Assembly (NCBI GenBank): GCA_944385705.1
Contig: CALWYF010000005.1
Location: 1 to 57,066, forward strand
Origin: an uncultured Oscillospiraceae bacterium
GTDB lineage: Bacteria; Bacillota; Clostridia; Oscillospirales; Oscillospiraceae
Length of the DNA: 57,066 nt
Reading direction: 5' to 3'
Part shown: positions 1 through 57,066 of the stretch, piece by piece
How positions within the stretch are numbered: position 1 is the first letter of the stretch
Layout: the number at the start of each line of letters is the position of its first letter
Made by a program: the position numbers and the translations under genes
The notes under the pieces: generated by a model
Seen by the model: only the letters and a program-made list of their open reading frames with translations
What the model was told of the DNA's origin: nothing
Database searches by the model: none

Positions 1-63
1 ACTGAAAACCTCAAAACCCTTGATTCTACGGGGCTTTTCCGGTTTGTCGTAATTATACCGTAA

Positions 64-249
64 GGGCACAGCTGTGCCTCCCTTCTGGTATCAAACGGTG
101 TTCCCATGAAGCAGGTGCAGGAATGGCTGGGCCACAGCGACTTCTCAACTACCGCTAATATATATTCCCATCTGGAGTATTCGGCGAAGCAGAAGTCCGC
201 TGAGGCGATGACCGAAGGCCTGGGCCTGGCCCTCTCTGTTCTGCTCTAA
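64..249 (+). pseudogene. Tyrosine recombinase (phage/ICE integrase), C-terminal remnant
   Basis: The frame reads the last part of a tyrosine-recombinase catalytic domain: a SCASLL segment, then WLGHSDFSTTANIYSHL and a short tail. The C-terminal H-box (LGHS) and the nucleophilic Tyr (NIYSHL) are present. An in-frame TAA at 61-63 immediately precedes it, and the Arg normally found before HSCASLL is Gly, so the whole N-terminal and middle part is missing. The first possible start inside is ATG at 106 (47 codons). It cannot be a working recombinase. It lies on the 3' side of tRNA-Ser(UGA), the usual place for an integrase next to its attachment site, so it probably marks one end of a decayed integrative element. 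If the window edge were an assembly join, the rest of the gene could lie elsewhere. Confidence 0.8.
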
Positions 250-363
250 GGGCCTGTTTTAAGCTCAGGTTTCCACTTTTTTGCAGAAGAACAAAGTGTA
301 GAACAAAGACAGAGGCGGCTGGGGTACGGTTTGAAAATTGAGTCATGCATCACACAAGACCCC

Positions 364-403
364 AAAAAACAAACCCGAAGCCCAGCACAGCGGGTTCGGG
401 TTT
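364..403 (-). terminator. Intrinsic terminator downstream of tRNA-Ser(UGA)
   Basis: On the minus strand a stem with outer arms AAACCCGAA and TTCGGGTTT is followed by a run of T. It ends the minus-strand tRNA transcript. Confidence 0.75.
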
Positions 404-432
404 GGAAGGAGGAGCAAGGGAGCGGAGCGGAT

Positions 433-489
433 GGTGTTTTCTATTCCCCGTGAAATAGAAAACGCCGGAGCAAAGCGGACTTTGCTCCG
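433..489. repeat. Two small inverted repeats 3' of tRNA-Ser
   Basis: Two hairpins lie between the tRNA 3' end and its terminator. One has arms GTTTTCTATT and AATAGAAAAC near 433-462. The other has arms GGAGCAAAG and CTTTGCTCC at 467-489. They could be processing or attachment-site structures. No function can be assigned. Confidence 0.5.
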
Positions 490-492
490 ACG

Positions 493-581
493 TGGCGGAG
501 GGTAAGGGATTCGAACCCCTGTGAGCTTGCGCTCTAATGGTTTTCAAGACCACCCCGTTATGACCGCTTCGGTAACCCTCC
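493..581 (-). tRNA. tRNA-Ser (anticodon UGA)
   Basis: The minus strand gives a full class II tRNA of 89 nt including encoded CCA (tgg at 493-495 on the plus strand). The acceptor stem GGAGGGT pairs with ACCCTCC. The anticodon loop is CTTGAAA with anticodon TGA. A long variable arm with AGCGCAAGCT precedes the T-loop GTTCGAA. The anticodon stem has one G-U pair (GTGGT/ACCAT), whereas the broken copy just upstream has a perfect stem. The integrase remnant 240 bp away on its 3' side suggests this gene was an integration site. Confidence 0.95.
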
Positions 582-586
582 ATATT
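539..586. repeat. 48-bp direct repeat, copy 1 (5' half of tRNA-Ser)
   Basis: This stretch covers the tRNA-Ser 5' flank, acceptor 5' strand, D-arm and anticodon. It recurs at 740-787 with a single mismatch (47/48). The repeat period is 201 bp. Confidence 0.85.
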
Positions 587-636
587 AAATTCTGGACTTT
601 TTGAGAAAAAGACCAAGAAAAACAAACGAGAAAAAA

Positions 637-645
637 TGTAGAACA
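637..645. repeat. Short direct repeat TGTAGAACA (also 297-305)
   Basis: The 9-mer TGTAGAACA occurs at 637-645 and 297-305 on both sides of tRNA-Ser, each followed by A/G-rich sequence. Such repeats resemble arm-type binding sites of tyrosine recombinases. This is an inference from the nearby integrase remnant only. Confidence 0.35.
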
Positions 646-699
646 GACAAGAGAACAAAGAGGAAAAACTGAAAGGTAAAAACCCGGAAAGCCTTGAAA

Positions 700-787
700 A
701 ATCAAGGAAAAATCGAACGGTGAGCTGGGAAAACCCAGCGGTTTTCAAGACCGCCCCGTTATGACCGCTTCGGTAACCCTCCATATT
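700..787 (-). pseudogene. Broken tRNA-Ser(UGA) copy
   Basis: On the minus strand the sequence is a good tRNA-Ser from the 5' end (781) through D-arm, anticodon loop CTTGAAA and a perfect anticodon stem GCGGT/ACCGC. It continues into a variable-arm-like TGGG-TTTT-CCCA hairpin and a T-loop-like GTTCGAT. The T-stem and the 3' acceptor strand are lost, and an A/T-rich spacer follows. It cannot form an acceptor stem, so it is not a working tRNA. It may be a decayed tandem duplicate, or the part of an interrupted tRNA left at an att site. Confidence 0.75.
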
Positions 788-800
788 TTGTTTGGATAAA

Positions 801-830
801 GTTCATCCCCTGCCATGGCAGGGGATGAAC
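801..830 (-). terminator. Perfect 30-bp palindrome after tRNA-Ser(GCU)
   Basis: GTTCATCCCCTGCCA and its exact complement form a 15-bp stem immediately 3' of tRNA-Ser(GCU) on the minus strand, followed by only a short T stretch. It is probably a terminator or 3' processing hairpin. Confidence 0.55.
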
Positions 831-922
831 TGGCGCAGAAGGAGGGATTTGAACCCTCGCGCGCTTTTTACACGCCTACTCCCTTAGCAGGGGAGCCCCT
901 TCGGCCTCTTGGGTACTTCTGC
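831..922 (-). tRNA. tRNA-Ser (anticodon GCU)
   Basis: The minus strand gives a 92-nt class II tRNA with encoded CCA (831-833). The acceptor stem is GCAGAAG/CTTCTGC. The anticodon loop is CTGCTAA with anticodon GCT on a CTCCC/GGGAG stem. A variable arm follows, and the T-loop is GTTCAAA. It has its own consensus promoter at 944-972. Confidence 0.95.
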
Positions 923-943
923 ATAACGCCGACTTGCCAAAGT

Positions 944-972
944 ATAATAGCACAGAGATGGCGCTATGTCAA
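944..972 (-). promoter_or_regulatory. Sigma-A promoter of the tRNA-Ser genes
   Basis: On the minus strand TTGACA (967-972), a 17-bp spacer and TATTAT (944-949) lie 21 bp before the tRNA-Ser(GCU) 5' end. It lies just past the stop of the acetyltransferase gene, so the tRNAs are an independent unit. Confidence 0.75.
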
Positions 973-979
973 TAGCCAA

Positions 980-1612
980 TCAGCGAAAAAGACTGGTGAG
1001 GGCCATATCCAGTGTGGCGTAAAAACGGGATATATGGATGGCATCCACCAGGGCGTGGTGGCACAGCACAGTTACTGGCAGGAACAGTCTCCCATTCTGG
1101 TGAAAATACCGACCCCAGCTTATCCTGGGATTGCTGTCGGCAGGACAGGGCACAGGCTGAATCAGGGAGGAATAGCTTATAAAGGGTATGGAGCTGACAA
1201 ACAGGAGAGAATCTCCGTCCTCACCGTCTTCCAGAGAGCGCTCGGCTCTGGCCTGCTTCTGGGCCTCAAGAGCCTTTGGGAGATACTCCCGGAAGCTCAT
1301 ATTGCTCTCCAGAGTGCAGTAGCAATAGCTGCCGTCATTCAGGGCCTCAGTGTGGGAAGTCTGGCACCAGTCGTACTGGATGATGCCGCCATCCTTTATT
1401 CTCTGACGGAACTCAGGCACCCCGTTGGCCGCCTGGGCCACACAGTAGCAGAGGCTGAGGAAAAAGGGCAGCCCCTCCTTCTTGACATTGTGGACAAAAT
1501 CTGTCACGTCCATATTTACGGTGAAGCCTATATAGGGATAGGCCAGGGAACAAAAATAGTCGAACTGCTTAAGCCTGGGGTACCCGGCCATATCTATAAC
1601 TTTGTACTCCAT
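980..1612 (-). CDS. Chloramphenicol acetyltransferase-like protein
   Basis: A 210-residue protein of the trimeric CAT fold (PF00302 type). Visible family features are SIPFISYSS at 141-149, PRISWGRYF at 162-170 and the active-site block HHALVD at 185-190, where His186 would be the general base and Asp190 the structural Asp. In classical CAT enzymes the motif is HHxxxDG; here Gly is replaced by Ala191. The family transfers acetyl from acetyl-CoA to a hydroxyl acceptor. Many chromosomal members have no proven resistance role and their acceptor is unknown. The start lies 6 bp after the stop of mnmE and transcription is in the same direction, so it is the third gene of a HAD-mnmE-CAT operon. That location argues for a housekeeping or unknown acceptor rather than a recently acquired resistance gene. 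Confidence 0.8.
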   Translation of the reverse strand: MEYKVIDMAGYPRLKQFDYFCSLAYPYIGFTVNMDVTDFVHNVKKEGLPFFLSLCYCVAQAANGVPEFRQRIKDGGIIQYDWCQTSHTEALNDGSYCYCTLESNMSFREYLPKALEAQKQARAERSLEDGEDGDSLLFVSSIPFISYSSLIQPVPCPADSNPRISWGRYFHQNGRLFLPVTVLCHHALVDAIHISRFYATLDMALTSLFR

Positions 1613-1618
1613 TTTTCC

Positions 1619-2977
1619 TCACTTTCCCACACAAAACCTTTGAAATATTCTGTCTGTAATATCCTCCCGGACGCTGCGCCCGGTAAGCTCCCCCAAAGCG
1701 GACATGGCACCTTCGGTCTCCGTGAGCACGATGTCCGGGGTGCAGCCGCTGCTCATGGCTTCCAGGGCCGCCTTCATACTCTCCAAAGCTCTGGAGACTG
1801 CCTCAGCCTGACGGGCGTTGGTGAGAATCTCTCCGGCCGGAACCTTGGGCAGAGGGAACATGCGTTTTATCTCGCTCTCAAGTTCTTTGAGGCCTTCTCC
1901 GCTTACGGAGCTCACCGTCACCACCGGCAGCTCGGTCTTCGGCATTTTCCGCCGCAGCTCCAGGTCGCTCTTGGATATGACCACCAGAGCATGGGGAGCG
2001 GCGGAAGCTTCACGGAGCAGTTCCTCCTCCTGCGCTTCCTCCTCCCGGTTCCCGTCCAGGACCACGATTACCAGTTCCGAATTCTCCATGGCCCGGCGGC
2101 TGCGCTCTACACCCAGCTGTTCCACACGGTCGGAGGTATCATGTATGCCGGCAGTATCGCTGAGCTTTAAGCTGAGGGAACCCAGGCTCAGCTTCTCCTC
2201 TATAGTGTCTCTGGTGGTGCCGGGTATATCGGTGACTATGGCCCGGTCGTAGCCCAAAAGGGCATTGAGCAAAGAGCTCTTGCCTGCATTTGGCAGTCCC
2301 ACAATGGCGGCGGGAATACCGGAGCGCATTAACTTTCCCCGGCTGAAACTGTCCAGCAGCTGCTCCAGAGAGCTGACGGCGCTACCCAGCTGCTCCCGGT
2401 AATTCTCCAGACGAAAGTCTTCTATATCCTCATCGGGGTAGTCCAGCACGGCGTGATAGTGGGAGCTGATATCAGTGAGGGAGGAATATATGCCCTCTAT
2501 TCTGCGGCCTATGGCGCCGGTAAGCTGCCCGGCAGCATTTTTGGCGTAGTCTACAGACTCGGCGTCTATTATATCCGCCACTGCCTCGGCGGCGGTAAGG
2601 TCCATGCGGCCGTTGAGAAAGGCCCGCTTTGTAAACTCTCCCGGCAGGGCGTGGCGGGCGCCCAGCTTAAACAGCTCATCCAGCACCGCCCTGAGGACAA
2701 CGGGGGAGCCATGGCACTGGAGTTCGGCGGTGTCCTCCCCGGTGTAGCTGTGAGGCCCCCGGCTTATGGTACAGAGGCATACATCCAGAAGCTCCCCCGC
2801 ACTGTCATAGAGATTCCCATACACAAGGCTGCGGTCTCGGCTCTGAGACATGGGCTTTCCGCTCAGGGGCTTGAAAAGAGCATCCACCAGGGAAAGACTC
2901 TCCGGCCCGGACAGGCGAACTATACCTATGGCGGCCACCTGTGAGCCGGTGGCTATGGCTGCAATGGTATCCGACAT
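1619..2977 (-). CDS. mnmE: tRNA modification GTPase MnmE
   Basis: MnmE (TrmE) works with MnmG to place the (carboxymethyl)aminomethyl group at C5 of the wobble uridine in certain tRNAs, in the cytoplasm. The protein has 452 residues, the usual length. The N-terminal tetrahydrofolate-binding domain (about 1-120) has the SYTGED and GEFTKRAF motifs. The helical domain carries an inserted G domain with P-loop GLPNAGKS (227-234), GTTRDT (253-258), DTAG (274-277) and SKSD. The C-terminus is CVGK, the family's conserved catalytic Cys tetrapeptide. It starts 3 bp after the stop of the HAD phosphatase gene and is followed by the CAT-like gene 6 bp on. In many Firmicutes mnmE pairs with mnmG; mnmG is not in this window. 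Confidence 0.97.
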   Translation of the reverse strand: MSDTIAAIATGSQVAAIGIVRLSGPESLSLVDALFKPLSGKPMSQSRDRSLVYGNLYDSAGELLDVCLCTISRGPHSYTGEDTAELQCHGSPVVLRAVLDELFKLGARHALPGEFTKRAFLNGRMDLTAAEAVADIIDAESVDYAKNAAGQLTGAIGRRIEGIYSSLTDISSHYHAVLDYPDEDIEDFRLENYREQLGSAVSSLEQLLDSFSRGKLMRSGIPAAIVGLPNAGKSSLLNALLGYDRAIVTDIPGTTRDTIEEKLSLGSLSLKLSDTAGIHDTSDRVEQLGVERSRRAMENSELVIVVLDGNREEEAQEEELLREASAAPHALVVISKSDLELRRKMPKTELPVVTVSSVSGEGLKELESEIKRMFPLPKVPAGEILTNARQAEAVSRALESMKAALEAMSSGCTPDIVLTETEGAMSALGELTGRSVREDITDRIFQRFCVGK

Positions 2978-2980
2978 GAT

Positions 2981-3607
2981 TCAAACCTCGATAATATCCA
3001 ATAGTTCCAGGGGACTATGTATCACAGCCAGAGGGGCTGCGGCTCTGCCGAAGCCGTAGGCGGCGTGGATGAAGGGTACGCCGGCCTCGGCTGCACTCTC
3101 CTCATCCATGGCTGTGTCCCCTACATATACCGGAGAATGCAGACCCCGGCGCCGGGCGACCAAACGGATATTCTCCGCTTTGCTCAAACCTGTGACACCG
3201 GAACACTCATAATCGGCTATGTATTTGCCGAGGCCGGTGTATTGCAGGAAGCACTGAATATATCCGTCCTGGCAGTTGCTGACTATGTACAGGCCGCGGG
3301 AGGTTTTCAGGGTGCTGAGAAGCTCCTCCGTTCCCGGATATAGCTTTCCGCCGTGCACGGCTATATATTCGCACTCTTCCCTGAGGCAGTCGCTGCACAC
3401 ATCCTCCGCCTGCTGACCGTAATAAGAGAAAAGACTGCGGGCTATCTGACGGGCGTTCATGCCCATAATGCCCCGGACATCGGCTTCCGTGGGCTGTATG
3501 ATACCGCCGTGTTTTTTTGCAAGAGTGAGGCACCAGCTCTCCGCCACGGAGCGGCAGGAATCCCACAGGGTTCCGTCCAGATCGAAGATCACTGAGTCGG
3601 CAAACAA
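2981..3607 (-). CDS. HAD family hydrolase (phosphoglycolate phosphatase-like)
   Basis: A 208-residue haloacid-dehalogenase phosphatase. Motif I is FDLDGTLWD, with nucleophile Asp9 and acid/base Asp11. The cap follows, motif II is around IVSN, and motif IV is VGDTAMDE. The size and cap type match the Gph/PGP group (HAD IA), which dephosphorylates small phosphorylated metabolites; the substrate cannot be read from sequence. The chosen start is TTG at 3607 with GGGAG about 9 bp upstream. A downstream GTG (at VIFDLDG) would cut the first strand too short. First gene of the HAD-mnmE-CAT unit. Confidence 0.85.
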   Translation of the reverse strand: MFADSVIFDLDGTLWDSCRSVAESWCLTLAKKHGGIIQPTEADVRGIMGMNARQIARSLFSYYGQQAEDVCSDCLREECEYIAVHGGKLYPGTEELLSTLKTSRGLYIVSNCQDGYIQCFLQYTGLGKYIADYECSGVTGLSKAENIRLVARRRGLHSPVYVGDTAMDEESAAEAGVPFIHAAYGFGRAAAPLAVIHSPLELLDIIEV

Positions 3608-3690
3608 TATTATCAGCTCCCTCCGACAGCTTTTTTAATGAATGTTTCCAAACGAAATGAGATGGATATTTTTGGATGGATATATAATAT

Positions 3691-3722
3691 AACAAAAAGC
3701 TTCCCGTGGGAAGCTTTTTGTT
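3691..3722. terminator. Terminator downstream of rex
   Basis: A near-perfect 32-bp palindrome with arms AACAAAAAGCTTCCC and GGGAAGCTTTTTGTT. It has a U-rich arm on both strands. On the minus strand it terminates rex. Confidence 0.85.
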
Positions 3723-3744
3723 ATTGGAAATTAAATTGTCCTTT

Positions 3745-4416
3745 TTACTGCTTCTCGGAGCGGGCCGCCCGGGCGGCATTCTCGTCCTTGCGCTCGGCTA
3801 TGAAATAGCTGAGGGACAGCAGACTGTCGGAGAAGTGGACATTTTCCACCAGAGTGGGGCTGTTGGGGGCGGTGAGCTCCACATTGGTAAAGTTCCAGAT
3901 TGCCTCAACGCCGTTGGAGGTGAGCTCTTCAGTAACAGCCACGGCCACATCTTTGGGAACGGTGAGCACGGCCACATCCACATGGTTATTCTTCAGGTAC
4001 TCCAAAAGATACTCCATGCTGTAGATAGGCACACCCTTGAAGCTGGTGCCGATAAGGGCGGGCTTGATATCGAAGGCACACTCCAGCTTGAAACCCCATT
4101 CGGCAAAGCAGAAATTATCCATCAAAGCCCGGCCGATGTTGCCGACGCCGATGAGTATGGCATTAAAACCTCTGTCGATGCCCAGGATGGAGGCGATCTG
4201 AGTACGCAGGGCGGGAACATTATAACCGTAACCCTGCTGGCCAAACTCGCCGAAGCAGCTGAAATCTTGACGGATCTGGGAGGGGGTCAGACCAAGCTGC
4301 TGCCCCAGTTCAAAAGAGGATATGCGGCTTACCCCATTCCCTGCAAGCTCGTCCAGCTTGCGGAGATATCTGGGCAGCCGGCGGATAACATTGTTTGATA
4401 CCTTGAGTCGCTTCAC
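3745..4416 (-). CDS. rex: Redox-sensing transcriptional repressor Rex
   Basis: Rex senses the NADH/NAD+ ratio and represses fermentation and respiration genes when NADH is low. The protein has 223 residues. The N-terminal winged helix (about 1-80) contains RRLPRYLRKLDEL and SSFELGQQLGLTPSQIRQDF. The Rossmann domain follows with the NAD-binding ILIGVGNIGRAL motif, and a domain-swapped C-terminal helix ends the protein. The start is GTG at 4416, with AAGGAGAG about 8 bp upstream. An in-frame ATG at 4479 would extend the frame, but it lies inside the -10 element of the promoter at 4478-4506, so it cannot be used from that transcript. Single-gene unit. Confidence 0.95.
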   Translation of the reverse strand: MKRLKVSNNVIRRLPRYLRKLDELAGNGVSRISSFELGQQLGLTPSQIRQDFSCFGEFGQQGYGYNVPALRTQIASILGIDRGFNAILIGVGNIGRALMDNFCFAEWGFKLECAFDIKPALIGTSFKGVPIYSMEYLLEYLKNNHVDVAVLTVPKDVAVAVTEELTSNGVEAIWNFTNVELTAPNSPTLVENVHFSDSLLSLSYFIAERKDENAARAARSEKQ

Positions 4417-4477
4417 AAATAATCTCTCCTTACTTATGCCGGCGGAAAACCTAACCGACGGCACCACTGACCCTCCC

Positions 4478-4506
4478 ACTATAGCATAAGTAAAAAACTA
4501 TTTCAA
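4478..4506 (-). promoter_or_regulatory. Sigma-A promoter of rex
   Basis: On the minus strand TTGAAA (4501-4506), a 17-bp spacer and TATAGT (4478-4483). The predicted start of transcription, near 4471, decides the GTG start at 4416. No clear TTGTTAA-type Rex operator was found next to it. Confidence 0.75.
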
Positions 4507-4756
4507 GGACTAAAATGCTTAAAATGGTTAATTATTTGATAATGATTGCTGCTTTTTTGCACAAAATTGATAGAAATTTTTATATGATAAGCATAATAGA
4601 ACGGGAAAATGTACTGAATTCAGGGCCTGTTTACGCTGCCATTATTCCTATTGTAATATGTGGATAATGGATGTAAAATATGATATATTCACCGGAAAAG
4701 CAGCTGAGCGGCCCCGGGCGCGGAGCCGGGCTTTTCCGATGTCTGGAGGCACGGGA

Positions 4757-5179
4757 ATGACGGAATTTATACGCAAGGTTAATTACTACGAGACGGACAA
4801 GATGGGTATTACCCACCACAGCAACTATGTAAGATATATGGAGGAGGCCAGGACTGAGCTGTTTGAACAGATGGGTGTCAGCTATTCCCTGATGGAAAGG
4901 GAAGGGCTGCTGCTGCCGGTGGCGGAGCTGGAGGGAAAATACAGGCACAGCAGCACCGCCGGGGAGCGGCTGCGCATAGAGGTGCGGACCTTGGAGTACA
5001 CCGGGGTGAGGCTGGTGTTCGGCTTCAAAATGTACGGGGAAGGAGGAGAGCTGGTGTTCACCGGGAAGGTGACCCACGGCTGCTCCAACTCCCAGGGACA
5101 TCCGGTTATAATGAGAAAGTTTTCCCCGGAACTGGACTCTCTGTTCAAAGCCATGGCAGAGAAAGACAAGGAGGAATAA
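4757..5179 (+). CDS. Acyl-CoA thioesterase, YbgC/4HBT family
   Basis: A 140-residue hot-dog fold thioesterase. The hallmark YETDKMGITHHSNYVRYMEEAR sits at the N-terminus, with catalytic Asp14 and the following Gly17 and His20-His21. Family members hydrolyse short acyl-CoA or 4-hydroxybenzoyl-CoA esters in the cytoplasm; the substrate is not determined. The start is ATG 4757 with TGGAGG at 4744-4749. A longer in-frame reading from 4658 has no ribosome site and is compositionally unlike a protein. It is followed 2 bp after its stop by the EFR1 gene, so the two are co-transcribed. Confidence 0.88.
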   Translation: MTEFIRKVNYYETDKMGITHHSNYVRYMEEARTELFEQMGVSYSLMEREGLLLPVAELEGKYRHSSTAGERLRIEVRTLEYTGVRLVFGFKMYGEGGELVFTGKVTHGCSNSQGHPVIMRKFSPELDSLFKAMAEKDKEE

Positions 5180-5181
5180 AA

Positions 5182-5925
5182 ATGGTCATATATTTTACCG
5201 GCACGGGCAACAGCCGCTTTCTGGCCCGCAGTCTGGCAGCTGCCCTGGAGGACGAGCTGGTATCGGCTCCGGAGCTTATAAAGGAAGGAAAGGCCGGAGA
5301 CTTTAAATCGGAAAAACCCTGGGCCTTCGTGTGCCCTACCTACGGCTGGCAGATACCCAGGACCTTCAGGCGTTTCATCATGGACAGCCACTTTTCCGGT
5401 TCTCTACAGGCCTACTTTATCATGAACTGCGGCAGCGGGACGGGCAACGCCCAAAAGGGTATAGAGGAGTTGTGCACCGCCAAGGGCTTTGAATTCAAGG
5501 GCATGGCGGAGATAAAGATGCCGGAAAACTACATTGCCGTCTTCTCGGCTCCCGATGAGAAAACGGCGGAAAAGCTGCTGCGCATTGGAGAGAAGAAGGC
5601 TCTGAAAGTCGCTGAGCTCATAATGGCCGGGGAGAATTTGCCGGAGAAAAAGTCAGGAGCTCTGGGCAAATTCCTCAGCGGACCGGTGAACTGGGGCTTC
5701 TACCGCTTTACCATCGGCGACAAGAAATTCAGAGTCACGGATAAATGTATCTCCTGCGGGAAATGCGCAGAAAACTGCATGGTGAACAATATTACTATTG
5801 AAAACGGACGCCCGGTGTGGCACGGCAGCTGTATACACTGCATGGCCTGCATATGCCGCTGCCCGGTCCAGGCCATAGAATACGGAAAGCATTCCGTAGG
5901 CCTGAGGAGATACTACTTGGAATAA
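5182..5925 (+). CDS. EFR1 family flavodoxin-ferredoxin protein
   Basis: A 247-residue two-domain redox protein. The N-terminal flavodoxin-like domain has the FMN phosphate loop TGTGNSR (6-12) and CGSGTGNA (83-90). The C-terminal 2[4Fe-4S] ferredoxin has Cys189-192-195-199 and Cys217-220-223-227, a complete set of eight ligands (CxxCxxCxxxC twice). The EFRODO/EFR1 family is common in anaerobic Firmicutes; it should carry electrons between FMN and iron-sulfur centres, and the partner is unknown. No signal peptide or membrane segment. Second gene of the thioesterase operon. A strong terminator follows. Confidence 0.9.
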   Translation: MVIYFTGTGNSRFLARSLAAALEDELVSAPELIKEGKAGDFKSEKPWAFVCPTYGWQIPRTFRRFIMDSHFSGSLQAYFIMNCGSGTGNAQKGIEELCTAKGFEFKGMAEIKMPENYIAVFSAPDEKTAEKLLRIGEKKALKVAELIMAGENLPEKKSGALGKFLSGPVNWGFYRFTIGDKKFRVTDKCISCGKCAENCMVNNITIENGRPVWHGSCIHCMACICRCPVQAIEYGKHSVGLRRYYLE

Positions 5926-5940
5926 GGCAGGAAATAAATA

Positions 5941-5995
5941 AAAAAACACCGTCCCCGGACTGCGGTTGATCCGCTTGCCGGGGACGGCGTTTTTC
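5941..5995. terminator. Bidirectional terminator
   Basis: Arms CACCGTCCCCGG (5947-5958) and CCGGGGACGGCG (5978-5989) are flanked by A-run on the left and T-run on the right. It separates the convergent EFR1 and zinc-ribbon genes. Confidence 0.85.
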
Positions 5996-6003
5996 CTACG
6001 GTA

Positions 6004-6234
6004 TCAGGAACCGGGGGTGGGGGAGACCACCTTGCCCATGTTCCACAGGTCGGCGGCGCTTTGCGCGGCGGCCTTCCGTTCATCTCTGGTCTTATAGGCT
6101 ATCTCGGCGGTCTGGCAGCCGCAGTTCATACACATGATGTAAAAGCACCAGTCGTTCTCTTCCTCCAGCAGACCGGGGTGGCCGCAGACAGGACAGTCCT
6201 GCAAATTGATATCCATAAAAAGATCCATATTCAT
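6004..6234 (-). CDS. Small zinc-ribbon protein, Lar-like
   Basis: A 76-residue protein with CPVC at 14-17 and CMNC at 35-38 (plus Cys30 and Cys40), spaced like a zinc ribbon. An aromatic-rich middle and a C-terminal helix ending in AADLWN follow. This pattern (CPxCG, W, CxxCG, then xxxxWN) matches the Lar restriction-alleviation-like family often seen in phages and also as lone chromosomal genes. Function unknown here. ATG at 6234 is preceded by AGGAGA. It stands alone between a terminator and the lipoprotein gene. Confidence 0.65.
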   Translation of the reverse strand: MNMDLFMDINLQDCPVCGHPGLLEEENDWCFYIMCMNCGCQTAEIAYKTRDERKAAAQSAADLWNMGKVVSPTPGS

Positions 6235-6359
6235 TCTCCTGCTAAAACACTTGATGCCGCAGTTTCGGCGGCTGATTGGCGGATAACATGATACAACAGT
6301 TGGGGCAGTTTTGTAAAGGGGAAAATTGTTCTCAAGAGAAAAGTGGACTATTCTGCCGT

Positions 6360-8066
6360 TCAGTCCGGCAGGTATTCACGCAGGATTTCCAGCACAGGCT
6401 CATCCCAATAGAAATCCCCATGACAGACATATCCGCTGTCCGGAGGTTGGGAGATGTTTTCCTCCAGAGCCGTTTTATAAACAATGGGGCCCCAATTAGC
6501 ATGGAAGTCGGTAAACATGGTCCAGCCCATGTCATACTCATCCAGTATCTCCATGCAGCAGCGAATGTAGGCGGTCCTGTCCTCAGTTGGCATGGACATG
6601 GGGTAGCCGAACTCCGACACCCACATAGGCGTGCCGGTCTCTTCTCCCCAATTTGCCCAGCCTTCCACATAACTGCGGATGCTGGCCGGAGTCTGTATAT
6701 ATTCGTTGGCCTGCTCTATATCAAAGGACCCGTCAGAGTGTACGTTTATTGTGGACAGAGGCAGAACCTGCCCTGCCCATGCAGAGGTGCAAGGAATATT
6801 TATCACTTGCCTCTCATCCTCAACATAGCGCCATGTGGTTCCCATCTCACCTGGAGGATTATAAAATTCCTGGTGGAGCTGGGTTTGCTCTGCGGGGAAG
6901 CTGAGGGAGATGTTGGACAGTACCACCATGGTGCTGCTGTCCTCGCATTGGCAGCCCAGGCTCAGTTCCCTGACATCCCTGTCCAGAGTGACCGTAAAGG
7001 GATAGCCGGCAAGATGGACGTAATATTCTCCGTCACGACGGATAAAGTAAGGGCTGGATTCATCCAGACTGTTGCAGTCCAGACGGGCTATTTCCTCTCC
7101 GTCTGCCCACAGAACCAGCTCCAGATCAAGTCCTACTCCGTCAGCCACTTTCAGCAGAAAGCTCAGCTCTGTCCCGGCGGGAAAGTTACCCAGAATGCTG
7201 GTTACCTCACCATTGGCATACATCCGGCCGTTAGCGGCTTTGTTGTTGGGAAAGCCCATCAGAGTAGCGAGGTCTGCAGTATACAGCTCAAAACCCACAG
7301 TGGTATCAGTTTCCCGGAGTCCGTCGCAAGGACTGTTAAAAAAGGCGCCGGCATAATCATCACACCAAAGATTTGAGAGCACGCCCCGGTCTTCGCTGCT
7401 CTTGCGTAGCCCGTCCCTCAGTTCTGTGGTCAAAGCCACCAGTTCCTCTTCTGAAAAGTAGTTTATGTCGGATTCACCCAGAATATAAAAACTTAAAACT
7501 CCGCTGGGCACATTGGCATATCTCTCGCTGAAAAGCTCCATCAGCTCTACGGCTTGACGGCGATGTTCAGGGTTATCAAGTATATCCCCGTTGGGGCCGC
7601 CTCCGGCATATCCGGGCACAGAGGCAAAGTCCCAAATTATGTGGAGCTTGCGTTCTATGCACCACTCTATTACCCGGTCCAGATTTTCCAGATAGTTGAG
7701 GTCCACGGTGTCGGTTTCATCCGAAAAATAATATTCGCACTCATAGCCGATATGGACGGCATTGAAGGCGGCTGTATCGGCTATCATGTCAATGAAATAG
7801 CGCTGTATAAAGCTGCTGCCAAAGAGTTCTTCATACATGACAGGCTTCAATATCATTGCATGGGTGGGAGGCAGCTGGTCAAAGGAAGGCCAGTCCTCCG
7901 CCATTTCAAGATAGCTGGAGTCAATAGTGTTTTTCGTTGCTTCGTCCAAAGGAACATAATTGGGAAGGTATTCTTCCGAAGTCTGGGCTGTCTGAGTTGA
8001 TTGGCCGCAGCCGGACAGCGCCAGCACCGCACAAAGCAGTATAATGAGCCATTGTTTAGACCTCAT
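6360..8066 (-). CDS. Glycosidase-like lipoprotein with inserted beta-sandwich
   Basis: A 568-residue exported lipoprotein: signal peptide of about 19 residues with lipobox LSGC and lipidated Cys20. The mature protein begins with a TIM-barrel-like half: a strand with IIWDFASVPGY, then LGESD where an acidic residue could be the acid/base. A Gly/Asp-rich, strand-rich region of about 150 residues interrupts it. The barrel then resumes with a helix, TPMWVSEFGYP and WTMFTDFHANWG. The Glu in SEFG is placed like the nucleophile of clan GH-A enzymes (GH5-like). A glycosidase or glycan-binding role at the cell surface is an inference; no family is firmly recognised. It has a consensus promoter at 8098-8126 and is probably monocistronic. 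Confidence 0.6.
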   Translation of the reverse strand: MRSKQWLIILLCAVLALSGCGQSTQTAQTSEEYLPNYVPLDEATKNTIDSSYLEMAEDWPSFDQLPPTHAMILKPVMYEELFGSSFIQRYFIDMIADTAAFNAVHIGYECEYYFSDETDTVDLNYLENLDRVIEWCIERKLHIIWDFASVPGYAGGGPNGDILDNPEHRRQAVELMELFSERYANVPSGVLSFYILGESDINYFSEEELVALTTELRDGLRKSSEDRGVLSNLWCDDYAGAFFNSPCDGLRETDTTVGFELYTADLATLMGFPNNKAANGRMYANGEVTSILGNFPAGTELSFLLKVADGVGLDLELVLWADGEEIARLDCNSLDESSPYFIRRDGEYYVHLAGYPFTVTLDRDVRELSLGCQCEDSSTMVVLSNISLSFPAEQTQLHQEFYNPPGEMGTTWRYVEDERQVINIPCTSAWAGQVLPLSTINVHSDGSFDIEQANEYIQTPASIRSYVEGWANWGEETGTPMWVSEFGYPMSMPTEDRTAYIRCCMEILDEYDMGWTMFTDFHANWGPIVYKTALEENISQPPDSGYVCHGDFYWDEPVLEILREYLPD

Positions 8067-8097
8067 AGCGTACCCCCGTTAGATTTAATATAATCAA

Positions 8098-8126
8098 ATT
8101 ATACTGATTTTCGGCCCTTATGGCAA
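8098..8126 (-). promoter_or_regulatory. Sigma-A promoter of the lipoprotein gene
   Basis: On the minus strand TTGCCA (8121-8126), a 17-bp spacer and TATAAT (8098-8103), 32 bp before the ATG. Confidence 0.8.
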
Positions 8127-8146
8127 GAGCTCATGTGGGCAGCCCA

Positions 8147-8222
8147 AAACAAAAAAACATGGTCTGCATACTCTCTGAGAGTGAAAAGGGCTTTTCACTC
8201 TCAGGGAAGCAGCAGACCATGT
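8147..8222 (-). terminator. Large terminator hairpin of the decarboxylase operon
   Basis: Outer arms ACATGGTCTGC (8157-8167) and GCAGACCATGT (8212-8222) enclose inner arms CTGAGAGTGAAAAG and CTTTTCACTCTCAG. On the minus strand it is followed by a long T-rich run (8147-8157). It ends the oad operon. Confidence 0.8.
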
Positions 8223-8328
8223 CCGACAGAAAAATACAGAATAATTAAAACGGGACCTTATCCGGTGATTTTATATGGATACTCCCGGCTGTGTTGCACT
8301 ACCGCCGAAATCGTTCCGGATAGCCTCC

Positions 8329-9549
8329 TCAGCCGAAGACGGAGAGGAGGAAGCCGGCGGCGATGGCGGAGCCGATGACACCGGCCACATTGGGACCCAT
8401 GGCGTGCATCAGCAGGAAGTTGGTCTTATTGTACTTGCGGCCCACATCCTGAGAGACACGGGCGGCCATAGGCACGGCAGAGACACCGGCGGAGCCGATG
8501 AGGGGATTTATCCTGCCGCCGGAGGTCTTGTACATCACAACGCCGCCCAGCAGTCCGCCGACGGTAGAGATGGCAAAGGAGCACAGGCCCAGGAAGATTA
8601 TCTTGATGGTGCTCACATTCAGGAAGTTCTGAGCCACCATGGTGGCGCCCACGGAGGTGGCCAGGAAAATGGTGACTATATTCATCAGGGCGTTCTGGGC
8701 AGTGTCGGAGAGACGGTCGGTGACGCCGCACTCTCTGAAGAGGTTGCCCAGCATCAGGCAGCCCACCAGAGGAGCGGTGGAGGGCAGAAGCAGAATGACG
8801 AAGGTGCTGACCACTATGGGGAAGACTATCTTCTCGGTCTTGCTCACCTCGCGGGCCTGCTCCATCTTCACCTTGCGCATCTTCTCGGTGGTGAAGAGTT
8901 TCATGATGGGGGGCTGGATGAGGGGTATCAGAGCCATGTAGGAATAGGCCGCAATGGCTATGGGCCCAAGAAGATGGGGAGCCAGCTTGGTGGTCAGATA
9001 GATGGCGGTGGGGCCGTCGGCTCCGCCGATGATGCCGATGGAGGCGGCCTCAGGGCCGGTAAAGCCCAACAGAACAGCGCCGAAGAAGGCCACGAACACA
9101 CCCAGCTGCGCTGAGGCCCCCATCAGCAGGCTCTTGGGGTTGGCCAGCAGGGGGCCGAAGTCCGTCATGGCGCCCACGCCCATGAAGATAAGGGAGGGGT
9201 AGATGCCCGCCTTTACTCCAATGTAGAAAAAGTCCAGCAGCCCGGCGTTGCTCATGATGTGACCGTAGCTGTGATAGTAGGGACTGGCCTCGTCCAGAAA
9301 GGCCTCCCACAGCTCAGGGTGGTACAGGGCATTTTCGCCAAGGCCCACAAAGTAGCTCAGGTTGGACAGCAGGCAGCCGAAGGCTATGCCGCACAGCAGC
9401 AGAGGCTCAAACTTTTTAACGATGCCCAGGTACAGAAGAACGAAGGCAATAAGTATCATAATGAGATTCTTCCAGCCACCGTCAGTGAGGAAGAAGGCGG
9501 CGAAACCCGACTCCAGGCCCAGGTCCCGCAAGGTGCCAAGTATATCCAT
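8329..9549 (-). CDS. oadB: Sodium-translocating decarboxylase beta subunit
   Basis: A 406-residue polytopic membrane protein of the OadB/GcdB/MmdB family. It moves carboxyl-biotin through decarboxylation to CO2 while exporting Na+. Typical conserved segments are visible: GVGAMTDFGPLLANP, IGIIGGADGPTAIY (Asp in the Na+ path), and GSAGVSAVPMAARVSQ near the C-terminus followed by HAMGPNVAGVIGSA. The start has GAGGAGG a few bases upstream. Last gene of the four-gene operon; a terminator follows. The beta subunit alone does not reveal the substrate; the alpha subunit upstream points to oxaloacetate. Confidence 0.95.
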   Translation of the reverse strand: MDILGTLRDLGLESGFAAFFLTDGGWKNLIMILIAFVLLYLGIVKKFEPLLLCGIAFGCLLSNLSYFVGLGENALYHPELWEAFLDEASPYYHSYGHIMSNAGLLDFFYIGVKAGIYPSLIFMGVGAMTDFGPLLANPKSLLMGASAQLGVFVAFFGAVLLGFTGPEAASIGIIGGADGPTAIYLTTKLAPHLLGPIAIAAYSYMALIPLIQPPIMKLFTTEKMRKVKMEQAREVSKTEKIVFPIVVSTFVILLLPSTAPLVGCLMLGNLFRECGVTDRLSDTAQNALMNIVTIFLATSVGATMVAQNFLNVSTIKIIFLGLCSFAISTVGGLLGGVVMYKTSGGRINPLIGSAGVSAVPMAARVSQDVGRKYNKTNFLLMHAMGPNVAGVIGSAIAAGFLLSVFG

Positions 9550-9560
9550 ACTCTACCTCC

Positions 9561-9953
9561 TCAGGCGATGACCGCCAGAACGGTGCCGGTCTCTACCACG
9601 GCGCCCTTGCTTACGGCTATCTGGGCTATGGTGCCGCTCTTGGTTGCCACGATCTCGTTCTCCATCTTCATGGCTTCCAGGATCATGATGACATCGCCCT
9701 CTTCCACATGCTGGCCCTGAGATACGTTTATCTTCAGAATATTGCCGGGCATGGGGCTCTTCACCGGCTCGCCGGCGGCCACAGCCGCAGGGGCTGCCGG
9801 AGCGGCCGGAGCGGCAGCGGCCACAGGGGCGGCAGCCGCAGGGGCTGCGGGAGCGGCGGGGGCCGCCAGCTCATATTCGTCTACCAGCATGGCCTCGCCC
9901 TGCTCAACTTCAACCTCGTACACACGATTATTTAAAGTAACTTTATATTTCAT
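9561..9953 (-). CDS. Biotin carrier protein of the decarboxylase
   Basis: A 130-residue protein in three parts. An N-terminal strand-rich segment is followed by a flexible Ala/Pro linker at about 30-60. The C-terminal biotinyl domain carries EAMKMEN with biotinylated Lys96. It carries CO2 on biotin from the alpha to the beta subunit. The gene overlaps the end of the gamma-subunit gene by 11 bp, which suggests translational coupling. GGAGG lies about 9 bp before the ATG. In many oxaloacetate decarboxylases this domain is fused to the alpha chain; here it is a separate protein, as in methylmalonyl-CoA and glutaconyl-CoA decarboxylases. Confidence 0.93.
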   Translation of the reverse strand: MKYKVTLNNRVYEVEVEQGEAMLVDEYELAAPAAPAAPAAAAPVAAAAPAAPAAPAAVAAGEPVKSPMPGNILKINVSQGQHVEEGDVIMILEAMKMENEIVATKSGTIAQIAVSKGAVVETGTVLAVIA

Positions 9954-10296
9954 CTTCCTTGACCTCCTTGATGGATTTGAATCTCAGCTCGTTGAGGGGT
10001 TTGCCCAGAGTGTCGGCCACTATGGCCATGACCATGGCGGCGTCCCTGGGGTCGGTGTCATAGAGCTTCAGCTCTCCGGCGGTGCCGGGTGCCGGGGCCT
10101 TGGGAGCGGCCGGAGCGGCGGGAACAGCGGCTGCCGCCGGAGCGGCGGCTGCGGCCTTCTTTGCCCGGCTCACCATTATGGCTCCCATGATCATCATGAC
10201 TGCCATCAGCAGGATAAGTCCGATGAACACCACTACATAGCCCAGCAGAGCTGTTATCCCTGCATTGGCTATGGAAATGTTTACAAGATCGTCCAT
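9943..10296 (-). CDS. Decarboxylase gamma subunit (OadG family)
   Basis: A 117-residue protein with one N-terminal membrane segment (about 14-42, GYVVVFIGLILLMAVMMIMGAI region). An Ala/Pro-rich linker at about 50-75 follows, then a C-terminal soluble part. This is the OadG/MmdD architecture that tethers the alpha and biotin subunits to the beta subunit. Start ATG 10296 with GGAGGA. It lies between the alpha and biotin-carrier genes. Confidence 0.85.
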   Translation of the reverse strand: MDDLVNISIANAGITALLGYVVVFIGLILLMAVMMIMGAIMVSRAKKAAAAAPAAAAVPAAPAAPKAPAPGTAGELKLYDTDPRDAAMVMAIVADTLGKPLNELRFKSIKEVKEDEI

Positions 10297-10339
10297 TTAA
10301 ATCCTCCATTTGCCGTATTCAGCGGCATAAACTATTTGC

Positions 10340-11722
10340 TCAAATCTCCTGGATGGAGTAGCGCACCACATGTTCCTCCGCCTCACGGCGCTTTTCAAAG
10401 AAGTTCTCCGCCACCTGGGGGAAGGCAATGTAGCTGAGCACATCTTCCTCACAGCGGGCAGTGTCTCCAAGGTATTCCTTTGCCTTATCAAAGGTGTCCT
10501 TGGGAAGAGTGTCGGCATAGCGGCCCTCTATGGGCTTCTCGTCACCCAGAATCTTAGCTCTGACCTCAGGGTCGATGGGGGCGGGAGTCTTGCCATATTC
10601 GCCGCGGCAGTAGGCTTTCATCTCGGCGCCTACGTTCTTATAGCGTTCGCCGGACAGGACGTTCTGCACTGCCTGGGTGCCCACAAGCTGGCTGGTGGGG
10701 GTGACCAGAGGAGGATAGCCCATGTCCTTGCGGACTCTGGGAGTCTCCAGCAGGGCTTCGTCAAACTTGTCCAGGGCGTTCATCATCTTCAGCTGGCTGA
10801 GAAGGTTGGAGAGCATGCCGCCGGGTATCTGATAGTTGAGGCACTGGGTATCGGTAGCCATGGAGATGGGGTTGAGAGTGCCGTCGGCCAGATAGTCGGC
10901 CCGAAGGTGCTTGAAGTAGTCTGCCATGTGATAAAGCACATCCTCGTCAAGGCCGGTATCATAGCCCAGCTCCCGGAGAGCGTAGTTCATAGTCTCGGTA
11001 GCGGGCTGGGAGGTGCCGCCGGAGAAGGGGGAGATGGCGGTGTCGATGACATCGGCACCGGCCTCCACGGCTTTGAGGTAGCTCATAAAGGCCAGCCCGG
11101 GGGTGCAGTGGGTGTGGAGCACCAGAGGCAGATCCACAGCATCCTTGATGGCGCTGACCAGATCGTAAGCGTTTTTGGGGGAGAGGATGCCGGCCATGTC
11201 CTTTATGCAGATTGAGCTCACGCCCATGCGCTGCATCTCCCTGGCAATCTCCACATACTTTTCCAGGGTATGGACGGGGCTGGTGGTATAGGAAATGGCG
11301 CCGGAGGCCATGGCTCCGCTTTTCACCGTCTCCTCTATTGCAACCTTGAGGTTGTCCATGTCGTTGAGAGCATCGAAGATGCGGATAATATCAATGCCGT
11401 TTTTCACCGCAGCCCGGACGAAACGGCGGACAATATCATCGCTGTAGTGCTTGTAGCCCAGAATGTTCTGGCCTCTCAGCAGCATCTGCAGTTTGGTGTT
11501 GGGCATCTTGGCCTTTATCTTCCGCAGCCGCTCCCAGGGGTCCTCATTGAGAAAACGCAGGCATACGTCAAAGGTGGCTCCGCCCCAGCATTCCACGGAG
11601 TAGAAGCCCGCCTTATCCATCTCCTCCAGAATGCCCTCAAACTTCTCATATGGCAGCCGTGTCGCTATGAGGGACTGGTTGGCATCCCGCAGTATTGTTT
11701 CTGTAATTCCGACTTTTTTCAT
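10340..11722 (-). CDS. oadA: Oxaloacetate decarboxylase alpha subunit (carboxyltransferase)
   Basis: A 460-residue biotin-dependent carboxyltransferase. The TIM barrel begins with TETILRDANQSL. It contains WGGATFD, LRGQN, FDALND, CIKDMAG and HTHCTPG (metal ligands), and ends with the conserved PLVTPTSQLVGTQA region. It transfers the carboxyl group of oxaloacetate to biotin, forming pyruvate. The biotinyl domain is absent and provided by the separate carrier gene. The start is ATG 11722 with GGAGGG upstream; a longer frame from 11761 adds 13 residues without a site. First gene of the minus-strand operon oadA-gamma-carrier-oadB, which converts decarboxylation energy into a Na+ gradient. An AT-rich promoter region with a 15-bp dyad (11802-11816) lies upstream. 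Confidence 0.93.
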   Translation of the reverse strand: MKKVGITETILRDANQSLIATRLPYEKFEGILEEMDKAGFYSVECWGGATFDVCLRFLNEDPWERLRKIKAKMPNTKLQMLLRGQNILGYKHYSDDIVRRFVRAAVKNGIDIIRIFDALNDMDNLKVAIEETVKSGAMASGAISYTTSPVHTLEKYVEIAREMQRMGVSSICIKDMAGILSPKNAYDLVSAIKDAVDLPLVLHTHCTPGLAFMSYLKAVEAGADVIDTAISPFSGGTSQPATETMNYALRELGYDTGLDEDVLYHMADYFKHLRADYLADGTLNPISMATDTQCLNYQIPGGMLSNLLSQLKMMNALDKFDEALLETPRVRKDMGYPPLVTPTSQLVGTQAVQNVLSGERYKNVGAEMKAYCRGEYGKTPAPIDPEVRAKILGDEKPIEGRYADTLPKDTFDKAKEYLGDTARCEEDVLSYIAFPQVAENFFEKRREAEEHVVRYSIQEI

Positions 11723-11801
11723 ATTCCCTCCTGTATCTGAATTGGTATGCAGTATAGCCAATTTGTTTATGACACAATTTATCTATGTCCCAAATAATGT
11801 C

Positions 11802-11816
11802 ATGATATTATATCAT
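11802..11816. promoter_or_regulatory. 15-bp dyad upstream of the decarboxylase operon
   Basis: ATGATAT-T-ATATCAT is a perfect dyad about 80 bp before oadA in an AT-rich region. It may be a regulator site or part of the promoter. No consensus -35/-10 pair could be fixed with confidence (TTGTGT with 15 bp to TATACT is the nearest). Confidence 0.35.
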
Positions 11817-11879
11817 AGAAAATTTTGCAATTCCATAGGGAAAAATAACAGTAATTAATTTTTTAACGAAAAATTAGCG

Positions 11880-12100
11880 GAGGCTTTTTTGTGCTATTGG
11901 TACAGGTACACCGGGGCGGAAACCGCCAAGGCGCCGGGGCAAAGAACAGCGGAGAAAGGCGAGGGAAAGGAGTGGTGTGATTCCGGGGGCAAAAACTGCC
12001 GCCTCAGCTTAGGCGAAAACCCTTAGGGGAGAAAAGGGGCAAGAGAGGGGGAGCGGCATATAATGCCCTGAGGGGGACCTCAATTTAAACTGGAGGAAAG
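11880..12100 (+). other. Purine-rich leader region before the collagen-like gene
   Basis: About 220 bp with no ORF. It contains GGCGG-AAA-CCGCC, then an A/G-rich stretch, CGCCT-CAGCTT-AGGCG near 12000-12015, and GCATATAATGCC near 12056-12067. The CATATAAT at 12057-12064 resembles the -10 of mother-cell sigma factors (SigE/SigK type), which would suit a spore-surface protein, but no -35 is clear. The region may be a structured leader or a promoter region; neither is proven. Confidence 0.35.
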
Positions 12101-12102
12101 CC

Positions 12103-13206
12103 ATGAAAGACAAAGACCTCTATTCCACTAAGATATATACAAACTGCTGCAACGGAAGCACCAGCTGCTGCGGCTGCTGCGGCTGCGGGAGCAATGTAGG
12201 CCCCGCTGGACCCATGGGCCCGCAAGGCCCTGCAGGCCCTCAGGGACCTATAGGGCCCCAGGGGCCCAGAGGTGCAACCGGCTCCACCGGAGCTACAGGC
12301 GCCACCGGGGCTACCGGTGCTACCGGCGCCGCGGGTGTTACCGGAGCTACAGGGCCTACCGGCCCCACCGGACCTACCGGACCCACGGGAGCCACCGGAG
12401 AGGCTGCGAGCATAACGGTGGGCACCGTCAGCACCGGGGACCCGGGGACTGCAGCCACGGTCACAAATACCGGAACCAATCTGGCAGCCGTTTTTGACTT
12501 CGCCATACCTGCCGGAGCCACCGGACCTACCGGCCCCACCGGTCCTACCGGAGTCACAGGGCCCACAGGACCCACTGGGGCAACCGGCCCCACCGGACCT
12601 ACCGGCCCCACCGGGGAAGCTGCCACCGTGACTGTGGGCACCGTCAGCACCGGGGACCCGGGGACTGACGCCACAGTCACCAACACGGGGACGAACAGCG
12701 CCGCCATTCTGGATTTTGTCATCCCCAGCGGGGCCACCGGAGCCGAAGGACCCACGGGTGCCACCGGCGCTACCGGAGCCACAGGGCCTACCGGCCCCAC
12801 CGGGCCCACCGCTACAAATGAAAATGCCGTGGCCTACAACGTAGCCGAACAGACAGTAAATAATGGGGACAACGTACAGTTTGACACCAACGACATCGAT
12901 TCCACCGGCAGCATAACCGCCAACGGCAATGAGGGCTTCAATCTCACCGATGGCCGGTATCTGGTGAGCTTCGGTACCGATGCCTCAGTGGACAGTGCAA
13001 ATACCATAGGCGCCTCCCTGGAACTGGACGCTGCACCGGTGACCTATGCCGTGTCCTCCCTGGCGAAGACGGACGCGGACAACGAGAGACTGGTACTGAC
13101 AGCCATAGTGGACGTGACGGGTACCCAGGCCCTGACTGTAACAAACACCAGCGGAAACGATGTGGACTTCACCAACAGCGTGCTGAACGTTGTGAAGCTG
13201 TCATAA
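12103..13206 (+). CDS. Collagen-like repeat protein, BclA type
   Basis: A 367-residue protein without a classical signal peptide. The head is Cys-rich (seven Cys at 15-28, CCGCCGC pattern). Collagen G-X-Y tracts follow, first GPQGP type and then GAT/GPT triplets. They are interrupted twice by near-identical modules of about 40 residues (each with [12 protein letters not shown] and then DFAIPAG or DFVIPSG). The C-terminal domain of about 140 residues, beginning near NAVAYNV, is strand-rich like the trimeric jelly-roll heads of BclA-like exosporium proteins. The Thr-rich triplets are likely glycosylation sites in this family. A spore or cell-surface filament is the probable role. TGGAGG precedes the ATG. 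A repeat element with duplicated terminators follows. Confidence 0.85.
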
Positions 13207-13213
13207 AGCATGG

Positions 13214-13243
13214 ATTCCCAGAGGCCCTCGGGCCTTTGGGAAT
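13214..13243 (+). terminator. Terminator hairpin of the collagen-like gene (left copy)
   Basis: Arms ATTCCCAGAGGCCC and GGCCTTTGGGAAT close an 8-bp downstream hairpin of the collagen-like gene. It is repeated at 13442-13471 with 28/30 identity. Confidence 0.75.
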
Positions 13244-13441
13244 TCAATTTGTCAAAGAGGCTTTGCCTTCTTGGACAAAAAAGCACTGAGCTTCATGCCT
13301 CGGTTGTACGCCAAAGGCGTACAATTCGACACTACGCTCCGTGAGAAGTGTTTTCCGCGACGTACACGCCGCCGCGGAAAACTATTTAGATTATTTTTCA
13401 CTGGGTTGGAAAAACTTTGCGAGGCTTTTTTGACAGTCTTG
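13244..13441 (+). repeat. Terminator-flanked non-coding element, copy 1 (198 bp)
   Basis: A non-coding stretch lies between two near-identical terminator hairpins. It begins TCAATTTGTCAAAGAGGC and ends GGCTTTTTTGACAGTCTTG, so its ends are imperfectly inverted (TGTCAAA/TTTGACA). Inside are a hairpin with a 9-bp stem and 3-nt loop (TTGTACGCC-AAA-GGCGTACAA) and a second with arms GTTTTCCGCG and CGCGGAAAAC. A related element of 211 bp lies at 54286-54496 in the same orientation relative to its upstream gene. Confidence 0.65.
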
Positions 13442-13471
13442 ATTCCCGGAGGCCCTTGGGCCTTTGGGAAT
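13442..13471 (+). terminator. Terminator hairpin, duplicated right copy
   Basis: Arms ATTCCCGGAGGCCC and GGGCCTTTGGGAAT, followed by TTTAT. It differs from the left copy at two positions. Confidence 0.75.
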
Positions 13472-13634
13472 TTTATATTGGATTGTTAGATTGTAAGTGC
13501 CGCTGATCAGGCATATCAGGGATAAACTCCGGAGAAATTAAGATTGGGCGGGAATTTATTTTTGCCTTGTCAGGGCAGGTCGGTATGGGGTATAATGTGC
13601 CTGCCTTTACAGAATATAACAAGAGGTGGAATAT

Positions 13635-14447
13635 ATGGAACTCACCGCCGCAGCCCAGTGGCTGAACGATTTTTTCCTGGGGTATGACAGCGCCATTCTG
13701 GGCGCTCTTCATTCCCTGGCCCAGAGCGCCGGGACGGTGCTCACCCCGCTGATGAAGCTGATCACCCTTCTGGGGGAGAAGGGACTGGTATTTTTTATCC
13801 TGGCTGTGGTTTTTGCCTGCTTTGCCCGCACCAGAGACCTGGGGGTCTGCATCTTCGGAGCCGTATGCTGCGGCGCTTTGATAACCAACATCATCCTGAA
13901 GGACAACATCGCCAGACCTAGGCCCTTTGAAACGGTGGAACAGTTTCGCCAATGGTGGCAGTTCGTGGGAGCTCCGGCGGAGGACGGCTTCTCCTTCCCC
14001 TCAGGGCATGTCACTGCCGCCGCCGCAGGCATGACGGCCATATCTCTCATGCGAGGGAAAAAGTGGGTGCTGCCCTCGGTGCTCATCGTGGTACTCATGG
14101 GTATTTCCAGAAACTATCTGGTGGCCCACTACCCCTCTGATGTGCTGGCGGCCATGATCGTGGGCACCGCCTCCGGCTTCATCGCCTGGGTGATAACCGG
14201 GTTTATCTTCCGCTTTCTCCGCAGCCATGAGGATGTGCCGGTATTTGAGCTTATGCTGGAGCTGGATATCAGGGAAGTACTGCCTATGGTCCTGCCCTCC
14301 GGGAAAATGGGACAGGCCCGGGGAAAAAATGGGGGAGGCTCTAGGGAGAGGTCCAGCGCCCATGTTTCGGATTCCCCCGACCGGGGTTCAAGGAGGAACA
14401 TCAATATAAGGATGCCCGGGGCCTATAAGGGAAAACACGAGAAATAA
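13635..14447 (+). CDS. PAP2 family phosphatase (membrane)
   Basis: A 270-residue integral membrane phosphatase. The three PAP2 signature motifs are complete: K89-x6-R96-P97, PSGH at 122-125 and SRN (158-160) with His165 and Asp169. It would dephosphorylate a lipid phosphate such as undecaprenyl pyrophosphate or phosphatidate at the outer membrane face; the exact substrate is unknown. About 80 C-terminal residues beyond the last membrane segment are polar and Arg/Gly-rich. The start is ATG 13635 with AGAGGTGG at 13622-13629; a GTG at 13626 overlaps this site and is less likely. Single gene. Confidence 0.9.
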   Translation: MELTAAAQWLNDFFLGYDSAILGALHSLAQSAGTVLTPLMKLITLLGEKGLVFFILAVVFACFARTRDLGVCIFGAVCCGALITNIILKDNIARPRPFETVEQFRQWWQFVGAPAEDGFSFPSGHVTAAAAGMTAISLMRGKKWVLPSVLIVVLMGISRNYLVAHYPSDVLAAMIVGTASGFIAWVITGFIFRFLRSHEDVPVFELMLELDIREVLPMVLPSGKMGQARGKNGGGSRERSSAHVSDSPDRGSRRNINIRMPGAYKGKHEK

Positions 14448-14466
14448 AGAAAAAAACGGAATATGC

Positions 14467-14499
14467 AACCGGGGCCCGGCTTTCGGCAGGGCCCCGGTT
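14467..14499 (+). terminator. Probable terminator after PAP2 gene
   Basis: GC-rich stem AACCGGGGCCC / GGGCCCCGGTT with only a weak T tract. Confidence 0.5.
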
Positions 14500-14565
14500 C
14501 GCCGCAAACAGATGGAAAACGCCGCGGATTTCACATTGAGTTAACGATTTGCCCGGGGCAATATG

Positions 14566-14593
14566 TTGAAATTCCTGGGAATTGTGCTATACT
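14566..14593 (+). promoter_or_regulatory. Sigma-A promoter of htpG
   Basis: TTGAAA (14566-14571), a 16-bp spacer and TATACT (14588-14593). No CIRCE inverted repeat is visible next to it. Confidence 0.7.
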
Positions 14594-14639
14594 ATATATT
14601 TATGAAAACAAGCATAGAGAAGGAGTCTGAATCTTAAAA

Positions 14640-16556
14640 ATGGCAAAAAAACAGTTTAAGGCAGAATCCAAGCGTCTCTTGGATTTAATGATCAATTCAA
14701 TTTACACAAATAAAGAGATATTCCTCCGGGAGATAATCTCCAACGCCTCCGACGCAATAGACAAGCTTTGCTACCTCTCCCTCACCGACGACAAGGTGGG
14801 GCTTAACAGAGATGACTATAAAATAGAGATAATCCCCGACAAGGAAAAGCGCACTCTCACCGTCCGTGACAACGGCATAGGCATGACCGCCGAGGAGTGC
14901 GAGAACAACCTGGGCGTTATTGCCCGCAGCGGCTCCTACAAGTTCAAAGACGAAATGGACAGCGAAAAGAGCCAGGCCGAGGATATATCCATTATCGGCC
15001 AGTTCGGCGTGGGCTTCTACTCAGCCTTCATGGTTGCCGACGAGGTCACCGTGATCACCCGGAAATACGGGGAGGAGCAGGGCGTCATGTGGAAGAGCAG
15101 CGGCGCCGACGGCTACACCGTCACTCCCTGCGACAGGGATACGGTGGGCACCGACGTGATAATGCACATCAAGCCCGATACCGACGATGAGATCTACGGA
15201 AGTTATCTGGAGGTCTGGAAGATCAAGGCCCTGGTCAAGAAGTATTCCGACTACGTGCGCTGGCCCATCAAGATGGACGTGGAGCATCAGGAGCGCTTTG
15301 AGACCGGCGAAAAGGACGACGAGGGCAAGCCCAAGTTCGACTATCGCATGGTCAAGGAAAACGAGACCATCAACAGCATGGTGCCCATCTGGCAGCGCTC
15401 CAAGAGCGAAGTCACCGACGATGACTGCATTGCCTTCTATAAGGAGAAGAACCGGGACAGCAAGGACCCCTGCGCTCTGGTGAGAATAAATGCCGAGGGC
15501 GCCGTGAGCTACAAGGCTCTGCTGTTCGTTCCCGGCGAAGAACACGAGAACGCCTTCATGGGCGACAACAAGGTGGGCGTCACCCTCTATTCCAACGGCG
15601 TCATGATAATGGAAAACTGCGACAAGCTGGTCCACGACTACTTTGACTTTGTCAAGGGCGTGGTGGATTCTCCCGACCTGTCCCTGAATATATCCCGTGA
15701 GCTGCTGCAGCACGACCGGCAGCTGCGCATCATAGGCCAGAACCTGGAAAAGCGCATCAAGGGCGAGCTGGAAAAGCTCATGAAGGAGGACCGGCCCAAG
15801 TATGAGGAGTTCTTCAAGAACTTCGGCGTCCACCTCAAGTGCGGCGTCTGCGACGAATACGGCAGATACAAGGATTTCCTGAGAGACCTGCTGCTGTTTT
15901 ACACCTCTGAAGACCATCAGCTGACTCTCAAGGAATATGTGGCGAACATGCCCGAGAGCCAGAAATTTATATACTACGCCAGCTCCGACTCCGTAAAGCA
16001 CGCCATGAGCCTGCCCCAGTGCGAGCAGGTGCGCAGCCGGGGTTATGAGCTCATCTATCTCACCAGCCCTCTGGACGAGATGGTGCTGGAGAGCCTGCGG
16101 GAGCAGGACGGCAAGAGCTTCTGCAACGTAGTCACCGACGACCTGGGTTTTGACACCGAGGAGGAAAAGAAGGCCGCCGAAGAGCAGAACGTGGAGAACA
16201 AGGATTTCCTGGACTTCGTGAAGGAGGCTGTGGGCGATGACATCGTGAAGGTGCGTCTGTCCAACAAGCTGGGCTCTCAGCCCTGCTGCCTCACCACCGA
16301 GGGGGGCATCACCCTGGAGATGGAGAAGTACTTCCGCCATGGCCCCAGCGAGGAGATGCGCAAGATAAAGGCCAACCGTGTCCTGGAGCTGAATCCTCAG
16401 CACCACGCTTTCCAGGTGCTGAAAGAGGCCTATGAAAACGATAAGGAAAAGGCCAAGAAGCTCTCTCTGGTCATGGCACGCCTGGCAGAGATGATATCCG
16501 GGGTGGATATCGAAGATCCTGCCGCTTTCGTCTCCCTGGTTGCGGAGATGTTCTGA
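14640..16556 (+). CDS. htpG: Molecular chaperone HtpG (Hsp90)
   Basis: A 638-residue cytoplasmic Hsp90. The N-terminal GHKL ATPase domain shows NKEIFLREIISNASDAIDK (Mg/ATP Asn), the DNGIGM motif and GQFGVGFYS. The middle domain contains the conserved LNISRELLQ segment with catalytic Arg. The C-terminal dimerisation domain ends without an EEVD tail, as normal for bacteria. It refolds and holds client proteins using ATP. The GGAG site is about 13 bp from the ATG, longer than usual. It is followed 29 bp later by hemW on the same strand. Confidence 0.97.
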   Translation: MAKKQFKAESKRLLDLMINSIYTNKEIFLREIISNASDAIDKLCYLSLTDDKVGLNRDDYKIEIIPDKEKRTLTVRDNGIGMTAEECENNLGVIARSGSYKFKDEMDSEKSQAEDISIIGQFGVGFYSAFMVADEVTVITRKYGEEQGVMWKSSGADGYTVTPCDRDTVGTDVIMHIKPDTDDEIYGSYLEVWKIKALVKKYSDYVRWPIKMDVEHQERFETGEKDDEGKPKFDYRMVKENETINSMVPIWQRSKSEVTDDDCIAFYKEKNRDSKDPCALVRINAEGAVSYKALLFVPGEEHENAFMGDNKVGVTLYSNGVMIMENCDKLVHDYFDFVKGVVDSPDLSLNISRELLQHDRQLRIIGQNLEKRIKGELEKLMKEDRPKYEEFFKNFGVHLKCGVCDEYGRYKDFLRDLLLFYTSEDHQLTLKEYVANMPESQKFIYYASSDSVKHAMSLPQCEQVRSRGYELIYLTSPLDEMVLESLREQDGKSFCNVVTDDLGFDTEEEKKAAEEQNVENKDFLDFVKEAVGDDIVKVRLSNKLGSQPCCLTTEGGITLEMEKYFRHGPSEEMRKIKANRVLELNPQHHAFQVLKEAYENDKEKAKKLSLVMARLAEMISGVDIEDPAAFVSLVAEMF

Positions 16557-16585
16557 GCAAACTATAGAGATTTGGAGATCGGCCC

Positions 16586-17857
16586 ATGAGACCTAGGCTG
16601 GGAATATATATCCATATACCCTTCTGCGCCAGCAAGTGCGGATACTGCGACTTTTATTCGCTGCAAAACTGCGAGTATCTTATGCCGGATTACCAGCAGG
16701 CCCTGCTGGAACACATAAAGGAGTCTTCAATCTCCATAAAGAATTACGAGGTTGACAGCATTTACTTCGGCGGAGGCACGCCCAGCTTCTACGGAGCGGA
16801 CCGGCTGGCGGACGTTCTGGATGAGCTGAAGCTCAACGGCAACGTGCGTTTGGACTCGGAGATAACCGTGGAGTGCAACCCCGACAGCATCAGCCCCACG
16901 GCCCTGAAGCTGCTGCGGCAGGAGGGGGTCAACCGCCTGTCCATAGGCGTGCAGGCTACCGACAACAATCTGCTGAAGCTCATCGGCCGCCGCCATAATT
17001 TCCAGCAGGCCCAAAAGGCCTATCTGGATGCAAGAAAGGCCGGCTTCGACAATATAAGCGTGGATCTGATGTACGGGCTGCCCAGCCAGACCAAGACCGA
17101 CTGGGCGGACACTCTGTCCAAAATAGTGGAGATGCACCCGGAACATATATCCTGCTACGGCCTGAAGCTGGAGCCGGGCACTCCCATGTACAAAAACTAC
17201 ATGGGCTCGGCCATACTCCCGGACGACGACGAACAGGCGGACATGTATTCCTATGCCGCCGAGATGCTGGAGCGCTACGGCTACAAGCAGTATGAGATAT
17301 CAAATTTTGCCGCTCCCGGGTATGAGTCCCGCCATAACCTCAAATACTGGAATATGGACGATTATATGAGCTTCGGCCCGGGAGCCCACAGCTGCATAGG
17401 CAGCGTGCGCTACAGCTATGTGAAGGACCTGAAGGAATATATCTACGGCGTGGGCAAGGGCATCAGCGTGGTGGACGAATACGAGGTACTGGACTCCATG
17501 GAGAAATCTGTGGAATACCTGATGCTGGGCATGCGCACCGCTCAGGGTATCTCGGAAAACGACTATCGCACACGCTGCCAGAGCGACTGGCGCCCTATCC
17601 TGAAAGTGCTCCAGGCCTTCAAAGAAAAGGGCTGGGCGGAGCTCACCGGGGATCGCTGGCACTTTACGGTGCCGGGCTTCCTCATATCCAACACTTTGAT
17701 AGGCATACTGCTGGAGACCCAGGCCAGCGGCCGGGCCGAGGGCATACCCTGGGTGGCCAGGGCCGACAGGGCCGCAAGCAAGATAAGCCTCCCTAAAGGT
17801 GAGGAGGAACTCTTCACCGAGCTGTATAGGCAGAGGATGAACAGTACAGGAGACTGA
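16586..17857 (+). CDS. hemW: HemW-like radical SAM protein
   Basis: A 423-residue radical SAM protein of the HemN/HemW family. The iron-sulfur motif is Cys14-x3-Cys18-x2-Cys21 (CASKCGYC). The family segments YFGGGTPS, ECNPDS, RLSIGVQ and DLMYGLPSQT, and the HNLKYW motif near residue 250, are typical of HemW rather than of true coproporphyrinogen dehydrogenase HemN. HemW is a heme-binding chaperone for insertion of heme into respiratory proteins. The role in an anaerobe with few hemoproteins is unclear. The stop is 2 bp before the VanW gene start. Start ATG 16586 follows a GGAG at about 10 bp. Confidence 0.92.
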   Translation: MRPRLGIYIHIPFCASKCGYCDFYSLQNCEYLMPDYQQALLEHIKESSISIKNYEVDSIYFGGGTPSFYGADRLADVLDELKLNGNVRLDSEITVECNPDSISPTALKLLRQEGVNRLSIGVQATDNNLLKLIGRRHNFQQAQKAYLDARKAGFDNISVDLMYGLPSQTKTDWADTLSKIVEMHPEHISCYGLKLEPGTPMYKNYMGSAILPDDDEQADMYSYAAEMLERYGYKQYEISNFAAPGYESRHNLKYWNMDDYMSFGPGAHSCIGSVRYSYVKDLKEYIYGVGKGISVVDEYEVLDSMEKSVEYLMLGMRTAQGISENDYRTRCQSDWRPILKVLQAFKEKGWAELTGDRWHFTVPGFLISNTLIGILLETQASGRAEGIPWVARADRAASKISLPKGEEELFTELYRQRMNSTGD

Positions 17858-17859
17858 AA

Positions 17860-19875
17860 GTGATAGACAACAACTATTTGAATCCCTTTGATGGGGAAGA
17901 ATTCGGCGGGGACGGCAGCTGGAACATGGACGAGCTGGACGAGATCCAGCGCATGCTGGAAGACGAAAACAGCATGCCCCTTCCTGAAGAGCAGTCTGCG
18001 GAGAGCCCCGAGCCCCGGCAGGAGGATAAGCCTGCCAGGAGCCGCAGCGGCAAGGCAAAGTCCGGAAAGGGAAAAGCCTCCGGCGGCGCCAAGGCGGCAA
18101 AGCCTAAGAAGGACGCTCCCAAAAAGGAAAAGCCTGCCAAGGCTAAAAAGAAGGAAAAGTCCAAAAAAGAGGAGGAGCCGGAGGACGGCTTCGCTCAGCT
18201 GCCGGCCATAAAGGGCGGCAAGACCAAAAGCCTGAATGAACCTGAGGAGAATCAGGAGCAGGCGGATGCCCAGGATAAGGGCAAGAAAAAGAAGGGCAAG
18301 GAGAAAAAGGAAAAAGCTCCAAAGCCCCCAAAGGACCCGGAGAAGGCAAAGCAGAACCGTATAACTGCAATAGTCTTCATGGTGATAATTTCCCTTATTG
18401 CCATTGGAATCACTGTGGGAGGCTTCCTTGTCACCAACAACGGCACCACCCTGCCCAAGGTGTATGTGGGTGATATCTTCGTGGGCAACATGAATGCCGA
18501 CGAGGTGAGAGCCGTCCTGGAGGAAAACAACTGGGCGGACAGGGTGGACACCGCTTTGAGAGTGAAGCTGCCCGCCAATGTCAGCTTCAAGGTGGACTCC
18601 TGCCTGTCGGGAGCCAAGCTGAGCCTGGACCGGGCGGTGGAGGCCGCAATGAGCTACGGCCATGACGGCAACTGGTATGAAAACCTATACCGCTTCCTGC
18701 TAAACCATATAGGCCCGGTGGATGTGACCATCGTAAGTCAGAGTATTGACGGCAGCTATGTGCGCTCAAGGATTGCCGAGGGCATATCCAAGCTGGAAAA
18801 AGCCACCGCCGACGAGAGCTATGAAGTGGATGAGAAGGCTGCGGTGCTCCGCCTGCGCAAAGGCGCAGGACAGCTGCAGCTGGATGAGGACGGACTTTAC
18901 AGTCAGATAGTGGCCGCCCTGGAGGCGGGGCTGGAGGAGATAAACTATACCCAGCTGTTGGGCACCATTGAGATGCCGGACTTCCAGGCCATATATGAGG
19001 AGCTTGCCGTGGAGCCTCAGGACGCTCAGTTTACCGAGACCTTCGATATAGTGCCGGAGGTGAACGGCTGCTGGTTTGACACGGCTCAGGCAGAAGAGCT
19101 GTGGAAGGCGGCGGAGCCGGGAGACCTTGTTAAGATACCCCTGACTCTGACCTATCCCGAGACTACCGAGGAGTCTCTGCGCTCCATGCTCTACAGGGAC
19201 AAGCTGGGCTCCCAGACCACCTATTACACCTGGAGCACCGATAACCGCATCAGCAATATCAAGAAAGTTGCGGAGAAACTCAACGGACACATCATGATGC
19301 CTGGAGAGGTATTCTCCTATAACGAGTACGTGGGTCAGCGTACCGCCGAGGCGGGCTTCCTGGAGGCCGGCGCCTATGATAACGGCGAAGTGGTGCAGGA
19401 GATAGGCGGAGGTATCTGCCAGGTGTCCTCCACTTTGTACTGTGCCATCATGTACGCCCAGCTGGAGACAGTGGAGCGCACCAACCACTATTTCAAGGTG
19501 GACTATCTGGATTACGGCCTGGATGCTACGGTAAGCTGGCCCAGCCCGGACTTCAAGTTCAAGAACAGCCGGGACTATCCTGTGAAGATCGTGGCCTACT
19601 GCAACGACGAGGACAAGTCCCTCACCATAGAGATCTGGGGCACCGATGTGGACGGCAGCTATGTGGAGCTGAGAAGCACCAAGCTGGTGGTTTATGACAG
19701 TGTGTACGTCAACACTGCAATAGGCTACGGCGTCAGCGCCTACAGAACGGTATACGATGCGGAAGGCAACTTCCTCTACGAGGTGGAGGAACCCTACGGA
19801 ATCTATTACCGCCACGACGAGGATATCCAGTGGCCGCCGGAGAAATATGCGGCGGACGCCGCCGCCGGCGGATGA
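17860..19875 (+). CDS. VanW family membrane-anchored protein
   Basis: A 671-residue protein. An acidic N-terminus is followed by a very Lys/Ala/Pro-rich cytoplasmic region (about 55-165). One membrane segment follows (about 168-191), then a large extracellular part. It contains repeat-like putative peptidoglycan-binding domains (PG_binding_4 type, about 195-440) and a VanW domain (about 445-600) with GEVFSYNEYVG, GGGICQVSSTLY and NHYFKVDYLDYGLDATV. VanW domains are common in Clostridia; their biochemical role is not established, though cell-wall binding or remodelling is likely. The start is GTG 17860, 2 bp after the hemW stop. metG follows 31 bp downstream, so hemW-vanW-metG may be one transcript. 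Confidence 0.9.
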   Translation: MIDNNYLNPFDGEEFGGDGSWNMDELDEIQRMLEDENSMPLPEEQSAESPEPRQEDKPARSRSGKAKSGKGKASGGAKAAKPKKDAPKKEKPAKAKKKEKSKKEEEPEDGFAQLPAIKGGKTKSLNEPEENQEQADAQDKGKKKKGKEKKEKAPKPPKDPEKAKQNRITAIVFMVIISLIAIGITVGGFLVTNNGTTLPKVYVGDIFVGNMNADEVRAVLEENNWADRVDTALRVKLPANVSFKVDSCLSGAKLSLDRAVEAAMSYGHDGNWYENLYRFLLNHIGPVDVTIVSQSIDGSYVRSRIAEGISKLEKATADESYEVDEKAAVLRLRKGAGQLQLDEDGLYSQIVAALEAGLEEINYTQLLGTIEMPDFQAIYEELAVEPQDAQFTETFDIVPEVNGCWFDTAQAEELWKAAEPGDLVKIPLTLTYPETTEESLRSMLYRDKLGSQTTYYTWSTDNRISNIKKVAEKLNGHIMMPGEVFSYNEYVGQRTAEAGFLEAGAYDNGEVVQEIGGGICQVSSTLYCAIMYAQLETVERTNHYFKVDYLDYGLDATVSWPSPDFKFKNSRDYPVKIVAYCNDEDKSLTIEIWGTDVDGSYVELRSTKLVVYDSVYVNTAIGYGVSAYRTVYDAEGNFLYEVEEPYGIYYRHDEDIQWPPEKYAADAAAGG

Positions 19876-19906
19876 AATATTCAGCATGGAGACAGGAGAA
19901 GAGAAA

Positions 19907-21856
19907 ATGGAGAAAAAGACATTCTATATCACAACGCCGATCTACTACCCCTCAGACAAACTGCATATAGGCCACACCTATTGCACCGTAGCCACCGACG
20001 CCATCGCCAGATACAAGCGCCTGTGCGGCTATGACGTGATGTTCCTCACCGGCACCGACGAGCACGGCCAGAAGATAGAGGAGAAGGCCGAGGCCGCCGG
20101 ACTCAGCCCCAAGGAGTTTGTGGACCGGATCGTTACCGGGGAAAACGGCATCCTTGACCTGTGGAAGCTGATGAACATCTCCAACGACCGTTTCATCCGT
20201 ACCACCGACGATTACCATGTCAAGGCCGTGCAGCGCATCTTCAAGAAGATGTACGACAAGGGAGATATATACAAGGGCTCCTACAAGGGCAAGTACTGCA
20301 CCCCCTGCGAGAGCTTCTGGACCGAGAGCCAGCTGGTGGACGGCAAGTGCCCCGACTGCGGCAGGGAAGTCCATGACGCAGAGGAGGAGGCCTACTTCTT
20401 CCGCCTCTCCAAGTACGCAAAGCCGGTGCAGGAGCTGCTGGAGAGCGGCACTTTCCTGGAGCCTGCTTCCCGTGTCAACGAGATGATAAACAACTTCATT
20501 AAGCCGGGCCTGGAAGATCTGTGCGTATCCCGCACCAGCTTCAGCTGGGGCATCCCTGTGGACTTTGACCCGGGCCATGTGGTCTATGTGTGGGTTGACG
20601 CCCTCTTCAATTACTGCACCGCTCTGGGACTGCTCAACGACAAATATGACGACTTTGACAAGTACTGGCCTGCCGACGTGCACATCGTGGGCAAGGAGAT
20701 AGTCCGCTTCCACTCCATCATCTGGCCTGCCATGCTCATGAGCATGGAGCTGCCTTTGCCCAAGAAGGTCTACGGCCACGGCTGGCTGGTCATCGACGGA
20801 GGCAAGATGAGCAAGTCCAAGGGCAACGTGGTAGACCCCTATGTGCTGGCCGAGCGCTTCGGCGTGGACGCCCTGCGCTTCTTCCTGCTGCGCACCTTCC
20901 CCTTCGGCTCCGACGGCAACTTCTCCAACGAGCTGCTGATAAGCACCATCAACACGGACCTTGCCAATGACCTGGGCAACCTGGTCTCCCGTACCACCGC
21001 CATGGTGGAGAAGTATTTCGGCGGCAAGCTGCCCGCAGAGCGTGAGAGCGACAGAGTGGACGGCGAACTGGTGGAGATGATAAAGGGCGCCAGAGCCAAG
21101 TATGAAAAGCAGATGGACGCTCTCCAACTGCACCTGGCGCTTGAGGATGTTTTTAAGCTCATACAGCGGGCCAACAAGTACATCGACGAGACCGCACCCT
21201 GGGTCCTGGCCAAGGACGAGAGCAAGCGGGCAAGGCTTGCCACTGTCATGTATAACCTGCTGGAGGCCCTGCGGGTCTCCCTCATCCTGCTGAGCCCCTT
21301 CATGCCGGACAGCTGCGACAAAGCCTTTAAGCAGATCGGCGCAGAGGAGAGCTGCCGCAGCTGGGAGTCCGCCGCAGTTTACGGCGCCCTGCCCGCCGAG
21401 GTCAGCGTCACCAAGGGAGAGACTCTCTTCCCCCGCCTGGATATGGCAAAGGAGCTGGAGGCTCTGGAGAAGCTGGAACATCAGAATCGCCAGGAGCCCA
21501 AGACTCCCCCGGTGCTGCCCGACGTGAGCATCGACGACTTCTCCAAGTGCGACATGAGAGTGTGCAAGGTGATAAGCTGCGAAGCCGTGAAGAAGTCTGA
21601 TAAGCTTCTCAAGTTCATGCTGGACGACGGCAGCGGCACCCCCCGGCAGATACTCTCCGGCATCCATAAATTCTACGAGCCGGAGCAGCTGGTGGGCAAG
21701 ACCGTGGTGGCCATACTGAACCTGCCCAGCCGCAAGATGATGGGCCAGGACTCCAACGGCATGCTGCTGTCCGCCGTGCGTGAGGTGGAGGGCAAGGAGG
21801 AGCTGCACCTGCTCATCCTGGATGACTCCGTACCCGCCGGCAGCCGGCTGTGCTGA
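19907..21856 (+). CDS. metG: Methionyl-tRNA synthetase
   Basis: A 649-residue class I synthetase that charges tRNA-Met with methionine using ATP. Visible features are the HIGH motif at 20-23 and a Zn-binding CTPC...CPDC pair, as in the four-Cys metal-binding subgroup. KMSKSKGN is the second signature. The C-terminal EMAP-like tRNA-binding domain (about 540-649) has IDDFSKCDMRVCKV and SGIHKFY. The start is ATG 19907 with ACAGGAGAA upstream; a longer frame from 19757 lies inside the VanW gene and has no site. A terminator follows. Confidence 0.97.
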   Translation: MEKKTFYITTPIYYPSDKLHIGHTYCTVATDAIARYKRLCGYDVMFLTGTDEHGQKIEEKAEAAGLSPKEFVDRIVTGENGILDLWKLMNISNDRFIRTTDDYHVKAVQRIFKKMYDKGDIYKGSYKGKYCTPCESFWTESQLVDGKCPDCGREVHDAEEEAYFFRLSKYAKPVQELLESGTFLEPASRVNEMINNFIKPGLEDLCVSRTSFSWGIPVDFDPGHVVYVWVDALFNYCTALGLLNDKYDDFDKYWPADVHIVGKEIVRFHSIIWPAMLMSMELPLPKKVYGHGWLVIDGGKMSKSKGNVVDPYVLAERFGVDALRFFLLRTFPFGSDGNFSNELLISTINTDLANDLGNLVSRTTAMVEKYFGGKLPAERESDRVDGELVEMIKGARAKYEKQMDALQLHLALEDVFKLIQRANKYIDETAPWVLAKDESKRARLATVMYNLLEALRVSLILLSPFMPDSCDKAFKQIGAEESCRSWESAAVYGALPAEVSVTKGETLFPRLDMAKELEALEKLEHQNRQEPKTPPVLPDVSIDDFSKCDMRVCKVISCEAVKKSDKLLKFMLDDGSGTPRQILSGIHKFYEPEQLVGKTVVAILNLPSRKMMGQDSNGMLLSAVREVEGKEELHLLILDDSVPAGSRLC

Positions 21857-21873
21857 AAACAAGATAAATTTTA

Positions 21874-21906
21874 AATACCACCGCAGGTTTCCTGCGGTGG
21901 TATTTT
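21874..21906 (+). terminator. Terminator of metG
   Basis: A 14-bp stem AATACCACCGCAGG / CCTGCGGTGGTATT with a 3-nt loop, then TTTT. Confidence 0.9.
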
Positions 21907-21950
21907 GATATAAAAAATTTTTGTTTCCCTGCAAAAAATCCCGGAATACT

Positions 21951-21964
21951 GCGTCTATATAGAC
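21951..21964 (+). promoter_or_regulatory. Possible ECF-type promoter element and palindrome
   Basis: GCGTCTATATAGAC contains CGTCTATA, a -10-like sequence of ECF sigma factors, in a 12-bp palindrome GTCTATATAGAC just upstream of the sigma gene. A -35 could not be fixed. Autoregulation is an inference. Confidence 0.4.
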
Positions 21965-21991
21965 AGAGACATAAAACGGGGAGGAGTTTCG

Positions 21992-22549
21992 ATGCTTGAC
22001 AGCCAGATAGTGGAGCTCTACTGGCAGAGAGACGAGAGCGCCATAAGTCAGACGGATACAAAATACGGCGGCTTGTGCCGCAGCATATCAAACAACATAC
22101 TCAGGAGCTACGACGAGAGCGAGGAGTGCGTAAACGACAGCTATCTCAGCGCCTGGAACTCCATGCCCACGGAGCGGCCGGAACGGCTGGGGGCCTATAT
22201 GGGGAAGATAGTGCGTAACATCTCCATATCCAGGCTGCGCCAAAAGACCGCGGACAAGCGGGGCGGGGGAGAATACCCCATCTGTCTTGAGGAGCTCAGG
22301 GACTGTGCCGGCAGAGGGCAGGGGCCGGAGAGAGAGCTGGAGCTGACGGAGCTGACGGAGCATATAGACAAATTCCTGGCGGGACTGAAAGAACAGGAGC
22401 GGGACATCTTTGTCAGCCGCTACTGGTACATGGCGCCTGTGGACGAGATAGCCGAGAAGGTGGGTTTCAGCTACAGCAAGACCGCCTCCCTGCTCCACCG
22501 CACCAGGAAGAAACTGGAGCTGTATCTTAGGAGGGAGGGCCTTATATGA
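21992..22549 (+). CDS. ECF-type sigma-70 family factor
   Basis: A 185-residue protein with sigma region 2 (about 1-90: ISNNILRSYDESEECVNDSYLSAWNSMP, then YMGKIVRNISISRLRQ). A charged linker follows, then sigma region 4 (about 125-180: FLAGLKEQERDIFVSRYW, then DEIAEKVGFSYSKTASLLHRTRKKL helix-turn-helix). It recruits RNA polymerase to a small regulon, often for cell-envelope or stress functions. The start has GGAGGAG. Its stop overlaps the start of the next gene by 4 bp (ATGA), the usual arrangement with an anti-sigma partner. Confidence 0.88.
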   Translation: MLDSQIVELYWQRDESAISQTDTKYGGLCRSISNNILRSYDESEECVNDSYLSAWNSMPTERPERLGAYMGKIVRNISISRLRQKTADKRGGGEYPICLEELRDCAGRGQGPERELELTELTEHIDKFLAGLKEQERDIFVSRYWYMAPVDEIAEKVGFSYSKTASLLHRTRKKLELYLRREGLI

Positions 22550-23382
22550 TGGGGGAAAAAATCATGGAGGCCATAAACGGTATAAGGGACGAGTATGTGG
22601 AGTCCGCCGGAAAGTTCCTGGGACGGATAGAGCCGGAGAGCGGGGCGGGAAGACCCGGAGGCAGGCGCAGAGGCTGGGTGAAGATAGTGCTCATCGCCGC
22701 CGTCATTGCATCGTTGCTGTCGCTCCCCGCCTATGCCCTGACGGAGTATCTGCTCAACTCCCCGGAGCAGGCCCAAAAACAGGCCCTGGAGGAGGTAGAC
22801 CGGCTCAATGAGCTGGGGATAATACAGGTAAATCTGGAGCCGGACCAGGAGGCGACGAAGATATTCAAGACCCAGGGCCAAGAACTGGGGCTGGACTTTT
22901 TCCACCGCATCATATATCCAAACTACCATGTGCAGCTCTTTGACGGTAAATACAAGTTTGTAACCCAGCTGGATATGGCCAGCGGAAAACTGCAATTCAT
23001 AAGCATCACCGCCAAAGCCGATGAAGAAGACCGGGTTTACCAGGAGGAAAACAGCCTGCCCGACGGGAGCAGCCAGACTCTGACCAGGTATGACAATACC
23101 GACGACCTGGTCTCCCCGGAACTCACCGTGGGTGAGCTGTGTGCCGCCCTGGCGGAATACTGGGGCTTTGAGGGCTACACTCTCAGCGGCACGGAAAATA
23201 CAGACTACGGATGGGATACCGAAGCCCCGGCGGAGGACAGTTTGGTGAAGGACATCCTGGACGGGCCGTATATCACCGTGTACTTTGATGGGGATCAAGA
23301 GGGCGTGCCCATGTATGTGGAGCTGTACACGGTAAGCGGGGCCACGGTCATGTCCATAGGCACCAACCATCTGGTGGGCTGA
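22546..23382 (+). CDS. Membrane protein, probable anti-sigma partner
   Basis: A 278-residue single-pass protein. A short charged N-terminus of about 45 residues precedes one membrane segment (about 46-66, VKIVLIAAVIASLLSLPAYAL). About 210 extracytoplasmic residues follow, with acidic and strand-rich character. The small cytoplasmic part followed by one membrane span and an outside sensor is the usual build of anti-sigma factors, and the gene is translationally coupled to the sigma gene. No known ASD or zinc motif is visible, so the partner role is an inference from context. A strong terminator follows. Confidence 0.65.
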   Translation: MMGEKIMEAINGIRDEYVESAGKFLGRIEPESGAGRPGGRRRGWVKIVLIAAVIASLLSLPAYALTEYLLNSPEQAQKQALEEVDRLNELGIIQVNLEPDQEATKIFKTQGQELGLDFFHRIIYPNYHVQLFDGKYKFVTQLDMASGKLQFISITAKADEEDRVYQEENSLPDGSSQTLTRYDNTDDLVSPELTVGELCAALAEYWGFEGYTLSGTENTDYGWDTEAPAEDSLVKDILDGPYITVYFDGDQEGVPMYVELYTVSGATVMSIGTNHLVG

Positions 23383-23404
23383 GCCGCAGAGGATAACAAA
23401 TAAT

Positions 23405-23442
23405 AGCAAAACCGGGGTGGTTCACACCGCCCCGGTTTTGCT
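23405..23442. terminator. Bidirectional terminator between convergent genes
   Basis: Arms AGCAAAACCGGGG and CCCCGGTTTTGCT are T-rich on both strands and separate the sigma operon from the SGNH-like gene. Confidence 0.88.
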
Positions 23443-23453
23443 GTCTGTTTGTT

Positions 23454-24536
23454 CTATTTTTCTATCTCCTCTAACTCAGGATAGCGGGAGAGCAGCACCT
23501 GGATGTTGTCCCTTATCTGCCGCTCCGTCTCCGCCAGGGTGGAGGAATCGGCCAGGTAGTCCCCGCTGGCAAAGCAGCTGACCATGAAGTCGTTTATCTC
23601 CGGGGAGTAGTGGCTCAGGTCCATGTAGTTATCCAGGTTGGAGGTGAACTCAGCCCCCTGGAAGTCATAGACCTTCACATTGTCGTAGCCATCCACCAGC
23701 TCCATAAAATGACGCTTTAATTCCATGGTGGATTCCAGGCTGCCCTCTTTCTCCATCTTGTACCACAACAGGGAGGAATAGGGGGGAAAGAAAAAGACGA
23801 TGTCTCCACGGCTCAGGTCCAGACTATCCACAAAAACCTCGCAGTTGTCCAGAGCATTCTCTGAGATGCCGGCCATATCCACATTTATGGCCGCCCCGTT
23901 GTCACTTTCCGAGTATATGCTGAGAACTCTGTCTGCGCTGAACTCATAGCGGTAGGCCCAATCCCCCATAAGGTCTATGCTCCGGGCCTCGCTAAAGCGC
24001 TGAGGCAGCTCTATCCCCAGACTGTCCGCCGCCAGCAGGCCAAGATTCAAAGGAATGAAACGCATCCAGGCCTCATAGCCCCAGAAATACTTGTAGTCGT
24101 TGAGGAGGCTGAAGTCCATAAGATAGTCCGGGAAGCGCTGCTCCTGACTGTCTGCCGACAGCACCGAATTATCAATGCAGATATAGTAGGTCTGAGCGTG
24201 GCCGGAGTCCTGGGCAAGCTTGAAGAGGGCGGAAATCTCCTTGCCGGTGATGCCGCCCAGAGTGGCCTTTATGGGATTTTGCCCCAGCTCCTGCCGGAAG
24301 CTGTCCATGTCAAAGTTCTGGGTCATGGAGGAGCCTATGACTATGGCGTCATAGTCGTAGTTCTTCACCACGCCGGGGACGGAAAATATCTTGTCCAGCT
24401 TGTACTTGTGGTCATAGGCCCGGTAGTTATAGTAGGGGTCTATAATGTAAACCAATACTGCCAGCACCGCCAGCACTGCCAGAGCCAGGGCCAGAAATCG
24501 TCTGAGCCACTGGGCGGAAGTGAGATTTTTCTTCAT
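23454..24536 (-). CDS. SGNH/DltD-like membrane-anchored protein
   Basis: A 360-residue protein with a single N-terminal membrane anchor (about 12-32). An extracytoplasmic domain follows, with VIGSSMTQNFD (Ser69/Ser70 as candidate nucleophile) and DLSHYSPE near the C-terminus, the DxxHY signature of SGNH/DHHW-like acyl hydrolases. Such proteins transfer acyl groups to polysaccharide or teichoic acid after an MBOAT partner moves the acyl group across the membrane. The gene starts 10 bp after the MBOAT gene, with GAGGT as site. The polymer modified is unknown. Confidence 0.8.
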   Translation of the reverse strand: MKKNLTSAQWLRRFLALALAVLAVLAVLVYIIDPYYNYRAYDHKYKLDKIFSVPGVVKNYDYDAIVIGSSMTQNFDMDSFRQELGQNPIKATLGGITGKEISALFKLAQDSGHAQTYYICIDNSVLSADSQEQRFPDYLMDFSLLNDYKYFWGYEAWMRFIPLNLGLLAADSLGIELPQRFSEARSIDLMGDWAYRYEFSADRVLSIYSESDNGAAINVDMAGISENALDNCEVFVDSLDLSRGDIVFFFPPYSSLLWYKMEKEGSLESTMELKRHFMELVDGYDNVKVYDFQGAEFTSNLDNYMDLSHYSPEINDFMVSCFASGDYLADSSTLAETERQIRDNIQVLLSRYPELEEIEK

Positions 24537-24546
24537 AGCTCAGACC

Positions 24547-25995
24547 TCAGAAATTAAAGTAGATGAATATGCTCTCCCGGCTGAGATGCAGCACGGAGAA
24601 GCAGAAGAGAAACACGGTGAAAGCCAGGGTCTTCCCGTTGCAGGAGAAAGTCTCCAGCCGTTGCCGGGAGTTTTTGCAGCGGAACACCACGAAAAGCAAA
24701 ACAGCCAGCAGAGAAAAGAGATAGGCAATATCCACCGCTGTGGGAAAGTCAAAGGAATTGTCCAGCACCAGAGCGGCGATCTGGGACAGGTCAAGGTTGG
24801 TAAAACTGAGCATGCCCCGGTAGACCATGGCGGCCTGGGGGAAGCTCTCCGCCCGGAAGAGCACCCACAGGGCGTTGACCAGAATGAAGGTGCAGGCGAT
24901 GCGCAGCCATCTGGGCGGCTTGGACAGCAGCCGGGGAAAGCTCTTTTCCAGAGCCACGAAGAGCCCGTGGAGGCTGCCCCAGAGCACAAAGGTCCAGGCG
25001 GCCCCGTGCCACAGCCCGCTTATGAAAAAGGTGAGGAAGGTGTTCAGGAAGGTCCTGGCCCGGCCTCTGCGGCTGCCCCCCAGGGGGATGTATATGTAGG
25101 TGCTCAGGGCCCGGCCCAGGGTGATGTGCCAGCGGCGCCACAGTTCGGAGAAGCTGTCCGACTTGTAGGGGGAAAGAAAATTATAGGGAATGCTTATATT
25201 GAACATCCGGCCCAGGCCGATGGCCATGTCGGAATAGCCGCTGAAGTCGAAGTAGATTTGCAGAGTATAGCTCAGAGAAGCAGCCCAGGCGGCGGCCATC
25301 CCCAGACTGCTCTGGGCAAAACCGTTGTCCACAAAGAGGGCCAGAGTGTCGGCTATGACGGCCTTCTTGAAAAGGCCGATACAGAACATGTAAATGCCGC
25401 TGGCCATATTGTCGGCATTGAAGCGGCTGCGGCTCTGGTCGTTGAACTGGGGTATCATCTCGCTGTAGAGCACGATGGGGCCTGCAACCAGCTGAGGGAA
25501 GAAGAGGACGAAGATGCAGTAGCTTATGAAGCCCTCCACCTTTTCGTCCTTTTTATACACGGAGACAAGAAAGGACAGCTGCTGGAAGGTAAAGAAGCTG
25601 ATGCCCAGAGGCAGTAGCAGGTGCTTGAGAGCAAAGCTGCTGCGGAAAATGAAGTTCACGTTTTCAATGAAGAAATCGTAATACTTGAAATAGCCGATAA
25701 GGAAAACGTTGAAGAGTATGCCAAGAATAAATAAGGCCTTGGCAAATGCCGGACGGCTCAGGTCAAAGCGCTGCATGGCCAGAGCCAGCACATAGTTCAC
25801 CAGAATGGAGGCAACTATGATAAAGAGGTAGTATACATTGTAATAACCGTAGAAGACCAGGGATGCGGCGATAAGCAGCAGGTTCTGGGCGGTCCTAAGT
25901 CTGCCGCCTGAGGATATGAGCCGGGGCAGCTGATAAAATCCCAGCAGCACCAGGGGCATGAAGACAAAAATAAAAACATAGGATGAAAAAACCAT
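24547..25995 (-). CDS. MBOAT family O-acyltransferase
   Basis: A 482-residue polytopic membrane protein of the AlgI/DltB/PatA group. Conserved residues seen are FFPQLVAGPI (165-174), YFDFSGYSDMAIG (248-260), RRWH with His290 and GLWHGAAWTFVLWG with catalytic His330 (327-340). It moves an acyl group, typically acetyl, across the membrane for O-acylation of a surface glycopolymer. Transcribed from TTGACA/CATAAT at 26029-26057 with the downstream SGNH-like gene as a two-gene operon. Confidence 0.93.
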   Translation of the reverse strand: MVFSSYVFIFVFMPLVLLGFYQLPRLISSGGRLRTAQNLLLIAASLVFYGYYNVYYLFIIVASILVNYVLALAMQRFDLSRPAFAKALFILGILFNVFLIGYFKYYDFFIENVNFIFRSSFALKHLLLPLGISFFTFQQLSFLVSVYKKDEKVEGFISYCIFVLFFPQLVAGPIVLYSEMIPQFNDQSRSRFNADNMASGIYMFCIGLFKKAVIADTLALFVDNGFAQSSLGMAAAWAASLSYTLQIYFDFSGYSDMAIGLGRMFNISIPYNFLSPYKSDSFSELWRRWHITLGRALSTYIYIPLGGSRRGRARTFLNTFLTFFISGLWHGAAWTFVLWGSLHGLFVALEKSFPRLLSKPPRWLRIACTFILVNALWVLFRAESFPQAAMVYRGMLSFTNLDLSQIAALVLDNSFDFPTAVDIAYLFSLLAVLLFVVFRCKNSRQRLETFSCNGKTLAFTVFLFCFSVLHLSRESIFIYFNF

Positions 25996-26028
25996 ATATC
26001 AGCCTCGAACAAAAAAACATAATAATAT

Positions 26029-26057
26029 ATTATGCCGGATTTTATTATGTTTGTCAA
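26029..26057 (-). promoter_or_regulatory. Sigma-A promoter of the MBOAT operon
   Basis: On the minus strand TTGACA (26052-26057), a 17-bp spacer and CATAAT (26029-26034). Confidence 0.8.
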
Positions 26058-26085
26058 ATAGGATTTTGATGAGGATGAGGTGTTT

Positions 26086-26128
26086 AAGAAAACTGTAAAT
26101 CCCGGAGCATTTGCTCCGGGATTTACAG
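26086..26128 (-). terminator. Terminator of the 334-residue membrane protein gene
   Basis: Perfect arms CTGTAAATCCCGGAGCA and its complement, then TTTTC on the minus strand. Confidence 0.8.
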
Positions 26129-26141
26129 TTAGGACGGGGGC

Positions 26142-27146
26142 TCAGATATCTACAGACGAAGTGTCTGCTTCTTCCGTGTATCCCCCGGAAGAACAGGCGG
26201 GATTCGTCCGCAAAGTATCACCTATGGCCTCCAGATTCTTCATGCTGCCGGCGTTGGTATTGACTATAAAGCGCCAGGCGATAAAGATACCAAGAACCAT
26301 GAACAGGAACATGGAGCCGCTGCTGGTGGCAATGAGCATGAGACCCTCCGAAGTGAGCAGCAGATCGGAGGCAAACCACATAGCTTCGCCCACACTAAGG
26401 GCATAGTCCTGCATAAAGAAGACCACGATGCTGAGATAATTCATAATGAATATGCTCACAAAGGACAGCAGCACCACCAGAACCACGGAGAACTTGTCCA
26501 TCTTGCCGTTAAACTTCCTGTAGCCCCAGGCGGAGGCTATGGGCACCAGAGCAAATAGAATAGCATATATTCGCTCGGTAAGTACTATGGTCAAGACGCT
26601 GGCAAGGGAGCCCACCAGCATACCCAGCAGGGCCCCGACAAAACCGGTGAGGTAGCTGCCGTTGGCTTTGTTTTGCTCAATCTTCTGCCTTGAATTTTCC
26701 AGACTTCCCTGCATGCAGGAGTTATGTACCGGCTGGTAGCTGGACTCATAGAAACAGAGGCTGTCTGGACTGCCGCTGCCGCAGACGGCACAGCTGTCTG
26801 CCGGGGAAATGCCGTTTTCCCGGAGAGCCGAACTTATTGCCCCCATATAGGCGCTGAACTGCTCCTGATAGGGGCTTTTCTTGTTAAAGCTAATGAGGAA
26901 ACGAAAATATTTTCCACCGTTGATACAGCCAAGGTTTTTGCCGTACAGTTTCTTCACAGAGGCTTTTACCCTCTTGACCAGAGCTCTGTCTCCGCTGTCC
27001 GGCCTCACGGCCACATCCAGATAATAGTTGCGGCCGTTATAGGGGCGCAGAGTGACCGTATAGCCGTTAAAGCTGCCCATACACAGCTGTCCAAAGGCAA
27101 AAAGCCCTTTTGGCGCCAAAGACTCATATATGGCATTGGTTTTCAC
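26142..27146 (-). CDS. Unrecognised membrane protein with Cys cluster
   Basis: A 334-residue protein with no family I recognise. A soluble N-terminal part (about 1-110) is followed by a Cys cluster: CAVC at 119-122, Cys131, His141 and Cys144, which could bind zinc. About four membrane segments follow (near 165-188, 192-208, 220-245 and 277-293). A short tail rich in Ser, Asp and Thr ends the protein. The start is GTG 27146 with AGGAGGG upstream and a good promoter at 27188-27216. It stands alone between terminators. The layout, cytosolic domain plus zinc-ribbon-like cluster plus membrane domain, suggests a membrane-linked regulatory or scaffold protein, but this is a guess. Confidence 0.7.
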   Translation of the reverse strand: MKTNAIYESLAPKGLFAFGQLCMGSFNGYTVTLRPYNGRNYYLDVAVRPDSGDRALVKRVKASVKKLYGKNLGCINGGKYFRFLISFNKKSPYQEQFSAYMGAISSALRENGISPADSCAVCGSGSPDSLCFYESSYQPVHNSCMQGSLENSRQKIEQNKANGSYLTGFVGALLGMLVGSLASVLTIVLTERIYAILFALVPIASAWGYRKFNGKMDKFSVVLVVLLSFVSIFIMNYLSIVVFFMQDYALSVGEAMWFASDLLLTSEGLMLIATSSGSMFLFMVLGIFIAWRFIVNTNAGSMKNLEAIGDTLRTNPACSSGGYTEEADTSSVDI

Positions 27147-27187
27147 TGTTCTCTTCCCTCCTGTAATTTTTCCGCTAAGCTGTTTAA

Positions 27188-27216
27188 ATTATATCAATTC
27201 AATGGGAAAAAAACAA
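27188..27216 (-). promoter_or_regulatory. Sigma-A promoter of the 334-residue membrane protein gene
   Basis: On the minus strand TTGTTT (27211-27216), 17 bp, TATAAT (27188-27193). Confidence 0.75.
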
Positions 27217-27253
27217 GAGCAGCTGAAGTATGGGGAAAATTTGGATAATATGT

Positions 27254-27326
27254 AACTGAGACGGCCTGGCCCGAGTCCAGGCCCGGAGCAAAAACTCCGG
27301 GCCCGGGCAAGAGGTCTCAGTTTTTC
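27254..27326 (-). terminator. Terminator of spo0A
   Basis: Outer arms AACTGAGAC / GTCTCAGTT enclose nested GC hairpins (CCTGG..., CCCGGAG/CTCCGGG). It has a T run on one side and an A run on the other. Confidence 0.7.
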
Positions 27327-27349
27327 ATCTTCAAAGCCGATGAGCCGAT

Positions 27350-28150
27350 TCAGCGGGTGGCCTGCTTGCGGCGGAGGCTGAGACAGTCGGCTATCATGGC
27401 TATGAACTCGGAGTTGGTGGGCTTGCCCTTTATGTTGGATACGGTGTAGCCGAAGAACTTCTGAAGCACTTCTATGTCGCCTCGGTCCCAGGCTACCTCT
27501 ATGGCGTGGCGAATGGCCCGCTCTACCCGGGAAGGAGTGGTGTTGAACTTCTTGGCCACCTCAGGATACAGCACCTTGGTCACGGCGTTTATCATGTCCA
27601 TGTCCTTTATGGTGAGAATAATTGCCTCCCGGAGATACTGATAACCCTTTATATGGGCGGGCACGCCTATCTCGTGTATTATATCTGTCACTACCGCCTC
27701 CAGGTCCACGTCCTGCCTGCGGGCTGCGGCCTGCTGGCGGCAGTCAACTCCTGCCGGAGGGACGCTGCCGGTGGTGGGGCTGCCGCTGAGCTGACGGATG
27801 CGGCTGAGCAGGGCGGGAATGTCACAGGGCTTGGGCATGAAGTAGTCCGCACCCAGGGCGGAGCAGTCCGCTATCACCTTGCTGTTTACAAAGGCGGAGA
27901 GCACTATAATGCTGCTGTGGGCGCCGGTGCTGCCTGCACGGCGCAGAAGCTCAAGACCGTCAAGCTTGGGCAGTACCAGGTCCATCAGCAGAAGATCCGG
28001 TTTCAGTTCGGCCAGCAGACTCAGGGCTTCAATGCCGTCTCCGGCCACGCCGACTACCTCCAGATCCTTTTCGCGGCTGAATGTATCGGTCATCAGCCGG
28101 CAAAAATCCTGGTTTGAATCGGCGATAAGAATGCGTGTTTTGGTTTCCAT
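27350..28150 (-). CDS. spo0A: Sporulation master regulator Spo0A
   Basis: A 266-residue response regulator that commits the cell to endospore formation. The receiver domain (about 1-125) has acidic Asp11, phosphorylation site Asp57 in LLLMDLVLP, and VLSAF and KPCDIP around the conserved Thr/Ser and Lys positions. The C-terminal Spo0A DNA-binding domain (about 150-266) includes the very conserved [18 protein letters not shown] helix-turn-helix. The start is ATG 28150 with GGGAGGA; a longer frame from 28186 has no site. The usual neighbour spoIVB is not adjacent in this window. Three TTTGTCGAA-type 0A boxes lie upstream, so autoregulation by Spo0A~P is likely. Confidence 0.97.
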
Positions 28151-28261
28151 AATTTTTATCCTCCCGTTATGCGATATACGGAGCAATTCGATATGCTAAT
28201 ATGATCTACACCGTCATGTCGCAATAAAATTACCATAGTTGACACATTAGGAACAAGAATA

Positions 28262-28378
28262 TTTTGTCGAACAACCAAGAAAATTTGTTGACATAATATA
28301 CGATAAATCTAATTATTTCAATACCCTTCGACAAAAAGTATTAAAAAAATATCACTCTAAATGTCGATTTTTGTCGAA
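28262..28378. promoter_or_regulatory. Spo0A box cluster upstream of spo0A
   Basis: Three good 0A boxes: TTTTGTCGAA at 28262-28271, TTCGACAAAAA at 28327-28337 (opposite strand) and TTTTTGTCGAA at 28368-28378; a shorter TGTCGA lies at 28362-28367. They match the TTGTCGAA core bound by Spo0A. The SigH promoter of spo0A was not fixed. The region 28151-28512 holds no gene. Confidence 0.8.
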
Positions 28379-28512
28379 TTACCATATTATGGAAATAAAT
28401 TAATTGCAGAAAAATAAAATTACCAAAAAATACCAGAAAAAATGCCCGCTCCCGAACCGTGTCAATAAGGGCGGGAGCAGGCGCAAAACTTATGGAAACC
28501 AGTGGGGCAAAC

Positions 28513-29121
28513 TCATAGGCTCCGTTTTTTGTAGAGGGCAATGGATAGCCGCCAGGAAATGAGGTAGGCTGCCACCGGGGGCAGCAGCAGGATGAGGGAC
28601 AGCTCGTCGGGGATGACAAAGGCGCCCTGGTCCATGAGGCTCACTCCGGCGGCAATGGCCGCCATGGCGGCGACGATGAAGATGAAGTAGGCAATGCGCC
28701 CTTTCTCGCTGCCCAGGGCAAAGATAAAGGGATAGAGGACGGCAGGGAAGAACAGAGCCATATATACGCAGATGCAGAGTATTTGCAACGGACTGCCTAA
28801 GCTGTCTGACTGGATCAGGTAGAAAGCAATAACTACAGGGGACCAGAGAAGCAGCAGAAGCAGGTTCAGCAGATATTTCTCAGAAACTGCGGTGGAGCGG
28901 GAGATGGGGGTGGTCTCCAGAAAGCTGTCCCAGTGGCTGCGCTCGTCGTAGGAGATGAGGCTGATATTCACTATCGGCAGCATCACTATGCCGTAAAACA
29001 TGAAAAAGCTGTTGTTTTCTCCCACAAAGGAGATGGCAGTGAAAACCACAATAATAAACAGGAAGGCACGCAGCTCCCTTTTCATCACATAGAAATCCTT
29101 TAAAAGCAAACCCTTCATCAT
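28513..29121 (-). CDS. ABC-2 type permease
   Basis: A 202-residue membrane protein with about six hydrophobic segments (for example AFLFIIVVFTAISFV, FMFYGIVMLPIVNISLI, LLLLLLWSPVVIAFYL), of the ABC2_membrane_5 type found next to YtrA-group regulators. It forms the transmembrane part of the ABC exporter encoded with the ATPase immediately upstream; the two genes overlap by 4 bp (ATGA). The export substrate is unknown; the group is often linked to cell-wall-active peptides or antibiotics. Confidence 0.85.
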   Translation of the reverse strand: MMKGLLLKDFYVMKRELRAFLFIIVVFTAISFVGENNSFFMFYGIVMLPIVNISLISYDERSHWDSFLETTPISRSTAVSEKYLLNLLLLLLWSPVVIAFYLIQSDSLGSPLQILCICVYMALFFPAVLYPFIFALGSEKGRIAYFIFIVAAMAAIAAGVSLMDQGAFVIPDELSLILLLPPVAAYLISWRLSIALYKKRSL

Positions 29122-29963
29122 ATATCCTCCTTGACCATGAAGACGAACAGTTCCTCAATGCTCACCGGCTGAGTCTTCGTGCCCCGAGGCAGGGCATCGG
29201 TGCGTACTATCAGGCGGCAGCCGTAGGGATTGTCCCGGCGGCCTATGACGGCGGAGGGCTCTATTCTCTCCGCCTCCTCCCGGGAGCACTGGAGCAGGCC
29301 GTATTCCTCCATGAGTGCGTCCTTCTCCTCCAGAAGCATGAGCTTTCCCTTGTGGAGGAAGGCTATATAGTCGCAGAGCTTTTCCAGGTCCGAGACTATA
29401 TGGGAGGAGATGAGCACCGAATGACCCTTATCCCGGGTGAAGTCCAGCAGCAGGTCGGTGACGCTGTCCCTCACCACCGGGTCCAGACCGCTGGTGGCTT
29501 CGTCCAGAAGCAGGAGCCTTGGCTTGTGGGACAGGGCCAGAACCAGGCCCAGCTTCATCTTCATGCCCCGGGAGAATTCCTTGTAGGGCTTATCCTCCGG
29601 CAGCTCCATGCGGCGGATATAGTGGGAGAAATCCTCCCGGCTCCAGCTTTTGTAAATGCTGGGCATGATCTTCTCCAGCTGCCTGAGCGTAAGCTTCTCC
29701 GGAAGACCCGGCTCATCCAGCACTACGCCTACATCCTCTTTTACCCGGCTCATGTCACCGGATATATCCTGGCCAAGCACTGAAGCAGTGCCGGAGTCCG
29801 GCTTCAATATGCCCAGCAGCAGCTTTATTGCCGTGGTCTTGCCGGCGCCGTTTTCCCCGATAAGACCCAGAATGCAGCCCTCAGGCAGCTCCAGATCCAG
29901 GGAATCCAGAGTGAAATCCTTAAAGTGCTTTGTAAGTCCCCTTGTCTCAATGGCATTGTTCAT
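29118..29963 (-). CDS. ABC transporter ATPase (YtrB-like)
   Basis: A 281-residue ATPase. Walker A GENGAGKT (36-43), signature FSRGMKMKLGLVLAL, Walker B LLLLDEATSGLDP and the switch His region SSHIVSDLE are all present. The C-terminal 60 residues are beyond the core. It energises the permease encoded downstream. Start ATG 29963 with GGAGGAC upstream; the frame could be extended to 30020, but that is inside the regulator gene. Operon order is regulator, ATPase, permease. Confidence 0.92.
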   Translation of the reverse strand: MNNAIETRGLTKHFKDFTLDSLDLELPEGCILGLIGENGAGKTTAIKLLLGILKPDSGTASVLGQDISGDMSRVKEDVGVVLDEPGLPEKLTLRQLEKIMPSIYKSWSREDFSHYIRRMELPEDKPYKEFSRGMKMKLGLVLALSHKPRLLLLDEATSGLDPVVRDSVTDLLLDFTRDKGHSVLISSHIVSDLEKLCDYIAFLHKGKLMLLEEKDALMEEYGLLQCSREEAERIEPSAVIGRRDNPYGCRLIVRTDALPRGTKTQPVSIEELFVFMVKEDI

Positions 29964-30334
29964 GTCTCGTCCTCCAAAATGTGGTACATTTCTCTGAGCT
30001 CCTGAGCGCTCAGGCCGCATTGCGCCGCCAGGCGGCGTATCTCCGCCATGTGCAGCTCTATCTCCCGCAGGTTTTCCTCCCGTATCAGCTGGGTGTTCCT
30101 GGGAGAGACAAAGCTGCCCTTGCCCGGCAGAGTGTAGATAAAGCCCGCAGCCTCCAGCTCGTCATAGGCCCGCTTGGTGGTTATGACGCTGATACGCAGA
30201 TCCTTTGCCAGAGAGCGAATGGACGGAAGCGGCTCCCCCTCAGGCAGGCTGCCGCTGATTATCTGACTTTTTATCTGGGTGAAGATCTGGTCGTATATGG
30301 GTACGCCGCTGTGGTTGTCTATCAGTATCGTCAT
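29960..30334 (-). CDS. GntR-family regulator, YtrA type
   Basis: A 124-residue protein with an N-terminal GntR winged helix (about 8-70: PIYDQIFTQIKSQIISGSLPEGE, then LPSIRSLAKDL and AGFIYTLPGKGSF) and a short helical C-terminus, the YtrA size class. It most likely represses its own operon with the ABC transporter behind it. The start is ATG 30334 with CGGAG; an in-frame ATG at 30373 lies upstream of the transcription start. A 27-bp dyad at 30351-30377 overlaps the -10 of its promoter and is the likely operator. Confidence 0.9.
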   Translation of the reverse strand: MTILIDNHSGVPIYDQIFTQIKSQIISGSLPEGEPLPSIRSLAKDLRISVITTKRAYDELEAAGFIYTLPGKGSFVSPRNTQLIREENLREIELHMAEIRRLAAQCGLSAQELREMYHILEDET

Positions 30335-30350
30335 TGCATGCATCTCCGTT

Positions 30351-30377
30351 AACTGTATATGCACAGTATACACAGTT
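30351..30377. promoter_or_regulatory. YtrA-type operator dyad
   Basis: AACTGT...ACAGTT outer arms with near-symmetric inner part (TATATGC/GTATAC-like), overlapping the -10 (30365-30370) of the regulator promoter. It is the kind of site these regulators bind to autoregulate. Confidence 0.65.
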
Positions 30378-30393
30378 ATAACAGCTGTGTCAA
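30365..30393 (-). promoter_or_regulatory. Sigma-A promoter of the YtrA-ABC operon
   Basis: On the minus strand TTGACA (30388-30393), 17 bp, TATACT (30365-30370). Confidence 0.82.
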
Positions 30394-30451
30394 GAGGTTT
30401 GAAATAAAAAAATAAAATTTCCCCAGGGCAGGGGGGAAGAAAGGTAAACTA

Positions 30452-30479
30452 TTGACAAGCGGGGGAAAACTGGTATAAT
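30452..30479 (+). promoter_or_regulatory. Sigma-A promoter of the SAM riboswitch operon
   Basis: TTGACA (30452-30457), 16-bp spacer, TATAAT (30474-30479), about 20 bp before the aptamer. Confidence 0.85.
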
Positions 30480-30499
30480 GTTGTCGGTAAAAATTTAAA

Positions 30500-30645
30500 C
30501 ACCTTATCGAGAGTGGTGGAGGGAACGGCCCTGTGAAGCCCGGCAACCTGCATAAATGCAAGGTGCCAAATCCGGCGGTAGACGCAAGATGAGGCTGGGC
30601 TGAAGCTGCGCTCCGTTGGAAAACGGGGCGTTTATGGTTTCGGCA
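30500..30645 (+). ncRNA. SAM-I riboswitch (S box)
   Basis: The aptamer carries the S-box landmarks: P1 strands CCTTATC (30502-30508) and GATGAGG (30588-30594), GAGAGTGGTGGAGGGA, GGCCCTGTGAAGCCCGGCAACC and AAGGTGCCAAATCCGGC. The expression platform is a hairpin CGCTCCGTT/AACGGGGCG (about 30609-30632) then TTTATGGTTT, which would terminate transcription when SAM is bound. So the operon is on when SAM is scarce. Confidence 0.93.
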
Positions 30646-30671
30646 GAGTAAAAAAAGAAAGGTGTTTTAAA

Positions 30672-31529
30672 ATGAATCCACTGATTTTCCAATCCGACTT
30701 CGGCGTGCAGGACGGAGCGGTCAGCGCCATGTATGGCGTGGCCTATACCGTGGACTCCCAGCTTCGTGTCTTTGACCTGACCCATGAGATCGAACCGTAT
30801 AACATATGGGATGCAAGCTACCGGCTCATCCAGACCGTGGCCTACTGGCCGGAGGGCTCTGTATTCGTGTCGGTGGTGGACCCGGGAGTGGGCTCGGATC
30901 GGCGCAGCATAGTGGCCAAGACCAGCACCGGCCAGTATATAGTCACTCCCGATAACGGCACCCTTACCCACATTAAGCGCAGGGTGGGCATCAGCGAGGC
31001 CAGAATAATAGACGAGACGGTGAACCGGCTGAGAGGCTCGGAGGAGAGCTATACCTTCCACGGCCGGGATGTATATGCCTACACCGGGGCCAGACTGGCA
31101 AGCGGGAAGATAGACTTCACCCAGGTGGGACCCTCCATTGATCCCGACAGCATAGTGGAGCTGCCCACTGTATCTCCAAAGGCCAAGGACGGCGTGGTCA
31201 GCGGTACCGTGGATGTGCTGGACGTGCGCTTCGGCAGCCTGTGGACCAACATTCCAAAGGCACTGTTCAAGACCCTGGGCTGCGCCGTAGGCGACAAGGT
31301 TGAGATATGCATAGAAAACGACACCCGAGTGGTGTATCATAATGTGGTCACCTACGTCCATTCCTTTGCGGAAGTCCGAGTGGGCGAGGCTCTGCTGTAC
31401 ATTAATTCTCTGGACTGCATGGCGGTAGCCATCAACCAGGGCAGCTTTGCCCGGGCCTACAGCGTGGGCACCGGCAACAGCTGGAAGATAAGCATCCGCA
31501 GACTGGATGTATCCCATTTCGGTTTTTAA
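30672..31529 (+). CDS. SAM hydrolase (DUF62 / SAM hydroxide adenosyltransferase)
   Basis: A 285-residue DUF62 protein. The N-terminal part has SDFGVQDG, the nucleotide-binding start, followed by VVDPGVGSDRR. The family's catalytic Asp-Arg-His triad is present as Asp70, Arg77 and His130 (TFHGRDVYA); fluorinase and chlorinase relatives lack this set, so the hydrolytic reaction SAM + H2O to adenosine + methionine is expected. Cytosolic. First gene of the SAM riboswitch operon, with AAAGGTG before the ATG. Hydrolysing SAM under a switch that turns on only when SAM is low looks contradictory; see findings. Whether SAM itself is the physiological substrate is unknown. Confidence 0.9.
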   Translation: MNPLIFQSDFGVQDGAVSAMYGVAYTVDSQLRVFDLTHEIEPYNIWDASYRLIQTVAYWPEGSVFVSVVDPGVGSDRRSIVAKTSTGQYIVTPDNGTLTHIKRRVGISEARIIDETVNRLRGSEESYTFHGRDVYAYTGARLASGKIDFTQVGPSIDPDSIVELPTVSPKAKDGVVSGTVDVLDVRFGSLWTNIPKALFKTLGCAVGDKVEICIENDTRVVYHNVVTYVHSFAEVRVGEALLYINSLDCMAVAINQGSFARAYSVGTGNSWKISIRRLDVSHFGF

Positions 31530-31589
31530 ATGCCGGGGCTTCGGCCCCTGCGTTTGAAAATAATATACATACAGAGGAGTAGAAAAGTT

Positions 31590-32141
31590 ATGAAAAAGTC
31601 TCCTGTGAGAACCATCGTCGCAATCGGCATCGGCGCCGCTCTGTTCTTTGTCCTGGGCCGCTTCGTGGCTATCCCCAGTCCCGTGCCCAACACCAACATC
31701 TCCGTGCAGTACGGCCTGCTGGCCTTCATGGCCGCCATCTACGGGCCTGTGGCCGGCGCTCTCATCGGTCTTATAGGCCATGCCCTCATCGACTTCAGCT
31801 ACGGCTGGGGCGTGTGGTGGAGCTGGGTCATCGCCTCCGGCGTGTTCGGCGTCATCATCGGTCTGGTAGCCTCCAAGCTGCAGCTTGCCGACGGTATCTT
31901 CGGCAAAGCCGACGCTGTTAAGTTCAACGTCTTCCAGGTGGTGGGCCACATCGTGGCCTGGGCCCTGGTAGCCCCTGTGCTGGACATCGTCATTTACAGC
32001 GAGCCTGCCAACAAGGTCTTCGTTCAGGGCCTGGTGGGCGGCGTCGCCAACCTGGTCACCACTGCCATCGTGGGCACTCTGCTCTGCGTTGCCTATGCCG
32101 CAGCCAAGCCCAAGAAGGGCAGCCTTAAGGAAGAAGAGTAA
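31590..32141 (+). CDS. ECF transporter S component, UPF0397 family
   Basis: A 183-residue membrane protein with about five to six hydrophobic segments, of the UPF0397 family. Typical features are the start TIVAIGIGAALFFVLGRF, IPSPVPNTNISVQY, AAIYGPVAGALIGLIGHALIDF and WWSWVIASG. S components bind the substrate of an energy-coupling-factor importer. UPF0397 members lie under methionine or SAM regulation in some genomes and are predicted to import a methionine-related compound; this is not proven. The start is ATG 31590 with GAGGAG; an in-frame extension from 31530 lacks a site. The ATPase and EcfT genes follow. Confidence 0.9.
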   Translation: MKKSPVRTIVAIGIGAALFFVLGRFVAIPSPVPNTNISVQYGLLAFMAAIYGPVAGALIGLIGHALIDFSYGWGVWWSWVIASGVFGVIIGLVASKLQLADGIFGKADAVKFNVFQVVGHIVAWALVAPVLDIVIYSEPANKVFVQGLVGGVANLVTTAIVGTLLCVAYAAAKPKKGSLKEEE

Positions 32142-32158
32142 GATTCAGCGCTAGACAG

Positions 32159-32185
32159 ACGGCGGGAATTTTTTCCCGCCGTTTG
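32159..32185 (+). terminator. Hairpin in the ECF operon
   Basis: ACGGCGGGAA/TTCCCGCCGT with T4 loop just after the S-component gene, then GTTT. Probably an attenuator that lowers expression of the following ATPase and EcfT genes. Confidence 0.55.
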
Positions 32186-32213
32186 CCGAATATGGGACAA
32201 GGATGCTGCCCAG

Positions 32214-32247
32214 AGCAGTACCGTCCAAAAGAGGGGACGGCACTGCT
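32214..32247 (+). promoter_or_regulatory. Stem-loop before the ECF ATPase gene
   Basis: Arms AGCAGTACCGTCC and GGACGGCACTGCT (one mismatch) 30 bp before the ATPase start. Possible processing or stability element. Confidence 0.45.
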
Positions 32248-32276
32248 GTGTACAGCCTGTATCCGGGAGGAAGAAT

Positions 32277-33983
32277 ATGGAGCCAATCATCAGATTTGAA
32301 AACTTCGGCTTTAAATATAATGCCCAGCAAAAGCCCACTCTGTACGATATAAACCTCAGTATACACAAGGGGGAAAAGGTGCTGATAGCCGGGCCCTCGG
32401 GCTGCGGCAAGTCCACTCTGGCCCACTGCATAAACGGGCTTATACCCTCCTCCTACCGGGGAGAGATGAGCGGCAGCCTGACCATAGCCGGGAAAGAGAC
32501 CAGGGATATGGGCATTTTTGAGATATCCCGCCATGTGGGTACGGTGCTCCAGGACTCCGACAGCCAGTTCATCGGCCTCACCGTGGCGGAGGATATAGCC
32601 TTTGCCCTGGAAAACGACTGCGTGGCCCTGCCGGAAATGAGGGAGCGGGTGGCCCAGGCGGCAAAGCTGGTGGATATCTCCGGGCATCTGGGCCATGCCC
32701 CCAACGAGCTCTCCGGCGGGCAAAAGCAGAGAGTTGCTCTGGCCGGGGTAATGGTGGACGATGTGGAGGTGCTGCTCTTTGACGAGCCCCTGGCCAACCT
32801 GGACCCGGCCACCGGCAAGCAGGCCGTTGAACTTATAGACGAGATACAAAAAAAGACCGGGGCTGCCGTTATAATCATAGAGCACCGTCTGGAGGATGTG
32901 CTCCACCGCCATGTGGACAGAGTGGTGCTCATGGGCGAGGGGCGGATAGTTGCCGATGTGAGCCCCGATGAGCTGCTCTCCTCCAGCCTGCTCAGGGACA
33001 GCGGCATAAGGGAGCCTCTGTACATAACCGCTTTGAAATATGCTGGAGTGGAGATAAAAGCGGACATGGCTCCGGCCAGCCTTGAGACCATAAAGCTCAC
33101 CGAGGAGCAGAAGGAGAAAGTACGCGCCTGGTTCAGCTCAAGGCCGGAGGCCCCGGCGGAGACGGACAGACCGGTGCTGCTGGAGGCCAAGGACATCTCC
33201 TTTGCCTATGACAACGGCCACCAGGCTCTGAAAGATGTGTCCCTCACGGTGTATGAAGGGGAACTGATGGCCATAGCCGGAACCAACGGCGCAGGGAAAT
33301 CCACCTTTTCCAAGCTGGTCTGCGGCTTTGAAAGACAGCAGCAGGGGAGCCTCAGCTTTAAAGGCCGGGACCTGATGGAGCTGTCCATCAAGGAGAGGGC
33401 CGACCATATAGGCTACGTTATGCAAAACCCGAACCAGATGATCTCCAAGGTGATGATATACGATGAGGTGGCTCTGGGATTGCGGACCCGGGGAGTGACC
33501 GAGGAAGAGATAGGCCCCAGGGTAGAGGAGGCCTTGAAGATATGCGGACTCTGGCCCTTTAGAAACTGGCCGGTGTCGGCATTGAGCTTCGGCCAGAAAA
33601 AACGGGTGACTATAGCCTCCATCCTGGTTTTGAAGCCGGAGATGATAATCCTGGACGAGCCCACCGCCGGCCAGGACTACCGCCACTACACGGAAATAAT
33701 GGAGTTTTTGCGGGAACTGAACTCCAGGGGAATAACCGTGGTAATGATAACCCACGACATGCACCTGATGCTGGAATACGCCCGGCGGGCCGTGGTCTTC
33801 TCCGGCGGCAGGGTGATAGCCGACGCAAGCTCCGCCGCCATTCTCACCGACAGCGAGGTCATCCGCAAGGCCAGCCTTAAGGAGACCTCTCTGTACCCTC
33901 TGGCGCTGATGTGCGGCATTGAGGACGCCAGATCCTTCGTCCAGCGCTTTATAGACTACGAGCGGGAGGCGGTGAGAAAATGA
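32277..33983 (+). CDS. ECF transporter fused ATPase (A-A')
   Basis: A 568-residue protein with two full ABC ATPase domains in one chain. Domain 1: Walker A GPSGCGKS (39-46), signature LSGGQKQRVALAG, Walker B VLLFDEPLANLDP, and IIEHRLEDVL. Domain 2 (from about 300): Walker A GTNGAGKS, signature LSFGQKKRVTIAS and Walker B IILDEPTAGQD. Most ECF systems have two separate proteins, EcfA1 and EcfA2; here they are fused, as in YkoD. It powers uptake with the S component and EcfT. Good GGGAGGA site. The stop overlaps EcfT by 4 bp. Confidence 0.93.
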   Translation: MEPIIRFENFGFKYNAQQKPTLYDINLSIHKGEKVLIAGPSGCGKSTLAHCINGLIPSSYRGEMSGSLTIAGKETRDMGIFEISRHVGTVLQDSDSQFIGLTVAEDIAFALENDCVALPEMRERVAQAAKLVDISGHLGHAPNELSGGQKQRVALAGVMVDDVEVLLFDEPLANLDPATGKQAVELIDEIQKKTGAAVIIIEHRLEDVLHRHVDRVVLMGEGRIVADVSPDELLSSSLLRDSGIREPLYITALKYAGVEIKADMAPASLETIKLTEEQKEKVRAWFSSRPEAPAETDRPVLLEAKDISFAYDNGHQALKDVSLTVYEGELMAIAGTNGAGKSTFSKLVCGFERQQQGSLSFKGRDLMELSIKERADHIGYVMQNPNQMISKVMIYDEVALGLRTRGVTEEEIGPRVEEALKICGLWPFRNWPVSALSFGQKKRVTIASILVLKPEMIILDEPTAGQDYRHYTEIMEFLRELNSRGITVVMITHDMHLMLEYARRAVVFSGGRVIADASSAAILTDSEVIRKASLKETSLYPLALMCGIEDARSFVQRFIDYEREAVRK

Positions 33984-34807
33984 TAAACATCTTCAATTAC
34001 ATCGACCGCCCCTCACCTATCCACCGCCTCACCGGAGCCACAAAGCTGGTGTGTCTGCTGTTGTGGAGCTTTGCGGCCATGCTCACCTATGACACCCGCA
34101 TGCTGACAGCTTTGCCTGTTTTGAGCTTTCTGATGTTTTATATATCCCGGATAAAGCTGAAGGACGTTTCCTTCATGCTGGGTTTCACGGCGGTTTTCAT
34201 GGTGCTCAATAACGTGCTGGTCTTTGCCTTCTCTCCCCAGCACGGGGTGGAACTCTACGGTACAAGGCATGTGCTGTTTTCCCTGGGGGGAAACTATGTG
34301 GTCACCAAGGAGCAGCTGTTCTACCACCTGAACCTGGTGCTGAAATACCTGTCCACCATACCTATCGTACTGCTCTTCGTCTGCACCACAAACCCCAGCG
34401 AGTTTGCCGCCTCCCTCAACCGCATAGGCGTCAAATACACGGTGGCCTATTCCGTGGCCCTGGCCCTCAGGTATATCCCGGATATTCAGCGGGAATACCA
34501 TGATATATCCCAGGCCCAGCAGGCCCGGGGCATTGAGATGAGCCGCAAACAGAGTCTCTCAAAAAGACTGAAAAGTGCCAGTGCAATTCTGATACCCCTT
34601 ATTCTCTCCAGTATGGACAGGATAGAGACAATATCCAACGCCATGGAACTGCGGGGCTTCGGTAAGAACAAGAGACGCACATGGTACATGGGCCGAAAGT
34701 TTTCAAAGCTGGACATTCTGGCCATGGCCTTCTGCGCTTTGCTGCTTGTAATATCCCTCAGTCTAAACGTCATAAACGGCAGCCGTTTCTGGAACCCGTT
34801 TATATAA
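33980..34807 (+). CDS. ECF transporter T component (EcfT)
   Basis: A 275-residue membrane protein with the EcfT/CbiQ layout. N-terminal hydrophobic segments are followed by a cytoplasmic coupling part with AQQARGIEM (AxxARG motif 1) and [13 protein letters not shown] (motif 2, the ARG-like pair), which contact the ATPase domains. It couples the S component to the fused ATPase. The gene overlaps the ATPase gene (ATGA) and ends 17 bp before metK. Confidence 0.92.
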
Positions 34808-34824
34808 ATAACCAAGGAGGAACC

Positions 34825-36009
34825 ATGAGCCACTATTTCTTTACGTCCGAGTCCGTCACCGAGGGACATCCCGACAAGATATGCGACCAGATATCCGATG
34901 CGGTACTGGATGCCATACTGGAGCAGGACCCCATGGGGCGGGTGGCCTGCGAGACCACAGTATCCACAGGCCTTGTGCACATCATGGGTGAGATCACCAC
35001 CAGCTGCTATGTGGATATTCCCAAGATAACAAGACAGGTCATACGGGATATAGGCTATGACCGGGCCAAATACGGCTTCGACTGCGACACCTGCGGCATA
35101 ATCACCAACATAGACGAGCAGTCCGGGGACATCGCCCTGGGTGTGGACAAGGCCCTGGAGAACAAGACCGGGGAATTTGACCAGCTGCAAAACGGAGCAG
35201 GTGACCAGGGCATGATGTTCGGCTACGCCTGCAACGAGACTCCGGAACTGATGCCTTTGGCTATCTCTCTGGCCCATAAGCTGGCAAAGCGCCTGAGCGC
35301 CGTGAGAAAGTCCGGGGAGCTTAGCTATCTCCGGCCCGACGGCAAAACTCAGGTGACGATAGAATATGACGAGAACCGGCACCCCGTCCGGGTGGACACG
35401 GTGGTGATCTCCACTCAGCACGCCCCGGAGGCGGAGCTGGAACAGATACGCCGGGACATGATAGAGCGGGTGATAAAGCCCACTATTCCCGCCGGGCTTC
35501 TGGACGAGAATACCAAGTATCTGATAAATCCCACCGGCCGCTTTGTCATAGGCGGGCCCCAGGGAGATTCCGGCCTCACCGGGCGGAAGATAATCGTAGA
35601 CACATACGGCGGCAGCGCCCCCCACGGGGGCGGAGCCTTCTCCGGCAAGGATCCCACCAAGGTGGACCGCTCCGCCGCCTATGCCGCCAGATATGTGGCT
35701 AAGAACGTGGTGGCTGCAGGCCTGGCCTCCCGCTGTCAGGTGGAGCTGGCCTATGCCATAGGCGTAGCCTCTCCCGTATCTGTGCTGGTGGAGACCTTCG
35801 GCACCGGCAAGGTAGCGGACGGTGAGCTGGAAAAAGCGGTGCTCAAGGTCTTCGACCTGCGCCCCAGCGCCATCATCCGGGATCTGGACCTGCGCCGTCC
35901 CATCTACCGGCAGCTGGCCGCCTACGGCCACATGGGCCGGGAGGATCTGGGCGTAAACTGGGAAAAGACCGACCGTACCCAGGCTCTGCTGGATGCTCTG
36001 GGAATATAA
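34825..36009 (+). CDS. metK: S-adenosylmethionine synthetase
   Basis: A 394-residue MetK that makes SAM from methionine and ATP. Conserved motifs seen are [20 protein letters not shown] at the N-terminus, [12 protein letters not shown], and the P-loop-like [15 protein letters not shown] with YAARYVAKN after it. The start is ATG 34825, preceded by AAGGAGG; an in-frame extension from 34681 is inside EcfT. It is the last gene of the riboswitch operon, 17 bp after EcfT, so SAM controls its own synthesis. It makes the SAM that the first gene of the operon can break down. Confidence 0.97.
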
Positions 36010-36041
36010 GGACAGTCCGGATAAATCGCACATATACAAGC

Positions 36042-36078
36042 AAGAGCCCTTCCGAGATTTCGGAAGGGCTTTCTCTTT
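36042..36078 (+). terminator. Terminator of metK
   Basis: AGCCCTTCCGA / TCGGAAGGGCT stem then TTTCTCTTT. Confidence 0.88.
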
Positions 36079-36139
36079 ACGTGGCGGGGCGGATGCTGTA
36101 TACTCTAGGTGTAATATGGAAATTTCGGGAGGATTGCCC

Positions 36140-38470
36140 ATGATAAGCCTTTGCAATGGATGGGAGTTCAGCTCCCAATGGAGCGAGGACTTTATGAGAG
36201 GTGAGGGGGCGGGAGAGCCGGTGCGCCTGCCCCACAATGTGAAGGAGCTGCCCCTGCACTACGCCGGGCCCGAAGACTACGAGGGCGTCTGGGGCTACCG
36301 GCGGAAGCTGGATATCCCGGAGTCCTGCCGGGGAAAGAAACTGTTTTTGCAGTTTGACGGAGCAGCCCACCAGGCCTGGGTCTATGTGAACGGACGCTTT
36401 GCCGGAGAACACCACTGCGGCTATACCGCCTTCCGCCTGGACATTACGGAGCTTGTAAACTTTGGCGGGGAGAACCTGGTGGCGGTAAAGCTGGACTCGA
36501 GAGAGGACGGCAGCATACCCCCCTTCGGCTTCGTTATCGACTATCTCACCTACGGCGGCCTTTACCGGGAGGTCTGGCTGGATGTGAGGGAGCAGAGCTA
36601 TATTGAGGATATTTTCGTCACCACTCCCGGCCTGACCACTGCCAGGGTGAGAATGAAGGTGCAGGGAAACTGGGACAGACTTCGACTTGCCATAATGGAC
36701 GGAGCGGAGGAACTGCTCAGCACCCTGGGAGGCACGGAGCAGCTGCTGAGTCTGCCCAAGGCGGAGCCCTGGGACATATTCTCCCCCAAGCTCTACACCC
36801 TGAGGGCGGAGCTGCTGGACAAAGAGGGAGAAGTGCTGGACACTCAGCAGGTCTCCTTCGGTTTCCGCACAGCGGAGTTTAAGGCCGAGGGCTTTTACCT
36901 CAACGGGAAAAAGACCTTTCTCCGGGGCCTCAACCGGCACCAGAGCTACCCTTATATAGGCTATGCCGCCCCGGAGAGTCTCCAGCGGGAGGACGCCAGG
37001 ATACTGAAGCAGGAGCTCAAGTGCACTGCCGTGCGCACCTCCCACTATCCCCAGAGCCAATACTTCATAGATGAGTGCGACCGGCTGGGACTGCCGGTGT
37101 TCACCGAGCTGCCGGGCTGGCAGCACATCGGGGACGAAAGGTGGAAGGATCAGGCGGTGGAGAATCTGAGGGAGATGATACTCCAGTACCGCAACCACCC
37201 CAGTATAATCCTCTGGGGCGTGAGGATAAACGAGAGCGTGGATGACGATGAGTTCTACCGGCGCACCAACGCTCTGGCCCACGAGCTGGACGACAGCCGC
37301 CGGACCTCGGGAGTGCGCTACCTGGAAAAGAGCCATCTGCTGGAGGATGTATACGCTTACAACGACTTCTCTCACAACGGCCTGACTCCCGGAGCCAAGA
37401 AGAAAAAAGACGTCACTCCCGATATGAATAAGGCCCTTATAATCAGCGAACACAACGGCCACATGTTCCCCACCAAGAGCTTCGATCCCTGGGAGAAGCG
37501 CCAGGAGCATGCCCTGCGCCACGCCCGGGTCCAGTCGGCGGCGGCAGGGTCCGGGGAGCATGCCGGCTGCTTCGGCTGGTGCATGTTCGACTATGCCACC
37601 CATAAGGACTTCGGCTCCGGGGACCGCATCTGCTACCACGGTGTGCTGGACTCCTTCCGCAATCCGAAACTGGCGGCGGCGGTGTACTCCAGCCAGGGTG
37701 AGGAGCCGGTGCTGGAGCTGGGCTGCCCCATGGACATAGGGGACTACCCCGCCGGAAACGTGGGAAAGATATACGCCTTTACCAATGCGGAAGAAGTGGC
37801 CCTGTATAAAAACGACATGTACGTCACCAGCTTTACCAAGCGGGAGCAGGAGGGCCTGCGCTGCGGCCCGGTGCTGATAGACGACACTATAGGAGAACTC
37901 TTAAAGACCCAGGAGGGTTTTCCCGATAAGGAGGCGGAGCTTCTGCGCCGCTGTCTTATCTCCGCAGGCAGGCACGGCCTGGCCAATATGCCCGCATGCG
38001 ACAAGGCCCGGATGCTCTGGTGCATGCTGCGCTACCGCTTAAGCATGGACGACGGCGTGAAGCTCTACGGCAAGTACGTGGGCAACTGGGGCGGGGAGGC
38101 TACACGATGGCGCTTCGACGGCAAAGTTGGGGGCAGGACGGTGATAAGCCGCACCCTCTGCCCGGGAAAGCAGCTGCATATTGAAGCTCGGTGCAGCCAT
38201 ACCCGGCTGAAGGAGAGGGACACTTACGACATGGCGGCAGTGCGGCTGCGGCTGCTGGACGAGTGGGGCAACATCGCCAGCTACGCCCAGCTGCCGGTGC
38301 ATTTTAAACTCAGTGGGCCTCTGGAGCTGGCCGGGCCGGACTGGGCCACCGCTGAAGGCGGAATGACCGGCTGCTATGTTAAGACTATAGGCCGGGCCGG
38401 TGGGGCGGAGCTGAAGATATCCGTGCCGGGTCTGGAGCCTGTGAAAATAGGATTCGAGGTGGAAGCATGA
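36140..38470 (+). CDS. Glycoside hydrolase family 2 (beta-galactosidase/glucuronidase type)
   Basis: A 776-residue GH2 enzyme without signal peptide, so probably cytoplasmic. The N-terminal sugar-binding jelly roll (about 1-150) has GYRRKLDIP and VYVNGRFAG. An immunoglobulin-like domain follows, then the TIM barrel (about 245-520) with FLRGLNRHQSYP and RTSHYPQS. The acid/base is Glu365 in RINES and the nucleophile Glu437 in SEHNG. The C-terminal part is beta-rich. The sugar cannot be read from sequence; a galactoside or glucuronide is possible. The start is ATG 36140 with GGGAGGA; extension to 35993 overlaps metK. It is coupled (4-bp overlap) to a GH36 alpha-galactosidase gene. Confidence 0.88.
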   Translation: MISLCNGWEFSSQWSEDFMRGEGAGEPVRLPHNVKELPLHYAGPEDYEGVWGYRRKLDIPESCRGKKLFLQFDGAAHQAWVYVNGRFAGEHHCGYTAFRLDITELVNFGGENLVAVKLDSREDGSIPPFGFVIDYLTYGGLYREVWLDVREQSYIEDIFVTTPGLTTARVRMKVQGNWDRLRLAIMDGAEELLSTLGGTEQLLSLPKAEPWDIFSPKLYTLRAELLDKEGEVLDTQQVSFGFRTAEFKAEGFYLNGKKTFLRGLNRHQSYPYIGYAAPESLQREDARILKQELKCTAVRTSHYPQSQYFIDECDRLGLPVFTELPGWQHIGDERWKDQAVENLREMILQYRNHPSIILWGVRINESVDDDEFYRRTNALAHELDDSRRTSGVRYLEKSHLLEDVYAYNDFSHNGLTPGAKKKKDVTPDMNKALIISEHNGHMFPTKSFDPWEKRQEHALRHARVQSAAAGSGEHAGCFGWCMFDYATHKDFGSGDRICYHGVLDSFRNPKLAAAVYSSQGEEPVLELGCPMDIGDYPAGNVGKIYAFTNAEEVALYKNDMYVTSFTKREQEGLRCGPVLIDDTIGELLKTQEGFPDKEAELLRRCLISAGRHGLANMPACDKARMLWCMLRYRLSMDDGVKLYGKYVGNWGGEATRWRFDGKVGGRTVISRTLCPGKQLHIEARCSHTRLKERDTYDMAAVRLRLLDEWGNIASYAQLPVHFKLSGPLELAGPDWATAEGGMTGCYVKTIGRAGGAELKISVPGLEPVKIGFEVEA

Positions 38471-40041
38471 AATTTGAATACATTGTCCGGCTGATAGACG
38501 GCAAGAGCCTGCGGGGCAGCCGGGAGCTGGAGCCGGGGGAAAACATTATAAAGCTCTCCCTGCCTGAGGGGGTGCTGGAAAAAGCCGCGGGCAGCCTGGA
38601 GCTTGAGCTGGAGGATGGGGAAAAGTTCTTCCTCAACGGCTACCAGACCTGGAGCTATTGCCCGGAGTACGACAAGAACAGCCGGATGATTCCCTGGAGA
38701 AAGCTGCCGGGCTTCATCGTGCGCCACTACGGCATAGACCGCTACGGGGACTACTACTTCATGGACTATCCTAAAAAGCGGGGCCTGGCCCACGGCTACA
38801 GCTACTGTTATTTCCGCCGGGGTGAGACTTACCGGCTCCTGGCCTCCCTGGATGAGAGGCCGGGCTACACCGTCTTCAAGTATGACAGCCGGGCGGGCCT
38901 GCTGGAGATAGAGCGGGATTGCGCCGGACTGAAAGTGGAAGGAGACTTCCCGGCCTTCAGTCTCTACTATGCTCAGGGCAGCGAGGAGGAGGTCTTTGAC
39001 GGCTGGTTCAAGGCCCTGGGTATAGAGCCCAGAACAAAGGAAAAGCTCACCGGATATTCCAGCTGGTACAACCGCTATGAGAACATAGACCAGGAGAGCA
39101 TACTCTCCGACCTGGAAGGCTGCTCCAAGGTACTGAAAGAGGGAGACCTTTTCCAGATAGACGACGGCTGGCAGCTGGGTGTGGGGGACTGGCAGGTGGA
39201 CGAAAAGAAATTCCCCCGGGGCCTCAAGCCCGTTGTTGACGAGATACATGCCAAGGGCCTGAAGGCCGGGCTGTGGCTGGCTCCCTTCGGCTGCCGCAAG
39301 GGCGCAAAGCTCATGAAGGAGCACCCGGACTGGCTGCTCAAAGTGGAAGGGGAGCCCTGGCACTGCGGCTGCAACTGGGGAGGTTTTTACTCCCTGGATA
39401 TAGACAAGCCGGAGGTCCTGGATTATTTGCGCCGGGTATTTGATACGGTACTGAATGACTGGGGCTTTGACCTGGTGAAGCTGGACTTCCTCTATGCTGC
39501 CGCCCCCTTTGGAAACAAGAGGGAAACCAGGGCCGGGAGAATGATACGGGCCATGGAGCTGCTGCGGGAATTTTGCGGAGATAAGCTTATTCTGGGCTGC
39601 GGCGTGCCCCTGATGCCCGCCTTGGGTCTGGTGGACTACTGCCGCATAAGCTGCGATGTTGGACTGGACTGGGACAATACCTGGATAATGCGCCATACCA
39701 ATCTGGAACGGGTATCCACCAAGCAGGCTATAGAAAACGGCATCTTCCGCCGTCAGCTCAACGGCCGGGCCTTTCTCAGCGACCCCGATGTGTTCTTCCT
39801 GAGAGAGGACAATATCAAGCTGACGGACAGGGAGAAAAAGCTTCTGGCAGACTGCTGCAGCCTCTTCGGCGGAATGCTCCTCTGCTCCGACGACATGTCC
39901 AAATACTCTGAAGCGGCTCTGGAGCAGTACAGGCAGATGCTTAAAAACCGGAAGGCGGAGAATATCAGAGTCCTCTCCGACAGCGGCCTTGCCGTGGAAT
40001 ATGAGCTGGAGGGACAAAAGCACGGCTTCATACTGAAGTGA
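38467..40041 (+). CDS. Alpha-galactosidase, GH36
   Basis: A 524-residue GH36 enzyme. The N-terminal beta sandwich contains YQTWSYCPEY. The TIM barrel (about 190-430) has GYSSWYNRY, the nucleophile Asp340 in VKLDFLYAA and the acid/base Asp397 in SCDVGLDWD. The IDDGW pattern near 231-235 and WLAPFG fit GH36 or the related GH27/31 clan D. No signal peptide. It hydrolyses alpha-galactosides such as melibiose or raffinose type sugars. The gene overlaps the GH2 gene by 4 bp. A terminator follows, so the GH2-GH36 pair is its own operon; galT nearby could process the galactose released. Confidence 0.88.
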   Translation: MKFEYIVRLIDGKSLRGSRELEPGENIIKLSLPEGVLEKAAGSLELELEDGEKFFLNGYQTWSYCPEYDKNSRMIPWRKLPGFIVRHYGIDRYGDYYFMDYPKKRGLAHGYSYCYFRRGETYRLLASLDERPGYTVFKYDSRAGLLEIERDCAGLKVEGDFPAFSLYYAQGSEEEVFDGWFKALGIEPRTKEKLTGYSSWYNRYENIDQESILSDLEGCSKVLKEGDLFQIDDGWQLGVGDWQVDEKKFPRGLKPVVDEIHAKGLKAGLWLAPFGCRKGAKLMKEHPDWLLKVEGEPWHCGCNWGGFYSLDIDKPEVLDYLRRVFDTVLNDWGFDLVKLDFLYAAAPFGNKRETRAGRMIRAMELLREFCGDKLILGCGVPLMPALGLVDYCRISCDVGLDWDNTWIMRHTNLERVSTKQAIENGIFRRQLNGRAFLSDPDVFFLREDNIKLTDREKKLLADCCSLFGGMLLCSDDMSKYSEAALEQYRQMLKNRKAENIRVLSDSGLAVEYELEGQKHGFILK

Positions 40042-40060
40042 TTTTACATATACTGGAAAC

Positions 40061-40098
40061 CTTTTGGGCAGACCGGAATATTCCGGTCTGCCCAAAAG
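40061..40098 (+). terminator. Terminator of the GH2-GH36 operon
   Basis: Perfect 38-bp palindrome with arms CTTTTGGGCAGACCGGAAT and its complement, then CATTTTAT. Confidence 0.9.
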
Positions 40099-40139
40099 CA
40101 TTTTATCCCATTCCTTTGTCAAATATGGACAATTCAACA

Positions 40140-40168
40140 TTGATAAAGGGAAACTAATGTGGTATAAT
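40140..40168 (+). promoter_or_regulatory. Sigma-A promoter of tex
   Basis: TTGATA (40140-40145), 17 bp, TATAAT (40163-40168). Confidence 0.8.
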
Positions 40169-40202
40169 GTGCAGAAAACAGCAGCCAAAAAGGAGACATA
40201 AC

Positions 40203-42362
40203 TTGGAGACCATCAGCCAAATCCTGGCAAGGGAGCTGGACAGACCCCAGAGCCATATTGATAATGTAATCGCCCTCCTGGACGAGGGAAACACCATACC
40301 ATTCATCGCCCGCTACCGCAAAGAACTCCACGGAGCCATGGACGACACCAGCCTTCGCACCCTGGCGGAGAGACTGGAATACCTCCGGGGCCTTCAGCAG
40401 CGCCGGGAGACGGTGAAAAAAGCCATAGAGGAACAGGGCAAGCTTACGGAGGAACTCTCCCAGGCCATAGATGAGGCGGAGACACTGGCCGCTCTGGAGG
40501 ACCTGTACCGGCCCTATAAGCAGAAACGCCGCACCCGTGCCACCGTGGCCAAGGAGAAGGGCCTGGAGCCCCTGGCTCAGCTCCTCTTTCAGCAGGGCAG
40601 AGACCTGCCCTCACCGGAGGAAGCTGCTGCTGATTATGTAAACCCGGAAAAGGGCGTGGAGACGGTGGAGGAGGCCCTGGCCGGGGCATCCGACATTATT
40701 GCCGAGATGATATCCGACGATGCGGCCATACGGGGGCTTTTGAGAGATTATATTGCCGCCAACGGGAGGCTGGTATCCGTGGCAGCCACGGAGGAGGACA
40801 GCGTCTACCGGCTGTATTATGACTTCAGCCAGAGCCTGAACCGTCTCCAGGGCCACCAGATACTGGCCGTCAACCGGGGAGAAAAGGAAGGCATACTGAA
40901 GGTCTCCGTGGAGGTGGACCGGGAGGCCGCTTTGCAGCGTCTGCGCCGGGCGGTGATCAAGCCGGGCAGCAGCGCCATGGCCTTTGTCCGTGCCGCTGCC
41001 GACGACGCCTATGACCGGCTCATCTTCCCTTCACTGGAGCGGGAGGCCAGGAGCAGCCTTACGGACACCGCCTGCGAAGGGGCAATAAAGATGTTTGCTT
41101 TGAACCTGAAGCCCCTGCTGATGCAGCGGCCGGTAAAGGGCAAAGTGACCATGGGTCTGGACCCGGGCTACCGCAACGGCTGCAAGGTGGCCGTGGTGGA
41201 CGGCACCGGCAAGGTGCTGGACACCGCCGTGGTCTATCCCACTTTCTCCGCCGGGAAGAAGGCGGAGGCCATACGTACACTCTCCGCCCTGATTAAAAAG
41301 TACGGAGTGGAGCACATCGCCATAGGCAACGGTACCGCATCCCGGGAGACGGAGCAGATGACCGTTGAGATGCTCCATGAGCTGGGTGGCGGCCAAGCCT
41401 ACGCCATAGTCAATGAGGCCGGGGCCTCGGTGTATTCCGCCTCCAAGCTGGCGGCGGAGGAGTTCCCGGATTACGATGTGAATCTGCGCTCGGCGGTATC
41501 CATAGCCCGCAGGCTCCAGGACCCCCTGGCGGAGCTGGTGAAGATAGAGCCCATGGCCATAGGCGTGGGCCAATACCAGCACGATATGCCCCAGGCCAAG
41601 CTGGAGGAGACTCTGGACGGCGTGGTGGAGGACTGCGTCAACGCCGTGGGCGTGGACATCAACACCGCTTCCCCGGCCCTGCTTCAGAGAGTTTCCGGCC
41701 TGAACAAGACCACCGCAAAGAACATCGTGGTCTACAGAGAGGAAAACGGCATCTTTACCAGCCGCAAGAGTATCACCAAGGTGCCGAAGCTGGGGCCCAA
41801 GGCCTTCCAGCAGTGCGCAGGATTTTTAAGAGTTCCGGAGAGCAAACAGGTGCTGGACAATACCGCCGTCCATCCCGAGAGCTATGCTGCCGCAGAAAAG
41901 CTCCTGAAGCTCTGCGGATACAGCCTGGAGGATGTGGCCGCCGGTAATATTGCCGGGCTGCCGGAGCGGCTGGAGAGCTACGGTGCAGCCAAAGCCGCAG
42001 AGGACTGCGGCGTGGGCGAGCCTACCCTCAGGGACATCGTTTCTGAGCTTTTGAAGCCGGGCCGTGACCCCAGGGACGAGCTGCCCCCGGTGCTGCTGCG
42101 CCGGGACGTGCTGGAGATAAAGGACCTGAAGCCGGGCATGGAGCTGACGGGCACCGTGCGGAATGTAACTGATTTCGGAGTTTTTGTGGACATCGGCGTC
42201 CATCAGGACGGTCTGGTCCATATCTCCCAGATAAGCGATAAATTCATCCGCCATCCCAGCGAGGTGCTGGCGGTTGGGGATATTGTAAAGGTAGTGGTGC
42301 TGGACGTGGAGGAGAAAAAGCGCCGCATATCTCTCTCAATAAAACAGGCGAAAGGTCGGTGA
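40203..42362 (+). CDS. tex: Tex family transcription accessory protein
   Basis: A 719-residue nucleic-acid-binding protein. Regions in order: N-terminal helical Tex part with FIARYRKELHGAMDD; a YqgF-like RNase H fold with MGLDPGYRNGCKVAVVDG and IGNGTASRETE; tandem HhH motifs with GVDINTASPALLQRVSGL; and a C-terminal S1 domain with GTVRNVTDFGVFVDIGVHQDGLVHISQI. Tex supports transcription and stress resistance. The start is TTG 40203 with AAAGGAG about 8 bp upstream. The in-frame ATG at 40167 lies in the -10 element of the promoter (40163-40168), so it cannot be used. Its end overlaps or abuts galT. Confidence 0.94.
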   Translation: METISQILARELDRPQSHIDNVIALLDEGNTIPFIARYRKELHGAMDDTSLRTLAERLEYLRGLQQRRETVKKAIEEQGKLTEELSQAIDEAETLAALEDLYRPYKQKRRTRATVAKEKGLEPLAQLLFQQGRDLPSPEEAAADYVNPEKGVETVEEALAGASDIIAEMISDDAAIRGLLRDYIAANGRLVSVAATEEDSVYRLYYDFSQSLNRLQGHQILAVNRGEKEGILKVSVEVDREAALQRLRRAVIKPGSSAMAFVRAAADDAYDRLIFPSLEREARSSLTDTACEGAIKMFALNLKPLLMQRPVKGKVTMGLDPGYRNGCKVAVVDGTGKVLDTAVVYPTFSAGKKAEAIRTLSALIKKYGVEHIAIGNGTASRETEQMTVEMLHELGGGQAYAIVNEAGASVYSASKLAAEEFPDYDVNLRSAVSIARRLQDPLAELVKIEPMAIGVGQYQHDMPQAKLEETLDGVVEDCVNAVGVDINTASPALLQRVSGLNKTTAKNIVVYREENGIFTSRKSITKVPKLGPKAFQQCAGFLRVPESKQVLDNTAVHPESYAAAEKLLKLCGYSLEDVAAGNIAGLPERLESYGAAKAAEDCGVGEPTLRDIVSELLKPGRDPRDELPPVLLRRDVLEIKDLKPGMELTGTVRNVTDFGVFVDIGVHQDGLVHISQISDKFIRHPSEVLAVGDIVKVVVLDVEEKKRRISLSIKQAKGR

Positions 42363-42367
42363 CGCAA

Positions 42368-43873
42368 ATGACAAAGGAAGAAATAAGGAATATCAGAATA
42401 GCTCAGCTGATAAATTACGGGATCTCCCGCTCCCTTATAGAACGGGAAGACAGATATTGGGCGCTGAACAATATTCTGGCAATGCTTGGCCTGGACAGCT
42501 TTCAGGCCCCCGAGGAGCTGCTTTTTGAGCCGCCTCTGGAGGAGATATTGAAGGGCCTGCTGGACGACGCGGAGGAGCGGGGAGTCATCCCCGGAGGCGT
42601 TACCAGCCGGGATCTGCTGGATTCCCGGCTTATGGGCATACTCACTCCCAGACCCTCTCAGGTCATTGAGAAGTTCTGGTACCAGTATAAGATCAGCCCC
42701 ATGGTGGCCACTCAGTGGTACTATGACTTCAGCCGGTATACGGACTATATACGCAGCTACCGGGTGATAAAGGATATGAAGTGGGTGTCCAAGACCCAAT
42801 ACGGGGATATAGACATCACCATCAACCTATCCAAGCCGGAGAAGGACCCCCGGGCCATTGCAGCTGCCAAGCTCCAGAAAAGCTCCGGCTATCCCAAGTG
42901 CCTGCTGTGCCGTCAGGCGGAGGGCTATGCCGGACGTATGGACTACCCAGGCAGAGCCAACCACAGGATAATACCCCTGAAGCTCAACGGGGAGAATTTC
43001 TTCCTCCAGTATTCCCCCTATGTGTACTACAACGAGCACTGCATAGTCCTCAACGAAAAGCATGTGCCCATGAAGATAGACAAGAATACCTTCCTGCGCC
43101 TGCTGGACTTTGTGCGCCAGTTCCCCCACTACTTCCTGGGCAGCAATGCGGACCTGCCCATAGTGGGCGGCTCCATCCTCAGCCACGACCACTTCCAGGG
43201 CGGAAACTACTGCTTCGCCATGGAAAAGGCGGAGGTGGAGCACGAGCTCTCCTTCCCGGGCTTTGAGGATATAAAAGCGGGCATAGTGAAATGGCCAATG
43301 TCCGTGATCCGGCTGCGCTGCGCCGACAGCGGGCGCATAGCCCAGCTGGCGGACAATATTCTCGCCGCCTGGAGAGAGTACAGTGACGAGAGTGTGAACG
43401 TATTTGCCGAGACCGACGGGGAGCCCCATAACACCATCACCCCCATAGCCCGCCGCCGGGGCAAGGACTATGAGATGGACCTGGTGCTGCGCAACAATCT
43501 CACTACAGAGGAGCACCCTCTGGGCCTGTTCCACCCCCATGCGGAGCTGCACCATATAAAGAAGGAGAACATCGGGCTCATCGAGGTGATGGGTCTGGCA
43601 GTGCTGCCGGCAAGGCTCAAGGAGGAGCTGCGGGAGCTGGCGGAGCTGCTGAAGAACGGAGGAGACCTCTATGCCTCCGAGGCCACTGCGAAGCACGCCC
43701 CCTGGGCCGAGGAACTGAAAAAGCGCTACGACTTCACAAAAGAGGATGCGGACAAGATCCTGCGCCAGGAGGTGGGCGTGGTCTTCCAGCAGGTGCTGGA
43801 GCACGCCGGAGTCTTCAAGCGGGACGAACAGGGCCGCGCCGCCTTCCTGCGCTTTGTGGAGAGCGTGAAATAA
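42368..43873 (+). CDS. galT: Galactose-1-phosphate uridylyltransferase, class II
   Basis: A 501-residue protein of the GalT class II family found in Firmicutes (larger than class I). The N-terminal part has NYGISRSLIEREDRYWALN. The nucleotide-binding part contains SHDHFQGG and the C-terminal HPHAELHHIKKENIGLIEVMGLA. The conserved HxH patterns include the His that forms the uridylyl intermediate. It exchanges UMP between UDP-glucose and galactose-1-phosphate in the Leloir pathway. Two starts are possible: GTG 42359 (overlaps the tex stop) and ATG 42368, both with the AAAGG at 42351-42355 at a poor distance. It could use galactose from the GH2/GH36 enzymes. galK and galE are not in the window. 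Confidence 0.9.
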   Translation: MTKEEIRNIRIAQLINYGISRSLIEREDRYWALNNILAMLGLDSFQAPEELLFEPPLEEILKGLLDDAEERGVIPGGVTSRDLLDSRLMGILTPRPSQVIEKFWYQYKISPMVATQWYYDFSRYTDYIRSYRVIKDMKWVSKTQYGDIDITINLSKPEKDPRAIAAAKLQKSSGYPKCLLCRQAEGYAGRMDYPGRANHRIIPLKLNGENFFLQYSPYVYYNEHCIVLNEKHVPMKIDKNTFLRLLDFVRQFPHYFLGSNADLPIVGGSILSHDHFQGGNYCFAMEKAEVEHELSFPGFEDIKAGIVKWPMSVIRLRCADSGRIAQLADNILAAWREYSDESVNVFAETDGEPHNTITPIARRRGKDYEMDLVLRNNLTTEEHPLGLFHPHAELHHIKKENIGLIEVMGLAVLPARLKEELRELAELLKNGGDLYASEATAKHAPWAEELKKRYDFTKEDADKILRQEVGVVFQQVLEHAGVFKRDEQGRAAFLRFVESVK

Positions 43874-43891
43874 GCAGAAAAGGAAAATCAC

Positions 43892-45589
43892 ATGACACTT
43901 GGCAAAAACTGGTACAAAAGCGACAGGGCCCGGCTGCTGTTTGCCATACTGCTGAATGTGGCCTTCCTGGCTGTGCTGCTGCTGTGCTTTGAAGTCCGGT
44001 TCGAAGAGAACGACGATCTGACCGTCCAGAAATATCTGGACGGCCAGACCGCCGTAAAGACCCCTTTTGTGGTCTATATCAACTATTTTTTGGCAAGGCT
44101 GCTGATATTGCTGTATAACATCAGCGGCAATGCCCTGCCCATCTTCTCTCTGCTGCAATATGCAATGCTGCTGCTGAGCTTTACAGGGCTGAGCTATATG
44201 CTTTTCAGACGTATGGAGCTGCTGCCTGCCGCTGCCGCCTCTCTGGGCATTCTCTGCTTTTTTGGAGCTGACAGCTACCTGGCCCTCACCTACACCAAGA
44301 CTGCCGGTATAGCCACGGCAGGCGGTGTGAGCCTGATGCTGGCAGGAGCTATGGAAAAGGGCGGCGCAAAAAAATGGCTGCCCCTGGGACTTGGAGCCGT
44401 TCTGCTGCTTTTTGCCCTCATGATGCGGGACAAGGAGTTTGCAGCCTGTGCGGCTCTTATGGCGCCCCTGGGCCTGTGGGTCCTTGGGGAGCGGATGAGT
44501 TCAGCGCCTTCCGGCCGTCGGCTGAGGGAGGGGGGCCGCTTTCTGCTTCCCTTTGTGCTGACCATAGTTCTGGCTGCCGGACTCTTCTTGAGCAATGAGC
44601 TTATCTGGAACAACAGCGAGTACAGCGACTATAAGCAGTTCAATGCCCAACGAAGCCGTTTTGTGGACTATAACGTTCCGGAATACGAGGAGATGCCGGA
44701 GGCCTATGAGAGCTGTGGCATAGATAAGTACACCCGGGACATGTTTATGGATAACTGTTATGAGCGTTCCGTATGGACAGGGGAGACTTATGAGAAACTG
44801 TCCGATGCCCGGGACAGTCTGGTAAGCAAGCCCAGCCCCGGGGAATGCCTGGGGATGTTCCTTGACCACTGCCTTTCCGCTTTCTTCATTCAAAAGCCCA
44901 TATACGGGCTCCTGGCAGCCCTTGTGCTGTGGCTGGCTTGGGGCAGGAGAAGGCTGAGGGACTTTGCGGGTCTGGGCCTGGCCTTTGCCCTCTTCGGATT
45001 ACTGTACCTCTATCTTATACATCAGGGCCGCTACCTGGTGAACCGGACGGATGCAGGCTTTTTCTTTGCTCTGGCGGTGACGCTGCTGTGGCTCATAGAC
45101 CCGCAGAAAGCCAGGGGTGACAAGGTGCTTTGCCTGGTGCTGATCCTGACTTGCCTGGGTCTGGGCTACCGCCAAAACCAAAATTACTGTTACTTCTATT
45201 CCGGCAATTACCTGGGGGATGACAGCGCCGAAAAGGCTGCAGTGGAAGCCCTTATAGATGATGAGCATTTCTTCATCGCCGAAGTGGACGCCCTTAACCT
45301 GAGATTGTATTCACCTCTGGAGACGGTGCCTGCGGGCTATGCCGACAGCATAGTCCTGATCGGTGACTGGTGCGAAAACCACCCAATGAACAATGCCGCC
45401 ATGGCCGCCTATGGTATAGAGGAGCCCATGCGGGATCTGGTGGACAACGACAAAGCCTGCATAATCAGCCGGGACATCAGTACGCCTTTACAGTTTATTA
45501 GAGATAATTTTGCTCCCCAGGCCAAGGCGGAACTGCTGGAGCCTCTCAGCAGTGAGACGGGGCTGAACATTTACAAGATAACAAGCTGA
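43892..45589 (+). CDS. Polytopic membrane protein, GT-C-like (paralog A)
   Basis: A 565-residue protein with about ten hydrophobic segments. After the first membrane segment comes RFEENDDL (Asp41-Asp42), placed like the catalytic acidic motif in the first outer loop of GT-C glycosyltransferases. A hydrophobic core follows and then a soluble C-terminal part of about 150 residues. It shares order and motifs with the next gene (ETVPAGYADSIVLIGDW and LSSETGLNIYKI). The pair is a tandem duplication 9 bp apart. Function is not recognised; transfer of a sugar from a lipid carrier to a surface polymer is an inference. Start ATG 43892 with AAAGGAAAA. Follows galT by 18 bp. Confidence 0.7.
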   Translation: MTLGKNWYKSDRARLLFAILLNVAFLAVLLLCFEVRFEENDDLTVQKYLDGQTAVKTPFVVYINYFLARLLILLYNISGNALPIFSLLQYAMLLLSFTGLSYMLFRRMELLPAAAASLGILCFFGADSYLALTYTKTAGIATAGGVSLMLAGAMEKGGAKKWLPLGLGAVLLLFALMMRDKEFAACAALMAPLGLWVLGERMSSAPSGRRLREGGRFLLPFVLTIVLAAGLFLSNELIWNNSEYSDYKQFNAQRSRFVDYNVPEYEEMPEAYESCGIDKYTRDMFMDNCYERSVWTGETYEKLSDARDSLVSKPSPGECLGMFLDHCLSAFFIQKPIYGLLAALVLWLAWGRRRLRDFAGLGLAFALFGLLYLYLIHQGRYLVNRTDAGFFFALAVTLLWLIDPQKARGDKVLCLVLILTCLGLGYRQNQNYCYFYSGNYLGDDSAEKAAVEALIDDEHFFIAEVDALNLRLYSPLETVPAGYADSIVLIGDWCENHPMNNAAMAAYGIEEPMRDLVDNDKACIISRDISTPLQFIRDNFAPQAKAELLEPLSSETGLNIYKITS

Positions 45590-45598
45590 GGACAGGAC

Positions 45599-47326
45599 AT
45601 GACTTTTATTGAAAAAATACGGGAAAAATGGTACAGGGACGGGAAAGCGAAACTGGCGGCAGCACTGCTGCTGAACGCCTTTTTTCTCCTGATTGTGCTC
45701 AGCTGCTTTACTCCCCGCTTTGAGACCAACGACGAGGTGCTCATGAGCAAGTTTGTGGATGGGCAGATGGCTGAGAAGAGCGCCTACATCCCGTTTATAA
45801 ACATAGTCCTGGGCTTCTTCCTGAAGCTGGAATACAGCCTTTTGGGGGAAAGCCTGAACTGGTACAGTATATCCCAGTATGCCCTGATGTTCTGCGCTTT
45901 TTCCGCAATCACCTGGGTGCTGCTGCGCCGCTTCCGGCTGCTGCCCGCCCTGAGTATGGCGGCCATAGTACTGATGACCGTGGGCATGAACGCCTATCTC
46001 TATCCTTCCTTTTCCAAGGTCTGCGCCCTGGGCACGGCGGGAGGGCTCAGCCTCATGCTCTATGCCAAGGGCGGTGAGAGGCTTGAAAAGCTGCCCATTG
46101 CCCTGGGCTTTGTTTTAGCCCTTCTGGGCTATCTCTGGCGCTATGAGGAATTTTTCGGCGTGGCCGCCCTTATGGCACCGGTGGGACTTACGGCGATGCT
46201 GGGCATATGGAAAAGCTCCCGGGGTGAAGCGATTGGGCAAAAGTTTAAAAAGATATGGACCTATGCCCGCCCCTTCCTCCTGCTTCTGGCGGCAGTGCTG
46301 GTCCTTTACGGCTTTGACCGCTTCATGTGGACCCGGGGAGATTACAAGCAGTTTACCGAATTCAATTACACCCGCCATGTGCTTATGGACTATGCCGAGC
46401 TTCCGGATTACGATGAGATGCGGGAGGTATACGACTCTCTAGATATAGACGACAACGCCGTATACTTCCTTAAAAACTGGAACTTCTATGATACGGAGAA
46501 ATTCTCCTTGGAGCAGATGGAGGCAGTGTTGGCGGCCAGGGATCTTTGGACCGAGCACAAGGGCCTTGGCGAGTGTCTGGGCGTATTTCTGGACGAAGCA
46601 ATCCCGGGCCTGACAAAGACCCTGGCTTTTTATGCTCCGGCTCTGATGCTGATGCTGTGGCTCTCCTGCGGCTGCCGCAGCTGGCGCCACTGGATGGGCC
46701 TGCTGCTCAGCCTGGGCTTCTTCGGCATCATCTATATGCTGATGATATACCAGAACCGCTACCTGGCAAACCGCATGGACATGGGTCTGCTGCTGGCCCT
46801 GGCTCTGGCCATGAGCTTTTTCATGGACGAAAAAAAGCTGAGAGGGGACAGACTGCTGTGCTGCACTCTGGCAGCTGCGGCTGTTTTCATCGGACTCTAT
46901 ATGAACAAGAATGTCTGCCTCTACAGCGGCCAGTATGCAGTGGAGGATAAGAGCAGCCAGAAGGCTGCCGTGGAACTGCTGCTGGAGGATGAGGAGCATC
47001 TGTACCTCTGCAAGGTCTGGAGCATAGACCATGAGCTTTACGGACCCTTGGAGACAGCTCCGGCAGGCTATGCAGACAAAATAGTGCTGCTGGGGGGCTG
47101 GAGCCTTTACCATCCCAGCATAGAGCATGTGCTGGAGAGCTACGGTATAGAAAACCCCTATCCCGACATGATAGACAACCCCAGGGTCCTGCTCATCGAC
47201 AAGGACATAGAGCGTACCGTGGAATACCTGCAAAAATACTATGAGCCCTCCGCCCGGGCGGAAAAGCTGGAGGAGCTCAGCGCAGAGACCGGCCTGGAGA
47301 TATACAGGATGGTCAGCGAAGAGTAG
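45599..47326 (+). CDS. Polytopic membrane protein, GT-C-like (paralog B)
   Basis: A 575-residue protein with the same build as the preceding one: RFETNDEV after the first membrane segment (Asp45-Glu46), about ten membrane segments and a soluble C-terminus. The C-terminus has ETAPAGYADKIVLLGGW and LSAETGLEIYRMV. The two paralogs have diverged in most positions but keep these motifs, so the duplication is old and both are probably functional. Same open questions on function. It begins 9 bp after the first paralog stop. Terminator at 47452-47490. Confidence 0.7.
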   Translation: MTFIEKIREKWYRDGKAKLAAALLLNAFFLLIVLSCFTPRFETNDEVLMSKFVDGQMAEKSAYIPFINIVLGFFLKLEYSLLGESLNWYSISQYALMFCAFSAITWVLLRRFRLLPALSMAAIVLMTVGMNAYLYPSFSKVCALGTAGGLSLMLYAKGGERLEKLPIALGFVLALLGYLWRYEEFFGVAALMAPVGLTAMLGIWKSSRGEAIGQKFKKIWTYARPFLLLLAAVLVLYGFDRFMWTRGDYKQFTEFNYTRHVLMDYAELPDYDEMREVYDSLDIDDNAVYFLKNWNFYDTEKFSLEQMEAVLAARDLWTEHKGLGECLGVFLDEAIPGLTKTLAFYAPALMLMLWLSCGCRSWRHWMGLLLSLGFFGIIYMLMIYQNRYLANRMDMGLLLALALAMSFFMDEKKLRGDRLLCCTLAAAAVFIGLYMNKNVCLYSGQYAVEDKSSQKAAVELLLEDEEHLYLCKVWSIDHELYGPLETAPAGYADKIVLLGGWSLYHPSIEHVLESYGIENPYPDMIDNPRVLLIDKDIERTVEYLQKYYEPSARAEKLEELSAETGLEIYRMVSEE

Positions 47327-47451
47327 TGCTCCAATGCGGCGGAAAGAGCAGGAGATGCCGAAGCTTTAAAGGGACCGAAGAGAAGAGAAAGCATATATAA
47401 CTTAGAACAGCTGATACACTGATTTTACAGCACCCATGTTACCACACATAT

Positions 47452-47490
47452 ACAATCCAGGCCCTGGGACTTCCCAGGGCCTGGATTGTT
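47452..47490. terminator. Bidirectional terminator
   Basis: ACAATCCAGGCCCTGGGA and its complement, between the convergent paralog B and NlpC/P60 genes. Confidence 0.88.
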
Positions 47491-47518
47491 CAGCTTATTA
47501 TTGTTTTTTGTTTGTGGC

Positions 47519-49153
47519 TCAGGTGATTATCCGCCGGGCCTCATAGCCCCTTTCGGCGTAGTAGCCGGAGAGCTCGGAGATAATGACGCCGGTAGAGGAG
47601 TTTGCCGCATGGACAAACTTGTTATCCCCTATGTAGATGCCCACATGTCCGATGTAGCTGCCGCCGGAGTAGAAGCAGAGAATATCGCCGGGCTGTAGAT
47701 CGGAGGGCTCCACATGAACGCCGTTCTGGGCCTGGTCGCAGGCCACACGGTTCAGAGTATAGCCAAAGTTCTTGTAGGTGTAGTACACCAGACCGGAGCA
47801 GTCAAAGCCGGTCTCCGGGGAGGCGCCGCCCCAACTGTAGTTGTAGCCCACAAACTGGAGGGCAAAGTCGGCAACCTGACGGCCTTCCACCGTTCCGCCG
47901 GCATCGGGGGAGACGGTGTTGGAATAGCTGCCTTCCTTCACATACTGGGAGTAGACATAGCCGGCCTGACCGTTGTAGATAACTGCGGTCCAGTCGCCGG
48001 TGGTGCCGGTAATGGTGACCACATTGCCGTAGAACAGCTCACAAAGTATCTGGGAGCCCATGGAGGCACCAGCGCGCATACGCACGTTGTTGCCGCTTAT
48101 ATAGCCCTGAGTCTGGGTGCTGCTGTCCAGGGGGGGCACGGTGGACTGGGGCACATCGGTGGACTCATCAGGATTTTCCAGGCTGGGAAGCTCCGTTCCG
48201 GCGCTGGTGCTGAGAGTTATGTACTGGGAGAAGACATAGCCGCTGACACCGTTTATGATGCAGGCGGACCATTCTCCGCTGGTACCTGTGACCGTTACCG
48301 CAGTGCCTTTGTTGTAGGTATCGATAATGGAATAGCTGGTGGATGGACCGGTGCGGAAGCGCACGGTATCACCGTTTATGTAGCCCGTCTGCTCCTGAGT
48401 GGGAACGGTGGAGGGAACGGGGACAGGGGTAGCTGTAGGCGCGGGGCTGGGAGTGACGGCAGTTCCGCCGTCCAGAGGAGGCAGATAATCGCCGGAAGAA
48501 GAGCCGCTGCCGGGAGTTTCCAGAGGAGCTTCAAGAAGCCCGTTGCCGTCCGGATAATTCGGGAAGATATCCACCTGGCCGCTGACGGTGCCGGAATAGC
48601 TGCCGGAGCTGACGTACTGGGAGAAGACGTAGCCGGACTGGCCGTCTATGGTGCAGGCAGTCCAGTCGCCCACAGTGCCGGTAATGGTCAGCGCCTTGCC
48701 CCGGTTATATTCGCCCAGAATGGCTGCGCTGTTTGCAGGGCCGCTGCGAAAACGCACATACATGGCGTTTATGTAACCGCTGCTGCCGCTTGGAATACTG
48801 TTCTGAGTGCCGCCTTGTATAGTGTTGCCCTGAACATTTCCAGAAATGCCTCCCAGCAGGCTTTCGTCCAGGTCACCGGAAAAGATATCTCCGCTGAGGG
48901 AGAGATAGGCGGCGGCCATATATCCGCTCTGGTTGCCGTAATCCACCGCATACCAGCTGCTGTTGGAGCAGTCAGTCACATTGACGCTGCTGCCTCCGGC
49001 CAGACAGTTGATGATCTTGTAGTTGGTTCCCGGGCCCGAACGCAGGTTTACCTCAGTGCCGGTGACCACTGCCGTATCCGCAAAAGCACTGGTGCCAAAG
49101 CAGAGACTCATAGCCAGGGCGGCAAAGAGGGTCCTAATGATATTCTTGCGCAT
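47519..49153 (-). CDS. NlpC/P60 peptidoglycan hydrolase with four SH3b domains
   Basis: A 544-residue exported protein. The signal peptide is about 25 residues (cleavage near AFA). Four bacterial SH3 domains follow, each with a (V/M)(N/R)xR(S/T/A)G pattern and GYxxxxY endings. Thr/Pro/Ser-rich linkers join the repeats. The C-terminal NlpC/P60 domain (about 420-544) has catalytic Cys in FDCSGLVYY, His in GHVGIYIGD and the third polar residue in FVHAANS. It cuts D-Glu-meso-DAP or related peptide bonds in the cell wall. The gene lies 24 bp after the small 93-residue gene and may share its promoter. Confidence 0.93.
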   Translation of the reverse strand: MRKNIIRTLFAALAMSLCFGTSAFADTAVVTGTEVNLRSGPGTNYKIINCLAGGSSVNVTDCSNSSWYAVDYGNQSGYMAAAYLSLSGDIFSGDLDESLLGGISGNVQGNTIQGGTQNSIPSGSSGYINAMYVRFRSGPANSAAILGEYNRGKALTITGTVGDWTACTIDGQSGYVFSQYVSSGSYSGTVSGQVDIFPNYPDGNGLLEAPLETPGSGSSSGDYLPPLDGGTAVTPSPAPTATPVPVPSTVPTQEQTGYINGDTVRFRTGPSTSYSIIDTYNKGTAVTVTGTSGEWSACIINGVSGYVFSQYITLSTSAGTELPSLENPDESTDVPQSTVPPLDSSTQTQGYISGNNVRMRAGASMGSQILCELFYGNVVTITGTTGDWTAVIYNGQAGYVYSQYVKEGSYSNTVSPDAGGTVEGRQVADFALQFVGYNYSWGGASPETGFDCSGLVYYTYKNFGYTLNRVACDQAQNGVHVEPSDLQPGDILCFYSGGSYIGHVGIYIGDNKFVHAANSSTGVIISELSGYYAERGYEARRIIT

Positions 49154-49177
49154 TTGAAACAGATCCTTTTTTCTAGT

Positions 49178-49459
49178 TTATCTGGAGGAGAGCGCACGAT
49201 CCAGCCAGACGACTGCCACATCCATGGCAGAATAGAGTCCGTCCTTCTCCGCCTTCTTGACGATGCGGTCTCTGGACTTGATACTGGCGTCGGTAAGCTG
49301 GAGCTGTACTGAGACCTTGGTGGCCACGTCCAAATCTTTTACCTTTTTGCTTTCCAGTATTTGCAGCATGATAATGTACTTATCAGCAAAGCTGCCGTAG
49401 TAAATGATATTGTCCTTTCTTTGGAAGGGATGACCCTTATACTCCAATGTTTTAGCCAA
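49178..49459 (-). CDS. Small conserved protein of unknown function
   Basis: A 93-residue, mostly helical, basic protein: AKTLEYKGHPFQRKDNIIYYG, then SFADKYIIMLQILE, a SVQLQL strand and a long C-terminal helix. No domain recognised; it looks like a small protein conserved in Clostridia. The start is TTG 49459 with GGAGGTG seven bases upstream; the longer frame from 49495 lies upstream of this site and near the -10 (49496-49501). It precedes the NlpC/P60 gene by 24 bp and likely shares its promoter, so it may have a cell-wall or regulatory role. Confidence 0.75.
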   Translation of the reverse strand: MAKTLEYKGHPFQRKDNIIYYGSFADKYIIMLQILESKKVKDLDVATKVSVQLQLTDASIKSRDRIVKKAEKDGLYSAMDVAVVWLDRALSSR

Positions 49460-49495
49460 TAAAAGCACCTCCAGTGGGTAAAAACCCGTAATCAA

Positions 49496-49524
49496 AATGT
49501 AACATATTGAACAAACTTTGTCAA
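49496..49524 (-). promoter_or_regulatory. Sigma-A promoter of the small gene and NlpC/P60
   Basis: On the minus strand TTGACA (49519-49524), 17 bp, TACATT (49496-49501). Confidence 0.75.
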
Positions 49525-49577
49525 CAGAAAATTATGGTAAACCCTCATGCCTGAGGAATTTGCCCGAGTTTTTCTTC

Positions 49578-49606
49578 GCCGGGCGGAGAACTAAGCTCCG
49601 CCCGGC
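49578..49606 (-). terminator. Probable terminator of the PBP gene
   Basis: GCCGGGCGGAG/CTCCGCCCGGC stem with 7-nt loop just after the stop. The T tract is weak. Confidence 0.55.
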
Positions 49607-49616
49607 AGCGCAGTAC

Positions 49617-51956
49617 TTACCAGATGAACATGTTGTCTCCGCCGCCGCCCAGGAACTGGTCGTTGGAGGAATTTCCGCTGGAGACACCGCCCCAGATGTC
49701 TCCGGTGTTGCCCCAGATATCTCCGGTGCCGCCCCAGTTGTTGGAATCGGTGGTGCCATCCCAGCTGCCGCCGAACTGATCACCACCGCCGATAATGGTA
49801 CCGCCGGTATCGCCGCCGCCGATAATGGTGCCGCCCAAATCGGGATCGGTGGTGACGAAGTCATCCAGGTACGGGTCCTCCTCGTCGGTATATCCAAAGA
49901 TGCCGGTGTTCTCTCCGCTGAGATAGGGGTAGGTGAAGGACTTCCAGGCCAAGCCGTCGTGGAGAGGAGACATGACCTTTTTCCACAGCTGGGCAGCCGG
50001 GTTGCCGCTGACATTGATGCGCTCCTGCTCGTCGTAGCCGGTCCACACGGCGGCCACATAGTAGGGAGTGCAGCCAACGAACCAGCGGTCCATATACTGG
50101 CCGGAAGTACCGGTCTTGCCCGCCACGGGGACGCTCCACAGGGCTGCCTCACTGCCGGTGCCGTTCTCCACTGCGTTTTGCAGCATATAGGTGAGGGTAT
50201 AGGCGGTGTTGGGCTCAAAGGCCTGTATGGTGCGGGGGGTATTGTCAATGACGATGTTGCCCTCGCTGTCGGTGAGCATGGTATAGGTGCGGCTATAGGT
50301 AAAGATACCGTCATTCACCAGGGAGCAGTAGGCCTGGGCCATCTCACGGACGGTGCAGCCGTTGTAGAACTGACCTATGGCCATGGGGGCATAAGCGATA
50401 TCGTGCTCCGGCACAAGACTGGTAAAGCCCAAATGGTTCACCAGATAGTCATAGGAGGTCTGAGGCCCCTGGGGCAGAATGTCCACTATCTGGGCCGCCA
50501 CAGTGTTGATAGAGTATTGCAGAGCGGTGTATATGGTGACAAGACCCATGTAGCCGCCGCCGTCGTTGGCAGTCATCCAGTCGGTACCGTTGAGGGTGAC
50601 GCTGGGGGAGTCCATGACGGTGGTCTCCGGGGTGATAAGGCCCAGGTCTATGGCCGGGCCGTAGGAGGCCAGAGGCTTGATGGAGGAGCCGGGGGGCCGC
50701 TTGGTACCGGTGGCCCGGTTCAGACCAAAGTTGATGGTCTTTTCTCCCACGCCGCCGCTGAGGCCCAGAATGCGCCCGTCATAGGGGTCCATGACCACGA
50801 TTGAGCTTTGCAGCTGCTGGTCGCTGCCCCAGGTGTTGGGTATGGCCTCCAGGTCGGTATAAATGGCGTCTATATTGTTCTGCACGTTTATATCCAGACA
50901 GGTGTAGACGTTGTAGCCGCCGTTATACAGCAGGGTCTTGGCAGTGTCCTCACTGATGCCTTTAAGCTGCATCAGATCTTTTACCACGTCGTCAATAACA
51001 ACTTCAGTGTAGTAGGAGTAGATAGTCTGGGAATATTCCTCCCCCGGTGTGCGGGTGAAGACCAGCTCCTCGGCCACTGCATCCTTGTACTGCTGGTAGT
51101 CGATATAGCCCTGCTCGTACATCTCCCGGAGGATGGTCTCCTGACGGTCCTTGTTGTTTTGCTCGTTATAGAAGGGGTCATAATAGGTGGGCAGGTTGGT
51201 GATACCCACGATGGCTGCGCTTTCGGCCAGAGTCAGATCCTTGGCATCCTTGCCGAAGTAGGTCTGAGCGGCCATCTGAACGCCGTAAGCGCCTTGCCCG
51301 AAGTAGACGGCGTTTAGATACCACTCCACTATCTCCTGCTTGTCGTAACGTTTTTCCAGCTCCAGAGCTCCAAAGATCTCCGAGAGCTTGCGCTGAATCG
51401 TAACGTCATCCTTGCCGGTGAGGTTCTTTATAAGCTGCTGGGTAATGGTGGAGCCGCCGTAGCTGGTGTCCATCTTGGCGAACATGGTAACAAAGGCGCC
51501 GGCGGTACGGTACCAGTCCACGCCCTTATGCTCATAAAAGCGCTTGTCCTCAATGGCTACCAGGGCCTTCTCCAGGTACCAGGGCAGATCCTCATAGTCC
51601 ACCCATACCCGCTTCTCTTTGCCGGAGAGGGTGGCCAGCTCCCGCCATTCCCCGCTGGCGTCCTGATACCAGAGAGTGCTGGACTCGTTGAGCTTCATGT
51701 CTTCCAGGGACAGATCGAAGCTGGGAACCAGGCAGGTCTTTACATAGTAGGCAAAGACGCAGGTAAACATCATCCCCGCCACCAGGAAGATAAGCAGTAT
51801 GGTGCCGATCACCTTCAAGACTGCGCCGATGGAGCCGGAGATAACATCGCCGGTGACATTGGCGGCTTTTTTTATCATTTGCCTTTTCGTTTTCGGCTTC
51901 TGGGGTTCAGGGCTTTTCTTTTCGCTGTCCTGAACATCAGGGCTTTTTTTGCTCAT
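49617..51956 (-). CDS. Class A penicillin-binding protein (PBP1a type)
   Basis: A 779-residue bifunctional peptidoglycan synthase. A short Lys-rich cytoplasmic part and one membrane anchor (about 45-70) precede the GT51 glycosyltransferase domain, with catalytic Glu136 in EDKRFYEHKG and YGGSTITQQLIKN. The transpeptidase domain follows with Ser424 (SSIK), Ser482-Ile-Asn484 (YSIN) and KTGT at 614-617. The C-terminal tail of about 70 residues is Gly/Asp/Trp-rich with repeats such as GGTIIGGGD and GDIW and no catalytic part. An extended -10 TGATATAAT lies at 52037-52045. It polymerises and crosslinks peptidoglycan at the outer face of the membrane. Confidence 0.95.
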   Translation of the reverse strand: MSKKSPDVQDSEKKSPEPQKPKTKRQMIKKAANVTGDVISGSIGAVLKVIGTILLIFLVAGMMFTCVFAYYVKTCLVPSFDLSLEDMKLNESSTLWYQDASGEWRELATLSGKEKRVWVDYEDLPWYLEKALVAIEDKRFYEHKGVDWYRTAGAFVTMFAKMDTSYGGSTITQQLIKNLTGKDDVTIQRKLSEIFGALELEKRYDKQEIVEWYLNAVYFGQGAYGVQMAAQTYFGKDAKDLTLAESAAIVGITNLPTYYDPFYNEQNNKDRQETILREMYEQGYIDYQQYKDAVAEELVFTRTPGEEYSQTIYSYYTEVVIDDVVKDLMQLKGISEDTAKTLLYNGGYNVYTCLDINVQNNIDAIYTDLEAIPNTWGSDQQLQSSIVVMDPYDGRILGLSGGVGEKTINFGLNRATGTKRPPGSSIKPLASYGPAIDLGLITPETTVMDSPSVTLNGTDWMTANDGGGYMGLVTIYTALQYSINTVAAQIVDILPQGPQTSYDYLVNHLGFTSLVPEHDIAYAPMAIGQFYNGCTVREMAQAYCSLVNDGIFTYSRTYTMLTDSEGNIVIDNTPRTIQAFEPNTAYTLTYMLQNAVENGTGSEAALWSVPVAGKTGTSGQYMDRWFVGCTPYYVAAVWTGYDEQERINVSGNPAAQLWKKVMSPLHDGLAWKSFTYPYLSGENTGIFGYTDEEDPYLDDFVTTDPDLGGTIIGGGDTGGTIIGGGDQFGGSWDGTTDSNNWGGTGDIWGNTGDIWGGVSSGNSSNDQFLGGGGDNMFIW

Positions 51957-52036
51957 TAAAAAAAGGCGCCTCCTTTTCGGTAAACTGTGTTTAAAGCGCA
52001 GGGCGCGGGAATGAAATCATGTCAATACATTCTGCC

Positions 52037-52045
52037 ATTATATCA
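52037..52045 (-). promoter_or_regulatory. Extended -10 element of the PBP gene
   Basis: TGATATAAT on the minus strand, an extended -10, with a weak -35 (TACCGA) about 17 bp upstream. It lies about 80 bp before the ATG. Confidence 0.5.
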
Positions 52046-52213
52046 CAGCTTTCCGCCCATCGGTAGAGAAAATGTAAATTTTTCTTTAGAAAGCGCCCGG
52101 CTACCCATAGTATAGCCAGTATTTCAGGAAATTAGCGTATATTTTTTGCAGCCGGGAGAGATACTATTTTCGTAAATAAAAGAAGACAAAACTCCTGGAA
52201 AGGGGGAACTTAA

Positions 52214-52552
52214 ATGGGCCTTAAACTTAGAATTGCTCTGATGGGCTGCCTGATAGCAGCCGCGGCATTTACCGCTGCGGAGGCCTACAGGAGCATAGTC
52301 CCGAAGGGAAGCGACATTCCCCAGGAGGTGTATGCCCAGTTCCTGGGACAGGAAGAGGAGGCGGAGTATTTCCTGCGTCCCTGCCAGGGCTATGTGGCGG
52401 TGTATGAGGGAAAGCGGGACAAGACCCCGTTGTCCGTTACAGATATAGAATTAAACAACCTGAGGGGTACGGACAGAGCCTTGGTGCAGCAGGGCATCCC
52501 GGTGGGAGACCGGCGGGAGCTGCTGGCGCTGCTGGAAGACCTGGGTTCGTAA
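52214..52552 (+). CDS. BofC C-terminal domain-like protein
   Basis: A 112-residue protein with an N-terminal signal or anchor segment (about 6-22) and one small domain. It reads YFLRPCQGYVAVYE and later VTDIELNNL, RALVQQGI and LLALLEDLGS, the pattern of the BofC C-terminal domain. Classical BofC is about 170-200 residues and acts in the forespore-mother cell gap to control SpoIVB; here the N-terminal BofC domain is absent. A role in spore formation is an inference supported by spo0A in the same window. ATG 52214 is preceded by AGGGGG. Single gene. Confidence 0.7.
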   Translation: MGLKLRIALMGCLIAAAAFTAAEAYRSIVPKGSDIPQEVYAQFLGQEEEAEYFLRPCQGYVAVYEGKRDKTPLSVTDIELNNLRGTDRALVQQGIPVGDRRELLALLEDLGS

Positions 52553-52672
52553 AAAGCTGAGGCCGGCAGCCGGAGCAGTTTAAATAAGGTTTACAAATTT
52601 TATTGCCCATGGTGTTGATTTATCCTGCAATATGGTATACAATAAAACCATCAAAGCAGAATGGAGAACATT

Positions 52673-52954
52673 ATGAGCGAAGAATTTGGCAGCGACTTCA
52701 TCACCATCGTGGACGACGACGGGACCGAGTTCGAGCTGGAAGTGCTGGATACCATGGATTACAAGGGCCAGACCTTTGTGGCCTTCCTCCCTGCGGACAT
52801 GGATGAGCAGGACCCGGATTACGGCATCGTTATCCTCCGCTCCGTCCTGGATGAAAACGGCGATGAGCTCTTTGAATCCATCGATGATGACGACGAGCTG
52901 CAGGATGTGTATGAGCATTTTTCACTTATCCTCTTTGACGACGAAGAGGAGTAA
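52673..52954 (+). CDS. DUF1292 protein (YrzB-like)
   Basis: A 93-residue very acidic protein of the DUF1292 family, with the typical ITIVDDDGTEFELEVLD start, YGIVILRSVLDENG in the middle and acidic DEEE end. Function unknown; in many Firmicutes it lies near alaS/ruvX genes, which is not the case here. The start is ATG 52673 with GGAG; a longer reading from 52661 adds four residues. It is followed by the 6S RNA gene on the same strand, which has its own promoter. Confidence 0.92.
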   Translation: MSEEFGSDFITIVDDDGTEFELEVLDTMDYKGQTFVAFLPADMDEQDPDYGIVILRSVLDENGDELFESIDDDDELQDVYEHFSLILFDDEEE

Positions 52955-52997
52955 AAAGTTTCCTGTAATCAAAAGGGCTTTGTCTGCATAGGATGAA

Positions 52998-53025
52998 TTG
53001 CCCCCAGGGAAAACAAAAATATAAT
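52998..53025 (+). promoter_or_regulatory. Sigma-A promoter of 6S RNA
   Basis: TTGCCC (52998-53003), 16 bp, TATAAT (53020-53025), with the predicted start near 53030. Confidence 0.7.
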
Positions 53026-53029
53026 TCCT

Positions 53030-53225
53030 GCTGTGTGCGTGTTGCCTTTTTAGGCTTTTTGGCCCATTAAACCCACATCTCTTATAAGGGATGCCGATTT
53101 GAATCTGCGGATTGCAGGCCTCCCGGCCTACAAAAGCTGGATGTTGGAAGCAGTGAAACAGAACTTAGGCGACCCACCTGCTCTTATGTGCAGGTTATAA
53201 TTGGGCCGGCACGGCATTTGCGGGG
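53030..53225 (+). ncRNA. ssrS: 6S RNA
   Basis: No ORF, but the ends match 6S RNA. The 5' part CTGCTGTGTGCGTG pairs with a 3' GGCACGGC...TTGCGGGG to form the closing stem. The 3' half has the conserved GACCCACCTGC followed by a GCAGGTT hairpin partner. 6S RNA mimics an open promoter and binds RNA polymerase with the housekeeping sigma factor, down-regulating transcription in stationary phase. It is followed by a strong terminator. Confidence 0.85.
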
Positions 53226-53226
53226 T

Positions 53227-53262
53227 ACTCTCCGGAGCTCAGCTCCGGGGAGTTTTTTGTTT
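53227..53262 (+). terminator. Terminator of 6S RNA
   Basis: ACTCTCCGGAGCT / AGCTCCGGGGAGT stem, then six T. Confidence 0.88.
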
Positions 53263-53307
53263 GAATATGCTCCGGTTCAACATTGACCAGACAGATTGAA
53301 ACATAAG

Positions 53308-53343
53308 TTTCCCCCGGTTCCTGGACTTGGGAACCGGGGGAAA
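53308..53343. terminator. Terminator of the lipoprotein gene
   Basis: TTTCCCCCGGTTC / GAACCGGGGGAAA stem with an A-rich tail on one side, downstream of the minus-strand lipoprotein gene. Confidence 0.7.
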
Positions 53344-53348
53344 AATAT

Positions 53349-54140
53349 TCAGCCCGCCTGAGGCAGTTCTATGCTCTCCACATCATTGAAGCCGGTGATA
53401 TCTACGGTTGTGGGGAGGCTCTTTATATCCAGCTGTGATACGAGGGGAGTGTCGGAATTTTCCAGAATGTACTGGAGCAGGGAGGCAAGATCCCCACTGA
53501 GGCGCACCGGGCTTCCCTCGTCCTCAGCGATCCAGATGGTCAGCACCAGATCTTCAATGGAGCTGCCGCCTTCGGAATCGGCTGCACCCAGGGCGTCCAT
53601 GAGCAGGGTGCCGGGGATCTTAAGAATGAAGGGGCGGCAGAGCACGCCGTTCACGGTCTCACTGTCTCCGATGCTCAGGGCCTCCGGATCGTCCTGCAGG
53701 AGAGTCAGCACCGTCTCCACATCCAGGCTTCCCCCCTCCCCGCTGCTTTGGGACAGGGGCAGACTGGAGCTGAACCACAGGGCATCCTCTTGGCTGCCCA
53801 GCCCGACGCGCATACAGAGCGCCCCGTCCTGAGTAAAGAGGTAGACCGGAATCTCCAGAGTTCCCAGCTTGCCCATGTCTATCTTCATGTCCATGTACAA
53901 GGTGCCGGGGTCGATGATACAGCGGCAGTCGCCCTCCACCTTGGCTTTAAGAGGGATTGAGGCCAGCTGGGCATCCGGCTCAGCTTCCACGGTGAAGCTG
54001 AGGCTGTCCATGTCGGCGATCTGGCGATAGGCCCGCTTCACGATAAGCATTTCGCTCAGCCCCATGCTGCATGCACTGAGGCAGAGTATCAGCATAAGGG
54101 CACAGAACAGGGCGGCGGCCTTGGTCAAGTATTTCTTCAT
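53349..54140 (-). CDS. Lipoprotein of unknown function
   Basis: A 263-residue lipoprotein. The signal peptide ends in lipobox LSAC with lipidated Cys24. The mature part is strand-rich with many beta-hairpins, resembling LolA/LppX-like or DUF6612-type lipoproteins, but no family is certain. It is negatively charged and Ser/Gly-rich in the middle. Start ATG 54140 (MKKYLTK) with GAAGGAT about 8 bp upstream; ATGs further up overlap the site. Single gene between terminators. Confidence 0.7.
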   Translation of the reverse strand: MKKYLTKAAALFCALMLILCLSACSMGLSEMLIVKRAYRQIADMDSLSFTVEAEPDAQLASIPLKAKVEGDCRCIIDPGTLYMDMKIDMGKLGTLEIPVYLFTQDGALCMRVGLGSQEDALWFSSSLPLSQSSGEGGSLDVETVLTLLQDDPEALSIGDSETVNGVLCRPFILKIPGTLLMDALGAADSEGGSSIEDLVLTIWIAEDEGSPVRLSGDLASLLQYILENSDTPLVSQLDIKSLPTTVDITGFNDVESIELPQAG

Positions 54141-54257
54141 TAAGTTCATCCTTCCCATCAAAATTTTTCCTTTAGTTTTCAGACGAAGACAGGGCCCTGC
54201 TTGTTCCGGCTTTGGCTGCCTGCGCCCGGATTTCTTTACAGTATACAGTATATTAAA

Positions 54258-54285
54258 ACAGGCTGAGGAATTTTCCTCAGCCTGT
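54258..54285 (-). terminator. Duplicated gdhA-type terminator hairpin (distal copy)
   Basis: A 28-bp hairpin with arms ACAGGCTGAGGAA and TTCCTCAGCCTGT, followed by TTTTAATA on the minus strand. It is identical to 54497-54524. Confidence 0.8.
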
Positions 54286-54496
54286 ATAGACTGTCAAAAA
54301 AATATACTTTTATCCAAAATAATAGAGCAGCGGGGGAGCGCGAGGGGGCAAGGCCCGCCTCGCGTTTTAATAATCCGACACAGGAAAACCTTGAAAATCA
54401 AGGCTTTTCGGGCGCAGCAGCATTTTGCCATAGGCAAAATGCTTGGCGGGAGAAGCTTGTCAAAAAAGCCTGTAAGGACTTTTTTTGACAAGCTGA
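54286..54496 (-). repeat. Terminator-flanked non-coding element, copy 2 (211 bp)
   Basis: Read on the minus strand, it starts TCAGCTTGTCAAAAAAAG and ends TTTTTTTGACAGTCTAT, sharing TCAnnTTGTCAAA and the 14-mer TTTTTTGACAGTCT with the element at 13244-13441. Internal hairpins include GCATTTTGCC/GGCAAAATGC (10-bp stem, 3-nt loop, 54419-54441) and CCTTGA/TCAAGG near 54389-54403. It also has a 14-bp AGCTTGTCAAAAAA stem at its gdhA-proximal end. No ORF. Confidence 0.65.
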
Positions 54497-54524
54497 ACAG
54501 GCTGAGGAATTTTCCTCAGCCTGT
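54497..54524 (-). terminator. Terminator of gdhA (proximal copy)
   Basis: A 28-bp hairpin identical to 54258-54285, about 40 bp after the gdhA stop. On the minus strand it is followed directly by the repeat element. Confidence 0.8.
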
Positions 54525-54565
54525 TTTATATTTTATGTAATTTTTGCCGGAAAGATGGAAAAGAC

Positions 54566-56017
<1,452 letters not shown>

Positions 56018-57066
56018 TTACTTAAGCTTTTCCAGATCCTTTAAAAACAGGGAATTCTCTGCATCGGAGGGTATGAGGAAGCCGGTGCGGGGAGAGACCG
56101 TAAAGGCTTCCACCGCCGGACCGTCCATCAGGCAGGAACGTTTAAACTGCTGGGAGAAATAACGCTTGCAGTAGCTGGTGAGCCAGCGCACAAGCTCCTC
56201 ATCGGTAAAGTCCTTGCCATAGGCCAGCTTTGCCAGCCGGAATGTTTTCTCCGGGGAGAAGCCCCGGATCATTATCATGTGAGTAAAGAAGTCCTGGAGA
56301 CTGTAGGAGCCCACGGCTTCCTCGCTCTTCTGCTCTATCTGGTCGTCGTGGATGGGCAGCAGCTCCGGGGTGACCGGGCAGTCCAGCACGTCGTAGAGGG
56401 CGGCCTTCAGCACCTTGTTTTCGGTCCCGTCGGCCACGTAGCGGACATTTGCCCGCACCTGGGTCTTGGTGAGACCCAGATTCACGTCGTACATGCTGGT
56501 GTGGTCTCCATTGTAAGTGCACCAGCCGTCCACAAACTCGCTGAGATCTTCGGTACCTACATCCAGACCGTTTATCTTGTTGGCAATGTCCATGAGCACC
56601 TGGGTGCGCTCCCGGGCCTGGGCATTCTCGTAAGCCACGGAGTAGTCGTCATAGGCGTGGCCGATGTCGTCAAAGTGCTGGTATACGGCTTTGCTTATGT
56701 CTATCACCCGCACTTCGCAGCCCAGCTGCTCGGCCACAACAATGGCGTTGGACTTGGTGCGGGAGGAGGTGCCGAAGCAGGGCATGGTGCAGGCCACCAC
56801 GTTCTGAGAGGGCAGGCCCAATTTCTTCACTGCCATGGAGCTTACTATGACTGCCAGAGTGGAATCCACACCGCCGGAGATACCCACGACGCAGTGGTCA
56901 AGATGGGCGTACTCCATGCGCTTTACCAGACCGGAGACCTGAATATCCAGCATGCGCCGGCAGTATTCAGGCAGCTTTGCGGTGTCTGCGGGAAGATGGG
57001 GGTGTTTTGGAATACTGCGGCTTAGCTGAGTGACTTCCTCTTTTACACCCCAGGGGCAGATGATAT
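56018..57066 (-). CDS. nadE: Glutamine-dependent NAD+ synthetase, partial (5' end outside window)
   Basis: The C-terminal part of NadE, about 349 residues seen. The frame has no stop up to the window end, and the residues before Met at 56953 (PWGVKEEVTQLSRSIPKHPH) continue a linker, so the N-terminal nitrilase-like glutaminase domain lies beyond the window. The synthetase domain has the P-loop SGGVDST, GTSSRTKSNA, DVGTEDLSEFVDGWCTYNGDHTSMYDVN and LPIHDDQ. It amidates deamido-NAD+ with ATP using ammonia from glutamine. A 311-residue reading from 56953 would be an ammonia-only enzyme, but the open upstream frame argues against it. Confidence 0.92.
   Translation of the reverse strand, partial: IICPWGVKEEVTQLSRSIPKHPHLPADTAKLPEYCRRMLDIQVSGLVKRMEYAHLDHCVVGISGGVDSTLAVIVSSMAVKKLGLPSQNVVACTMPCFGTSSRTKSNAIVVAEQLGCEVRVIDISKAVYQHFDDIGHAYDDYSVAYENAQARERTQVLMDIANKINGLDVGTEDLSEFVDGWCTYNGDHTSMYDVNLGLTKTQVRANVRYVADGTENKVLKAALYDVLDCPVTPELLPIHDDQIEQKSEEAVGSYSLQDFFTHMIMIRGFSPEKTFRLAKLAYGKDFTDEELVRWLTSYCKRYFSQQFKRSCLMDGPAVEAFTVSPRTGFLIPSDAENSLFLKDLEKLK

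Follow-up and report, generated by a model that had tools for sequence, protein, structure and literature searches.

Why should a bacterium encode an enzyme that destroys SAM together with metK, the gene for the enzyme that makes it, behind a riboswitch that responds to SAM? This question is raised by an operon in the window (i.e., the whole 57,066-nt stretch of DNA that was analyzed), in which a DUF62 gene and a set of ECF importer genes lie between a SAM-I leader and metK. Tying DUF62 to an importer whose expression is governed by methionine or SAM yields an answer, open to direct testing, to why bacteria retain a SAM-destroying enzyme: if true, SAM scavenging would explain why many of them make it, and the riboflavin label that the importer carries in public databases would have to be corrected. 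Among the literature matches listed, no title describes an ECF importer for SAM, and none has the DUF62-ECF pairing as its subject.

Layout of the operon

All features of the operon were assigned to the forward strand. The sigma-70-type promoter (30,452 to 30,479; TTGACA-16-TATAAT) matches the consensus at 12 of 12 positions, with a spacer of 16 and a TG before the -10 element, and is followed by the SAM-I aptamer (30,501 to 30,595), which matches the full RF00162 model at 77.3 bits (E 1.7e-16) against a gathering score of 44.4, placing the operon in the SAM-I regulon. A riboswitch with its own promoter had been claimed in the sequence-only reading, and these two matches confirm it. The aptamer is the sole RF00162 match in the 2.26-Mb, 96% complete host genome. 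The terminator scan then places a terminator-like hairpin of the expression platform at 30,608 to 30,631, followed by TTTATGGTTT; 39 other distinct leaders from the genus likewise have such a hairpin no more than 110 nt after P1.

Pfam and NCBIfam profile matches bear out the gene content first read from the letters: DUF62 (30,672 to 31,529), a UPF0397 S component (31,590 to 32,141), a fused EcfA-EcfA' ATPase (32,277 to 33,983; two ABC_tran stretches plus DUF3744, with ECF_ATPase_1 over its cut-off), the EcfT transmembrane component (33,980 to 34,807; PF02361, E 2.7e-33), and the methionine adenosyltransferase gene metK (34,825 to 36,009; TIGR01034, 597.8 bits versus a cut-off of 309.4). The single cluster thus holds an S component, two ATPase domains, and EcfT, i.e., a dedicated ECF module. 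The short gaps and 4-bp overlaps described earlier held only in part: the ATPase and EcfT genes do overlap by 4 bp, and 17 bp separate EcfT from metK, but no other pair overlaps, DUF62 and the S gene are 60 bp apart, and the S-ATPase gap is 135 bp long and on direct reading contains a strong hairpin (about 32,159 to 32,182). Beyond metK, an 11-pair palindrome at 36,045 to 36,070 is the probable operon terminator; the terminator scan reports it on the reverse strand only, and its forward-strand reading likewise has a T-rich tail. The genes from DUF62 to metK are likely to be carried on a single transcript.

The DUF62 enzyme

The DUF62 protein was classed as a SAM hydrolase (hydroxide adenosyltransferase), with both SAM_HAT_N (PF01887, E 1.7e-49) and SAM_HAT_C (PF20257, E 1.6e-22) well over cut-off. 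The predicted triad Asp70-Arg77-His130 proved invariant across 11 aligned DUF62 sequences and is complete in 101 of 110 relatives; His130 is replaced by Tyr or Phe in eight of these homologs and gapped in one more. The structural model lies nearest the 2zbu, ClA1, SalL, and fluorinase folds. A halogenase identity was rejected, as the triad, which the excerpted text of PMC10491745 describes as absent from halogenases, is present, and the score against the fluorinase equivalog is far under cut-off. Family, fold, and triad are shared with PH0463, SaDUF62, and StDUF62, and the same reaction is predicted (SAM + water to methionine + adenosine); unlike those enzymes, the window protein is co-operonic with an importer and metK and its scores stay a long way short of the cut-offs set for the (R)-SAM hydrolase equivalogs of NCBIfam (141.4 versus 350 and 114.6 versus 470). 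In a 2025 paper (PMC12120602), StDUF62 is said to prefer (R,S)-SAM and its activity to collapse at ordinary salt; its role is doubted there, as is (R,S)-SAM clearance as the job of DUF62. The DUF62 proteins of E. coli (53% identical) and Aeromonas have signal-peptide-like N-termini, and two of the three E. coli copies inspected appear broken.

The DUF62-ECF module in other genomes

In a sample of 101 congeneric genomes, every DUF62 gene (7/7) adjoins an S gene, in two gene orders. Across the 398 genomes of a phylum sample, DUF62 was found in 23, and it lies in the same cluster in six of the 11 S-positive genomes (Fisher p 7e-6, or 7e-5 with the window genome excluded); 17 of the 23 DUF62 genomes have no member of the S family over cut-off. 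In a further set of 80 named DUF62 loci, S, ATPase, and EcfT genes were labeled by comparison with the window proteins in a single phmmer run, by which 14 loci are without an ECF gene; that run may have missed some, an S component being additionally present in L112, L145, and L183. The gene caller picks antisense frames in GC-rich loci, and only homology-labeled genes were used. The ECF importer is not found beside the DUF62 gene of Listeria, and in a spirochaete DUF62 adjoins an importer of another type (solute-binding protein, permease, and ATPase). Genes for MetQ, an M20 peptidase, and a MetN-like protein precede DUF62-S in one genome (G414), and on an E. faecium plasmid mmuM and a permease gene lie near the DUF62-ECF module. 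The search of viral contigs gave no match.

A genome survey for DUF62, ECF, and metK genes under a SAM switch, as the sequence-only reading had proposed, recovered the complete arrangement in the window lineage (three of the 101 genus genomes and one of the 80 named loci) but not elsewhere. It therefore follows that metK is not a general part of the module; judged from these genomes, the DUF62-ECF module is widespread, and its wiring to SAM-I and metK is a local variant.

SAM-I leaders lie upstream of 20 of the 31 high-scoring S genes in the genus, directly so in 15. The idea that homologous modules outside the genus also carry SAM-I was rejected: a model built from 19 leaders matched only the window and L148 when run over the window and 80 loci, the next best hit having an E of 0.87. 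In the named loci, a T-box was found directly upstream in nine of 80, and SAM-I was seen in one of 80. All T-boxes directly before DUF62 read AUG (13/13), and a bystander in L182 does not; neither SAM-I nor a T-box was seen in L099-L107. Where control RNAs were found, they sense methionine or SAM and not flavin, but many loci show neither, and control of this type was seen in a minority of the named loci.

The imported compound

We regard the operon as probably an import-and-split system for methionine salvage, in which SAM or a SAM-like compound would be the import. This view builds on the genes, the leader, the conserved DUF62-ECF module, and the methionine- or SAM-type control of some of its members, as established from sequence. 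Under low SAM, the leader would permit transcription, and the ECF importer would bring in either SAM itself or a sulfonium nucleoside resembling it; the imported pool plausibly includes the (R,S)-epimer, a useless form that arises as SAM ages. DUF62, with water, would split the import into methionine and adenosine, perhaps with a stereo-preference, and the freed methionine would enter translation or be converted by MetK to fresh (S,S)-SAM. A futile cycle would be avoided provided that the SAM reaching DUF62 is for the most part imported or (R,S)-SAM. Neither MetE, a full MetH, nor a convincing MetB/C/Y (PF01053) was found in the host genome, and the host is a probable methionine auxotroph. Salvage by importer and hydrolase, as originally suggested, is thus favored by the adjacency in Bacillota, the Met T-boxes, the relatives with signal-peptide-like N-termini, and the probable auxotrophy, although metK did not prove to be a general part. 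The SAM-I leaders of the genus and the MetQ/MetN-like and mmuM neighborhoods also speak for it. Against it stand the DUF62 genomes and loci that have no S or ECF gene, Listeria among them as regards an adjoining importer, the S genes that occur without DUF62, the many named loci in which no methionine- or SAM-type control was seen, the apparently broken E. coli copies, the doubts raised about StDUF62, and the homologs with an altered His130. It may further be, though we stop short of calling it probable, that UPF0397 ECF systems are dedicated importers of SAM, including the dead (R,S)-epimer, and the adjoining DUF62 clade the matching salvage hydrolase, together forming a widespread, partly plasmid-borne SAM-scavenging pathway.

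MmuPM, which salvages S-methylmethionine, resembles the proposed system in that a methionine sulfonium is imported and methionine recovered, but it uses a permease and a homocysteine methyltransferase. The QrtT-QueK-QueL queuosine salvage system of C. difficile (PMC11477304) likewise pairs a riboswitch and an ECF S component with a hydrolase, which releases the useful portion of the nucleoside that is imported, whereas its ligand, hydrolase, and riboswitch all differ from those of the window.

The likeliest alternative, though we consider it unlikely, is that the importer carries methionine itself and DUF62 separately turns (R,S)-SAM inside the cell back into methionine during methionine shortage. 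The Rodionov papers of 2004 and 2009 are said to have predicted methionine ECF transporters, and this transporter has therefore likely been predicted before. The Met T-boxes on DUF62-ECF loci suit this alternative, as do S genes under SAM-I control that have no DUF62; 24 of the 31 high-scoring genus S genes are without DUF62 yet keep the same conserved residues, and a plain methionine importer fits these equally well. The "methionine-regulated ECF transporter MtsA" of S. suis (SSUSC84_0348, PMC9423846) carries a name, used in genome annotations, that marks it likewise as a methionine-controlled ECF S component; the excerpted text mentions neither SAM-I nor metK, and the likeness is one of label. 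The neighboring 0347 is named "DNA-directed RNA polymerase subunit delta", as is the DUF62-family protein of PDB 7ccg. The (R,S)-SAM preference given for StDUF62 in PMC12120602 would also agree with intracellular recycling. Against it, MetQ is present in the host and in 88 of the 101 congeners (host included), and methionine itself therefore already has a likely importer; moreover, the E. coli and Aeromonas N-termini, the varied DUF62-S orders, and the second importer type beside the spirochaete DUF62 appear to point to an external DUF62 substrate. The S component as a functional replacement of MetQ was also considered and rejected, as with MetQ in 88 of 101 genomes a complementary distribution is absent.

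Import of another adenosyl compound or methionine precursor (e.g., methylthioadenosine or decarboxylated SAM), with DUF62 acting on a related sulfonium, is allowed by an importer known from its regulation and neighbors only, but we consider it improbable; on chemical grounds, methylthioadenosine, without a sulfonium leaving group, is an implausible DUF62 substrate.

Riboflavin import, as the database names imply, is considered very improbable: the riboflavin-named PRK13661 (236.8 bits versus a cut-off of 99) and PF07155 (E 1.6e-52) both match the S component, and TmRibU is the solved fold nearest its model (pLDDT 91; its nearest solved folds are ECF S components), but biotin, folate, and thiamin S components give similar TM-scores, no FMN riboswitch over gathering score occurs in the window or the 37 loci scanned, and SAM-I or a Met T-box is found instead in part of those loci.

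It is equally hard to credit overflow control, in which DUF62 would drain excess SAM, its translation rising with SAM while the downstream genes remain under ordinary SAM-off control. In the window lineage, the DUF62 Shine-Dalgarno is complementary to the 5' side of P1 in the aptamer and could pair with it: the complement (AAACACCTT/AAGGTGTTT) spans 9 nt in the three leaders that precede DUF62, whereas in 39 others it does not exceed 7 nt, and folding predicts the site to be hidden in the unliganded leader. However, the terminator-like hairpin is still present, forcing P1 is predicted to open the site only partly, and a SAM-on switch was demoted because relatives that have no switch there (G012 and G121) retain nearly the same Shine-Dalgarno, with an 8-nt complement.

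The SAM-I operon and its leader

The operon (30452-36009) had been described from sequence as a SAM-I riboswitch with its own promoter, followed by five genes. A perfect promoter and a SAM-I aptamer, the sole match in a genome-wide scan of the host, were confirmed on the + strand, as were the genes for DUF62, the UPF0397 S component, the fused ECF ATPase, EcfT, and metK; each of the five proteins scores far above its Pfam cut-off. The gaps were described as short, but the S-ATPase gap is 135 bp and contains a hairpin, so the layout is looser than stated. DUF62 retains D70, R77, and H130, the D-R-H triad by which hydrolases are told apart from halogenases (PMC10491745), and its structure model resembles DUF62, chlorinase, and fluorinase folds. 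For the S component model (pLDDT 91), TM-scores are similar against the ECF S components of several vitamins, and the fold thus does not name the substrate. On the - strand, a GntR regulator and an ABC transporter pair, divergent from the operon (28513-30373), stay beside it in several relatives; on the + strand, a GH2 family enzyme and a melibiase-like gene lie downstream of metK (35993-40041). The window also contains a 6S RNA (53022-53230, + strand) and two tRNA genes (496-581 and 834-922, both - strand).

P1 of the window leader is followed by a terminator-like hairpin, a feature shared by another 39 distinct leaders from the genus; the window has 5 T within the 8 bases behind it, the range among leaders being 3 to 7. 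By analogy with the SAM-I class, the switch is taken to be SAM-off. In the three DUF62-led leaders (window 30490-30690), the Shine-Dalgarno sequence of DUF62 has a 9-nt complement in the 5' strand of P1, and such pairing would hide it when SAM is absent. However, the complement may be accidental because relatives without a switch at that place retain a nearly identical Shine-Dalgarno sequence.

DUF62 and the importer among relatives

In the genus sample of 101 genomes, the window genome counted in, SAM-I was detected in 91, metK in 94, and DUF62 in 7. The S genes analysed were the 31 PF07155 genes scoring at least 155 bits, found in 30 genomes; the next score was 122, and lower scorers were dropped. 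A SAM-I switch lies on the same strand no more than 2.5 kb upstream of 20 of the 31 (directly upstream in 15), and the importer is therefore commonly under SAM control in this genus; metK is downstream of the S gene in 12/31 and between switch and S gene in 2/31. DUF62 adjoins an S gene in all 7 cases. The complete SAM-I-DUF62-ECF-metK arrangement is a local variant. DUF62 lies between switch and S gene in three of the seven (window, G016, and G098, with an additional gene between EcfT and metK in G016), the other four have no neighbouring switch, and 24/31 S genes are without DUF62. Two genomes have the order ATPase-EcfT-DUF62-S, with a DUF62 48-49% identical to that of the window (G009 and G033), so DUF62 is paired with the importer in at least two arrangements.

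Across a phylum sample of 398 genomes, DUF62 was present in 23 and the UPF0397 S family, over cut-off, in 11; both occurred in 6, each pair in one cluster (Fisher p = 7e-6 including the window genome, 7e-5 excluding it). The S family over cut-off is missing from 17 of the 23 DUF62 genomes, which speaks against a tight bond between the two. From 588 confirmed DUF62 loci, a named survey retained the 80 best and is thus biased toward window-like loci. Of these 80, at least one same-strand ECF gene was found within the fetched stretch in 66 (some contigs end early), all four genes in 45, and no ECF gene in 14; by record titles they belong to Lachnospiraceae, Oscillospirales, Erysipelotrichia, Bacillaceae, Coriobacteria, spirochaetes, and others. 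In 28 of the 80 loci DUF62 is present in two or three copies, and across the 110 DUF62 ORFs of the whole set H130 is replaced by Tyr in seven, Phe in one, and a gap in one. Eleven DUF62-ECF clusters contain a GNAT-type gene; the sole one checked by Pfam (L128) has its GNAT part fused to a GntR/UTRA regulator part. An M20 peptidase gene, checked in one case, is inside or near four clusters. The clusters with GNAT-type or M20 peptidase genes inside them include loci L119-L138 and others, and L165, L179, and L183; L150:256-2073 encodes two fused DUF62 units.

Control RNAs of the homologous modules

In 13 loci, DUF62 is immediately preceded by a T-box above the Rfam gathering score: L098 from the phylum sample, nine Bacillaceae, two Enterococcus faecium plasmids carrying the same leader, and Listeria monocytogenes. 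The specifier position, read off the Rfam alignment and in part of the 13 from letters only, is AUG in 13/13, whereas UAC occupies the corresponding position of a bystander T-box in L182. Among the best 80 of 588 loci, a motif search found the same nine directly upstream Bacillaceae T-boxes (nine of the ten Bacillaceae loci), and SAM-I was found in one locus, leaving about 70 with neither by these searches, 4 of which had fewer than 400 bases available before DUF62. Among ten phylum loci, the only T-box was that of L098, and SAM-I was absent. A conjugative plasmid of E. faecium (L203:408-9990) carries the DUF62-ECF module not far from mmuM and a gene for an amino-acid permease, and copies of IS1216 separate and flank the two gene sets; each set is preceded by a T-box, that of DUF62 aligned to AUG and the other AUG-like by eye. 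In Listeria monocytogenes (L196:6667-7828), DUF62 stands behind a Met-type T-box beside mdrT, with no ECF genes next to it.

Substrate and methionine supply

We lean towards reading the operon as a salvage unit, in which the ECF importer would take in SAM or a SAM-like sulfonium, DUF62 would split the imported compound, and MetK would rebuild SAM. With DUF62 acting on imported or (R,S)-SAM, a futile cycle would be avoided. StDUF62 favours (R,S)-SAM, although its 2025 authors are sceptical that clearing (R,S)-SAM is the role of the enzyme (PMC12120602). The chief rival, that the ECF transporter imports methionine and (R,S)-SAM is recycled separately, appears less likely: a methionine-regulated ECF transporter, MtsA, is already in annotations (PMC9423846; see also PMC5408102, PMC5066943), but the window genome has MetQ, a probable importer of methionine. 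The riboflavin name of the S family has no regulatory support, as no FMN switch was found in the window and 37 loci scanned. When 74 S components with DUF62 (some from the same genomes) were compared with 29 without, D68, W76, and W79 were invariant in all, and N154 and Q146 were kept in all except one gapped row; judged by these shared residues, the substrate seems to be the same in both groups, but sequence alone is insufficient to name it.

Other DUF62 genes lie beside transport genes or may encode exported proteins. Of 5426 complete E. coli genomes, 2374 gave a match to a gene 53% identical to that of the window, located between yigE and uvrD (L200:1435-2337, L199:4935-5837, and L195:7001-7825). 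By eye, the copy annotated as intact (L200) and one flagged as broken (L199) share an identical signal-peptide-like N-terminal stretch, and the DUF62 of Aeromonas caviae has such a start too; no intact frame was found in L195. A periplasmic SAM hydrolase could meet external SAM only. In a spirochaete locus (L170), DUF62 comes after the genes of a different kind of importer, made up of a solute-binding protein, a permease, and an ATPase; in L173 a permease precedes DUF62; and in G414, which we guess to be Streptococcus-like, DUF62-S comes after genes for MetQ, an M20 peptidase, and an ATPase that resembles MetN but scores below its NCBIfam cut-off.

A riboswitch-controlled pairing of an ECF S component with a hydrolase has a precedent in QrtT-QueK-QueL of C. 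difficile (PMC11477304). The idea of the DUF62-ECF module acting in salvage, and the variant with SAM-I and metK, appear to be new; no title on either was found in a literature search, which missed two likely sources.

The host is probably a methionine auxotroph. In its genome, 96% complete, no MetE domain and no MetH over cut-off were found, and PF01053, present in 14/14 control genomes, gave one partial match barely over cut-off (28.7 vs 27 bits) and three below. A lone homocysteine methyltransferase gene is beside a corrinoid cluster (L188, G000:C22:10000-26000), where it adjoins a RACo-like corrinoid reactivase; a 5-FTHF cyclo-ligase gene and a fusion of URO-D and B12 parts are close by, and this cluster is a possible unusual methionine synthase.
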